A DNA stretch of 42,886 nucleotides from Treponemataceae bacterium (GTDB lineage Bacteria > Spirochaetota > Spirochaetia > Treponematales > Treponemataceae), in contig JAKSTR010000018.1 in assembly GCA_024402495.1 (NCBI GenBank), forward strand, positions 1 through 42,886. The letters run 5' to 3'. The position numbers and the translations under genes were made by a program. The notes under the pieces are model-generated. The model did no database searches. It was not told the origin of the DNA and saw only the letters and a list, made by a program, of their open reading frames with translations. Shown here in pieces: positions 1 to 42,886 of this stretch (its first letter is position 1; the number at the start of each line of letters is the position of its first letter).

Positions 1-528
1 AAAGTGCGCTAAATAATAAGAAAAATTCAAGGAATTTTCAATATGAAAGGAAACGGGAAAAAAGTCATTACGAAATTTGTTCATTCCTGTTATTCCAAAA
101 GAAAACAGTCATTCCGAACTCGTTTCGGAATCCGATGCTTTTGCGGCTTGCTTTTTTCTCTAACCATATCTTGATGTAGGCATGCGCTATTCGATTATCT
201 CTAATTTCCGCTGGGTCTATGCGCAAAGCCCATAGTTTTCGCAAAAGCGAAAACTACGCCAATTTATATGTGCTTTGCAAAAACTGGGGCTATTTTTATG
301 GACATTTTATTGTGCTTTTGCTGTTTGTTCTTGTCATTCCAAAAGAAAACAGTCATTCCGAACTCGTTTCGGAATCTGATTCTGATAACAGACCAGATGC
401 TGAAATAAATTCAGCATGACACGCTTTTGCTGCTTTAGGTGCGCAAAAAATGGACTTTCTGCAAACGTAGAAAAACTGCTAAAAAAAGCTGTCCTGATAT
501 CCGGGCAGCTTTTTCCCAATTTTCAATT
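1..528. repeat. Repeat-rich intergenic region at the left edge
   Basis: No credible gene is visible; short reading frames here run through repeats. A 41-base exact direct repeat occurs at 92-132 and 336-376. Each copy ends in the 21-base palindrome ATTCCGAA-N5-TTCGGAAT (111-131 and 355-375). A related palindrome ATGCTGAA-N5-TTCAGCAT lies at 397-417. A perfect hairpin with 9-base arms AGTTTTCGC/GCGAAAACT and an AAAA loop spans 234-255; it corresponds to the CCAGTTTTGC hairpin of the composite repeats at 2601-2923, here in the opposite orientation. Confidence 0.75.
484..514 (-). terminator. Rho-independent terminator of the esterase gene
   Basis: Inverted repeat AAAAGCTGTCC / GGGCAGCTTTT, about 14 bases beyond the stop of the minus-strand esterase. 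Read on the minus strand the stem is followed by a run of T. Confidence 0.7.
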
Positions 529-1494
529 TTACAGTGCCTGGCAGAAAAACTGATAGGTTTTGTCGCCAAATTGCGGAATGAATTCGTGTCCGTAGTCCGG
601 GTAAATTATCTGCTGTTTTTTTGCCTTTATTTTGTTGTACATTGCAAACTGGGTAGACGGCGGACAGATATTGTCCTGCAGTCCGGTTGCCATTAAAACT
701 TCGCCTTTTATGCGCGGCGCCAAAAACTGCAAGTCCAGATAGCCCAGCCGGGTAAAAAGTTCCTCTTCGTGTTCGTGTGCCGGGTCAAACCATCTGAAAT
801 AGTGGCGGATTTCTCCGTAGGCGTCGCGCGCCAAATCCATATCCCAAACGCGTTTAAAATCGCACAAAAACGGGTAAACCGGCGCAAGGCGTGCAATGCG
901 CGGTTCAAGCGCGGCGCAGGCAATAGTTAAGGCTCCGCCCTGCGAACCGCCCATAGCAAAAACCCGATTTTCGTCTACAAAATCAAAGCCCATTACAATT
1001 TTGGCAAGTTCTGCGGTATCAAGATAAATGTGGCGCATAATCATATTGTCCGGGTTCGGATCCTGACAGCCGCGCATAAAATATCCAACCGAAGTAAAGG
1101 TTTTCGGCCCGCCGGTATCTTCCGATAAAAAGCTTTCGCCGCGCACGTCCAGCGCAACTACTACAAAACCGCTTGCCGCATACGCCAGCTTTTCGTTCCA
1201 GTCGCCTGAAGTGCAGTTGTAGCCGTGAAACTGCAAAATAGCCGGTGCTTTTTTGCCGAGATTTTTAGGCTTTAACAGCTTTGCGTGAATGCGCGCGTTC
1301 CGTACGCCGGTAAAGAACATATCAAAACAGTCGGCAACCGGCGAAACAAATTCGGCTGGTTTCAGTTCAACATTGGGCTCAACGGCGTTCATTTCGGCTA
1401 AAGCGCGTTTCCAGTATTCTTCGTGGTCAGCCGGTTTGGGACTGCAGCCCTTGTACCGCTGTAATTCTTTTAATGGCATGTCTAAAATTGGCAT
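529..1494 (-). CDS. Acetyl xylan esterase / cephalosporin-C deacetylase family (CE7)
   Basis: An alpha/beta-hydrolase of 321 residues, the usual CE7 length. Enzymes of this family remove acetyl groups from xylo-oligosaccharides and similar small acetyl esters, normally in the cytoplasm. The nucleophile elbow GGSQGG places the catalytic serine at S184. The probable acid is D274 (GLQDNICPP) and the histidine is H303 (YPDYGHEF). The family's RGQ-type segment appears as DVRGES near residue 117. No signal peptide is seen, so it probably acts on imported acetylated oligosaccharides. AAGGGAG at 1501-1509 gives a good ribosome binding site for the ATG at 1494. It is divergent from deoD. With the GH5 cellulase at 17328 it indicates plant cell-wall use. 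Confidence 0.88.
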   Translation of the reverse strand: MPILDMPLKELQRYKGCSPKPADHEEYWKRALAEMNAVEPNVELKPAEFVSPVADCFDMFFTGVRNARIHAKLLKPKNLGKKAPAILQFHGYNCTSGDWNEKLAYAASGFVVVALDVRGESFLSEDTGGPKTFTSVGYFMRGCQDPNPDNMIMRHIYLDTAELAKIVMGFDFVDENRVFAMGGSQGGALTIACAALEPRIARLAPVYPFLCDFKRVWDMDLARDAYGEIRHYFRWFDPAHEHEEELFTRLGYLDLQFLAPRIKGEVLMATGLQDNICPPSTQFAMYNKIKAKKQQIIYPDYGHEFIPQFGDKTYQFFCQAL

Positions 1495-1843
1495 AAAAAA
1501 CTCCCTTTTTTTTGTGTTTTTCTTTTATTATTTGTCCATTCTTAAAATTTGTAAATCAGCTTGAAACCAAGTACCAAGCCTAATCTCAAAACAGCACCAT
1601 TTATATAGAAGAAAACTTCAAATTTTCCTAAAAATCCAAACCGCGTTTTATAGTTCAAATGAAAAATGATGTATAATATTGAACATACAGTTATCAGGTA
1701 AAATGTTGATTTGTGTAAAATGTCATAAAAACAGTCGTTGCAGTGACTGCCGAAAGGCTGTTTTTATCAAATTTTACAGTTTTTTGCCTTTATGTATAAC
1801 TCGAAATTAAATCTGATACATTTCAATATAAAAGGAAAATACC
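1495..1843. promoter_or_regulatory. Divergent intergenic region with probable deoD promoter and leader
   Basis: This gap separates the esterase (-) from deoD (+). A consensus -10 hexamer TATAAT lies at 1672-1677 with no convincing -35. It would start a deoD transcript near 1684, giving a leader of about 160 bases that contains the large hairpin listed separately at 1714-1778. AAAGGA at 1832-1837 is the deoD ribosome binding site. No consensus purine-riboswitch core was recognised. Confidence 0.4.
1714..1778 (+). promoter_or_regulatory. Large imperfect hairpin in the deoD leader
   Basis: Two 21-base arms at 1714-1734 and 1758-1778 pair at 19 of 21 positions: TGTAAAA-N4-ATAAAAACAG against CTGTTTTTAT-N4-TTTTACA. 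They enclose a 23-base loop. Within the top of the structure GCC-GAAA-GGC can form a GNRA-type alternative. The CTGTTTTTAT end resembles an intrinsic terminator, so it may be an attenuator in front of deoD. This is an inference from position and shape only. Confidence 0.55.
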
Positions 1844-2569
1844 ATGAGTACACCGCATAACAGCGCCCAGCCCGGCGATATAGCACCTTCGGTTTTGCTG
1901 CCCGGCGACCCCTTGCGCGCAAAATACGTTGCAGAAAAATATTTAACCGGTGCAAAACAGATAACCGGCGTGCGCAATATGCTGGGCTTTACCGGAATGT
2001 ACGGCAATACGCCGGTAACGGTAATGGGCAGCGGCATGGGCGGCCCCAGCTGCGGCATTTACAGCTACGAATTATTCAGTTTTTACAACGTAGAACAAAT
2101 AATACGCATTGGTACTGCCGGCGGTTTGGCACAAAACCTTAAAGTGGGCGATCTGGTTTTTGCAATGACCGCCAGCACCGACAGCAACTGGGCTCATCAG
2201 TATAATTTGAACGGCAGTTTTTCTCCCTGCGGCGATTTTGAACTTTTGAATAAAGCCGTAGAATTTGCCCGGAAGAAAAATTTTGGCTATGCGGTTGGTT
2301 CTGTATTTTCTTCTGATCTTTTCAGCCAGTACGACGCAAGCAACCAGACCACAGGCGAAGAAAGCTGGCGACCCTGGGCGCGTATGGGCTGCCTTGCGCA
2401 GGATATGGAAACTTTTGCGCTGTACAGTACCGCAAGCTGGCTAAAAAAACGCGCGCTTTCAATTTTAACCCACACGGATTCGTGCATAAACAACGAGCAT
2501 TTGCCGGCAGAAAAGCGTTTAAGCGCCCTTGAACCCATGTTTGAAACCGCGCTGAACTGCCTGCTGTAA
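1844..2569 (+). CDS. deoD: Purine nucleoside phosphorylase, DeoD type
   Basis: This 241-residue cytoplasmic enzyme cleaves purine (deoxy)ribonucleosides with phosphate to give free base and (deoxy)ribose 1-phosphate in nucleoside salvage. Family signatures are clear: TPHNSA at residues 3-8, GDPLRAKYVAEKYL from 21 (phosphate-binding G21 and R25), IRIGTAGG with R88, the ribose-binding DMET with E189, and TDS with D212 matching the catalytic Asp of the E. coli SD motif (usually SDH, here TDSC). R225 matches the E. coli Arg that assists base protonation. The ATG follows a good AAAGGA site. Length is typical of hexameric NP-I enzymes (about 235-240). No other deoxyribose-catabolism gene adjoins it. 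Confidence 0.93.
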   Translation: MSTPHNSAQPGDIAPSVLLPGDPLRAKYVAEKYLTGAKQITGVRNMLGFTGMYGNTPVTVMGSGMGGPSCGIYSYELFSFYNVEQIIRIGTAGGLAQNLKVGDLVFAMTASTDSNWAHQYNLNGSFSPCGDFELLNKAVEFARKKNFGYAVGSVFSSDLFSQYDASNQTTGEESWRPWARMGCLAQDMETFALYSTASWLKKRALSILTHTDSCINNEHLPAEKRLSALEPMFETALNCLL

Positions 2570-3111
2570 AGTGACATTGTTACGCTTGTATGTAAAAGTA
2601 CATTAAGACTTTTATAAAAATAGTCCCAGTTTTGCACCGGCAAAACTGGGGGCTTTTGCATGTACCAAACAATGGTTAGAGAAAAAGCAAACAGCAAAAG
2701 CATTGTCATGCTGAACTTGGTTCAGCATCCGATATGCTAACAAAAGCAGATTCCGAAACGAGTTCGGAATGACACAATGAACAAAGAAAAAGCACATTCA
2801 AGCTTTTATAAAACTAGTCCCAGTTTTGCCACCGGCAAAAACTGGGGGCTTTTGCATGTACCAAACAATGGTTAGAGAAAAAGCAAACAGCAAAAGCCTC
2901 GGATTCCGAAACAGGTTCGGAATGACGGAAAATCCCGAATGGCGCTTGTTTATTGACATGAGAAAGACGTTTTTTATTCAGATATAGGAAGAATTGAATA
3001 ACTTTTTGTTCTTTGGGCAATATCACAGTTAACTTGTAAAATTCAGTATGGCACAAAAGCTGAAAATGGCTTAAAATTATTAACTGAAAATATTTTACAA
3101 TTGGGCAAAAA
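2570..3111. repeat. Tandem composite palindromic repeats between deoD and the next gene
   Basis: A composite element of about 100 bases occurs twice in direct orientation, 2601-2701 and 2795-2897. Each begins CATT(C/A)AAG.CTTTTATAAAA, continues with a strong hairpin (CCCAGTTTTGC/GCAAAACTGGG at 2625-2650; equivalent at 2819-2844) and ends with a shared segment of about 55 bases finishing GCAAACAGCAAAAGC. The first is followed by palindromes ATGCTGAA-N5-TTCAGCAT (2708-2728) and ATTCCGAA-N5-TTCGGAAT (2750-2770), the second by ATTCCGAA-N5-TTCGGAAT (2903-2923). Short reading frames across it are repeat translations, not genes. 2924-3111 is AT-rich, with a TTGACA at 2953-2958. Confidence 0.85.
3096..3111 (+). 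promoter_or_regulatory. -10-like TACAAT next to a GTG start
   Basis: TACAAT at 3096-3101 predicts transcription start near 3108, only about 4 bases before the GTG at 3112, where no Shine-Dalgarno sequence is visible. It is one of the weaker members of the leaderless-start group. Confidence 0.3.
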
Positions 3112-3993
3112 GTGCAAATTTTCTTAACGGACATAAACAGCAAGCCATTTTCTCTTAAAATAAAGCCTTTGTTTTTCAGGCTGCTGACCGTTTTTGCTCT
3201 TTTTTTCTTTGCTTTGCCCGCTTTTGGCGAACAGGAAGTTGTTTTAATTAAAAAAAATGAATACGGCGGCAGGACAATTCAGTATGAATACCAGCCCGGA
3301 GACCGCTATTATTCCCAGCTGGTTTCTTCGGTTTATTATTTCGATGCCAGCGGTTCGGCGTGCCGCGTAATTCATTATTTTAACGAACAGCAGTCGCTTT
3401 TGTCCGGTTTTTCCAGTCAGGAAGAGCGCCTTGAAAACGGCATGGTTTTAAGCTACAAAATGACGCTTAACGCCAAACAGAAAGCAGAGCAGGGTATTGA
3501 TTATTTAATTGAATATATTGGTACCGACGGCAACGTGGTGCGGAAGCAGTTTGTAAAAGGCGAGCTCAGCCTTACCGAAACAGTGGGCAATTTTACCGAC
3601 AATTATCCGCTTTATTCGCTTGAAGTTTTGGAAAAATATTTAATTGAAGACGATACTCAGGAAATTGTTGTTGATAAGGAAGTTTATAAATTCAGCGCGC
3701 AGTTTAACCGCGGGCGCAGTTTTGCAACTATCAGCAGCGGGCAAAAAAACTTAAGCGGCAAAGAAAAATCTTTGGTGAATATTTACATGGACGTGTACAA
3801 CCAGCCCAATCTGGCAAAACTTTTCGTAAAAAAAGTAGAACTTAAGGTTGGCAAGCGCGAATATACCGCGTTTGTGCAGGAACATTTGCTGCCGTTCGTT
3901 AAGAAAAATAACGATTGCTTTATTTCGTATTCGGCAGTGATGTATAACGGCGAACTTTGTCTGCTTTTAACCGATGTGGGCTTGGTAGATTAG
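3112..3993 (+). CDS. Exported protein of unknown function
   Basis: A 293-residue product that I do not recognise. Residues about 14-39 look like a signal peptide: basic KPLFFR, then LLTVFALFFFALPAFG, with a probable cut after AFG. The mature part is rich in Tyr, Lys and beta-type segments, with no Cys motif, no lipobox and no enzyme signature; an Asp/Glu/Lys-rich central part (residues 150-200) precedes a C-terminal beta-rich tail. The GTG start at 3112 has no clear ribosome binding site. A later TTG, giving a shorter and more canonical signal peptide (start MFFRLL), is the alternative. The next gene begins 100 bases downstream on the same strand. Likely a periplasmic or outer-surface protein. 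Confidence 0.6.
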   Translation: MQIFLTDINSKPFSLKIKPLFFRLLTVFALFFFALPAFGEQEVVLIKKNEYGGRTIQYEYQPGDRYYSQLVSSVYYFDASGSACRVIHYFNEQQSLLSGFSSQEERLENGMVLSYKMTLNAKQKAEQGIDYLIEYIGTDGNVVRKQFVKGELSLTETVGNFTDNYPLYSLEVLEKYLIEDDTQEIVVDKEVYKFSAQFNRGRSFATISSGQKNLSGKEKSLVNIYMDVYNQPNLAKLFVKKVELKVGKREYTAFVQEHLLPFVKKNNDCFISYSAVMYNGELCLLLTDVGLVD

Positions 3994-4092
3994 CTTAAAA
4001 TTGAATGAATTGCGCGTTTTTTGCGCCGTTTTATGCTGAAAGCGAAAGTTTTTTAGTTTTGGCGATGAAAATTCTTCTAAAAGGGGGAAATT

Positions 4093-4896
4093 GTGGAGGG
4101 CGAAATGCTTTTTTTGAACAAGGCAATTGAAAAATTGCAGAAAATTGTTGATGAAAGCCAGAATATTGTATTTTTTGGCGGCGCAGGCGTTTCTACCGAA
4201 AGCGGCATTCCAGATTTCAGAAGCACTTCCGGGCTTTACCGGCAGGAATGGAAATATCCGCCGGAAACCATACTTTCCCACGGCTTTTTTATTACCGATA
4301 CCGAAGAATTTTACCGCTTTTACCGGGCAAAAATGCTTATAACCGACGTTAAGCCGAATGCCGCCCACTTGAAACTTGCAGAACTTGAGCAGAAAGGCAA
4401 ACTGAAAGCCGTAATAACCCAGAATATAGACGGTCTGCATCAGGCGGCGGGCAGCAAGTGCGTTTACGAACTGCACGGCAGCATTTTGCGCAATTACTGT
4501 ATGGAATGCCGGCAGTTTTACGACGCAGAATATATAAAAAATTATAAGCCCAAAGATGAAAACGGCAATTTGATAGAAAATCCTACCTTAAAGCAGCTTG
4601 TGCCTGTTTGCAGCTGCCCGGATTGCCGCGGCACTGTAAAGCCCGATGTGGTACTTTACGAAGAAGGTCTTGATAACCAGACAATGGAAAATTCCATTAA
4701 TGCAATTGCCAGCTGCGATACTTTGATTGTTGGCGGCACTTCTTTGGCGGTGTACCCGGCGGCAGGGCTTTTGCGCTATTTTAAGGGCGAAAATCTGGTT
4801 TTAATTAACAAAAGCCATACCAATTACGATTATAAGGCAACTTTGCGTGTAAGCGCGCCAATCGGCGAAGTTTTGTCAAAGATTGAAGTGCGTTGA
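4093..4896 (+). CDS. NAD-dependent protein deacylase, sirtuin (Sir2) family
   Basis: Sirtuins remove acetyl or other acyl groups from protein lysines using NAD+, releasing nicotinamide and O-acyl-ADP-ribose. The whole fold signature is present in 267 residues: NAD-binding GGAGVSTESGIPDFRS (29-44), TQNIDGLH (109-116), catalytic H128 in ELHGS, zinc ligands C136/C139 (CMEC) and C175/C178 (CPDC), and GTSLAVYPAAGLL near the C-terminus. The usual KP-VV-FGE segment reads KPDVVLYEE. The start is uncertain. GTG at 4093 has GGGGG 5 bases upstream. ATG at 4105 (MLFLNK) has GGAGGG only 4 bases upstream. Both keep the domain intact. Confidence 0.92.
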   Translation: MEGEMLFLNKAIEKLQKIVDESQNIVFFGGAGVSTESGIPDFRSTSGLYRQEWKYPPETILSHGFFITDTEEFYRFYRAKMLITDVKPNAAHLKLAELEQKGKLKAVITQNIDGLHQAAGSKCVYELHGSILRNYCMECRQFYDAEYIKNYKPKDENGNLIENPTLKQLVPVCSCPDCRGTVKPDVVLYEEGLDNQTMENSINAIASCDTLIVGGTSLAVYPAAGLLRYFKGENLVLINKSHTNYDYKATLRVSAPIGEVLSKIEVR

Positions 4897-4917
4897 TTTT
4901 TCAGTTTTTTCTGTTAT

Positions 4918-4972
4918 TCGTGTGTCGGGTTTAGTTCCCCGACGCTTGTGGCGATGTTGTTGATTTTTCAAA
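4918..4972 (+). repeat. Short repeat, copy 1 of 2 (other near 14709)
   Basis: The segment TTCGTGTGTCGGGTTT...CCCC...CTTGTGGCGATGTTG matches one at 14710-14782, with one or two mismatches in the shared blocks but a different middle. This copy contains the hairpin GTCGGG-N8-CCCGAC. Both copies sit beside transcript ends. Confidence 0.45.
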
Positions 4973-4997
4973 TTGAAAATTGCAGAGTGCATAAAAA

Positions 4998-5020
4998 AAG
5001 CCCCGAAAAAACGGGGCTTT
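4998..5020. terminator. Bidirectional terminator between sirtuin and LysM genes
   Basis: Perfect hairpin AAAGCCCCG / CGGGGCTTT with a 5-base A-rich loop. Read on the minus strand it is followed by a long T run, serving the LysM gene. On the plus strand it can stop the sirtuin transcript. Confidence 0.8.
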
Positions 5021-5058
5021 GGCTTTTTAAACGGCTTTTAATGCCGGTTTAATGCAAA

Positions 5059-5508
5059 TTACAAAGATTCAGAAATTGCCTGCAATTCTTTGCGTGTTTT
5101 AACGGCTTCGTCGCCAGTTTTGTCGTAGTAAATGTTTGCAATGTCGCGGAAATACAGCTTTAATTTGCTGCGGATTGCTGTACTTTCAAGGTTTGCCTGA
5201 AGGTTAGGAATTGTAAGTTTCATTCCAGGCTGAATTAAGTCAGGGTCAGAAATTGTTTCTTTAGAAGCAAGCAGAATTACAGGGAAGTAATAACCGTAAT
5301 CAGCACCGTAAAATTCTTTTGCAATGTTTGTAAGAGAATCGCCTTTTTTAACGGTGTAAGCTTTTGCGCCAGCCAAAGTAAGCAAATCTGAATAATTTGA
5401 ATAAACTTTGTTGAAAGCTGCATTCAATTTTGCCTGACGTGATGATGAACAGGCAACTGTTGTAAAAAGCACTGCAAGACAGAGTGCTACACTTAAAATC
5501 TTTTTCAT
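5059..5508 (-). CDS. LysM-domain lipoprotein
   Basis: A 149-residue lipoprotein. The signal peptide MKKILSVALCLAVLFTTVAC ends in a lipobox, so C20 would be lipid-modified and the protein anchored in a membrane facing the periplasm. One LysM domain spans about residues 50-101 (YTVKKGDSLTNIAKEFYG ... IQPGMKLTIPN) and probably binds peptidoglycan. The segments before and after it are short helices with no catalytic domain, so a wall-tethering or structural role is more likely than hydrolysis. AGGAGG at about 5513-5518 is a near-perfect ribosome binding site for the ATG at 5508. Monocistronic, ending at the terminator at 4998-5020. Confidence 0.88.
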   Translation of the reverse strand: MKKILSVALCLAVLFTTVACSSSRQAKLNAAFNKVYSNYSDLLTLAGAKAYTVKKGDSLTNIAKEFYGADYGYYFPVILLASKETISDPDLIQPGMKLTIPNLQANLESTAIRSKLKLYFRDIANIYYDKTGDEAVKTRKELQAISESL

Positions 5509-5838
5509 GGTTCCTCCTAGAAAATATCCATTATCTCAAGTTTATCACAGGTTATTTTATAAGAAAAGAAAAAAATCTCATAAATTTTCTCCATTTTCTC
5601 AAAACTTTTTTTCATGCCGAAAAATTAAGCCGTTTTTTCAGTATTTTTCTGCAATTTTTACATATTCCGCACCGCGCTGCAAATTCAGTTTTTTTTCTTA
5701 AAAGAATCAAAAAGCCGTATTTTGTTGAAAGTTATTATTGATAAATTGAAATATATTTCATAAACTGCAATAAAATTTTCAAAAATCAGGGAGCTGCGAT
5801 GCCGTTATTTGGCGCGCTGCTTTTGAAGGAGTAGTTTT
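5509..5838. promoter_or_regulatory. AT-rich divergent intergenic region
   Basis: 330 bases between the LysM gene (-) and the SPFH gene (+). It is very AT-rich and holds no gene. TTGATA (5738-5743) with TAAACT 17 bases later (5761-5766) is a weak promoter candidate for the SPFH gene. GAAGGAG at 5825-5831 is its ribosome binding site. Confidence 0.35.
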
Positions 5839-6741
5839 ATGAAAATGCAAAATGGTAAAAATTTCTTGCCTGCAATTATTGTTCTTGTGGCAGTTCTGGT
5901 TATTTTGCCAAACTGCGGTACAGCCGTTCAGCCAAACGAAGTTGCTGTTATTAAAACAATGGGAAAAATTACAAAGCAGTTGCCGCGTGGTTCCGGTTTC
6001 AGTTTTAAGGTGCCGTTTATGCAAAGCGTTACCAAGCTTGACATGAGCCCGGTAAACTACGAAATGCATTTTGGCATTGGTTCTGACAGCGCTGTTACAG
6101 CCGACATGCAGTCTGTTGGGCTTGATGCAACTTTGGTTTACCGCTTTACCGAAGACGGAATTATGAATTACGTAACAAACTTTACGAAAGACAGTTTGGA
6201 AAAACGTTTCCGTTCAAATACGAACACCTGCGTTAAAGACATAATCGGTAAATATTCAATTTACGATTTGACTTCTTCAACAATTGAAATCAGCGGCAAG
6301 GTTCAGCAGAACTTGACTGCAAAATGTGCCGATATGCCGATTGAAATTGTTTCTGTAAACATTTCCAACTGGGACTGGTCGCAGGAATTTGACCGCATGA
6401 TTCAGGATACGATGAATGCTACCCAGAAAGAAAAAACTGCGAAGGCAAATGTTGCAATTGCAGAAGCTGAAGCCCAGAAACAGGTTGCAGAAGCAAAGGC
6501 AAAGCTTGAAGCTGAAAAACTTAATGCCGAAGCAATGAAAGTTAAAGCCGATGCCGAAGCCTACGAAATGCGTACAAAAAACGCGGCTATACAGGCAACG
6601 CTTGCTACCCAGCGCGAAACCTGGGCACACGACGAAAAGATGAAATACTACGAAAAATGGGACGGTCATCTTGAAGGAGCAAGTGCTTCTAGCTTTATTG
6701 TTACGCCAAATTATTCAGGCTTGAACATTAATACAAAATAA
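5839..6741 (+). CDS. SPFH/band-7 domain membrane protein (prohibitin-like)
   Basis: 300 residues. A hydrophobic segment at 10-24 anchors the protein, followed by an SPFH/band-7 domain (about 30-195, beginning VQPNEVAVIKTMGKI) and a long Ala/Glu/Lys heptad region (about 200-250), the coiled coil that drives ring assembly in prohibitin/stomatin relatives. Such proteins form membrane scaffolds, often with proteases or transporters. No NfeD-type partner or FtsH gene adjoins it, so its client is unknown. LPNC at 23-26 could be read as a relaxed spirochaetal lipobox; a plain transmembrane anchor is the default. The start has a strong GAAGGAG site, and an intrinsic terminator follows directly, so it is monocistronic. 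Confidence 0.82.
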   Translation: MKMQNGKNFLPAIIVLVAVLVILPNCGTAVQPNEVAVIKTMGKITKQLPRGSGFSFKVPFMQSVTKLDMSPVNYEMHFGIGSDSAVTADMQSVGLDATLVYRFTEDGIMNYVTNFTKDSLEKRFRSNTNTCVKDIIGKYSIYDLTSSTIEISGKVQQNLTAKCADMPIEIVSVNISNWDWSQEFDRMIQDTMNATQKEKTAKANVAIAEAEAQKQVAEAKAKLEAEKLNAEAMKVKADAEAYEMRTKNAAIQATLATQRETWAHDEKMKYYEKWDGHLEGASASSFIVTPNYSGLNINTK

Positions 6742-6763
6742 ATTGCAGTTTGCAATTTGCGCC

Positions 6764-6810
6764 AAAAGGCGGGCAATGTGAAGGTTTCTTTAAAGTTGCC
6801 CGCCTTTTTA
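6764..6810 (+). terminator. Terminator of the SPFH gene
   Basis: Arms AAAAGGCGGGCAA (6764-6776) and TTGCCCGCCTTTT (6796-6808) pair perfectly over 13 bases and are followed by T-rich sequence. Confidence 0.88.
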
Positions 6811-6918
6811 TTTTTTCATATTTTTGGGGCGGCACATATCGCCAAAAGGCAAAAATCTATTGATTTTCTTCTATAGTAAAGCTACATTTTAAGCCACATT
6901 TGCATTTGCGAGGATTTT

Positions 6919-8097
6919 ATGCAAAAAGTTTTTGCCTTTATAAAAAAAGAAGTCGTTCTGATTGTTGCCCTGGTTCTGGCAATAATTTCTTCCTTTATTG
7001 TGCCGCCCGGCAAGGAATATCTGGGCTACATTGATTTTAAAACCCTGTGCCTGCTTTTTGCCCTTATGGCAATTATGGCTGGCTACAAAAAAATCGGGCT
7101 TTTCCGCCAGATTGGTATGTTTCTGCTCAACAGAACTAATTCTGTGCTGGGCATTTTGTGCGTGCTTATCTTTTTGCCGTTTTTTTTAAGCATGCTTATA
7201 ACCAACGACGTTGCGCTGATAACTTTTGTTCCGTTTGCGCTGGTTGTTTTAACCATGTTCGGCAAAAACGGGCTGGTTGTTCCCTGCGTAGTTTTGCAAA
7301 CTATCGCCGCAAATCTTGGCAGCATGCTTCTGCCAATGGGCAATCCGCAAAATCTTTATTTGTATTCCAAAAGCGGCATAAGTTTGGGCGGCTTTGTTGC
7401 AATTATGCTGCCTTACACAATTTTGTCGTTCCTGCTTATTTTTGCGTGCATTCTGGTGGTTGTAAAAAAATGCCAGAAAACCACGCGTCTGGAAATTGAC
7501 CAGAACGCACAGCCAAACAATGCCCAGCCGGAAACTGCGGCACAAACCAGACAAAGCCGGTGCGAAAAAAATAAAAAACTGTCGCTTGTTTTGTTTTCTT
7601 TGCTGTTTCTGCTTGCATTTCTGGCAATTGCAAAAATTCTGCACCAGTATGTGCTTGCCGCTATTGTTCTTGCCTTTTTTATAATTTACGACATTTCGGT
7701 TTTAAAAGACGTCGATTATTCGCTTCTGCTGACCTTTATCGGGTTTTTCATTTTTATCGGAAACATGGGCAATATTCAGGCTTTCAGCGATTTTCTGCAA
7801 AAAATTATCTTAAACCACGAAACGCTGGTTGCGGTTCTTGCCAGCCAGGTAATTTCAAATGTTCCGGCAGCGCTGCTTTTAAGCGGCTTTACCGGCGATT
7901 ATACCGCGCTGATTATCGGCACAAACTTGGGCGGGCTTGGCACGCTGATTGCAAGCATGGCAAGCCTGATTTCCTTTAAGCAGATTACCGCCAACGCGCC
8001 CCTGCAAAAAGGCAAATATTTTGCGTGGTTTACCGCTTCAAACGTTGCATTTTTGATTCTGCTTCTGGCAGAATGGCTGCTGCTCCGCCTGTTCTGA
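6919..8097 (+). CDS. Ion-transporter superfamily permease (SLC13/ArsB/CitT-like)
   Basis: A 392-residue polytopic inner-membrane protein with about 10-11 hydrophobic helices, split by a polar Gln/Asn/Lys-rich cytoplasmic loop near residues 190-218. The two helix-breaking signatures of the superfamily are visible: SMLITNDVALITFVPFAL (about 94-111) and MGNPQNLYLYS (about 140-150), with a second internal repeat around QVISNVPAALLLSGF. Members carry dicarboxylates, citrate, sulfate or arsenite, usually with sodium or protons. The sequence alone does not name the substrate, and no ars or cit gene is nearby. GAGGA 6 bases before the ATG supports the start. A terminator follows at 8120. Confidence 0.8.
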   Translation: MQKVFAFIKKEVVLIVALVLAIISSFIVPPGKEYLGYIDFKTLCLLFALMAIMAGYKKIGLFRQIGMFLLNRTNSVLGILCVLIFLPFFLSMLITNDVALITFVPFALVVLTMFGKNGLVVPCVVLQTIAANLGSMLLPMGNPQNLYLYSKSGISLGGFVAIMLPYTILSFLLIFACILVVVKKCQKTTRLEIDQNAQPNNAQPETAAQTRQSRCEKNKKLSLVLFSLLFLLAFLAIAKILHQYVLAAIVLAFFIIYDISVLKDVDYSLLLTFIGFFIFIGNMGNIQAFSDFLQKIILNHETLVAVLASQVISNVPAALLLSGFTGDYTALIIGTNLGGLGTLIASMASLISFKQITANAPLQKGKYFAWFTASNVAFLILLLAEWLLLRLF

Positions 8098-8119
8098 AAA
8101 ATACTGAAAACGAATTATC

Positions 8120-8153
8120 CCAAAAAAGCAGGTATTTTATGCCTGCTTTTTTA
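8120..8153 (+). terminator. Terminator of the permease gene
   Basis: AAAAAAGCAGG-N8-CCTGCTTTTTT hairpin 23 bases after the stop, with a T tract. Confidence 0.85.
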
Positions 8154-8231
8154 TTTGGGTAAAATGTTTTATAATTTTTCAGGTTTTGCGCTTGTTTTGG
8201 CAGGCTGGCTAAACCTGTATAGGAGAAAATT

Positions 8232-9365
8232 TTGAAAGATTCAAGAATTGATAAACTTGCCCAGATATTGGTTAATTTTTCCGTAAAAGTACAAAAAGGC
8301 GACCGCGTTTTGATTCAGAACAACAACCTGCAGCCGGATTTTATAAAGGCGCTGGTGCGTGCCGTTTATGCCGCAGGCGGGCTGCCTTTCGTTTCAATAA
8401 AAGACATAAGCGTTGAACGCGAAATTCTTTTGGGCGCAACCAAAGAACAGATGCAGCTGCGCGGCGAAATTGAACTTGAAGAAATGAAGCGCATGAACTG
8501 CTTCATCGGTTTCAGGTCTATGCAGAACCTTTATGCCCAGTGCGATGTGCCGGCAGAAAAAATGGAACTTTACGAAAAATATTATTACCAGCCGGTTCAC
8601 ATGAAGCAGCGTTTAAGCCATACGCGCTGGGTAGTTTTGCGCTGGCCAACAGCAGCAATGGCACAGCTTAGCGAAATGAGCGAAGAAGCTTTTGAAGATT
8701 TTTATTTTAAGGTTTGCTGTCTTGATTATGCAAAAATGTCAAAGGCAATGGATCCGTTAGTGGAACTGATGGAAAAAACTGACCGGGTGCGCATTGTAAG
8801 CCCGGCGTGTAACGGTTTTGCCGGCACGGACATCAGTTTTTCTATAAAGGGTTTGCCTGCAATTAAATGCGACGGCGCTGCAAACATTCCGGACGGCGAA
8901 GTTTATACCGCGCCTGTAAAAGATTCGGTAAACGGCACAATTTCTTACAATACGCCAAGTTTGCAGGGCGGCTTTTTGTACCAGAATATCAGCTTTGATT
9001 TTAAAGACGGAAAAATTGTTAACGCCCGGGCAAACGATACCGACCGCATTAACAAAGTTCTTGATACGGACGCAGGTTCGCGCTATGTGGGCGAGTTTGC
9101 AATTGGCGTAAACCCTTACATTTTGCAGCCCATGAAAGAAACCCTGTTTGACGAAAAAATTGCAGGTTCAATTCACTTTACGCCGGGCAATTCTTACGAT
9201 GACTGCGATAACGGCAATAAATCTGCCGTGCACTGGGATCTGGTTTTGATTCAGCGCCCGGAATACGGCGGCGGCGAAATTTATTTTGACGATAAACTGA
9301 TTCGCAAAAACGGCATTTTCGTTCACCCGGATTTGGAATGCCTGAACCCTGAAAATCTGGTTTAA
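8232..9365 (+). CDS. M29-family metalloaminopeptidase (AmpS/PepS-like)
   Basis: Family M29 aminopeptidases remove N-terminal residues from peptides in the cytoplasm using a two-metal centre. Length 377 fits (usually 370-415). The C-terminal metal-binding half is well conserved: E223 in NIPDGEV, E288 in GEFAIGVNP, H315 in SIHFTPGNSY (with Y322), and H334/D336 in SAVHWD, followed by GGGEIYFD. The N-terminal half carries the alpha/beta KVQKGDRVLIQ segment. Translation starts at TTG: AGGAGA at 8221-8226 lies 5 bases before it. A TATAAT at 8170-8175 could be the -10 box, giving a leader of about 50 bases. Monocistronic. Probably peptide salvage. Confidence 0.88.
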   Translation: MKDSRIDKLAQILVNFSVKVQKGDRVLIQNNNLQPDFIKALVRAVYAAGGLPFVSIKDISVEREILLGATKEQMQLRGEIELEEMKRMNCFIGFRSMQNLYAQCDVPAEKMELYEKYYYQPVHMKQRLSHTRWVVLRWPTAAMAQLSEMSEEAFEDFYFKVCCLDYAKMSKAMDPLVELMEKTDRVRIVSPACNGFAGTDISFSIKGLPAIKCDGAANIPDGEVYTAPVKDSVNGTISYNTPSLQGGFLYQNISFDFKDGKIVNARANDTDRINKVLDTDAGSRYVGEFAIGVNPYILQPMKETLFDEKIAGSIHFTPGNSYDDCDNGNKSAVHWDLVLIQRPEYGGGEIYFDDKLIRKNGIFVHPDLECLNPENLV

Positions 9366-9589
9366 TATTCGGTTTTTGCGGTTATGCTGAAAAATTTACA
9401 GGCTTAAGCGTCTGGTAAAACCCGCCGGAACTTTTTCAGTTCTTCGTGCCTGTTTATTTTTCAGCCTGACAGTTTGAAAATGCAGAAATATTTGCCAGTT
9501 TTTTACTGTTGCATTTTTGTATTGTAAAGAGTAATCTGAAACGAAGTTAAAAATTAACGATATAAAATTTTCCATAAGAAGGATTTAAG

Positions 9590-10495
9590 ATGGATTTTGT
9601 AGACGGAACACCACTTTATAAGTGTTACGGACATTTATTTACACAGCTTGCACAATTGAACCGTGCAGACAGCGTTATTACCGAAGAAAATGTTTTGCAG
9701 GAAGCCAATACCGACATTTTGAAAATTATGGACGGAATGCTTCAGGACGTTCTTCTGCCTGGTTCTGGGCTTAAAGGCAGCGAAAATGCCGTTGAATTTT
9801 TGAACGCCGTTAATTCCGGTAAGCGCGGCTTAATATTAATGGAACATTTCAGCAATTTTGACCTGCCGGGATTTTGCTATATTTTGCGCCACAGCGGCGT
9901 ACCGCAGGCTTCAGAAATTGCCGACCGTCTGGTTGCAATTGCCGGCATGAAGCTGAACGAACAGAACGCAATGGTCAGTGCCTGGGCTTCGGCATATTCG
10001 CGCATCGTAATTTATCCAAGCCGCAGCATTGCTTCCATTAAAGACCCTGAAGAACGCGCCGCAGAAGAGCAGCGCAGCCGCAAAATCAATATGGCATCTA
10101 TGCGCGCGCTGGACAATGTGCGCAAAATGGGCAAAATCGTTCTGGTTTTTCCGGCTGGTACGCGTTTCCGCAAAGACCGCCCGGAAACAAAGCGCGGTGT
10201 GCGCGAAATTGACTCTTACATCCGTCTTTCTGACGTAATCATGCCGGTTTCTATCAACGGCAACTGTCTGCGCATCTCGGATACAGACAGCGAAAACATG
10301 ATTGCAGACGAAGTTTGGCACGATAAAGTTTTCTTTACCTGCGGCAAAGTAATAGACTGCAAGCAGTTCAGAAAAGATATTCAGGACAAGCTGCCAGCCG
10401 ATCTGGAAGACAAAAAGCAGCCGGTTGTTGATGCCGTGATGGATATTTTGAACGGTATGCACGACGAAGTTGAAAAAACTCGTTTCAGCGAATAA
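9590..10495 (+). CDS. Lysophospholipid / glycerol-phosphate acyltransferase-like protein
   Basis: 301 residues of the PlsC/PlsB-type acyltransferase fold. The catalytic H-x4-D motif is EHFSNFD (H86, D91), and the glycerol-phosphate-binding block appears as FPAGTR at 187-192, where most relatives have FPEGTR or similar. PVSINGN at about 220-226 matches the later conserved block. No transmembrane segment is evident, so it would be a peripheral inner-membrane enzyme transferring an acyl chain in phospholipid synthesis. The exact acceptor cannot be told. AGAAGG lies 7 bases before the ATG. It is followed by the strong hairpin at 10614. Confidence 0.75.
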   Translation: MDFVDGTPLYKCYGHLFTQLAQLNRADSVITEENVLQEANTDILKIMDGMLQDVLLPGSGLKGSENAVEFLNAVNSGKRGLILMEHFSNFDLPGFCYILRHSGVPQASEIADRLVAIAGMKLNEQNAMVSAWASAYSRIVIYPSRSIASIKDPEERAAEEQRSRKINMASMRALDNVRKMGKIVLVFPAGTRFRKDRPETKRGVREIDSYIRLSDVIMPVSINGNCLRISDTDSENMIADEVWHDKVFFTCGKVIDCKQFRKDIQDKLPADLEDKKQPVVDAVMDILNGMHDEVEKTRFSE

Positions 10496-10613
10496 TTTTT
10501 TCAGTTTTTTGCAGAACGAAAAATAAAAATTGCCGGCGTTGCCGGTAAAAATATAAAATTCATCGAGGTTGGATGAAATATTTTAATTTATGGTTAGACC
10601 CAATTGTGCTGTA

Positions 10614-10680
10614 ACAGGCACTGATTGAGAGTTTACCAAAATAGGGCAAAAAGCCCGTTCTAATCAGTGCCTGTTTTTTT
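10614..10680 (+). terminator. Long-stem terminator with nested hairpin
   Basis: A 13-base perfect outer stem (ACAGGCACTGATT at 10614-10626, AATCAGTGCCTGT at 10662-10674) encloses a second hairpin GGGC-AAAAA-GCCC (10644-10656) and ends in T7. It stands 119 bases after the acyltransferase and 38 bases before the GNAT start, so it may also attenuate the GNAT gene. Confidence 0.85.
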
Positions 10681-10717
10681 ACTGTACCGGCAGAACCGGC
10701 AATAGGGAAAAAAAAAC

Positions 10718-11341
10718 ATGATTATTCGATTGGAAGAAAAGAAAGATTTTTTTGAAGTTGAAGCTTTAATTCGCGAAGCTTTTTGGAACGTTTACAAACC
10801 CGGTTGCAGCGAACACTTTATAATGCACAAGATGCGCACTCATAAAGATTTTATTCCGCAGCTGAGTTTTGTAATGCAGGATGACAGCAGGGAAAATGCG
10901 CCGATTATCGGGCAGAATGTTTTCTTTCCGGCTGAAATTGCCTGTTTTGACGGCAAAAAGCTTAAAATTGCAACAATGGGGCCAATCGGCATTCACCCGG
11001 ATTACAAGCGCAAAGGCTTTGGAAAAATGCTGCTGGACTACACCTTGCAGAAGGCAAAAGACTATGGTTTTGGCGCGGTGTGTTTTGAAGGCAATATCGA
11101 TTTTTACGGTAAAAGCGGTTTTGACCTTGCAAGCAAAATGCACGTGCATTATCACGGTTTGCCGCCAGAAGATGAAGTACCGTTTTTTTTGTGTAAGGAA
11201 TTAGTGCCCGGCTTTTTGCGCGGCATTGAAGGAACTTACGCATCGCCCGATGTTTATTTTGCAGACGACGCTGATGTTGATGCATTTGATGCAAACTTTG
11301 CGCCAAAGCAGAAGTTAAAATTACCGGGTCAGCTTTTTTAA
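10718..11341 (+). CDS. GNAT-family N-acetyltransferase
   Basis: 207 residues with one GNAT domain over about residues 1-150. The acetyl-CoA-binding motif A is IGIHPDYKRKGFGKMLL (the R/Q-x-x-G-x-G/A loop is KRKGFG), preceded by beta-strand 4 with IATMGPIG and followed by the Tyr of FYGKSGF that normally acts as general acid. Overall it resembles YhbS-type acetyltransferases. The acceptor is unknown; the C-terminal 50 residues contain an unusual run of Asp. The ribosome binding site is weak (AGGG about 10 bases upstream), and the gene starts 38 bases after a strong terminator-like hairpin, so conditional expression is possible. Confidence 0.82.
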   Translation: MIIRLEEKKDFFEVEALIREAFWNVYKPGCSEHFIMHKMRTHKDFIPQLSFVMQDDSRENAPIIGQNVFFPAEIACFDGKKLKIATMGPIGIHPDYKRKGFGKMLLDYTLQKAKDYGFGAVCFEGNIDFYGKSGFDLASKMHVHYHGLPPEDEVPFFLCKELVPGFLRGIEGTYASPDVYFADDADVDAFDANFAPKQKLKLPGQLF

Positions 11342-11357
11342 TTTGAAAAGCTGAAAA

Positions 11358-11424
11358 AAATAAAAAAGCCTTGCTGCTTTTAAAGTGCTTACAAATGCGC
11401 TTTGGGCGGCAAGGCTTTTTATTT
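11358..11424. terminator. Bidirectional long-stem terminator with nested hairpin
   Basis: Arms AAATAAAAAAGCCTTGC (11358-11374) and GCAAGGCTTTTTATTT (11409-11424) pair with one bulge. The loop contains AAAGTGC/GCGCTTT (11382-11388, 11397-11403). It separates the converging GNAT and TraX genes. Confidence 0.82.
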
Positions 11425-11439
11425 GTCTGTCCGGGTTTT

Positions 11440-12219
11440 TCAGCCCAGAGCGAAGAAAGAAAAAATTGCTGAAAAATCAGCTTTCAGGCACAGCTTGTAA
11501 ATTATCCACAATACCAGCAGGTGACCGGGATAAAAGCCGTAAAACATATATTGAATCGGTTTGCTGTGCGGCCCCTGCTTGCCTTTGTAAAGCCAGATAA
11601 TTGGCAGCGCCAGCACCGCCAGCCCCTGCTGAACAAGTTCAATATTGCGTCCAAAAATTTCAACCGGGTAAACCTGCCCGCCAAACCCCAAATAGTGAAT
11701 TGCAACCATTGCCGCAAACTGCAACGCAAAATTGTACCATTTTCTGCCCCTGAAAAAATAAAAGGAAAAAATTGTAAGAATGCCAAAGGCAAAATAATCA
11801 AACATCAAAACCGTGCCAGCCAGCGCGCCGCCTGCACCAATTAAAAGAATGAAAAGAATTTCCTGCCAGCGCTTTTTGGTTTTTGCCCATTCAAAACCTT
11901 TCAGGCACAAAAGTCCAAGCAGAAATGTCCACAAAACGTTCTGGTGAAAAGGGTAAAAAAATGCGCCGCTGTAAATTAAATCAAATGGCACTTCCGAAAT
12001 AAGGGCAAAAATCAGCATTCGCAGAACGTATTTTTTAAAGTTTCTGGTATAAAAAAAGCCTTCCACGCACATAAATGCGAAAATTGGAAAAGCCAGCCGC
12101 CCGATGCAGGTTAGCCAGCGCTGGCTGCCAAAAAATGTTGCCCATAAATGGTCTAAAAGCATAAAAGCCATTGCCAGAATGTGCAGTGTAAACGAAGAAA
12201 TTTCAAATTTGGTTTTCAT
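11440..12219 (-). CDS. TraX-family membrane protein (paralogue 1)
   Basis: 259 residues with about 7-8 hydrophobic helices and the TraX signature at the N-terminus: MLLDHLW, then CIGRLAFPIFAFMCVEGFFYTRN. TraX of the F plasmid N-acetylates pilin. Chromosomal homologues such as this have no assigned substrate and belong to a broader acyltransferase-like membrane family. No conjugation gene is present. A second copy with the same architecture lies at 41006-41767. The ATG has no Shine-Dalgarno; instead TATAAT lies 10-15 bases upstream, implying a leader of about 3 bases. Confidence 0.82.
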   Translation of the reverse strand: MKTKFEISSFTLHILAMAFMLLDHLWATFFGSQRWLTCIGRLAFPIFAFMCVEGFFYTRNFKKYVLRMLIFALISEVPFDLIYSGAFFYPFHQNVLWTFLLGLLCLKGFEWAKTKKRWQEILFILLIGAGGALAGTVLMFDYFAFGILTIFSFYFFRGRKWYNFALQFAAMVAIHYLGFGGQVYPVEIFGRNIELVQQGLAVLALPIIWLYKGKQGPHSKPIQYMFYGFYPGHLLVLWIIYKLCLKADFSAIFSFFALG

Positions 12220-12221
12220 GG

Positions 12222-12234
12222 TGAATAAATTATA
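12222..12234 (-). promoter_or_regulatory. -10 box adjacent to the traX-like start (near-leaderless)
   Basis: Minus-strand TATAAT occupies 12229-12234. Standard spacing puts the transcript start near 12222, 3 bases before the ATG at 12219. There is no purine-rich ribosome binding site. Confidence 0.45.
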
Positions 12235-12369
12235 AGGTATTTACACTGTGAAATACAGCTTTTTTTATACTTGAAGGTTTCGGCGCATTGCCGTGCTTGC
12301 GCACAGCATTTGATTTGTTCCCAAAAACATTAAAAATCGACGTTCGGGCAAAATGCGCAGATTACAGAA

Positions 12370-14466
12370 TTATTTCAAAACGCTTAAATCAAATCCGCAG
12401 TTGTTTTTGCCCTGGCGCTTTACCGTATAAAGGGCGTTGTCCGCATTCCTGAAAAGCTGCTTGCTGTAACCGTTTAGCGAAAACGCGCAGCCCGCGCTGA
12501 TTGTAGTGCCGGGCAGGTTTTCGTTGTGCCGGTTTAAAACTGCGTTTACGCCTGCAATTTTGTCACTTATAACGCCGCGGTTTTCCAGCAGTGCGTTCGG
12601 CATAATCAGCACAAATTCGTCGCCGCCGTACCTAAAAACCTTGTCGCTGGCGCGCACAATTTTGCTTAATTGAACGGAAACTTCTTTTATTATCTTGTCT
12701 CCAACCTGATGCCCGAAATTGTCGTTAATCTGCTTAAAGTTATCAATGTCAATAATTACAAGGCTCAGCGGTTCGGATGATTTTTCCAGTTCGGCGGTAA
12801 TCTGGTCAAAGGCGTTGCGGTTAAAAACCCCCGTCAGCGCATCGTGTTCCGAAGAAAACTTTAAATACTGGTGGCGCATCAGGTTCCGCTGGTGTGCAGA
12901 ACCTGCTATAAAAAGAATAACCAGAAGCAGGCACGCAAATGTCATGGAAGCAGCAAAATTATGGCGCACAAAACTTAAAAGCGAATAATCGCTTTTTACC
13001 TGCGAGTTTCTGTTCAGCGATTCAATCAGCGTTGATTTTTCAACTTTTTTTAAGCCGTTCTGCAAAATTGAATAAAGAATAGGGTTGTTGCGGTTTACGG
13101 CGAAAGAATAACCGGCCTCAGCATCGATATTAACGCTTTTCAGAAGGTCGTATTGCGGAAAACTGTTGCGGTAATAATTCCAGCTGCCCGCGTTCATTAT
13201 AATTGCGTCAACCTGCCCCTTGCGCAAGCTTTTCAAGCTGTCTTCCAGCGTTTCAAATGCCACCGAATTTTCTTCCTTGCCGTTCATTATTAAAAATGCG
13301 TACTGTTCCGGGCTGCCTTTTGTATAACCGAAACGCTGATATGCGTTAATTCCCTTGTATTCGTCCGCGTAAATCAGCGAAAGCCGGTCTTCAATTACCG
13401 GGAAAGTCTGAATGTAATTCAGTTTTTCGGAAATCCATTCGCTGTCCATAACCGGAAAAATGCAGTCTACTTCGCCGTTTTGCAGGGCTAAAACCATTTC
13501 GTTGCTGCTGTTAAAGGGAACGGTTTCAAATTCCGCATAAAGGCTGCTGCTCAACAGGGGCAAAAGGTCTGCAATCATGCCGGTTGCATTGCCGTTTTTG
13601 TCGCAGTCTGCAAATGGCATGGTGTGGGTGCGGTAGCCTGCGCGCAAAACCGGGTGCTGCATAAGCCACAGGTTTTCTTCGGCGCTTAAAGTTGTGTGAA
13701 GAACTGTCTTTTTATAATATTTTTCGTGCAGAAAACCGTTAAAATTGGGTTCTGCTTCAAGGATTTTGTTCTGCGCTTTGTTCAGCTGGTCTAATAAGTC
13801 CGGGCGCGCCGGGTTTACCGCAAAATAAAAATTGCTCTGCCCGATATAAAACGCCGGCTTAATCCCTTCGCTTTGATTTTTTTCAGTTGCTACAAGCGCA
13901 TCAATTTCGCCCTGTTGCAGTTTTGCAAGCCGGTCTGCTTCTCCGCCGCAAGGTACAATCTGGCAGTTCAGCTTGTTCTGGGCAACAAATTCCTTTAAAT
14001 ACTGCATGTCCAAAGTATTTTTGTCTGCGGCAATGCGCTTGCTGTTCAGCGTCCGGGCGTTATTTGGGTCTGTTGTCTGGTCAAACTGGGGCACAAAAAT
14101 GAAATGGCGTTCTTCGCCCATAGGGTTTTTTGCCAGAAGCATTTTTTGCATTCCGGCATCGCTTGCAAAAACGCCGTCTATTATGTCAATTTTTCCGTCT
14201 AAAAAAGCCGCAAAAACCGCGTTTTTGTCGCCGTAAAAATACTGGTAGTGCCAGCCGGTATATTTTGCAATTGTCTGGTAATATTCGTAGCCGTAGCCGG
14301 TTTTTATAGCCGCGTCATTTTGCCCGATGTGAAAAAAATCGTCGCTAAAATAGCCAATGCGCACGGTCTGGCTGGTTTGGGCAAATGCTGAAAATGCAGA
14401 AAAATAAAAAGCGGTAAGAATTGCAAAAGAAATGAACTTTTTAAAAATATGGTGAATCGGTTTCAT
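12370..14466 (-). CDS. Tandem solute-binding-sensor diguanylate cyclase (SBP-SBP-GGDEF)
   Basis: About 698 residues from the preferred ATG at 14466. An in-frame TTG at 14487 adds 7 residues but has no site of its own, while TGGGGA precedes the ATG. Order: signal peptide/anchor (to AFAQ, about 30), a first periplasmic type-3 binding domain (about 35-260), a second (about 270-495), a transmembrane helix (about 500-522) and a cytoplasmic GGDEF domain. The active-site GGDEF is intact at about 614-618, and RASD five residues before it matches the product-inhibitory I-site. It should make cyclic di-GMP in response to small ligands, perhaps amino acids, bound outside. No EAL partner or PilZ gene is seen nearby. 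Confidence 0.88.
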   Translation of the reverse strand: MKPIHHIFKKFISFAILTAFYFSAFSAFAQTSQTVRIGYFSDDFFHIGQNDAAIKTGYGYEYYQTIAKYTGWHYQYFYGDKNAVFAAFLDGKIDIIDGVFASDAGMQKMLLAKNPMGEERHFIFVPQFDQTTDPNNARTLNSKRIAADKNTLDMQYLKEFVAQNKLNCQIVPCGGEADRLAKLQQGEIDALVATEKNQSEGIKPAFYIGQSNFYFAVNPARPDLLDQLNKAQNKILEAEPNFNGFLHEKYYKKTVLHTTLSAEENLWLMQHPVLRAGYRTHTMPFADCDKNGNATGMIADLLPLLSSSLYAEFETVPFNSSNEMVLALQNGEVDCIFPVMDSEWISEKLNYIQTFPVIEDRLSLIYADEYKGINAYQRFGYTKGSPEQYAFLIMNGKEENSVAFETLEDSLKSLRKGQVDAIIMNAGSWNYYRNSFPQYDLLKSVNIDAEAGYSFAVNRNNPILYSILQNGLKKVEKSTLIESLNRNSQVKSDYSLLSFVRHNFAASMTFACLLLVILFIAGSAHQRNLMRHQYLKFSSEHDALTGVFNRNAFDQITAELEKSSEPLSLVIIDIDNFKQINDNFGHQVGDKIIKEVSVQLSKIVRASDKVFRYGGDEFVLIMPNALLENRGVISDKIAGVNAVLNRHNENLPGTTISAGCAFSLNGYSKQLFRNADNALYTVKRQGKNNCGFDLSVLK

Positions 14467-14487
14467 ATTTCCCCAGAGTTTTTGCAA

Positions 14488-14781
14488 AATCAGCCTGAAA
14501 AATTACAGATTCTGCCGTTTTTTTTACATTCAGGCGGCGTGTGCAGCGCAAGGCTCATTAAATTTATCGTATTTAATGTTGAAAAACAAAAGCCCCCGGT
14601 TTACATATGTTTACCGGTTTTTTCCGGGGCAGGAAAGATGATGAACAGTTTTATAAAACAAAAGCCTGCAAAAAATTGCAAAATCTTTTACAATTTTTTA
14701 CAGGCTTTATTCGTGCGTCGGGTTTGATGCCCCTTGATAAGAACAACATACATCGCTGCTTGCGGCGATGTTGCTGATTTT
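14488..14781. other. Intergenic region with hairpins and repeat copy
   Basis: No gene. It holds a weak CCGGT/ACCGG structure around 14597-14618, the terminator at 14661-14708, and, from 14710, the second copy of the TTCGTG(T/C)GTCGGGTTT repeat including ACATCGC/GCGATGT arms. Confidence 0.5.
14661..14708 (-). terminator. Long-stem terminator of the DUF2975-HTH operon
   Basis: 18-base arms at 14661-14678 and 14691-14708 pair at 17 of 18 positions (AAAGCCTG-C-AAAAAATTG against CAATTTTTT-A-CAGGCTTT) around a 12-base loop, 73 bases beyond the HTH stop. Confidence 0.7.
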
Positions 14782-14782
14782 T
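14710..14782 (+). repeat. Short repeat, copy 2 of 2 (other near 4918)
   Basis: Shares TTCGTGCGTCGGGTTT...CCCC and CTTGCGGCGATGTTGCTGA with the copy at 4918-4972. The middle differs and here contains an AACAACATACATCGC segment able to pair with GCGATGTTG. Confidence 0.45.
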
Positions 14783-15009
14783 CAGCTTTCGGTTTCTTCC
14801 TGCTGGTCGCCGGGGGCATATTCCAGAATGTCGCCGGGCTGGCAGTTAAGGGCGCTGCAAATTGCGTCCAGCGTAGAAAACCTGATGGCGCTTATTTTGC
14901 CGGTTTTCATTTTGGAAAGGTTTACGTTTGTTATGCCAACTTTTTCGCTCAGTTCGTTTAGTGAAATTTTGCGGTCTGCCATTACGCGGTCTAATCTCAT
15001 TACAATCAT
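14782..15009 (-). CDS. Small Xre-family HTH regulator paired with DUF2975
   Basis: 75 residues, nearly all one Cro/C1-type helix-turn-helix: LDRVMADRKISLNELSEKVG (helices 1-2) and ITNVNLSKMKTGK (recognition helix), then STLDAICSALNCQPGDILEY, a hallmark of the YozG/HTH_26 group. Its ATG overlaps the upstream gene's TGA (ATGA, 15006-15009), and GGAAGG in that gene serves as ribosome binding site, so translation is coupled. Such regulators commonly accompany a DUF2975 membrane protein and probably control their own operon. The inverted repeat at 15732-15772 is a candidate operator. Confidence 0.87.
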   Translation of the reverse strand: MIVMRLDRVMADRKISLNELSEKVGITNVNLSKMKTGKISAIRFSTLDAICSALNCQPGDILEYAPGDQQEETES

Positions 15010-15581
15010 ACAAGGCCTTCCACGTCTTTTTCCAGGTTTTCGCCGTATGCAAAAATTTCGCTTAAAGCCAGAACGACAATGCCGGTAATAATTTTTGACA
15101 TATCAACAGACATTTCTGCAATTTCCATGCCGATGACTGGTCTGAAAATTGCGCTTATGATGGTCTGGACAACCGGAATTAAAATTAAGAAAATGCCGAT
15201 TTCGCGAACCATGCGCGTAATGTCTTTCTGGAAAGGTGTTTCGCCTTTTGCAAACCATGTTTTGCCTTTCATTGTGCGCAGTATTAAGTTTACGTTGCGG
15301 AAAATCATTGTGTAGCAAAGGTTTGCAAGAATGCCTGAAATCAGAATTGCAAGAACGCCGGGGCGCAGATATTCGCCGTTGCGGATAACCTGAACGCAGA
15401 ATCCGGCAGATTTCAGTTCGTTGTTTGTTTCGCTTGCCATTGCCGTAACCCAGTTCTGCACTGTTGCCGGTTTTGCAAAATGCAGAATTGTAGCTATAAA
15501 ATAGGCGGCTGCTACTGCCAGAAAGAAGAATTCAAAAACCAGACTTAAAATTTCTGTTGCTTTGGTAAGTTTTCTGTTCAT
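15006..15581 (-). CDS. DUF2975 four-helix membrane protein
   Basis: 191 residues with four predicted membrane helices (about 13-33, 75-98, 125-150, 160-178). The layout and the tail IITGIVVLALSEIFAYGENLEKDVEGLV are typical of DUF2975, whose biochemical role is unknown. It is the first gene of a two-gene operon with the Xre regulator. The ATG at 15581 follows AGGGA at a spacing of 7. By context it may be a membrane sensor or target linked to the regulator, but this is inference. Confidence 0.82.
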   Translation of the reverse strand: MNRKLTKATEILSLVFEFFFLAVAAAYFIATILHFAKPATVQNWVTAMASETNNELKSAGFCVQVIRNGEYLRPGVLAILISGILANLCYTMIFRNVNLILRTMKGKTWFAKGETPFQKDITRMVREIGIFLILIPVVQTIISAIFRPVIGMEIAEMSVDMSKIITGIVVLALSEIFAYGENLEKDVEGLV

Positions 15582-15731
15582 ATTATTTCCCTGTAAATGT
15601 TCCCAATGCCGGTTTTTCTGCTTTAACAGCTGGCATTAAAGGTAAGTTTTAATTAGTTTTTTGTGTGTTGCGCATTCACATTTACAGGTATACAGAAATT
15701 AAAAACATTTGTCAATAAAAATTTAATGAAA

Positions 15732-15772
15732 AACGATAAATTGTTTATGTTTTAAATAAATAATTTATCGTT
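15732..15772. promoter_or_regulatory. Perfect 11-base inverted repeat, candidate operator
   Basis: AACGATAAATT (15732-15742) and AATTTATCGTT (15762-15772), separated by 19 AT-rich bases, lie about 150 bases upstream of the DUF2975-HTH operon and just past the trxA terminator. The half-site spacing (about 30 bases, near three helical turns) suits a dimer or tetramer of the small regulator, though an RNA hairpin is also possible. Confidence 0.45.
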
Positions 15773-15778
15773 GTAAAA

Positions 15779-15815
15779 AAATACCGGCAGAATACAGCGA
15801 TACCTGCCGGTATTT
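15779..15815 (-). terminator. Terminator of trxA
   Basis: AAATACCGGCAG / CTGCCGGTATTT perfect 12-base arms around 13 bases, with T runs on either strand. It lies 9 bases past the trxA stop. Confidence 0.85.
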
Positions 15816-15823
15816 TTTTGCGT

Positions 15824-16135
15824 TTACAGGTTGCTGTCGATAAAGCCTTTTAAGGTTTCTTTTGGCATAAAGCCCGCCCTTGCTGCAACCGGCTTGCCGT
15901 TTTTAATAATTGCCAGATACGGAATGCTTACAATGCCGAATTCCTGTGCAATGTTCGGGCACTGGTCAACATCAACGTTATAAAAGCTAACTTTTCCGGC
16001 ATATTCTTCAGAAACCTGTTCCACGATTGGCGCAATCATTTTGCACGGACCGCACCATGTTGCCGAAAAATCTACAAATGCAACGTTCTGTTCTTTTGCT
16101 TCTGTAAAATCTTTTTCTGTCAGTTTCTTTACCAT
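15824..16135 (-). CDS. trxA: Thioredoxin
   Basis: A 103-residue cytoplasmic thioredoxin with the classical active site WCGPCKM (C28, C31), the cis-Pro segment SIPYLAI, and the usual length. It reduces protein disulfides. AAGGAG 7 bases upstream of the ATG is a good ribosome binding site. It is the second gene of an operon with the reductase-like flavoprotein, 39 bases downstream of it, so the two are presumed redox partners. Confidence 0.95.
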   Translation of the reverse strand: MVKKLTEKDFTEAKEQNVAFVDFSATWCGPCKMIAPIVEQVSEEYAGKVSFYNVDVDQCPNIAQEFGIVSIPYLAIIKNGKPVAARAGFMPKETLKGFIDSNL

Positions 16136-16174
16136 AAAAATCTCCTTATAAATACCGCGCTTGCGGCAAGCCTT

Positions 16175-17065
16175 TCAGTTTTTAGCCTGTTGCAAAGCCT
16201 GTTTTTGTGCATCAAGATATGTGCAGGCGCTGTGGGCTGCAATGTTGCCTTCTCCGGCGGCTTTTGCATACTGAAAAGGTTTTCCAGTGCAGTCGCCGCA
16301 GGCAAAGCAGCCGGCAATATTTGTCTGCATGTTTTTATCAACTGTTATAAAACCGTCACCGCACGCAAGACCGGGCACCAGAACCTGCAAGTCTACGTTT
16401 TGGCGCAAAATAAAAACGCCGTCAATTTCAAATGCCGAACTGGTGCAGACCATTTTTTGCGCTTTCTGCGAACCTTCTATTTTTTCAATTTTTTCTTCTA
16501 TTAAATGTACGTTTTGCGGCAGGCTGAAACCGTGCTGGTCTGGCGCAAAATCGGCAACAAGCAGAACTTTCTGGGCAATTTCTGCAAGATATTTTATTTC
16601 TTCTATGCTTTCTGTGCCCTGCGCAACAACGCCGATGGTTTTGCCCTTGTAAAAAAAGCCGTCGCAGGTGGCGCAATAACTTACGCCGCGACCTAAAAAT
16701 TCTTTTTCGCCGGGAATGGTTTGGGGCGCGTTTACGCCGGTGGCAAGAATAAGGCTTTTTGCCTGATATGGCTGGCTTTGTTTTGTTCCGCTGATTGAAA
16801 AATAATCGCCCATTGCGTAAATCATTTTGGCGCTGTCGCTGGTTATGCCAATTTCCATTTGGGCTAAGTGTTCTGTAAAAGCTTTTTGCAGTTTTTCGCC
16901 GCTTATTGCAGGCAAGCCGGGGTAATTTTGAATTAGATGGGCTTTCTGTATTTTGGGGCTTAAAGATTCCTGACCCAGAAAAAGAATGTTTTTATTGCGC
17001 AGTTTTAATGTCAGCGCCGCACTGATGCCCGCAGGCCCAGTGCCAATAATTGCAACGTCGTACAT
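16175..17065 (-). CDS. trxB: Thioredoxin-reductase-like flavoprotein with atypical nucleotide site
   Basis: 296 residues with the low-Mr thioredoxin reductase fold: FAD-binding GTGPAG (8-13), ATG at 109-111, redox-active CATC (C131, C134) and the C-terminal FAD block GCFACGDCTGKPFQYAKAAGEG. The second Rossmann domain is unusual: the NADPH loop normally GGGDSA reads AQGTES, and the HRR segment that holds the NADPH 2'-phosphate is absent (LLVADFAPD). The enzyme may use another donor, as in ferredoxin-dependent flavin thioredoxin reductases, or NADH. Its operon with trxA supports a thioredoxin role. No Shine-Dalgarno is visible; TATTCT sits exactly at -12 to -7 of the ATG. Confidence 0.85.
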   Translation of the reverse strand: MYDVAIIGTGPAGISAALTLKLRNKNILFLGQESLSPKIQKAHLIQNYPGLPAISGEKLQKAFTEHLAQMEIGITSDSAKMIYAMGDYFSISGTKQSQPYQAKSLILATGVNAPQTIPGEKEFLGRGVSYCATCDGFFYKGKTIGVVAQGTESIEEIKYLAEIAQKVLLVADFAPDQHGFSLPQNVHLIEEKIEKIEGSQKAQKMVCTSSAFEIDGVFILRQNVDLQVLVPGLACGDGFITVDKNMQTNIAGCFACGDCTGKPFQYAKAAGEGNIAAHSACTYLDAQKQALQQAKN

Positions 17066-17077
17066 ATAAAAAGAATA
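17066..17077 (-). promoter_or_regulatory. -10-like TATTCT abutting the trxB start (leaderless candidate)
   Basis: Minus-strand TATTCT at 17072-17077 would start transcription at the A of the ATG (17065). No ribosome binding site is present. Confidence 0.4.
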
Positions 17078-17314
17078 CGTAATAAAAACAGGATTGGCAA
17101 ATTTTTTTGCCTGCGCCGCCTGTTATTGGCTAAGTTTTTACGATGTTAACTTGAAAACTGTAAAAATTGCACGGCTGGCGGCGCGAATATGGCGCAAGCC
17201 GCATAAAAGGCGCTGTATGCCGAATGCAGACGGTTTCTGCATGGCAAAACAGTATTTTTATAGCAGTCTATGCGCTGCTTGTGCTGATTGGCTTTTAATA
17301 GCTGTTTATTTGTG

Positions 17315-17327
17315 CTAAACTTCGCCC
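17315..17327 (+). promoter_or_regulatory. -10-like TAAACT abutting the cellulase start (leaderless candidate)
   Basis: TAAACT at 17315-17320, preceded by TGC (extended -10), predicts a transcript start at 17327, one base before the ATG at 17328. The sequence between (TCGCCC) has no Shine-Dalgarno character. Confidence 0.4.
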
Positions 17328-19682
17328 ATGAAACATTTTTCTGCAAAAGCATTTTTTAGCAAAACGGCACAAATATTAGCTTTGTGCTTATTGTGGCTGG
17401 GGCTTTCTAGCTTTGGCGGTATGGAAGATATTTTTGAAGTTGGGTCTGGCAACGGGCAGCCTTCCGGGGCAGGGCAGTCTGCCGGTATTGATTTTACAGT
17501 AAGCAATAAAAGTAATTCCGGTGCAAATTACCAGATTAACGTAAAAAACCAGAGCGGCAAAGAAATTAACGCATGGTCTTTAACGGTTCCGGTTGCAAAC
17601 GAAAAATACGGCAACGGCAATTTGCCGCAGGTCTGGAACTGCATGGTTTACTTTTCAAACGGCAATCTGGTTTTTAATTCTGACAGCGTAAGCGGAACTG
17701 TAAAAAATGCCGCTACCAATACCAGCGCCGGATTTTGGGCTGCAACCGATTCGCTTAATTTTGACAAAGCATATTTCAATATGGTTTTTGGCGATGGAAC
17801 GAGTTATTCGGCATATTGCAATGCACAGAACGCAAATGCAGGCGGTACAACCGGCAACAGTACAAACACAAGCACACAGAAACCGGCTGAACAAACCGTT
17901 TTTGTAGATTTTACTCCAAGCAACTATAACGATGCCGGACAGAATTATCAGGTAAACATTGCCAATACCGGCAGCAAAACCGTTAACAGCTGGTACATTT
18001 ATTTGCCGGTTATAAACCAGAAATACAATTCTGGCAATCTGCCTTCTTTCTGGAACTGTTCTGCAAGCTATAAAGACGGCTACGTGGTTTTAACCAGCAG
18101 CAATTACAGCGGCACGGTAAAAGGCGGCGAAAAAAACAGTCAGGCTGGAATGTGGGTTTTGCACAAAGGTCTGGATTTTGAAAAAGCAACTTTTATTGCC
18201 AATTTTGCAGACGGCACAAACTATAAAGGCAACTGTTCGGGGCTTACCGCAAGTTCAGCTGGCAGCACAGGTTCTACCGGCAGCACAAATACGAATAACA
18301 GTACCACGAACAATGGCGTAAACGCTGCAATGCAAATCGGTGCAAGCAACAGTACCGAATGGGGACAGAATTACCAGATTAGCATAAAAAACCAGAGCGG
18401 CAAAAATATCCGTTCATGGGTTTTGAACGTGCCTGTATTAAACGGAAAATACAACGCGGGCACATTGCCTTCGTACTGGAACTGCAGCGCAAGCTTCAGC
18501 AACAATATGGTTGTTCTTAAATCTGACGGCAACAGCGGCAGCATTAAAAACGGCGTAACATACAGCGAGGCTGGTATCTGGGCTTTGCACAATGCCCTGG
18601 ATTTCAGCAAGGCTTATTATCAGTTTACTTTTGGCGACGGTTCAACTTTTACCGGAAACATTAACGGTTTTTCTGATATTTCCGGGGTTGCTGGCGGCAG
18701 CAGCAGCGCAGGTTCAGCCGGCACAAATACAGGCGCTGGTACGCAAACCGTGCCTGTAATTACCGAAGGTTCGGTTTTAAACCACGGCAAACTGAAAGTT
18801 AAAGGCACGCAAATAGTAGACAAAAACGGACACACCTTTTTTATGCGTGGAGTTTCGACCCACGGCATTAACTGGGATTGCGGTGCGCCGTTTGTAAACA
18901 AAGATGCTTTCAGGGAATTAAGCGACAACTGGGGCGTAAATGCTGTGCGTCTGGCAATGTACACCGCCGAATATAACGGTTACTGTAGCGGCGGCAACAA
19001 AGCCGAGCTTAAAGCTCTGGTAGAAAAAGGCGTTAATGCCGCTACCGAACTGGGAATGTACGTTATTATTGACTGGCATATTTTAAGCGATTCTAACCCG
19101 AACACGAATAAAGAAAGCGCAAAAGAATTTTTTGCATATATGGCACAGAAATATGCAAATTACGACAACGTTCTTTACGAAATTTGCAACGAACCGAACG
19201 GAAACACTACATGGAAAGAAATTAAAGCCTATGCGGAAGAAATTATTCCTGTTATCCGCCAGTACAGCAAAGATGCAATAATTATTGTTGGTACACCGAA
19301 CTGGTGCCAGGACGTAGATATTGCAAGCAAGAATCCTGTAAAAGGTTATGAAAATATTATGTACAGCGTGCATTTTTATGCTGCAACCCACAAAAACTCG
19401 TTCCGCAAAAAGGTAAAAACAGCCCTTAGCGCCGGGCTGCCAATTTTGTGTACCGAATACGGTTTAAGTCCTGCAAGCGGCGACGGTCAACTGGATTTGG
19501 ATTCTGCAAAAACCTGGCTGGATATGTTTGATGCAAACGGAATAAGTTATTTCTGCTGGAGTTTTGGCAATAAAGGCGAAAGTTCGGCGCTGCTGAAAAG
19601 CGGTACCAAAAACTGGCAGCCAAAAGACAGAAGCGAAGCCGGAAACTGGGTAGTTAAACAGTATATTCAGCGCAACAAATAA
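17328..19682 (+). CDS. Secreted GH5 cellulase with three N-terminal carbohydrate-binding-like modules
   Basis: 784 residues. A signal peptide (about 1-30) precedes three homologous modules of about 110 residues at 53-164, 191-304 and 333-447, separated by Gly/Ser/Thr/Asn linkers. Each has the pattern N-Y-Q-(I/V)-(N/S)-(I/V) ... W ... WNC ... SG(T/S)(V/I)K ... G-(F/M/I)-W ... FxDG and resembles family-2-type cellulose-binding modules; the exact CBM family is uncertain. The GH5 domain spans about 485-780: acid/base E622 in CNEPNG and nucleophile E710 in CTEYG, with WH at 583-584 and HFYA at 682-685, close to endoglucanases of subfamily 2. It should cut internal beta-1,4-glucan bonds outside the cell. 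A terminator follows at once. A start without Shine-Dalgarno suggests a leaderless transcript. Confidence 0.9.
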   Translation: MKHFSAKAFFSKTAQILALCLLWLGLSSFGGMEDIFEVGSGNGQPSGAGQSAGIDFTVSNKSNSGANYQINVKNQSGKEINAWSLTVPVANEKYGNGNLPQVWNCMVYFSNGNLVFNSDSVSGTVKNAATNTSAGFWAATDSLNFDKAYFNMVFGDGTSYSAYCNAQNANAGGTTGNSTNTSTQKPAEQTVFVDFTPSNYNDAGQNYQVNIANTGSKTVNSWYIYLPVINQKYNSGNLPSFWNCSASYKDGYVVLTSSNYSGTVKGGEKNSQAGMWVLHKGLDFEKATFIANFADGTNYKGNCSGLTASSAGSTGSTGSTNTNNSTTNNGVNAAMQIGASNSTEWGQNYQISIKNQSGKNIRSWVLNVPVLNGKYNAGTLPSYWNCSASFSNNMVVLKSDGNSGSIKNGVTYSEAGIWALHNALDFSKAYYQFTFGDGSTFTGNINGFSDISGVAGGSSSAGSAGTNTGAGTQTVPVITEGSVLNHGKLKVKGTQIVDKNGHTFFMRGVSTHGINWDCGAPFVNKDAFRELSDNWGVNAVRLAMYTAEYNGYCSGGNKAELKALVEKGVNAATELGMYVIIDWHILSDSNPNTNKESAKEFFAYMAQKYANYDNVLYEICNEPNGNTTWKEIKAYAEEIIPVIRQYSKDAIIIVGTPNWCQDVDIASKNPVKGYENIMYSVHFYAATHKNSFRKKVKTALSAGLPILCTEYGLSPASGDGQLDLDSAKTWLDMFDANGISYFCWSFGNKGESSALLKSGTKNWQPKDRSEAGNWVVKQYIQRNK

Positions 19683-19717
19683 AAATAATTATTTTACAAG
19701 CAGCTCATAATCACATC

Positions 19718-19759
19718 AAAAAACTTCGCGAATACCAAAGTCTTCGCGAAGTTTTTTTT
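19718..19759 (+). terminator. Terminator of the cellulase gene
   Basis: AAAAAACTTCGCGAA / TTCGCGAAGTTTTTT, 15-base perfect arms around 10 bases, then more T. Confidence 0.92.
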
Positions 19760-19790
19760 ATTTTTCAGGTAAAATACCGTTTTTTTTGAA

Positions 19791-19845
19791 TTTTGTCGTA
19801 CCGAACTTGCCTGCCGAAGGCAGAATCTTGTTCAGTACGACAAAA
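19791..19845. repeat. Nested palindromic element, REP-like
   Basis: Outer arms TTTTGTCGTACCGAAC (19791-19806) and GTTCAGTACGACAAAA (19830-19845) pair at 15 of 16 positions. Inside, CTGCC-GAA-GGCAG (19811-19823) forms a second hairpin. It lies between two converging genes and shares the GTAC/GAAC style of the other palindromes in this window. Confidence 0.7.
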
Positions 19846-19882
19846 CTGGATATTGCGCTTTGTTATACGGCTTTTTCAGCCT

Positions 19883-20620
19883 TTACTTTGATTCACTTGA
19901 AGCCGGGCTGCGTTTAATAAAATCGCCAAAATTGTCCACAATTCTTTCCAGCGAAATTGAACTGTGAACAGACAGATGCTTGTTGTGCAGCTTGTTCTGC
20001 AAAAACTGAAAGTTAACGGTGGCTTTGTTGTCAATTTTCTGCGCCTGCTTGCGGATTGTTGCCCCAAGGTGAAATGCCACGCAGCAGTCCACAATGAAAA
20101 GCCCGAAAAGCGTACCAACGGTAAAGCTGAACCACGGGTGCGCAATAAACCAGCCTACCAGAGTTTGAAACTGCGGAAAAAGCACAAAATAATAAAATGC
20201 ACTTAAAATTCCCCAGAACGCCGTAAAAAGCGGACAAATCAAGCCCTGAACGTTTCCCCACAAATCGCTGTAATCCCAAAGGCGAATGTGCATGGTTTTC
20301 AAAAAGAAGAAACCGGCGAGGTATTCAAGCAGGGTCATAAAAAGTGACATTACAACAAACATGATTACGTAATGGGCAACTCCGCCTTTGTCCAGCCCCA
20401 AAAGCCAGGCTTCTGCAAGGCTTAATACGTACAGAACCACAGCGCCAAAACCGTAAAGCGGCAGCCACGGACCTGTTAAAAAACCGGGATTCTGCCAGAC
20501 GTGTTCCGGGTTTTCGCTTGAAAAAAACTTTCTGAAGAAAAATTCAATAACCCAGCCCAAAAGGCAGCCGGTAAAAAACAAAAATGCAATAATAATGAAG
20601 ATTTCGTAAAAATTTGCCAT
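19883..20620 (-). CDS. CmpB-like membrane protein (putative ABC-transporter type IV family)
   Basis: 245 residues with about six hydrophobic helices. The N-terminal signature GCLLGWVIEFFFRKF, then NPGFLTGPWLPLYGFGA, is that of the PF06541 family, annotated as a putative ABC-transporter membrane component but without a proven function. The segment IRLWDYSDLWGNVQGLICPLF is also typical. The C-terminal 50 residues are hydrophilic. GAGGTG precedes the ATG. It stands alone, with no ATPase gene nearby, so a transport role is not supported by context. Confidence 0.75.
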   Translation of the reverse strand: MANFYEIFIIIAFLFFTGCLLGWVIEFFFRKFFSSENPEHVWQNPGFLTGPWLPLYGFGAVVLYVLSLAEAWLLGLDKGGVAHYVIMFVVMSLFMTLLEYLAGFFFLKTMHIRLWDYSDLWGNVQGLICPLFTAFWGILSAFYYFVLFPQFQTLVGWFIAHPWFSFTVGTLFGLFIVDCCVAFHLGATIRKQAQKIDNKATVNFQFLQNKLHNKHLSVHSSISLERIVDNFGDFIKRSPASSESK

Positions 20621-21007
20621 AAAGCACCTCGTTTAGTGTAAAAAGAAAAAAGGCTTAACCATATTACAAAGTTAAAACCTTTCTGCTGCCAATTTTATCA
20701 GCTTTTACCGTATTTGAAAAGTTAACCGGCTATAATCTTCCTAACCGGGCTGTCGAGTTTTGTTATTTGCTTTGTCCCTTTTGTCATTCCGAACTTGATT
20801 CGGAATCCGATGCTTTTGCGGCTTGCTTTTTCTCTTACTGTAGCTTGGTGTACGCAAAAGCCCCCAGTTTTTACAAAAATTGTATTTGATGTAAGTGATT
20901 CTTGTTTGTCAATTTCTAAAAACTCGACATTCACGGTATTTAAAAAAAAGATTAAAAGGTTTATATTAAAACAACATTTTTAATTTTTACTAAATAGAAG
21001 GTTTGAT
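20621..21007. repeat. Intergenic region with reversed composite repeat, upstream of ackA
   Basis: No gene. ATTCCGAA-N5-TTCGGAAT is at 20786-20806, followed to about 20880 by the reversed tail of the composite repeat (GCTTGCTTTTTCTCTTACTG..., then GTACGCAAAAGCCCCCAGTTTTT). Near ackA, TATATT at 20962-20967 may be its -10 box, giving a leader of about 34 bases. AGAAGG at 20996-21001 is the ribosome binding site. Confidence 0.65.
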
Positions 21008-22339
21008 ATGGTTATTCTTACCCTTAACTGCGGAAGTTCTTCTGCAAAATACCAGGTTTACGACTGGGATAACAAAGATGTACTTGCCAGCGGCGTAGTA
21101 GAACGCGTTACACAGGAAGGTTCTGTTATTACCCACAAAGCAAAAGGCAAAGACAAATTTGTAAAAGAAAGCCCTTGCCCAACCCACAAAGAAGCAATTG
21201 AACTTATTATTAACGCAATTACAGACAAAAATGTTGGCGTTATTACAGATATGTCTGTTATCAAAGCAGTTGGTCACCGTGTTCTGCACGGCGGCGACAA
21301 ATTTACAAAATCTGTTATCTGTACACCGGAAATCATCGAAACTTTCCGTTCCGTTCAGGATTTGGGACCGCTGCACAACCCTGCAAACATTATGGGTATT
21401 GAAGCTGCACAGAAAGTTTTGCCGGACGTTCCGCACTGTGCCGTAATGGATACTGCATGGCACCAGACAATGCCGGCAACAAGCTTCATGTACGCAATTC
21501 CGCACGAATGGTACGAAAAATATGCCGCCCGCCGCTACGGTTTCCACGGAACTTCTTTCCTTTATACAGCAAAACGTGCTTCTGTTCTTTTGCACAAAGA
21601 ACCAAAAGACACAAATGTAATCATTGCCCACATCGGTAACGGTGCTTCTATGTGTGCCGTTAAAAACGGTAAATGTTTTGATACTTCTATGGGTATTACA
21701 CCGCTTGAAGGTCTGGTAATGGGTACACGTACCGGCGACATGGATCCGGCTCTTGCTTTCTACATCATGCGCAAAACAGGCATGACACCAGCCGAAATGG
21801 ATACCGCAATGAACAAAAAGTCTGGTTTGCTTGGTATTACAGGCAAATACACAGACCGCCGCGATGTTGCAAAAGCTGCCGCTGAAGGCGACGAAAAAGC
21901 AAAACTTGCAATTGAAATGGAATGCTACCGCCTGAAAAAATATTTCGGTTCTTACCTTGCTGCAATGGGCGGCGCCGAAGCAATCGTATTTACGGCTGGC
22001 GTTGGCGAACACGCACCTCACATCCGCGCAAAATGTCTTGAAGGCCTTGAAGTTTTCGGTATCAAGCTTGACCCGAAAAAGAACCAGCTTGCAAACTCAA
22101 GCAACGCAGAAACCTGCATCAGTGCAGACGATTCTAAAGTAAAAATCTTCGTAATTCCTACAGACGAAGAACTGGTAATGACCGAAGATGCTTATGCTTT
22201 GATGAAAGGCACTTACGATGTTCATACAAACTTCAAGTATTCTTTCCAGGATCCGGCTTACGTAAACAAAGCACGTGCAGAAGGTCTTAAAAAAGAACTT
22301 GCAGAAAACCCTGAACTGGCAACAATTCTGGCAAAATAA
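21008..22339 (+). CDS. ackA: Acetate kinase
   Basis: This 443-residue cytoplasmic enzyme interconverts acetyl phosphate + ADP and acetate + ATP, the last energy-yielding step of acetate fermentation. ASKHA-fold signatures are plain: [11 protein letters not shown] at the N-terminus (N7), [49 protein letters not shown], and [10 protein letters not shown] near residue 330. It is about 40 residues longer than most bacterial AckA because of a charged C-terminal tail (about 405-443), a length I associate with treponemes. No pta gene adjoins it. Codon use is biased toward a limited set, suggesting strong expression. A terminator follows. Confidence 0.96.
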
Positions 22340-22366
22340 GCAATTTCAATTTGAAAAAAATTGAAC

Positions 22367-22403
22367 AAAAAAGGCTGTCCTTAAAATGAGGGCAGCTTTT
22401 TTT
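22367..22403 (+). terminator. Terminator of ackA
   Basis: AAAAAAGGCTGTCC / GGGCAGCTTTTTTT stem with one bulge and a T tract, 28 bases after the stop. Confidence 0.8.
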
Positions 22404-22489
22404 ATGCTTGAACAGTAAAAAATCTTGCGCTTTGCCAAAACTATGCCTTTAGCCCGCCAGAAATACAAAAATATTTTTTCAAAATGTGG

Positions 22490-22501
22490 TACAATTTTTG
22501 C
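22490..22501 (+). promoter_or_regulatory. Extended -10 TGGTACAAT abutting the TRIC-gene start
   Basis: TACAAT at 22490-22495 with an upstream TGG predicts transcription start exactly at 22502, the A of the second in-frame ATG. No Shine-Dalgarno is present for either ATG. Confidence 0.5.
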
Positions 22502-23140
22502 ATGAATCTATATGAACTGGCAATTTTCTTTTTTGAAATTACGGGAACGGTTGCATTCGCTTCTTCCGGAGCAGTGCTGGCAATAAAAAAACGCATGGAT
22601 TTGTTTGGCGTTTGTACGCTGGGTATTGTTACTGCCGTTGGCGGCGGTCTTTGCCGCGATTTGGTTCTGGGTAATATTCCGCCCACCATGTTTATTAAGC
22701 CGGTTTATACAATGGTTGCCGTCGCAACTTCGCTGGTAATATTCTGCTTTGTGGCAATATTCAAGCACCGTTTATCAAGCCAGCTTTTGTATTTTTACGA
22801 AAAAATAATGCAGTTTTTTGATACCGCCGGTTTGGGAATTTTCAGCGTGATGGGCGTAAACACGGCGCACCAGATGGGCTATACAAATATGTTTCTGCTG
22901 ATATTTGTTGGAATGCTTACCGGCGTTGGCGGCGGCTTAATCCGCGACCTTTTGGCGCAGGAAAAACCCTATATCCTTACAAAAGACGTATATGCGGTGG
23001 CAAGCATTTTGGGCGCCGCGGTATGTACGCTGTTTTTAGCCAGAACAAATACGCTTTTTGCCATGATTGTAGGCGCGGCGGTTGTGTGTATCGTCCGCGC
23101 CCTTGCCGTGCATTTTAAATGGAATCTGCCGATAGCCTAG
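22502..23140 (+). CDS. TRIC-family cation channel protein (UPF0126/YicG type)
   Basis: 212 residues from the ATG at 22502, chosen because a -10 box sits directly before it; an earlier ATG at 22484 lies inside that box. Seven hydrophobic helices in two homologous halves, each with the glycine-rich motif: TAVGGGLCRDLVLGNIPP and TGVGGGLIRDLLAQEKPYIL. MDLFGVCTLG is also characteristic. Prokaryotic TRIC relatives form trimeric monovalent-cation channels, though the physiological role in bacteria is unclear. It ends 19 bases from the converging DJ-1 gene, and no terminator is visible between them. Confidence 0.86.
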   Translation: MNLYELAIFFFEITGTVAFASSGAVLAIKKRMDLFGVCTLGIVTAVGGGLCRDLVLGNIPPTMFIKPVYTMVAVATSLVIFCFVAIFKHRLSSQLLYFYEKIMQFFDTAGLGIFSVMGVNTAHQMGYTNMFLLIFVGMLTGVGGGLIRDLLAQEKPYILTKDVYAVASILGAAVCTLFLARTNTLFAMIVGAAVVCIVRALAVHFKWNLPIA

Positions 23141-23159
23141 CAGGAATAAATGTTCTGAT

Positions 23160-23747
23160 TTACCGGGCTACGATGGCGGCACGCAAGTCTTCTTTTGCTT
23201 TTGCGCCGAACAATGCTTCTACGATTGCAAAAGCAAATTCTTCGGCAACGCCTGCGCCACGGGCTGTAATGATTTTGCCGTCAACTACAACCCGGCTGGT
23301 AGAATGTTTTGCACCGGCGATAGCTTCTTTATTGTCTGCGCCGGCAAAAGTTTCAATGTCTTTTTCCATTTCAAGATAGCAGGTGTAATTTTTATTCTTT
23401 AATAAACCGTTTTTGGCAAGAACAACAACCGGCGCTGCACAGATTGCGCAGATTAAAGTACCTTTTTTGCTTTGTTCCTTCAGCAGGCTGCCTACAAGCT
23501 GACTTGCGCCCAGATTTTTGCTGCCCAAACCGCCGCCGGGCACAATAACGGCATCCCAGTCTTTATCAATAAGCGTTTCGTCCAGAACGCAGTCGCTTTG
23601 CACGCAGATATTGTGCGAACCTTTTATAAAATTGCCGCCCAGACCGGCTGTAACCAGTTCTGCACCGGCGCGGCGCAAATAATCCACCGGGGTCAGCGCT
23701 TCAATTTCTTCAAAACCTTCGGCAAGTAAAACTAAAACCTTTTTCAC
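23160..23747 (-). CDS. DJ-1/PfpI-family protein (YajL/ThiJ type)
   Basis: 195 residues, close to human DJ-1 and E. coli YajL in length. The reactive cysteine is C103 in AICAAP, and the partner glutamate is E16 in GFEEIE. VPGGGLGSKNL and the C-terminal TARGAGVAEEFAFAIVEAL match the family. Members are linked to oxidative-stress protection and glyoxal handling, but activity is disputed. Translation starts at GTG with AAGGAAGG 5 bases upstream. It is cytoplasmic and monocistronic. Confidence 0.9.
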   Translation of the reverse strand: MKKVLVLLAEGFEEIEALTPVDYLRRAGAELVTAGLGGNFIKGSHNICVQSDCVLDETLIDKDWDAVIVPGGGLGSKNLGASQLVGSLLKEQSKKGTLICAICAAPVVVLAKNGLLKNKNYTCYLEMEKDIETFAGADNKEAIAGAKHSTSRVVVDGKIITARGAGVAEEFAFAIVEALFGAKAKEDLRAAIVAR

Positions 23748-23918
23748 AATTTCCTTCCTTTATAAAAGCTTCTTTTAAAATAGCAGAAAATTTGAAATTT
23801 CACAATTTAAACTTGCCTGCGCCTGCAATGAAAAGTGAGTAAAATGCATTTTTGTGCCGATAATAAAACTGGAGAATTGGAATTGCAGAACCAGCTGAAA
23901 AGCTGGAGATTTTAGAGG

Positions 23919-23930
23919 TATTATTTATCT
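23919..23930 (+). promoter_or_regulatory. -10-like TATTAT abutting the regulator start (leaderless candidate)
   Basis: TATTAT at 23919-23924 predicts transcription start at 23931, the A of the ATG. An AGAGG lies at 23914-23918, but its 12-base spacing is too long for a normal ribosome binding site. Confidence 0.4.
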
Positions 23931-25214
23931 ATGAGCCAAGTACTGATTATTGATGAAATTGCTCTGTTTCGTGATTATGTGAAGGACAAACTGGTTTCGG
24001 AAAAAGTTGATGTTGAAACGTCTTCAGCGCTTAACGACGGCTTTAAAAAACTCTTTTCCGGGTTGCCGAATATTCTCATTATGGATATTACTTTTCCTTT
24101 TGAAGTTCTTATGGAATTTCTGGAAAGGAAAAATAACAATGCCAACGCAAAATCTATTCCAATTATTCTTATCGGGCCTGTTTTGGAACAGTCGCAGCTG
24201 GATGCGCTAAGACCTTACCGCATAGTAAAATACATTAACAAGCCGATAAAAATCGACCTGTTTTTTGATACAATTTCTAAAATCCTCAAGGTTGCAATTC
24301 CTTTTGACTATACTGACTGTGTGCTTGAAGCCCACGTTAGCGGTGAGGCAATTTTTATTGAACTTAGCAAAGGATTGAACCGCGAAAAAATTGCGCTTTT
24401 GCCGTACAAAATTACAGACCTTATTACCGAAAACAAAATTCAAAGTCCTAAGATTGTTTTAATGGTAAGCAACATTGACCTTTGTTTTGTAGACGGCTGC
24501 AATATTGAACTTTTGATGAACAGCATTTTGCACAGCGACAGCCGCGTGCGCGACAAGCGTGTAAAAGTTCTTACAATGAATAAATTTATCACCGAATTTA
24601 TTGCCGGGCACACCGAATATACGAACGTGCAGGTTACAAACGAAATCGGTCAGTTTATTTACGATGTTGTGCCAAAAACCGACAGCTATTTTGAGTTTCA
24701 GGATTTGACGACTTTGCTTATTACGCCAAGCGAAGGTGCAAGCAACGGTTCCATTACAATGAAGTTTAAGTCTGAAGACGGCGGCGAAAAGGTTGTAGAC
24801 GGTGTCGTAACAAGTACAGATACAAGCGCCGTAGAACTGGCAATGAAAGCGGCAATTATTGACGACGATACGATTACCCAGCAGGTTCTGCTTAAACAGT
24901 TTACCGAAGTAAACTGCAAAACTGATATTTATCTTAACGGTGCGGACTTCCTTTCTGAAGTTGAAGATAAAAACTACGACGTTGTCGTTCTGGATATTGT
25001 CATGCCGGGCTTGTCTGGATTTGACGTTCTTTCTGCATTGCAGTCGCTGGAAAAGCCGCCGCTTGTAATCGTTTATTCAAGCATAAGCCAGAAAGAGCAG
25101 GTTGTAAAAGCTTTAAGTTTGGGCGCAAAAATGTATTTGATTAAGCCGCAAAAACCTGAACTTATCGTACAGACAGCGCAGAAGCTTCTTTTCCAGGCTA
25201 GAAACGGCTTGTAA
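23931..25214 (+). CDS. Response regulator with two receiver domains
   Basis: 427 residues: receiver 1 (about 1-125), a middle region (126-300) and receiver 2 (about 305-425). Receiver 2 is complete: D311-D313, phospho-acceptor D355 in VLDIVMPG, S383 and K405 in IKP. Receiver 1 keeps D8, D52 and K104 (NKP) but has LIG where a Thr/Ser is normally found, so its switching may be altered. The middle region has beta-rich sequence (CVLEAHVSGEAIFIELSKG) and an ELLMNSILHSDSRVRDKRVKVLT segment. I cannot assign it to a known domain; a PilZ- or STAS-like fold is possible. No DNA-binding output is present. The hybrid kinase gene follows after a terminator. Confidence 0.8.
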   Translation: MSQVLIIDEIALFRDYVKDKLVSEKVDVETSSALNDGFKKLFSGLPNILIMDITFPFEVLMEFLERKNNNANAKSIPIILIGPVLEQSQLDALRPYRIVKYINKPIKIDLFFDTISKILKVAIPFDYTDCVLEAHVSGEAIFIELSKGLNREKIALLPYKITDLITENKIQSPKIVLMVSNIDLCFVDGCNIELLMNSILHSDSRVRDKRVKVLTMNKFITEFIAGHTEYTNVQVTNEIGQFIYDVVPKTDSYFEFQDLTTLLITPSEGASNGSITMKFKSEDGGEKVVDGVVTSTDTSAVELAMKAAIIDDDTITQQVLLKQFTEVNCKTDIYLNGADFLSEVEDKNYDVVVLDIVMPGLSGFDVLSALQSLEKPPLVIVYSSISQKEQVVKALSLGAKMYLIKPQKPELIVQTAQKLLFQARNGL

Positions 25215-25231
25215 TCTTTCGTATTTTTCAT

Positions 25232-25259
25232 AAACCGCAGATTTTCTGCGGTTTTTTTA
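25232..25259 (+). terminator. Terminator after the response regulator
   Basis: AAACCGCAG / CTGCGGTTT with a 5-base loop and a T tract, 17 bases after the stop. It separates the regulator from the kinase gene. Confidence 0.85.
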
Positions 25260-25375
25260 TGTCCGCGCGCCAAAAGCCCCGGCGTTCACAATTTTTCATT
25301 TTTACATTTGTTAAAACCGCCAAAACGCAATATTATGTAATTGTTACATTTTAAACTTTGCTTTAAGAGGCAGCC

Positions 25376-27559
25376 ATGTCTGAACAAAACCAAAATGCGC
25401 AATCCTCGCGCACCTTATTTCTGGCAAACATAACCCACGAGTTTAGAACGCCAATTCAAACGATTTTAGCCACTTTAGATTTATTAAACGAAACCAACCT
25501 TGACCAGGAACAGATTGAATATTTGCAGCAAATGCGTTTTAGTGCCGAAGCCCTTGCGTCTCTGGTAAACGATTTTCTGGATTTTTCAAAGCTCGAATCC
25601 GGTCAGTTTCGCTTTGAATACATTCCGTATAATCCGCTGCAGCTTGCCGAACAGACCGTTGAACTTCTGGCAATTGAAGCCCACAACAAAGGCATTGAAA
25701 TTATTACCGACATTGATTTTTCGCTGCCGACCACAATTGTTGGCGACCCTACGCGAACCCGGCAGATTTTGCTTAATCTTTTGAAGAATGCGGTAAAATT
25801 TACCGCAAGCGGATATGTGCAGGTTAGCATTGTTGCAGACGAAAACGCCCGTATCATCAGCTTTGCCGTAAAAGACAGCGGTATCGGCGTGCCGAAAGAC
25901 AAGCAGGATAAACTTTTCAGCGATTTTTACCAGACAGATGCTTCTACAACGCGAAAATACGGCGGCACGGGTCTGGGACTTTCCATCAGCAAGAATTTCG
26001 TTCAGCTTATGGGCGGAACGATTCAGATGCAGGATAATCCGGAAGGCGGCTCGATTTTCAGCTTTAATTTGCCGTATTCCGTACCGCAGGAAGTTGAACC
26101 AAAGCAGCAGCCTTTGGGCGCAGAAATTACCGCCAACCAGAAACTGCTTATTGTAGACGACAAACACGCCAGCGCCGAAAGTCTGGTAAAAAAACTTACG
26201 CTTTTGGGTTATACCGATATTACTTTTGTTGATTCCGGCGAAAAAGCCCTTGCGCTGATGCTTGAAAAAGCTGATAAAAATGAATTTTTCACCCAGCTTT
26301 TTATTGACATGACAATGCAGGGCATGGACGGCTGGCGGCTTGCCAGCGAAATCAATAACAATCCAAAGATAAACAATGCAAAGCTTTATCTTTTAATTCC
26401 GGAAGGACAGATGGGCCGCGATGCAAAAATGAAGCGCATGCGCTGGTTTAACGGCTATTTGTACAAGCCGGTAAAAAAAGCCCAGCTTATAAAACTTTTG
26501 TGCGACAACGCCGCCGATGACCTTGAGCTTGAAGCCGTGGACGACGATGTTGAACTTACGCCAATTCAGTTTTTTGCAGGCAAGGAACTGGAAACTTTTG
26601 GCAATGCAAGTTTTGAAGAAGATAAAAAGCCGGAAGAGAAAATTGAAGATGTGCCGAAAGCAGAATCAAATGGCGCAGGCGAAGCCAGAGCCGAATCTTC
26701 CGCAGTTTCAGCTGCCGGAACAGCCCAGCCTGCCGGCGAAAAACCGGCAAAGCCCGTATTTGACCAGATTGCCAAAGACTGCACGATTCTGGTTGCAGAA
26801 GACCACCCGGTAAACCAAAAGCTTATACAGACCTTTTTTACAAGTTTTGGTGCAACGGTAATTTGTGCCAGCAACGGCGAAGAAGCCTTTAACAAAGCTA
26901 AAGAAAACCCGAATGTCGACATAATTTTTATGGATATTCAAATGCCGGTAATGAGCGGGCTTGAAGCCACCAAGGCGATACGCGAATACGGCATAAAGAC
27001 CCCGATTGTGGCATGCACGGCAAATACCGATCCTTCCGATTTTGACGAATATACCGCCGCCGGCATGAACGATATTTTGACCAAGCCGTTTAAAAAGCAG
27101 TCGGTTTACGACATTTTGGGCGTCTGGATTAAAAAAATTAAAGGCGGAAATTCTGAAAGCAGCGAAAAAGGCATAAAGAAGTTTTTTCGTAAAAAGGAAG
27201 CAGACAAAGCCAGCCTGCGCGCTATCTGGAATTTTGAAACCTTTAAAAATAACGGCGATTCTTCAAAAGAAGGCGGTAAAAAGCGCATAGAAAGCTTTAC
27301 CGAAAAAGCAGTTTCGGTTTTTCAGAAGCTGGGCGTGGCACTTGCCGCGGACAATTTTGCAAAAGTGCAGAGTACCATAAGTTCGCTTAAAACGCCTGCA
27401 AAAAATATCGGTGCCGAAAAACTGTACGATGCGGCTATGCAAATGGAACTGATTGCAAAAGCAGGCAGCGCGGTTGCCTGCGACACCTGCCTTAAAGAAT
27501 GCGGTATGTTGTTTGACGAGTTTACAACCAAAACCGAGGAATGGCTTTCTCATGAATAA
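25376..27559 (+). CDS. Cytoplasmic hybrid histidine kinase with two receivers and a degenerate HPt-like tail
   Basis: 727 residues with no membrane segment and almost no N-terminal sensor. HisKA: H21 in THEFRTP. HATPase: N138 in LLKNAVKF, D167 in DSGIG, GGTGLGLS from 196. Receiver 1 (about 255-378) has D311 in FIDMTMQG and K364. After a Glu/Ala/Pro linker, receiver 2 (about 468-585) has D520 in FMDIQMP and K570. The last 90 residues (about 637-727) resemble an HPt helical bundle, but the His-x-Leu-Lys-Gly motif reads SSLKT, so the phospho-accepting His is replaced (S669). With no sensor region, it probably acts with a partner protein or senses intracellular signals. AGAGG precedes the ATG. 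Its 3' end overlaps the PHP gene by 8 bases. Confidence 0.9.
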   Translation: MSEQNQNAQSSRTLFLANITHEFRTPIQTILATLDLLNETNLDQEQIEYLQQMRFSAEALASLVNDFLDFSKLESGQFRFEYIPYNPLQLAEQTVELLAIEAHNKGIEIITDIDFSLPTTIVGDPTRTRQILLNLLKNAVKFTASGYVQVSIVADENARIISFAVKDSGIGVPKDKQDKLFSDFYQTDASTTRKYGGTGLGLSISKNFVQLMGGTIQMQDNPEGGSIFSFNLPYSVPQEVEPKQQPLGAEITANQKLLIVDDKHASAESLVKKLTLLGYTDITFVDSGEKALALMLEKADKNEFFTQLFIDMTMQGMDGWRLASEINNNPKINNAKLYLLIPEGQMGRDAKMKRMRWFNGYLYKPVKKAQLIKLLCDNAADDLELEAVDDDVELTPIQFFAGKELETFGNASFEEDKKPEEKIEDVPKAESNGAGEARAESSAVSAAGTAQPAGEKPAKPVFDQIAKDCTILVAEDHPVNQKLIQTFFTSFGATVICASNGEEAFNKAKENPNVDIIFMDIQMPVMSGLEATKAIREYGIKTPIVACTANTDPSDFDEYTAAGMNDILTKPFKKQSVYDILGVWIKKIKGGNSESSEKGIKKFFRKKEADKASLRAIWNFETFKNNGDSSKEGGKKRIESFTEKAVSVFQKLGVALAADNFAKVQSTISSLKTPAKNIGAEKLYDAAMQMELIAKAGSAVACDTCLKECGMLFDEFTTKTEEWLSHE

Positions 27560-28436
27560 TTTATCTGGTTTTTCGCGCAAGGCGGATTTTCATACTCATT
27601 CAGTTTTTTGCGATGGCAAAAATACCTGCGAAGAAATGCTGATTGCCGCCCTTGACTGCGGTCTGGAAGCTTTCGGTTTTTCTGGTCATGCGATGTGGCC
27701 TTTTGCCGGCGACTGCCATATTGCAATTAACAGTTTTGGCGCTTACGTTGAAGAAATTAAACGGCTTAAATCGCTGTATAAAAATAAAATACAGCTTTTC
27801 TGCGGCTACGAAGCCGAATATCTGCCTTATGCCAGCCAGCCGGATTTGAGCGTTTATAAATCTCAGCTTGCCGCGGATTACATAATCGGTTCGGTGCATT
27901 ATCTTGCGCCAAGCCCGAATTTGCCGCCTTTTGCCGTGGACTGGAAGCCTGAAATTATTGCAGACTGTGCGGAAAAATGTTTTGGCGGCAATTACCGCAG
28001 GCTGGTAGAGTTTTATTTTGAAACCGTGCGGCAGATGATAAAATATTCTACTTTTGATTTTGCCGGGCATTTGGATTTGATAAGAAAACTTAACGGCAAG
28101 CTGCATTTTTTCAGCGAAGATGAAGGCTGGTACAAAGAAGAAATTATAAAAACGGCGCGCTGCTGCGGAGATGCCAGAATAATGGCAGAAATTAACACCG
28201 GCGCAATAAGCCGCGGCGTTATGGACGACGTTTATCCCGGCGCAGAGTTTTTAACCGAACTTTGCCGCTGCAATGTGCCAATTGTCATCAATTCTGATGC
28301 GCACAGTGCCGCCGGTATTGCCTGCGCCTTTGACCGTGCCCAAATTGCGGCAAAAAATGCCGGATATACTGGCAGCATGCAGCTTTTCTGGCAGGAAGAT
28401 AAGCCGGTATGGCAGTTCGTTCCGTTCGTTCAATAA
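27552..28436 (+). CDS. PHP-domain phosphoesterase, histidinol-phosphatase (HisK) type
   Basis: 294 residues from the ATG at 27552, which overlaps the kinase stop by 8 bases. A longer in-frame extension back to 27453 lies inside the kinase gene and is not supported. PHP-family metal motifs are clear: ADFHTHSVFCDG (H14, H16), GFSGHA (H46), CGYEAEY, a GSVHYL histidine, AGHLDLIRK and the C-terminal INSDAHS. Members hydrolyse histidinol phosphate or other phosphate esters with a trinuclear metal site. No his gene is nearby, and the tight coupling to a kinase gene makes another substrate possible. Ends just before a bidirectional terminator. Confidence 0.85.
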   Translation: MNNLSGFSRKADFHTHSVFCDGKNTCEEMLIAALDCGLEAFGFSGHAMWPFAGDCHIAINSFGAYVEEIKRLKSLYKNKIQLFCGYEAEYLPYASQPDLSVYKSQLAADYIIGSVHYLAPSPNLPPFAVDWKPEIIADCAEKCFGGNYRRLVEFYFETVRQMIKYSTFDFAGHLDLIRKLNGKLHFFSEDEGWYKEEIIKTARCCGDARIMAEINTGAISRGVMDDVYPGAEFLTELCRCNVPIVINSDAHSAAGIACAFDRAQIAAKNAGYTGSMQLFWQEDKPVWQFVPFVQ

Positions 28437-28440
28437 AATA

Positions 28441-28473
28441 AAAAAACGCTTGTGTCTGGCACAAGCGTTTTTT
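28441..28473. terminator. Bidirectional terminator
   Basis: Perfect 14-base arms AAAAAACGCTTGTG / CACAAGCGTTTTTT around 5 bases, between the converging PHP and dksA-like genes. Confidence 0.92.
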
Positions 28474-28483
28474 GCAATACCGT

Positions 28484-28840
28484 TTAGCGGTTGCGGCGTT
28501 CGTCTTTAGATTTGCAGTTGATGCAAAGCAAAGCGTAAGGCATGGCTTCAAGGCGTTCCTGTGGAATTGGTTTGCCGCATTTCATGCACAAGCCGTATTT
28601 TCCCTGTTCAATGCGCATCAGTGCCGAATCGATAAGGCGCAGGCGGTTTGTGTCTTTTTCTGCCAGACCGTCAAGCATCTGTGTATCAACGGCATCGGTT
28701 GCAGCATCTACTTCGTCTTTTGCATCGCTGTTTTCAATCATATTCTTAAATTCAGCATTGTTAGCAGCAAGTTTATCTAAAATTTCCTTTTTACTTTCCA
28801 GCATCAACTGTTTCATTTTTTGAATAAATTCTTCTTGCAT
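28484..28840 (-). CDS. DksA/TraR-family zinc-finger protein
   Basis: 118 residues: a long N-terminal coiled coil (about 1-75) and a C-terminal C4 zinc finger with CMKC (C85, C88) and CINC (C106, C109), followed by a basic tail. DksA-type proteins insert the coiled-coil tip into the RNA polymerase secondary channel and tune initiation with ppGpp. Here the tip region reads DEVDAATDAVD, resembling the DxxDxA tip motif. It is shorter than E. coli DksA (151), as in many non-proteobacterial relatives. AGGGAG precedes the ATG. It is divergent from infA, sharing a 130-base regulatory region. Confidence 0.88.
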   Translation of the reverse strand: MQEEFIQKMKQLMLESKKEILDKLAANNAEFKNMIENSDAKDEVDAATDAVDTQMLDGLAEKDTNRLRLIDSALMRIEQGKYGLCMKCGKPIPQERLEAMPYALLCINCKSKDERRNR

Positions 28841-28857
28841 AGTTTTAACTCCCTATG

Positions 28858-28887
28858 TTGACAAACAATGTATTTTATTCATAGAAT
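28858..28887 (+). promoter_or_regulatory. Probable sigma-70 promoter of infA
   Basis: Consensus TTGACA at 28858-28863 and TAGAAT at 28882-28887 with an 18-base spacer. The transcript would start near 28894, with a leader of about 80 bases. It is the best housekeeping-type promoter in the window. Confidence 0.65.
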
Positions 28888-28972
28888 TATAAGAGCGAAA
28901 TCGTAAAAAAGCAAATGGTTTATTTGCAAAATAACAAATTTTTCTTATTTTCGCGTAATTTTTGGAGGACTT

Positions 28973-29191
28973 GTGGCTAAAGAAGAAGCTATTGAAGTTG
29001 AAGGCATTGTAAAAGAAGCTTTGCCAAACACCATGTTTAAAGTTGAATTACAAAACGGTCACGTAATTCTTGCCTATCTTTCTGGTAAAATGCGCAAACA
29101 CTATATTCGTATCGTTCCAGGCGACAGCATTCGCGTTGCACTTTCTCCATACGATTTGAACCGCGGTCGCATTATTTTCCGCGAACGCTAA
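28973..29191 (+). CDS. infA: Translation initiation factor IF-1
   Basis: A 72-residue S1/OB-fold protein, the standard IF-1 length, which binds the ribosomal A site during initiation. Near-consensus sequence throughout: [58 protein letters not shown]. Translation starts at GTG, with GGAGG 5 bases upstream. It is monocistronic, driven by the promoter at 28858 and followed by an intrinsic terminator, unlike the ribosomal-protein-linked infA of many bacteria. Confidence 0.97.
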
Positions 29192-29308
29192 AAACACTTT
29201 TTATCTGATTTTTATTTTCGATTTTTCTATATTTTTCTCACAAGCCGGGCAAAACTGATTTTGGTTTTGTCTGGTTGTTTTTTTTGCCTGCACAAACTGA
29301 AAAAATAC

Positions 29309-29337
29309 AGCCCCGAAAAATTATCCGGGGCTTTTTT
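29309..29337 (+). terminator. Terminator of infA
   Basis: AGCCCCG / CGGGGCT hairpin followed by T6, about 117 bases after the infA stop. Confidence 0.75.
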
Positions 29338-29444
29338 GTTTTCAGGCTTTCACCTGATTTTGAAATAACCTTAAAACCTTAAAAAAGAAGGAATTATAAG
29401 ATTTAAGCGTCAGCGTGCCTTGTTTTGCCGTATCGGCGCGCTGA

Positions 29445-30032
29445 TTATTCGTTGTTGGTAAAGTTAAAAAGTGCCTTAATTGAACGAATAATGCCGCTTA
29501 TGCTGTTTACCAAAACGTAAATTTCTATAATTAAACCGAACGGGAAAATTACCATTGCCGCCCGGAAAAAATACAGCGCCAGAAGAACCTTTAAAAGATT
29601 TTTTGCCAAAAGCGAAAAAGCCGCTTTTTTGCTAAGTTTCTGCGAACTGTTCCAGTTGTAAGAATATTGGTGCTGGTTATACGGGTTTTCGTTTTGCTGG
29701 CTGGTATTTTGATTTTTCCATGCGTCTTTCCATCCGCTGCCGAAAAATTCTTCAAACGGATCGTAGTCGGCATAGGTTTGCTGCTGATATGTGCGCTGAT
29801 AAGTTTGCTGTGGACGTTCGTCGGCGCTGCCGTAGCGGTCGTATTGGGCGCGTTTTGTTTCGTCGCCTAAAACCGAATACGCGGCATTGATTTTTTTGAA
29901 CATTTCTTCGGCGGCGGCATTACCGGGGTTTGCGTCCGGATGATATTTTTTTGCCGCGTCGCGATAGGCTTTTTTTATTTCGTCAGCAGTGGCGCTTTTG
30001 GGTACGCCCAAAATTTGGTAAAAATCGTCCAT
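29445..30032 (-). CDS. J-domain membrane protein (DnaJ-like)
   Basis: 195 residues. The J domain (about 1-66) has the Hsp70-stimulating HPD at 31-33 (KYHPDANPG) and the usual [20 protein letters not shown] and [21 protein letters not shown]. Instead of a G/F region and zinc fingers there is a Gln/Tyr/Asn-rich stretch (about 74-130) and then one or two hydrophobic helices (about 142-182). It should recruit DnaK to the membrane rather than act as a general DnaJ. No ribosome binding site is clear; a TATTTT lies 8-13 bases before the ATG, making it a weak further candidate for a leaderless start. Confidence 0.85.
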
Positions 30033-30447
30033 ACTTTAAAAAATACTTAAAATCTTTTTTCTGTACAAGGGCTATTTATAATTTTCCTAAAAATTAGCCA
30101 AAATTGAAAAATAAAACGACTTCGGAGCTTTTAATTTTTCCAAATACGCGCGCAAAAAACAGTATTTGGGCTTGCCGAAAAAAAATCAGATTCCGAAACA
30201 AGTTCGGAATGACAGAAGGATCAAAGCAAATAGCAAAAGAACATTCAAACTTTCATAAAATAGTCCCAGTTTTTGCGTACACCAGACTACAGTAAGAGAA
30301 AAAGCAAATAGCAAAAGCTGCGGATCCCGAAACTGGTTCGGAATGACGAATTATTAAAAAGCCTGCCGAATCTTTTAAGTTTTTCAAATATACGCGCGCG
30401 GAAAAGAGGACGCGTGTTTGCATTTTTGTCTGCATATTTTGCGCCGG
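30033..30447. repeat. Repeat-rich intergenic region
   Basis: No gene. Palindromes of the ATTCCGAA-N5-TTCGGAAT family lie at 30190-30210 and 30324-30344 (the latter with one arm mismatch, ATCCCGAA). A forward copy of the composite repeat body lies at 30240-30318, where its hairpin is lost (only one arm remains). A further short direct repeat, CTTTTAA..TTTTTC.AAATA..CGCGCGC, occurs near 30128-30155 and 30374-30401. Short reading frames across it are repeat translations. Confidence 0.75.
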
Positions 30448-31053
30448 TCAGTCTTTCGTGCTGCTTTCTTTTATGACAACCCAGGTTGCGCCGCGACCGC
30501 CTTCGTTTTTGTCCGGGTGTCCGCTTGCGCCAAGCCTGTAATCGCGTTCAATAAAATTGCGTACTACGGCGCTTAAAACCGGCGCATCCGGCGAATGGTT
30601 GCCTTTCCCGTGAACAATCAGCACTTTGCGCAGCTTGCGGCGCTTGCATTCGCTTATAAAAAGGTCAAGCTGCGTCCAGGCTTCGTCGCGGGTTAAGCCG
30701 TGCAGGTCTAAAGTTGCTTCGGTAGGCATAAAACGCAGCTGAGAAAAATCAATCATCGCTTCGCGTTCTTCTTCTTTTTGGCGCTGGGCGTCTTTGTCTA
30801 CCACGCCGTAGCGGTTCATCCAGTAATTCATCGGGTTGATTTTTGGTTCCTGCTTGTGAACCGCCGCTTTTGTAGCCTGCGCCGTTCTGGAAGAACCTTT
30901 ATTTTCTGCCGTTTTTGGTTTTTCATCAGGAAAAAGCGAAGGTGCGTTCAGTTTTTTGCCCGAACCTGCCGGACGCTGACTTTGCTTTTTTTTCTCACCC
31001 GCGGATTTTTTTTCCTGTTCTTCCCATTGGTTTAAAATATCGCCGAAATCCAT
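30448..31053 (-). CDS. Smr-domain protein
   Basis: 201 residues: a charged, low-complexity N-terminal half (Lys/Glu/Gln, about 1-95) and a C-terminal Smr domain with LDLHG (115-119), HGKG (148-151) and the GGRGATWVVIK tail. Smr domains of this stand-alone type have nuclease activity and have been linked to RNA cleavage at stalled ribosomes or to DNA processing. AAGGGA precedes the ATG, and its start is 10 bases after the stop of the BatD-like gene, so it is likely the last gene of the bat operon although its function is unrelated. Confidence 0.87.
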   Translation of the reverse strand: MDFGDILNQWEEQEKKSAGEKKKQSQRPAGSGKKLNAPSLFPDEKPKTAENKGSSRTAQATKAAVHKQEPKINPMNYWMNRYGVVDKDAQRQKEEEREAMIDFSQLRFMPTEATLDLHGLTRDEAWTQLDLFISECKRRKLRKVLIVHGKGNHSPDAPVLSAVVRNFIERDYRLGASGHPDKNEGGRGATWVVIKESSTKD

Positions 31054-31063
31054 AATTTTTCCC

Positions 31064-32500
31064 TTATTTGCTGCTTTTGTCTTTTATGTATTTGCCCCAA
31101 ACCGTGGTGGCGTTTTCTGTTGGCGCGGCAGTTTGCGACGACGCGCGGTTTATTAAATACAAATCGCTGGTTTTTACCCAGCCCGAAAACTGGTCGTCGT
31201 ATTTTATCAGCGCCCAATCGCCGCGATTCTTTTTTACGGTTATGCGGCTGCCGCTTTTTAAGCTTGTTGCGCTTAAAGAATCTTCGTCCGGTACGGTGCA
31301 GATATTTCCGCCTGCAAAAACCGCGCCCTGCGGCAAAAGTTTTGCGCCGTCGTAAATGCAGAATGCGCCCAGACAGAAGGCAACAAGCAGAAACAGAACG
31401 CCGCGGATAATTTTATGCCAGTGAAGCATCAAAAGGGCGCAAAGCAGAAAAAGTGCAAAAATTCCGCAGAAAAGCAAAAGCTGAATTGCAGATTTTTCGT
31501 CCGGGCTGAAATCTATGCCCATTTCGGCTTCTTTTTCCAGTCGCTTCTGGCGGCTGTAGCTTGTTAAAAGCGACCATCGTTCTGCAGAACGCAATGCGGC
31601 AAGCTGCTGCAAATCTTCTTCCGCGCTGAAAACCTGCGGTAAGTTTTCTTCTGGCTGGCTAAAATCTTCGGTTTGGGTAAAGGCACTTGCAAAAATACCG
31701 CCTGCATTTGCGCCGCCGCCTGTTCCGTACCCCGAATCTGCCGGTTTTTTATATTCTTCAACAAAAACGGTCTGCCCGGTTACGGCAAACTGGCATTCTT
31801 CGCCGTTGGTGCCGGTTAAATGCACCGTGCCGCCCGGCAACGAAACTTCGCCTGCAAAAAGCGGCGTAAAGTTGTAAACCGCGCAAAGTTCGCCTTTTTC
31901 CGTAATTGCATCGCCAAATGGTGCAAAATCGCTGGTAATTTCTTCATCCAGCTCCAGAATCGCGGTTTCGTTCAGCGGAAAATCCGCATTTTCAATATGT
32001 TCTACAAAACTTGCACGCAGTTCAATTTGCGTGGTTTTGCCCTGCAAAAACGGTTCTTCGCCCGTCGCCCAGAAAACATTCGGCGGCATTGCCCGCGGAT
32101 TATCGCTTACGGTAACGGTGCCCAGCTGAACAACGTGTTTTTTCTGCCCGGTTTTTACCGTAATCGGCGGCATTTCGTATTCGCCTGCGGAATTAAATAT
32201 GAAAACTGCTTCTATTAAAGTGTCTGTCTGCTTGCCGCTGCTTTGCGCCGCCTTGCGTATGGAAATCCGTTTTGCGTCGCCTTTGGGTTCTTCAAAAATA
32301 TAGGTAACTTCTCGCGGCGTGTGGTTCGGTACGCAAAGCAAAAAAGTGCATTCGCTGCCTTTTACTGCGCCTTCAAGGTTTTGAATGACGTAAGGTTCGC
32401 TTAAGGCTGAAGAATTTTGGGCAAAAGAACTGGCAAAAACGCCCAAAAATACTGCTAATAATCCAAAATATCTGAATTTTCCTGCTGCTGGCTTTTCCAT
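31064..32500 (-). CDS. BatD-like exported protein with C-terminal SH3 domain
   Basis: 478 residues. A signal peptide (about 10-28, ending FASSFAQ) leads to a periplasmic beta-sandwich region (about 35-260) like the BatD/oxygen-tolerance family. Then come a linker rich in Gly/Glu, a charged stretch with KRLEKEAEMG, two adjacent hydrophobic segments (about 343-365 and 369-388) and a C-terminal bacterial SH3-like domain (about 395-455: NICTVPDEDSLSATSLKSGSRITVKKNRGDW.. GWVKTSDLY). The SH3 end is BatE-like, so this protein may combine BatD and BatE features. It overlaps the upstream BatB gene by 46 bases and precedes the Smr gene by 10. Confidence 0.75.
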   Translation of the reverse strand: MEKPAAGKFRYFGLLAVFLGVFASSFAQNSSALSEPYVIQNLEGAVKGSECTFLLCVPNHTPREVTYIFEEPKGDAKRISIRKAAQSSGKQTDTLIEAVFIFNSAGEYEMPPITVKTGQKKHVVQLGTVTVSDNPRAMPPNVFWATGEEPFLQGKTTQIELRASFVEHIENADFPLNETAILELDEEITSDFAPFGDAITEKGELCAVYNFTPLFAGEVSLPGGTVHLTGTNGEECQFAVTGQTVFVEEYKKPADSGYGTGGGANAGGIFASAFTQTEDFSQPEENLPQVFSAEEDLQQLAALRSAERWSLLTSYSRQKRLEKEAEMGIDFSPDEKSAIQLLLFCGIFALFLLCALLMLHWHKIIRGVLFLLVAFCLGAFCIYDGAKLLPQGAVFAGGNICTVPDEDSLSATSLKSGSRITVKKNRGDWALIKYDDQFSGWVKTSDLYLINRASSQTAAPTENATTVWGKYIKDKSSK

Positions 32501-34137
32501 TGGTTCTGTTCGTTCTCCATCATCATCGAAAAAATAAGGTCTTGCAATCCGGAATTTTGCTGTTCGCTTGTTTGCGTGCTCTGGGTCTGGTTTTGTCCCT
32601 GTACATTCTGCAGCGCAAGTTCCTGCATCGAAAGTTCCAGATTTATTTTTGCGTTTAAGTTTGTGCTGTCAATTAAAAGTGCCTGCTTAAAATTGTCCGC
32701 GGCTTTTTCAAATTCGGCATTCTGGTAGGCAATTATGCCCTGATTGTAAAACGAACCGAACTGCAAGCCCGGATTCGCCTCGGCGTTCAGCTTGTTAAAG
32801 CGGTTTATCGCCGCCGCGCTTTCGTTTTGCATTAGATATGTTGCGGCAAGCCCAAAGTTTGCGTAATTTTCGCCGTTATCATCGCCGTTTTGGGCGGCAG
32901 TCTGCTGGGCTTCCAGAAAACTTGCGGCGGCTTCGGTGTAGTCGCTGCGCTGCCAGCAAAGCACGCCGTTAAAAACGTGGCTTAAAACCTGTGTTTTGGG
33001 CGTGCAAGACGTAAACAAAATTGAAAAAAGTAAAAGGCTTAAAGTATTTTTTGCTTTTTTATTTGAAGAAAAATGCAAATTGCTCGCCGCATATCCGAAA
33101 ACAAAAAACAGCAGCGCCAGAAACGCAAAAAATCCGTAATGCGGCACGCTCTGGTTCTGGTAAACCGTAAAATTTTCTTCTGCAAAAACGTCCGGCGCTG
33201 TCTTATTCTGGGCGGCAAACAGATTGTTAAGGTTTTGCTTTGGCTTAATCTGGTTAAGCACTTTAAAAGCAGAACCGGCTTCCTGCGCGTTAATATATGT
33301 AATTTTGCAGAAATTTTCGGTGCCGGCGTTTAAGTTTTTAAAAACCGAAACATTTTTTGCAAAATCTTTTACGGTTTCTTCTAGTTTTTCTTCGCGCAAG
33401 GCGGTTTTTGCCGTGCGTTCGTTATCTCCGGTAATAATTTCGCTTTCTTCGGCTGCGCCAAAACCCAGAATTACTACGCTCGTTCCTGCATCGTAGGCTT
33501 GCTGCAGGGCGCTTTTCAGGCTGTTCAGGGTTTCGTCGCCGTCGGTAAAAAGCACTATCGTATGATTTTTGCTGCTGTTTGCAGGAAAATTTTGCAGGGC
33601 GCACGTAACGCCGGCGGCTAAATCCGTACCCGGCGCAGAAAGCAGTCCCGGCGACAAATTTGCCAGAAGGCTGCTGATAAGTCCAAAATCTTCGGTCAGC
33701 GGAACGGCAAGAACGCCGCTGCCTTTTGCCAGTACCGCCGAAACCGTGCTGCCTTCCAGCCGCTTTAAAAGTTCTGCGGCGTAAAGGCTTGCGGCGCCAA
33801 GGCGCGTACTGCTGCCGGGCATATCTTTGGCAAGCATGCTGTAAGAAATGTCGAAAACAAAACAGACTGCGTTGCCGTTTTTTTGTACGCTTACTTTTTT
33901 GCTGCCCCAGCTTGGTCCGGCGGCGGCAATTACCAGAAACGCAAAGCCTAGCGACCAGAACAAAAGGCGCAGTACGAAGCGTTTTTGAAAACTTACGGCG
34001 AAACTCTGCTTTTTGCCGTAAGTTTTGTTTTCGCCAAAAAGGGCAATAAACTGCCTGAAGCGAAAAATTACAAAAATCGCCGCAAAAGGAATAAGGCACA
34101 ATGCGTATAAAATGTAAGGATTTTCAAATTTAATCAT
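32455..34137 (-). CDS. BatB/BatC-like fusion: VWA domain plus TPR repeats
   Basis: 560 residues. Membrane helices near 8-26 and 55-73 flank the entry to a periplasm- or cytoplasm-facing von Willebrand A domain with an intact MIDAS: D96-x-S98-x-S100 in FDISYSM and FTDGDET later. A hydrophobic segment (about 345-370) and a short Cys-containing hydrophobic stretch (FTSC) precede four or so TPR units (about 390-515: LSHVFNGVLCWQRSDYTEAAASF ... SFYNQGIIAYQNAEFEKAADNF). Elsewhere BatB and BatC are separate; here they are joined. It starts 4 bases after the BatA stop. The likely role is a scaffold in the MoxR-Bat envelope complex. Confidence 0.82.
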   Translation of the reverse strand: MIKFENPYILYALCLIPFAAIFVIFRFRQFIALFGENKTYGKKQSFAVSFQKRFVLRLLFWSLGFAFLVIAAAGPSWGSKKVSVQKNGNAVCFVFDISYSMLAKDMPGSSTRLGAASLYAAELLKRLEGSTVSAVLAKGSGVLAVPLTEDFGLISSLLANLSPGLLSAPGTDLAAGVTCALQNFPANSSKNHTIVLFTDGDETLNSLKSALQQAYDAGTSVVILGFGAAEESEIITGDNERTAKTALREEKLEETVKDFAKNVSVFKNLNAGTENFCKITYINAQEAGSAFKVLNQIKPKQNLNNLFAAQNKTAPDVFAEENFTVYQNQSVPHYGFFAFLALLFFVFGYAASNLHFSSNKKAKNTLSLLLFSILFTSCTPKTQVLSHVFNGVLCWQRSDYTEAAASFLEAQQTAAQNGDDNGENYANFGLAATYLMQNESAAAINRFNKLNAEANPGLQFGSFYNQGIIAYQNAEFEKAADNFKQALLIDSTNLNAKINLELSMQELALQNVQGQNQTQSTQTSEQQNSGLQDLIFSMMMENEQNQWKSQQQENSDILDY

Positions 34138-34141
34138 TTTT

Positions 34142-35140
34142 TCAAATTTCCTTCAGGTAAACACGGCGCAAAAGCCAGCACAAACTGAAAAGTGCAAGGG
34201 CGCAAAGCAAAAAATAAGAATACAGCGGCTTGTTTATGTTTTCCACGCGGTATGTCTGCTGAACATTCTGCTCGGCGGCAACGTTTTTTAAAACATTGGC
34301 AAGCAGAACCGTATTTTCGGCACTAAAATACGCGCCGCCGCCTGCAACCGCAAGCTTAAAAAGCTGGTTTTCGTCAAAACCGGAATCCAGAAAGCCGCTG
34401 ATATTTTTGCCGGTTTTTGGGTCTGTGTATTCAACCTGCACTTTTCCCCGCGTGCCAATGCCCAAAACGTAAAGCGCAACCGAATTCTGCTTTGCAAGGC
34501 TTGCGGCGGTTTGCGGGTGAATTGAACCTGCGTTGTTTTCGCCGTCCGTAATAAGGACTATGCATTTTTTAGGCGCTTTAGAACTTGTGCAGTGCACCAG
34601 CGCGGTGGCAAGCCCCGTACCGATTGCCGTTCCGTCGCCCAGTTCGCCAATTTGCAGACCGTGCAGGCGGCTTAAAAAATAGTTCTGGTCTAAAGTAACC
34701 GGCACAACCAGCGCGGCTTCCTGCGCCATTGCAACCAGCCCGAAACTTGCGCCCTGTATCTGGTTTGTAAACTGTTCGATGCACTGTTTTGCCGCGTCCA
34801 GCCGGTGACTGCCCTGCATGTCTTTCGCCGCCATGGAAGGGCTTGTGTCTATTACAAAAATAATTTCTGCACCTTTTGACGTAAAAACTTTTTTTTGCGT
34901 AGACAGAACGGGCTTGGTTAAGGCAAAAATCAAGCAGATTAGGGCAAAAACGCCGCATGTTTTGCTGAAAACTTCTATAAAACTGCTGAAATGCGCCTTG
35001 TATTCAAACGGCTTGCCCTGCCAGTCGGCTAAAATTAAGGGAAGGCTTGGCTTTTGCAGTAAACCGGCGCGGCGCAAAATGAATTTAAGAGGAAAAATCA
35101 GAAGAAGAAAAAGAGCCGGCAAATTGTCAAATCGTAACAT
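34142..35140 (-). CDS. BatA-like VWA-domain membrane protein
   Basis: 332 residues: two N-terminal membrane helices (about 7-23, 60-78), a VWA domain with MIDAS D98-x-S100-x-S102 (VIDTSPSM), LITDGENNAGS and GIGTRGKVQVEY, and a C-terminal helix (about 308-326). This N- and C-terminal helix arrangement is standard for BatA. It starts inside the end of the preceding gene (14-base overlap). VWA proteins of this cluster are expected to be substrates or adaptors of the MoxR ATPase. The Borrelia counterpart cluster (bb0170-bb0176) contains VWA proteins in the same order. Confidence 0.87.
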   Translation of the reverse strand: MLRFDNLPALFLLLIFPLKFILRRAGLLQKPSLPLILADWQGKPFEYKAHFSSFIEVFSKTCGVFALICLIFALTKPVLSTQKKVFTSKGAEIIFVIDTSPSMAAKDMQGSHRLDAAKQCIEQFTNQIQGASFGLVAMAQEAALVVPVTLDQNYFLSRLHGLQIGELGDGTAIGTGLATALVHCTSSKAPKKCIVLITDGENNAGSIHPQTAASLAKQNSVALYVLGIGTRGKVQVEYTDPKTGKNISGFLDSGFDENQLFKLAVAGGGAYFSAENTVLLANVLKNVAAEQNVQQTYRVENINKPLYSYFLLCALALFSLCWLLRRVYLKEI

Positions 35141-36008
35141 TTTCAGCCTCGTTTTCTAAAATATTCAGGGCGGTGGCAAGTTTTAAGCCCAAATCTTTGT
35201 TTTCGCCTTCTTTTAGGCACGCATTTTGACCTTGTGCAAAACGCAGCTGGTCGCAGCGCTGCAAAACCGGCAGAAAATCGGCAATACCTTGCCTGTAAAA
35301 ATCGCCAAAGTTCTGGTTTAAAAGCTGAGGAATTTCAAAAGTGGCGGCGCTGCAAAAGGGCAGACCAAAGCGTTTCTGCAAATAAACGCGGAAAGCATTT
35401 ACAAGTCTGGTCGCGGCTTCCGCCTGATTTGTATATTTGCCTTTTGTAAAAATGCGGATTTGCTTAACCATTCTGCGGTAATTTCTGGAACGCCGCAAAT
35501 TAACGGTTAAATTATCAAAAAATGTCCTGATTTTCTTAAAACGCAAAAGCAGAACCGTAAAAACGGTAAAAGCCGCCATAACAGAAGCAACGCCTGCGTA
35601 AATAAGATAGCTTGTTCCGGGAATAAGCCGGGGCGGTGCAGGTGGTGCAAGCTGGCTTGCGTTTGTTTCCTGGGCAACGCTGCGTATAAATACCGGCGAA
35701 ACTGTTACCATGAACGAAGAACCGTCGGAATTTTGCGTGTTTTCACCAAACGCAATCGTGCCAAAATCCAGTTCGCCGGCTTTCCACGGTATAAAATCAA
35801 TTGAAATTGCGGCGTTACCGTTAGCGTTTTCAAAATGCATCTGTTTAATGGTAAAAAACGGCGAATTGTTAAGGTTTTTTACGGCCTCGTCACTTTCAGA
35901 AAAATCGCAAATAAAATTATTCATTTCAGCTGGCGAAGCAAACCTGAAAACAAGCTGGGCTTTTTCGCCAACGGTAACATTTTGCGGCGTTAAACTAAAT
36001 GCGCTCAT
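35127..36008 (-). CDS. Membrane protein of the bat operon (DUF4381-position / BB0174-like)
   Basis: 293 residues: an N-terminal beta-rich domain (about 1-120, starting SLTPQNVTVGEKAQLVF) that has no preceding signal peptide in this reading, a Pro-rich linker, one membrane helix (about 145-168), then a basic helical cytoplasmic part (about 175-280) containing ATRLVNAFRVYLQKRFG, which resembles the DUF4381/DUF4129 helical tails. It occupies the slot between DUF58 and BatA used by such proteins in other clusters. Start and stop overlap neighbours (TGATG with the DUF58 gene). Specific function unknown. A start further upstream cannot be excluded. Confidence 0.7.
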   Translation of the reverse strand: MSAFSLTPQNVTVGEKAQLVFRFASPAEMNNFICDFSESDEAVKNLNNSPFFTIKQMHFENANGNAAISIDFIPWKAGELDFGTIAFGENTQNSDGSSFMVTVSPVFIRSVAQETNASQLAPPAPPRLIPGTSYLIYAGVASVMAAFTVFTVLLLRFKKIRTFFDNLTVNLRRSRNYRRMVKQIRIFTKGKYTNQAEAATRLVNAFRVYLQKRFGLPFCSAATFEIPQLLNQNFGDFYRQGIADFLPVLQRCDQLRFAQGQNACLKEGENKDLGLKLATALNILENEAENVTI

Positions 36009-36922
36009 CAGCGTTTTTCCTTTGCGCTAAAAAAACGTTCCAAAACTTGCGCCGGGTCGTCTTTTGTGCTTAGGTTAATTGAAAAAATACCGCGTTTTGC
36101 GCACATATTGGAAAAACGTTCGCTGCGGTCTTTGCCGCTTTTTTTCCATTCGCGCAAAAACGCCGCAGAAAACAGCGGAAAATTGCGTTTTATTTTAGAT
36201 TCCGGGTCTTGAAACGAAAAATACCCGGCTTGGGGCAGTTCCGTATCGCTCGGGTCGGTAATGCGCAGTGCCAGCACGTCGTGTTTTGCGGCAAGATGTG
36301 CAAGGTGCTGTTCATAGCCCGCGCTTCTAAAATCCGAAATTATTACAACCAGCGACCGGTTTTTTAAAAGCCGGTAAGCGCCCTGCAAAGCACCGGCAAG
36401 CGCCGTTCCCTTTGTCTGGCTATGCTGGCTGTTGTCCAGCTGCTGCAAAAGGGTCATAAGCTGCATTTGCCCGGCTTTTGGGCTGGAAGAAAATGTAATT
36501 TCACCGTCAAAAATTGCCATGCCCAAAGGGCTGTTTATCTGGTTTGCGGCAAAAGCCAGCAGGGCGGCGGCTTCTTTTGCGGTTTCAAAACGGTTTTTGC
36601 TTAAAAATCCGCTTTGCATTGATTCAGAATTATCTACAAGCAGAAAAACCACAAGTTCACGGTTTTCTTCAAAAAGTTTTACGTAAGGTTTGCCCATGCG
36701 CGCGGTTACGTTCCAGTCAATTGAGCGAATGTCGTCACCGGGCAAATAATCCCTGACGCCGGTAAATTCAATTCCGTGGCCTTTAAACATAGAGCGGAAA
36801 GAGCCTGAACGCATTCCTTCCGCAATGGAAAAAGCAGAAAGCTTTAGGCGGCTGGCGCGTTGAACAAGGCTTTTGTAACTGTCTGGCATTGGCGCGTTTT
36901 GCGCAGTCTGGGCAATCTGCAT
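36008..36922 (-). CDS. DUF58 protein of the MoxR/bat operon
   Basis: 304 residues with the DUF58 core FKGHGIEFTGVRDYLPGDDIRSIDWNVTAR...PYVKLFEENRE (about 47-89) and a degenerate VWA-like fold with DNSES (D97, S99, S101) followed by IFDGEITFSS and VVIISDFRS. DUF58 proteins are encoded next to MoxR ATPases and probably bridge the ATPase to its membrane partners. No membrane segment. The gene begins 5 bases after moxR and shares one base with the next gene, so translation is coupled. No independent ribosome binding site. Confidence 0.9.
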   Translation of the reverse strand: MQIAQTAQNAPMPDSYKSLVQRASRLKLSAFSIAEGMRSGSFRSMFKGHGIEFTGVRDYLPGDDIRSIDWNVTARMGKPYVKLFEENRELVVFLLVDNSESMQSGFLSKNRFETAKEAAALLAFAANQINSPLGMAIFDGEITFSSSPKAGQMQLMTLLQQLDNSQHSQTKGTALAGALQGAYRLLKNRSLVVIISDFRSAGYEQHLAHLAAKHDVLALRITDPSDTELPQAGYFSFQDPESKIKRNFPLFSAAFLREWKKSGKDRSERFSNMCAKRGIFSINLSTKDDPAQVLERFFSAKEKR

Positions 36923-36927
36923 GGCAA

Positions 36928-37935
36928 TTACGGCACTGGCAAAAGCGAAAGAATTTTTGCAATTATGTCATCGGCGTTTAAACCGTCGGCAGCGGCTTCG
37001 TAAGAAAGCACAAGGCGGTGGCGCAATACAGCCGGCGCAAGTTTTTTTACGTCGTCCGGCAAAACATAAGAACGGCCGTCAAACATGGCGTTTACTTTTG
37101 CGCATTTTTGCAGTGCAATACCGGCACGCGGCGAAGCACCAAAGGTGATGTAGCGCAGAATGTCGTTGCGGCCTTTGCCTTTTCCGTTTTCGGCTGCTGT
37201 ATTTGCGTTTTGCCGGGTAACATTCAAAATTGAAACGATGTACTGAACTATTTTTTCGTCACATTCTACCTTCGGCAGGGCGGCTTTTAATTCTTCCAGC
37301 AGTGCCGGGTTAAAAACCTGATTTACTGGCAGGCTGTTGATTTCGCCTGCGGAATTGCTGCGCCTGATGATTTCGGCTTCTTCCTGCGGCGTAGGGTATT
37401 TTACCAGAAGTTTCAGCAGAAAGCGGTCAAGCTCGGCTTCCGGCAGGCTGTAAGTTCCTTCCTGTTCAATCGGGTTTTGGGTTGCAAGAACAAAAAAAGG
37501 TTTTGGCAGCGGATAGGTTTTTTCGCCGATGGTAACCTGTTTTTCTGCCATCGCTTCTAAAAGCGCAGACTGAACTTTTGCCGGCGCGCGGTTAATTTCA
37601 TCTGCAAGAACAAGGTTTGCAAAAACCGGACCGCGGCGTACTGCAAAAGTTCCTTTCGCCTGTTCGTAAACCAAAGTTCCGCTAACGTCTGCCGGCAAAA
37701 GATCTGGCGTAAACTGAATGCGCTTAAAATCAAGCGCCGACATATCGGCAAAGGTTTTTACTGCCAGAGTTTTGGCAAGACCCGGCACGCCTTCCAGCAA
37801 GACGTGTCCGCCGGCAATCATCGCCATTAAAATGCCGTCAATAATCTCCGTCTGACCGACTACGCGTTTGGCGGCTTCGGCGCGGCAGGCTTCTACCGTT
37901 TGCCGGCATTTTGCAAAAATATCAGAATTATCCAA
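36928..37935 (-). CDS. moxR: MoxR-family AAA+ ATPase
   Basis: 335 residues, the usual MoxR length. Walker A is GVPGLAKT (49-56), Walker B LVLADE (108-113) followed by INRAPAKVQSALLEAM, the sensor-1 region is FVLATQNPIEQEGTY and the C-terminal lid has LRYITFGASPRAG. MoxR ATPases act as chaperones that mature or insert metal cofactors and protein complexes. The gene leads the six-gene operon moxR-DUF58-membrane protein-batA-batB/C-batD, with smr behind it. Translation starts at TTG, with AGAGGT 5 bases upstream. Confidence 0.93.
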   Translation of the reverse strand: MDNSDIFAKCRQTVEACRAEAAKRVVGQTEIIDGILMAMIAGGHVLLEGVPGLAKTLAVKTFADMSALDFKRIQFTPDLLPADVSGTLVYEQAKGTFAVRRGPVFANLVLADEINRAPAKVQSALLEAMAEKQVTIGEKTYPLPKPFFVLATQNPIEQEGTYSLPEAELDRFLLKLLVKYPTPQEEAEIIRRSNSAGEINSLPVNQVFNPALLEELKAALPKVECDEKIVQYIVSILNVTRQNANTAAENGKGKGRNDILRYITFGASPRAGIALQKCAKVNAMFDGRSYVLPDDVKKLAPAVLRHRLVLSYEAAADGLNADDIIAKILSLLPVP

Positions 37936-38192
37936 AAAAGACCTCTTTTTGTTGTGTTTTCTTCTATATAAAACGTGCAGAAACAGATGCAGACCTGCAC
38001 GGAAAATGCTAAAAGCAACAGCGTGAATTTTATCAAAAATACTTAAAATATTCTATAAAAACCGGCACGTAAAAATATTGCGGCTTTTTCTGCGGCAAGC
38101 CTTGGCGGGCGGTACGGCGTCGTGCAGGCATAAAAGGCGCGCCAAAAACTGAAAAGCGTAAAGCTTTCAGTTTAACGGTTTTAGGGAAGAAA

Positions 38193-38228
38193 GCCTGAAT
38201 TTTAACAATATAAAATTAAAATTCAGGC
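38193..38228. promoter_or_regulatory. Perfect 13-base inverted repeat upstream of the aminotransferase
   Basis: GCCTGAATTTTAA (38193-38205) and TTAAAATTCAGGC (38216-38228) around CAATATAAAA. No T tract follows, so it is not a simple terminator of a plus-strand transcript. It lies 39-74 bases upstream of the -10 box at 38267 and could be an operator. Confidence 0.5.
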
Positions 38229-38266
38229 AATCGGTTGCCAATATTGCATAAAAATACAAAAATCTG

Positions 38267-38279
38267 TATTATTATGCAC
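38267..38279 (+). promoter_or_regulatory. -10-like TATTAT abutting the aminotransferase start
   Basis: TATTAT at 38267-38272 predicts transcription from 38279, one base before the ATG at 38280. No Shine-Dalgarno is present. Confidence 0.45.
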
Positions 38280-39572
38280 ATGATTAACCCATTAGCACAA
38301 GAATTGAACAGCATTTTAGCTGAAACTGTTCCAGGCAAAATGCTTTCTGACTTAGGTCAGCGCCTTTTTTTCCCGAAAGGGATTATTGCGCAAGGTGCAG
38401 AAGCAAAAAAGTTAGGAAAAACAGCAAACGCCACAATCGGTATGTCTGTTTTTAACGGAAAACCAGCAATAGTTCCGTCTGTACAGAAAGAGTTTTCAAC
38501 CCTTACATCTACAGAAGCCGTTGCATACGCTCCAACTGCTGGTAATCCAGATTTCCGTAATTTTTGGAAAGACCAGATTATTGCAAAAAACCCTTCATTG
38601 AAAGATAAAACTATTTCCCTTCCGGCTGTTGTACCGGGCTTAACCGCCGGTATTTCTTATCTTTCTGACCTTTTTCTGGCAGAAGGCGACAGTCTTCTGG
38701 CTGCAAACCCGTCTTGGGACAACTACAGCCTGATTGTTGAAGCACGCCGTAACGCAACATTAAAATCGTTTACGCTTTTTACAAAAACCGGTTTTAACTG
38801 CGAAGCTTTTGAAAAAGCCGTTGCCGAAGAAGCAAAATGCGGCAAAATCCGCATTCTTTTGAACTTTCCTCAGAACCCTTCAGGCTATTCGCCAACCAAA
38901 ACCGAACAGAAGGCAATTGTAGACATTCTTAAAAAGTATGCCGACAAGGGCGCTTTAATCATGGTTTGGTGCGACGATGCATATTTCGGCTTGAACTACG
39001 AAGAAGACATTGCACCGGAATCTTTGTTTGCCGCCCTTTGCGATGCACACGAAAATATTTTTGCTGCAAAAATTGACGGACCTACAAAAGAAGATTTTGC
39101 ATGGGGCTTGCGCACTGGCTTTTTGACTTTTGGCGGTAAAGGCTTTACGGCAGACCAGTATGACGCACTTAACAAAAAACTTATGGGCGTTATCCGTTCT
39201 TCAGTTTCCTGCTGTTCAACACCGGCTCAGTCTATCATGCTTAAGGCTGCGGCAAACCCGGAATATGAAGCAGAAAAAATTGCATTCCGCAAAATTCTTG
39301 CAAACCGCTACAAAATCGTTCGCGACTTTGTAGATTCTAAAAAAGGCCACGCAGTACTGGAAGCTATGCCTTTCAACTCTGGTTACTTTATGAGTTTTGA
39401 ATGCAAGGGCATTAGTGCCGAAGCGCTGCGCCAGAAACTGCTTAACGAATACGGAATTGGTACCGTTGCAATTGATGATGGTCACTTGCGCGTTGCATTC
39501 TCTAGCCTTGACGAAGGAATTATTGAACAGGTTTATGCTTCTATTTACAAAGCCGCCGAAGAATTGGCATAA
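38280..39572 (+). CDS. Class I/II pyridoxal-phosphate aminotransferase
   Basis: 430 residues from the ATG at 38280. In-frame upstream starts at 38235 and 38274 lie in or before the -10 box and are less likely. Fold-type-I features: YAPTAGNPDFR substrate-loop region (83-93), NFPQNPSGYSPT (195-206, N199 as PLP-contacting Asn), D232/D233 with Y235, and the probable Schiff-base lysine K270, eight residues before R278 in KEDFAWGLRTG, the same spacing as in aspartate aminotransferases. The lysine context GPTK replaces the usual S-x-SK. Substrate unknown; likely amino-acid metabolism. The solute-binding-protein gene follows after 6 bases, so they form an operon. Confidence 0.83.
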   Translation: MINPLAQELNSILAETVPGKMLSDLGQRLFFPKGIIAQGAEAKKLGKTANATIGMSVFNGKPAIVPSVQKEFSTLTSTEAVAYAPTAGNPDFRNFWKDQIIAKNPSLKDKTISLPAVVPGLTAGISYLSDLFLAEGDSLLAANPSWDNYSLIVEARRNATLKSFTLFTKTGFNCEAFEKAVAEEAKCGKIRILLNFPQNPSGYSPTKTEQKAIVDILKKYADKGALIMVWCDDAYFGLNYEEDIAPESLFAALCDAHENIFAAKIDGPTKEDFAWGLRTGFLTFGGKGFTADQYDALNKKLMGVIRSSVSCCSTPAQSIMLKAAANPEYEAEKIAFRKILANRYKIVRDFVDSKKGHAVLEAMPFNSGYFMSFECKGISAEALRQKLLNEYGIGTVAIDDGHLRVAFSSLDEGIIEQVYASIYKAAEELA

Positions 39573-39578
39573 TAGGGC

Positions 39579-40853
39579 ATGAGCTTAAAATTTCGTAAAA
39601 TTTATATACCATTAATATGCCTGCCATTTGTTCTGGCGGGCATATTGTTTTTTATTTATTCAAAGAAAACTTCTAAACCCGTAGTAATCTGGACAGACCA
39701 GAGCATTTTATTAAGCTACGCCGAACTTTTTAATTCCAGTCAGGATACTTATAAAGTAATTGTAGAATACCGCGAAAGTCCGGTAGGTTCCTTTGCAAGT
39801 GCCGGCGAAAATTCGCCGGATATTGTAATTGGTCCGTGGCTTAAAAACGAAATGGTGCGCAAAAACTTTTTGCCGCTTGATTTTGTATTCAGCGAAGAAA
39901 AACTTTCAAAAAAGGATTTTTATCCCCAGCTTCTGGAACTGGGAAATATTAACGGCAGGCAGTATCTTTTGCCGGTTAGTTTCAACTTGCCGCTGCTGGC
40001 TTTTTCTGCAAACAACGCGGATTTTGTAAAAAGCGACTTTATGCTTACGCTTGAAGAAATTAAGGAAACTTCTAAGTCTTTCAACAAAAAGAACAGAAAA
40101 GGCGCGTTTACGGCAATGGGTTTTGCCCCGGTTTGGGACAGCGATTTTGCCTATGTCGTTTCCAAGCTTTTTGGCGCAGACTATACCGAAAGTGAAAATC
40201 TTTTCAGCTATAACGAGCTGGTTTTGCAGGGCTGCATTGATTATTTGAAGGAATGGTCGGTTGACAACAATGATTCGGTAGGGCAGGAAAGCGATTTTCA
40301 GTTTGCAAACCTTTGTTACCCGGTTTACAAGCTGGTTAATTCTGACAAATGCCTGTTTACGTACAGCAAAAGCGACGAGCTTTTTACTTTGCCCCAAGAC
40401 CGCTTGCAGAATGTTGATTTCAGGTGGATTGCCAAAAGCAACCGCATTGCAATGGCGGACAAACTGATTTATTTGGGCATCCACCGCAAGACCAAAAACC
40501 GCGAAGGCGCAGAATCTTTTGTTTTGTGGCTTTGCAACGAAGAAAATCAGAAAGCGCTTTTGGAGCGCAGTGAAAAAATGAAGATGACGGTTTGTACTTT
40601 TGGTATTGCCGGCGGTTTTTCGGCGGTAAAAAGCGTAAACGAAAAATATTTTCCGATTTTTTACCCGCTTTTGTACGGGCACTTGCCGACCGCGGAATAT
40701 TTGTCGCCGCCAAATATTTTACCGGCGGCATGGGAAGATATAAAAAGCCAGGTTCTGGTACCGTATCTTGCCGATTCGCTTAAGCAGACTGAAAATATAG
40801 AAATTGCAAGTTTGGAACAGCGCATAGCAGACTGGAAAAAGCAGAATTATTAG
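39579..40853 (+). CDS. Membrane-anchored extracellular solute-binding protein
   Basis: 424 residues. One N-terminal hydrophobic segment (about 8-27) has no lipobox, so the protein is probably held by an uncleaved signal anchor, which is unusual for an ABC binding protein. The rest resembles type-1 (sugar-type) solute-binding proteins: VVIWTDQSILLSYAELFNSSQ, then PDIVIGPW, LPVSFNLPLLAFS and a C-terminal helical part. No permease or ATPase gene follows. It may have been co-opted as a sensor or serve a transporter encoded elsewhere. Translation is likely coupled to the aminotransferase (6-base gap). Ends before a strong terminator. Confidence 0.75.
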   Translation: MSLKFRKIYIPLICLPFVLAGILFFIYSKKTSKPVVIWTDQSILLSYAELFNSSQDTYKVIVEYRESPVGSFASAGENSPDIVIGPWLKNEMVRKNFLPLDFVFSEEKLSKKDFYPQLLELGNINGRQYLLPVSFNLPLLAFSANNADFVKSDFMLTLEEIKETSKSFNKKNRKGAFTAMGFAPVWDSDFAYVVSKLFGADYTESENLFSYNELVLQGCIDYLKEWSVDNNDSVGQESDFQFANLCYPVYKLVNSDKCLFTYSKSDELFTLPQDRLQNVDFRWIAKSNRIAMADKLIYLGIHRKTKNREGAESFVLWLCNEENQKALLERSEKMKMTVCTFGIAGGFSAVKSVNEKYFPIFYPLLYGHLPTAEYLSPPNILPAAWEDIKSQVLVPYLADSLKQTENIEIASLEQRIADWKKQNY

Positions 40854-40886
40854 TTCCGTTTAATTTGCTGCATATTGAATTTATAA

Positions 40887-40950
40887 AAACGCCTGATTCT
40901 GGTGGTTGGTTCAAAACGAGTTTTTCTCCACCAGAATCAGGCGTTTATTT
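40887..40950. terminator. Very long perfect-stem bidirectional terminator
   Basis: A 19-base perfect stem, 40887-40905 with 40928-40946 (ending CTGGTGG / CCACCAG at the loop), encloses a 22-base loop. T-rich sequence follows on the plus strand. It sits between converging genes. Confidence 0.88.
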
Positions 40951-41005
40951 TTTTTTCGGCTTTTTTGAAAAGGCTAAAAGCCTGAAGTAAGGTTCTGCAA
41001 GCCGT

Positions 41006-41767
41006 TTATGCGCCGATTAGTACGCCGGTGTTGCCGTGCAGCGCAATGCGTATAATGCCGCAAATTACCAGATGCAGCGGATAATAAATATAGAAAAACC
41101 ATTTCATGCCTTTCCATTTGCCGCGCTGACCGTTGTAGTTTGCCATCAGCGGAAATACCAGAATGACTCCCAGCTGAATAAGTCCGTAAACTTTATCAAT
41201 GAACAGAAAGTAAACGATTACATAAAGCAGTACCCATTTCATCATGTTGAAAACCTGTTTGTTCAGGTTGCCGCGGTTGTAGTAAATGTCCACAATCGCA
41301 AGAACGGCAATGCTGCTCCAGTCGGCACAGAAAGCCAGTATTGTTGCGCCCCATACTACGAGCACTTTCTGCCAGTGTTTCAGGTTGAAATACCGCTGGT
41401 CTGTAAGGGTAAGGGCAAGCACGCCGATAAAAAGCGCCCATATTACGCTGGTCTGGTTAAAAACCGTGGTTTTAAAAGGCACAAATGGAATGCCGAATGC
41501 AAAATTGTATGCAAAATGCGAAATTACTGCAAAAATTCCCAGCCGCAAAAGATAGGCTTTTATGTTTTTTGTGTAAAAATAGCCTTCGGCAACCATAAAC
41601 CAGAAAGTAGGTGCCGCAATTCGTCCTATTATGTGCAGGCAAATTATCCACCATGTTTTGGGAAAATTTGGAAAAATTACGCATATCAGATGGTCTAATG
41701 TCATTGCGGCGATGGCGATAAGCTTTAACTGATTGCCGTTCAGACCTTTGGTTTTTTCTTCACTCAT
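41006..41767 (-). CDS. TraX-family membrane protein (paralogue 2)
   Basis: 253 residues with about eight hydrophobic helices. The start resembles paralogue 1 at 11440: LKLIAIAAMTLDHLICVIF, then IIGRIAAPTFWFMVAEGYFYTKNIKAYLLRLGIFAVISHFAYN (compare [43 protein letters not shown]). Family TraX, whose only known activity is F-pilin N-acetylation; here function unknown. It has a regular ribosome binding site (GGAGGC 6 bases from the ATG), unlike paralogue 1. Monocistronic. Confidence 0.84.
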   Translation of the reverse strand: MSEEKTKGLNGNQLKLIAIAAMTLDHLICVIFPNFPKTWWIICLHIIGRIAAPTFWFMVAEGYFYTKNIKAYLLRLGIFAVISHFAYNFAFGIPFVPFKTTVFNQTSVIWALFIGVLALTLTDQRYFNLKHWQKVLVVWGATILAFCADWSSIAVLAIVDIYYNRGNLNKQVFNMMKWVLLYVIVYFLFIDKVYGLIQLGVILVFPLMANYNGQRGKWKGMKWFFYIYYPLHLVICGIIRIALHGNTGVLIGA

Positions 41768-42168
41768 ATTCTGCCTCCGTTTTATGCTTTCAGTTTATGC
41801 AAATGTAGAAGGCAAAACAACAAGCTGAAAGGTAAAATGCATTTTGCAGGCGGTAAAATGCTGAAGGCGTGTTTTGTATTTTTGCAGAAAATGTCGGCTT
41901 ACGGCAGGCTGGATACGGAAGCATTTTGCCGCAAAATTTCCGGCTTCGCCCTGCTTACGAAAAACTGAAAAACGTCTGTCTGGTTCTTTTTATAGATGAT
42001 TTTTGCGTATTTCTTTACTAATTAAATAGGGCGCGCGATACTTGTTTTATTTGCCAAAAAAAGCTATATTTTTCAAGAATGTTCAGTCAAACGACACTAA
42101 AAACATTTGAAAGTAGCCGGTAACTCGGCATAAATTCCTGCAATACGCAGGCATAGAAGGAGTTTTTG
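41768..42168. promoter_or_regulatory. Divergent region upstream of pckG
   Basis: No gene. TTGTTT (42042-42047) and TATATT (42065-42070) with a 17-base spacer form a plausible pckG promoter, giving a leader of about 90 bases. The leader ends with hairpin CCTGC-AATAC-GCAGG (42137-42151) directly before the AGAAGGAG ribosome binding site (42155-42162). Confidence 0.45.
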
Positions 42169-42886
42169 ATGAAAGTTGAAGACATCAAACACCCAAAAAT
42201 CAAAGCTTGGGTTGAAGAATGTATCGCTATGTGTGAACCAGACGATGTTTACGTTTGCGATGGATCTACTGCTGAATACGATCGCTTGATGCAGAAATGT
42301 GTTGATGCTGGTCTTGCTATTCCTCTTAAAAAGAAAGAAAACAGCTTCCTTTTCCGCTCACTTCCAAGTGATGTAGCACGTGTTGAAGCACGTACATTTA
42401 TTTCTTCTGTAAAAGAAGAAGATGCTGGTCCAACCAACCACTGGATTGACCCAGTTGAATTGAAAGCTACAATGAAAGGTTTGTACAAAGGCTGTATGCA
42501 CGGCCGCACAATGTACGTTATTCCTTTCTGCATGGGTCCGCTCGGTTCACCAATTTCTAAAAACGGTATCGAAATTACAGACTCTGAATACGTTGTTCTT
42601 AACATGGACATCATGACACGTGCCGGATCAAAAGTTCTCGATCTCCTCGGAACAGACGGCGAATTCGTTCCATGTTTGCACTCAGTTGGTAAACCACTTA
42701 ACAACGGTGAAAAAGACAACGGAATTTGGCCATGTGCTGACGTTGAACACAAATACATTTCTCAGTTCCCGGACGAAGGACTCATCTGGTCTTACGGTTC
42801 TGGTTACGGCGGAAACGCTCTTCTTGGTAAAAAATGTTTCGCTCTCCGCATTGCTACTGTATTGGCTCGCAAAGAAGGCTGGCTTG
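42169..42886 (+). CDS. pckG: Phosphoenolpyruvate carboxykinase (GTP), 5' part
   Basis: The first 239 residues of a normally about 600-residue enzyme that interconverts oxaloacetate + GTP and PEP + CO2 + GDP; in anaerobic fermenters it often runs toward oxaloacetate. Recognisable parts: an N-terminal domain with [56 protein letters not shown] (the substrate-binding R of GRTMYVIPF), [13 protein letters not shown] and the [20 protein letters not shown] segment. The catalytic P-loop lies beyond the window. AGAAGGAG 6 bases upstream of the ATG gives a strong start. Codon use is strikingly biased (GCT, GGT, CCA, CGT), as expected of a very highly expressed gene. Confidence 0.94.

Follow-up and report, generated by a model that had tools for sequence, protein, structure and literature searches.

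Ferredoxin-dependent flavin thioredoxin reductases (FFTRs) are homodimers that are reduced by ferredoxin, are unable to use NADPH and carry a disulfide domain that swings between the flavin and thioredoxin (excerpts of PMC12796991 and PMC8469568). The characterised FFTRs are likewise described as ferredoxin-reduced in the excerpted text of PMC9025218. For the enzyme of Gloeobacter violaceus (PDB 5J60 and 6XTF), an FAD potential of -448 mV is given, which suits ferredoxin and not NADPH (PMC12796991, in excerpt). As far as their excerpts go, the FFTR papers describe clostridia and cyanobacteria (PMC10880999, PMC12796991, PMC8469568, PMC9025218). The clostridial enzymes include the C. acetobutylicum FFTRs (6GNA and 6GNC; thioredoxin complex 6GND), of which CaFFTR2 is described without a C-terminal Trp tail (PMC8469568, excerpt), and TrxB1 and TrxB4 of C. 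difficile, where FFTRs are encoded in the trxA1B1 and trxA2-trxB4 operons (PMC10880999, excerpt). The enzyme family, the motif loss, the mechanism, the partnership with trxA and the coexistence with a canonical NTR are thus already known.

Here, we describe a related gene from a Treponemataceae bacterium. The window, i.e., the whole stretch of DNA that was analysed (42,886 nucleotides), contains a reductase ORF that starts with ATG, is terminated by a stop codon and lies upstream of trxA (Table 1). Kinship to the ferredoxin-linked reductases of clostridia had been suggested for it in an earlier note on this DNA, and sequence, tree and predicted structure all support membership in the clostridial FFTR family. 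With a probability of about 0.87, the gene encodes an FFTR that would recharge TrxA from reduced ferredoxin, where the donor, the domain swing and the reduction of TrxA are carried over from the characterised FFTRs.

Table 1. Features of the reductase-trxA locus (window coordinates).
Feature	Position	Strand	Basis
FFTR-type thioredoxin reductase gene, 296 aa	16175..17065	(-)	ORF; PDB relatives; tree; model
FAD-binding GTGPAG, residues 8-13	17027..17044	(-)	alignment
Redox-active CATC, residues 131-134	16664..16675	(-)	alignment
AQGTES, residues 148-153, replacing the NADPH-binding GGGDSA loop	16607..16624	(-)	alignment
Residues 171-177, position of HRRxxxR in NTRs; zero Arg/His	16535..16555	(-)	alignment
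trxA, thioredoxin of 103 aa, WCGPC	15824..16135	(-)	ORF; TIGR01068 107.7 bits (cut-off 96.8)
Inverted repeat, perfect over 16 bp and with A/T tracts, immediately 3' of trxA	15775..15819	(.)	repeat search

The earlier note had described the FAD motifs and the CATC site as intact, the GGGDSA loop as replaced by AQGTES and the HRR phosphate-binding segment as absent, and the alignment bears out all of this. The two intact motifs and the C-terminal GDCTGKPFQ segment fall in conserved columns, and ADFAPD is read where NTRs have HRRxxxR. The gene product shares with the C. acetobutylicum and C. difficile enzymes the FAD motif, CATC, the loss of GxGxxA and HRR, a trxA neighbour, a coexisting NTR and, by prediction, the open domain arrangement. 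It also has no C-terminal Trp tail, as in CaFFTR2, and its translation contains no Trp at all. Unlike the clostridial FFTRs, it has AQGTES instead of GYNKEA or GYTKEA in the loop, its trxA is located downstream of the reductase gene, its host is a spirochaete and its identity to the characterised C. acetobutylicum chains is only 43-45%. The Gloeobacter FFTR has in common with it the absent NADPH site, the CxxC and a domain arrangement similar to the modeled one. However, the tail whose Trp stacks on the flavin of the partner in the cyanobacterial enzyme is missing here, and the distance in sequence is far greater.

In a phmmer search of the PDB, the closest relatives are the C. acetobutylicum FFTRs 6gna, 6gnc and 6gnd (251, 250 and 247 bits; E 1.5e-73 to 3.7e-72). 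The best NTR reaches 138 bits, the Gloeobacter FFTR 113 bits and the Desulfovibrio TRi 95.8 bits. Against the NCBIfam model of thioredoxin-disulfide reductase (TIGR01292), the protein scores 201.4 bits, below the cut-off of 343.45. Together with the loss of GxGxxA and HRRxxxR, this rules out that the protein is a canonical NTR. The phylogeny against FFTR and NTR clades that the earlier note had proposed as a check agrees, placing the protein with the clostridial FFTRs and outside the NTR clade. The IQ-TREE analysis comprised 75 rows, namely five PDB chains and 70 of 111 loci. Beforehand, four loci had been removed as near-identical, and 37 of the 80 named ones had been dropped under a fixed every-second rule, from which three near loci were exempted. 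The NTR rows split off with a support of 100/99, and the protein lies within a 62-row FFTR clade (99/93), within a 46-row subclade that contains both CaFFTRs and has uneven support (87/99), and in a group of 15 rows, the rest of which are all from Bacillota (99/94). Its end branch is long (0.7). The known FFTRs in the tree are clostridial, the comparison with the Gloeobacter FFTR being confined to score and structure.

Sister to the FFTR clade, the tree contains a second atypical group of thioredoxin reductases from the same bacterial family (eight loci, L023-L030). Six of the eight keep GxGxx[AG], and HRR is changed to T[DN]G in this group, which is possibly a distinct type of thioredoxin reductase.

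Structure prediction of the second Rossmann domain, likewise proposed beforehand, yields a folded domain, and the two domains of the model are in an FFTR-like open arrangement. The AlphaFold model, based on a 40-sequence alignment, has a pLDDT of 94.4 and a pTM of 0.85. In Foldseek, the top six places are taken by 6gnc, 6gna and four 6gnd chains, whose rmsd is 2.4-3.2 A across the entire chain. For canonical NTRs, the full-chain deviation is about 10-16 A because the two domains are positioned differently. As a control, the NTR from the same genome was modeled and matches several NTR crystal structures at 1.8-2.6 A, although this model is less confident (pLDDT 84.3) and rests on eight sequences instead of 40. 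Since this NTR is modeled as an NTR, the open arrangement belongs to the reductase and not to the method alone, the difference in alignment depth notwithstanding. The reductase is thus predicted to adopt the open FFTR arrangement, with the CxxC far from the flavin.

The VIA-align comparison gives Z scores of 35.8, 35.4 and 35.2 for the CaFFTR entries and 27.1 (4.2 A) for the Gloeobacter FFTR. Tied with the latter is the next non-FFTR fold match, the Desulfovibrio TRi (5nii; Z 26.6, 5.3 A), so an atypical reductase of the TRi kind has to be considered, as has a diflavin DDOR. TRi falls behind the clostridial FFTRs both in sequence (95.8 versus 251 bits) and in fold (Z 26.6 versus 35). DDORs are described, in the excerpted text of PMC9025218, as being without the thioredoxin-binding GR/KG and FF motifs, whereas the reductase has both: the alignment shows GRG (residues 125-127) before CATC and FF (137-138) after it, the thioredoxin-binding motifs that are named there. 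A TRi-like or DDOR-like identity is accordingly very improbable, and assignment to the FFTRs is preferred.

In one and the same alignment, all five NTR rows keep both GxGxx[AG] and HRR, whereas in the FFTR clade, HRR is kept in none and GxGxx[AG] in three of 133 rows (the 133 include 12 duplicates of loci that are already represented). These three rows, and a second Rossmann-like domain that is still folded in the model, would be compatible with an NAD(P)H-dependent reductase that has an unusual nucleotide site and uses NADPH or NADH at the remodelled loop. Both nucleotide motifs are lost in the reductase, though, and tree and model group it with enzymes that are described as unable to use NADPH (PMC12796991, excerpt). 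We consider NAD(P)H dependence very unlikely.

In the preferred FFTR reading, a 2[4Fe-4S] ferredoxin would be reduced by pyruvate:ferredoxin oxidoreductase (PFOR) or hydrogenase and would donate electrons singly to the FAD of the reductase. The disulfide domain, i.e., the former NADPH domain that has lost its nucleotide site, would swing in, the reduced FAD would reduce the CATC disulfide, and after the domain has swung out, the CATC dithiol would reduce the WCGPC of TrxA. The genome encodes a porCDAB-like PFOR gene set (L145), a 2[4Fe-4S] ferredoxin of 56 aa (NF058577, 84.2 bits; cut-off 65), two Fe-hydrogenase matches ([FeFe]-hydrogenase) and numerous Fer4 proteins, an HdrABC-like cluster among them. 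Hence, reduced ferredoxin should be available. The same Fer4 proteins and HdrABC-like cluster, and the lack of a ferredoxin gene among those ORFs of the window that were scanned, would also fit an enzyme of the FFTR class with a different donor, such as flavodoxin or an Fe-S flavoenzyme that hands over electrons directly. Against such a donor stand the free 2[4Fe-4S] ferredoxin of the genome and the description of characterised FFTRs as ferredoxin-reduced (excerpts of PMC12796991 and PMC9025218), which leave it little probability. Ferredoxin is thus the favoured donor.

The trxA gene follows the reductase gene on the same strand after 39 bp, as expected from the operon that had been noted before, and TrxA is the probable substrate of the adjoining reductase. 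The inverted repeat 3' of trxA is probably the terminator of this two-gene unit. Its 13-nt loop exceeds the limit of the standard terminator scan, which therefore missed it; that scan found no excess of terminators at the locus (four versus a shuffle mean of 4.1), and a promoter scan no excess of promoter signals (three versus 3.3 by chance). Proximity to trxA is recurrent in the FFTR clade. Of the 80 named loci, 30 have a trxA gene on the strand of the reductase gene at a distance of no more than 300 bp, downstream in 19 cases and upstream in 11; in the remaining three of the 33 named trxA matches, the distance is 399 to 1861 bp. By the same criterion, trxA is close to the FFTR gene in four of the 21 loci of the bacterial family from a first search. 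The wider count covers FFTR loci from 40 of the 48 FFTR-bearing family genomes and gives a nearby trxA in nine of these 40, with G090 counted once though present as L004 and L159. On its other side, trxA adjoins a membrane-like ORF of 191 aa (15006-15581, minus strand) without a Pfam or NCBIfam match. This ORF was not found in any of the seven other genomes of the genus, and the surrounding stretch may thus be a species-specific insertion.

A separate canonical NTR (L002, contig C46) is encoded in the same genome. It shares with the FFTR the two-domain fold, CATC and the FAD site, and the two are 32% identical over 238 aa. Unlike the FFTR, it keeps GGGDAA and HRRETLR, and its phmmer scores against the PDB are inverted, an NTR being matched at 269 bits and an FFTR at 126. 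In this organism, the FFTR therefore adds a second route instead of replacing the NTR, and it need not be essential. By analogy with the characterised enzymes, thioredoxin could be recharged from two electron pools in this genome.

Apart from TrxA, just one PF00085 thioredoxin was detected in the genome, a C-terminal thioredoxin domain (WCAPC) fused in frame to a diguanylate cyclase (GGDEF; L112:1495-2961, minus strand, corresponding to G000:C112:10546-12009). In several genomes of the genus, the two halves are adjoining separate ORFs (e.g., G048:C111, G062:C18, G013:C9), so the fusion may have arisen recently or may reflect an assembly error. Two insulated thiol lines can be imagined, one in which ferredoxin, FFTR and TrxA serve house-keeping and one in which NADPH and NTR serve the other thioredoxin. 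Through the diguanylate cyclase part of the latter, c-di-GMP signalling could then be informed of the NADPH status, but we regard this arrangement as unlikely.

The less expected part is the patchy presence of FFTRs in these spirochaetes. The family of the window has FFTR-level matches in 48 of 274 genomes, which belong to four of 20 genera; the seven other genomes in the genus of the window have none. When the phylum was sampled evenly, 16 of 392 genomes had such a match, all 16 from the same family. Literature searches returned no report of a spirochaete FFTR among the matches listed, while the phylum map of non-NTRs in PMC10880999 may already mark spirochaetes. On the tree, spirochaete FFTRs interleave with those of Bacillota, amounting to six or more switches between the two groups, and this pattern suggests several transfers. 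A single spirochaete FFTR clade is rejected by an AU test that was chosen after the tree was seen and run on a quick tree (p 0.0067). Repeated transfer of the FFTR gene is the simplest reading.

Among the 20 FFTR genomes other than that of the window, six were chosen for showing one match each (G135, G090, G127, G140, G118, and G116). No second close thioredoxin reductase was found in them, as the only match to the NTR query above 50 bits is the FFTR. The FFTR may be the only thioredoxin reductase in these six genomes, and their thioredoxin pool may thus depend on ferredoxin and not on NADPH, which is a testable statement on spirochaete redox physiology. In two genomes from the genus of the window (G013, 95% complete, and G041), no FFTR and no close NTR were detected, the query with the NTR of the window's genome remaining below 50 bits.

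The genome of the window comprises 2.97 Mb in 202 contigs (97.34% complete, 0.09% contaminated). A foreign origin of the contig was ruled out: the VWA gene at 34142-35140 has a counterpart of 50-54% identity in each of the other seven congeneric genomes, in line with a contig that belongs to this genus, and the GC content is even across the locus.

Elsewhere in the window, MoxR-type AAA, DUF58, VWA and TPR proteins, one of which is conserved throughout the genus, are encoded in a cluster on the minus strand (31064-37935), which we take to be an aerotolerance or Bat-like set. A GH5 cellulase is encoded on the plus strand (17328-19682), and its N-terminal half resembles, by eye, three similar repeats. 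The 43-kb window also contains two TraX-family genes, both on the minus strand (11440-12219 and 41006-41767).
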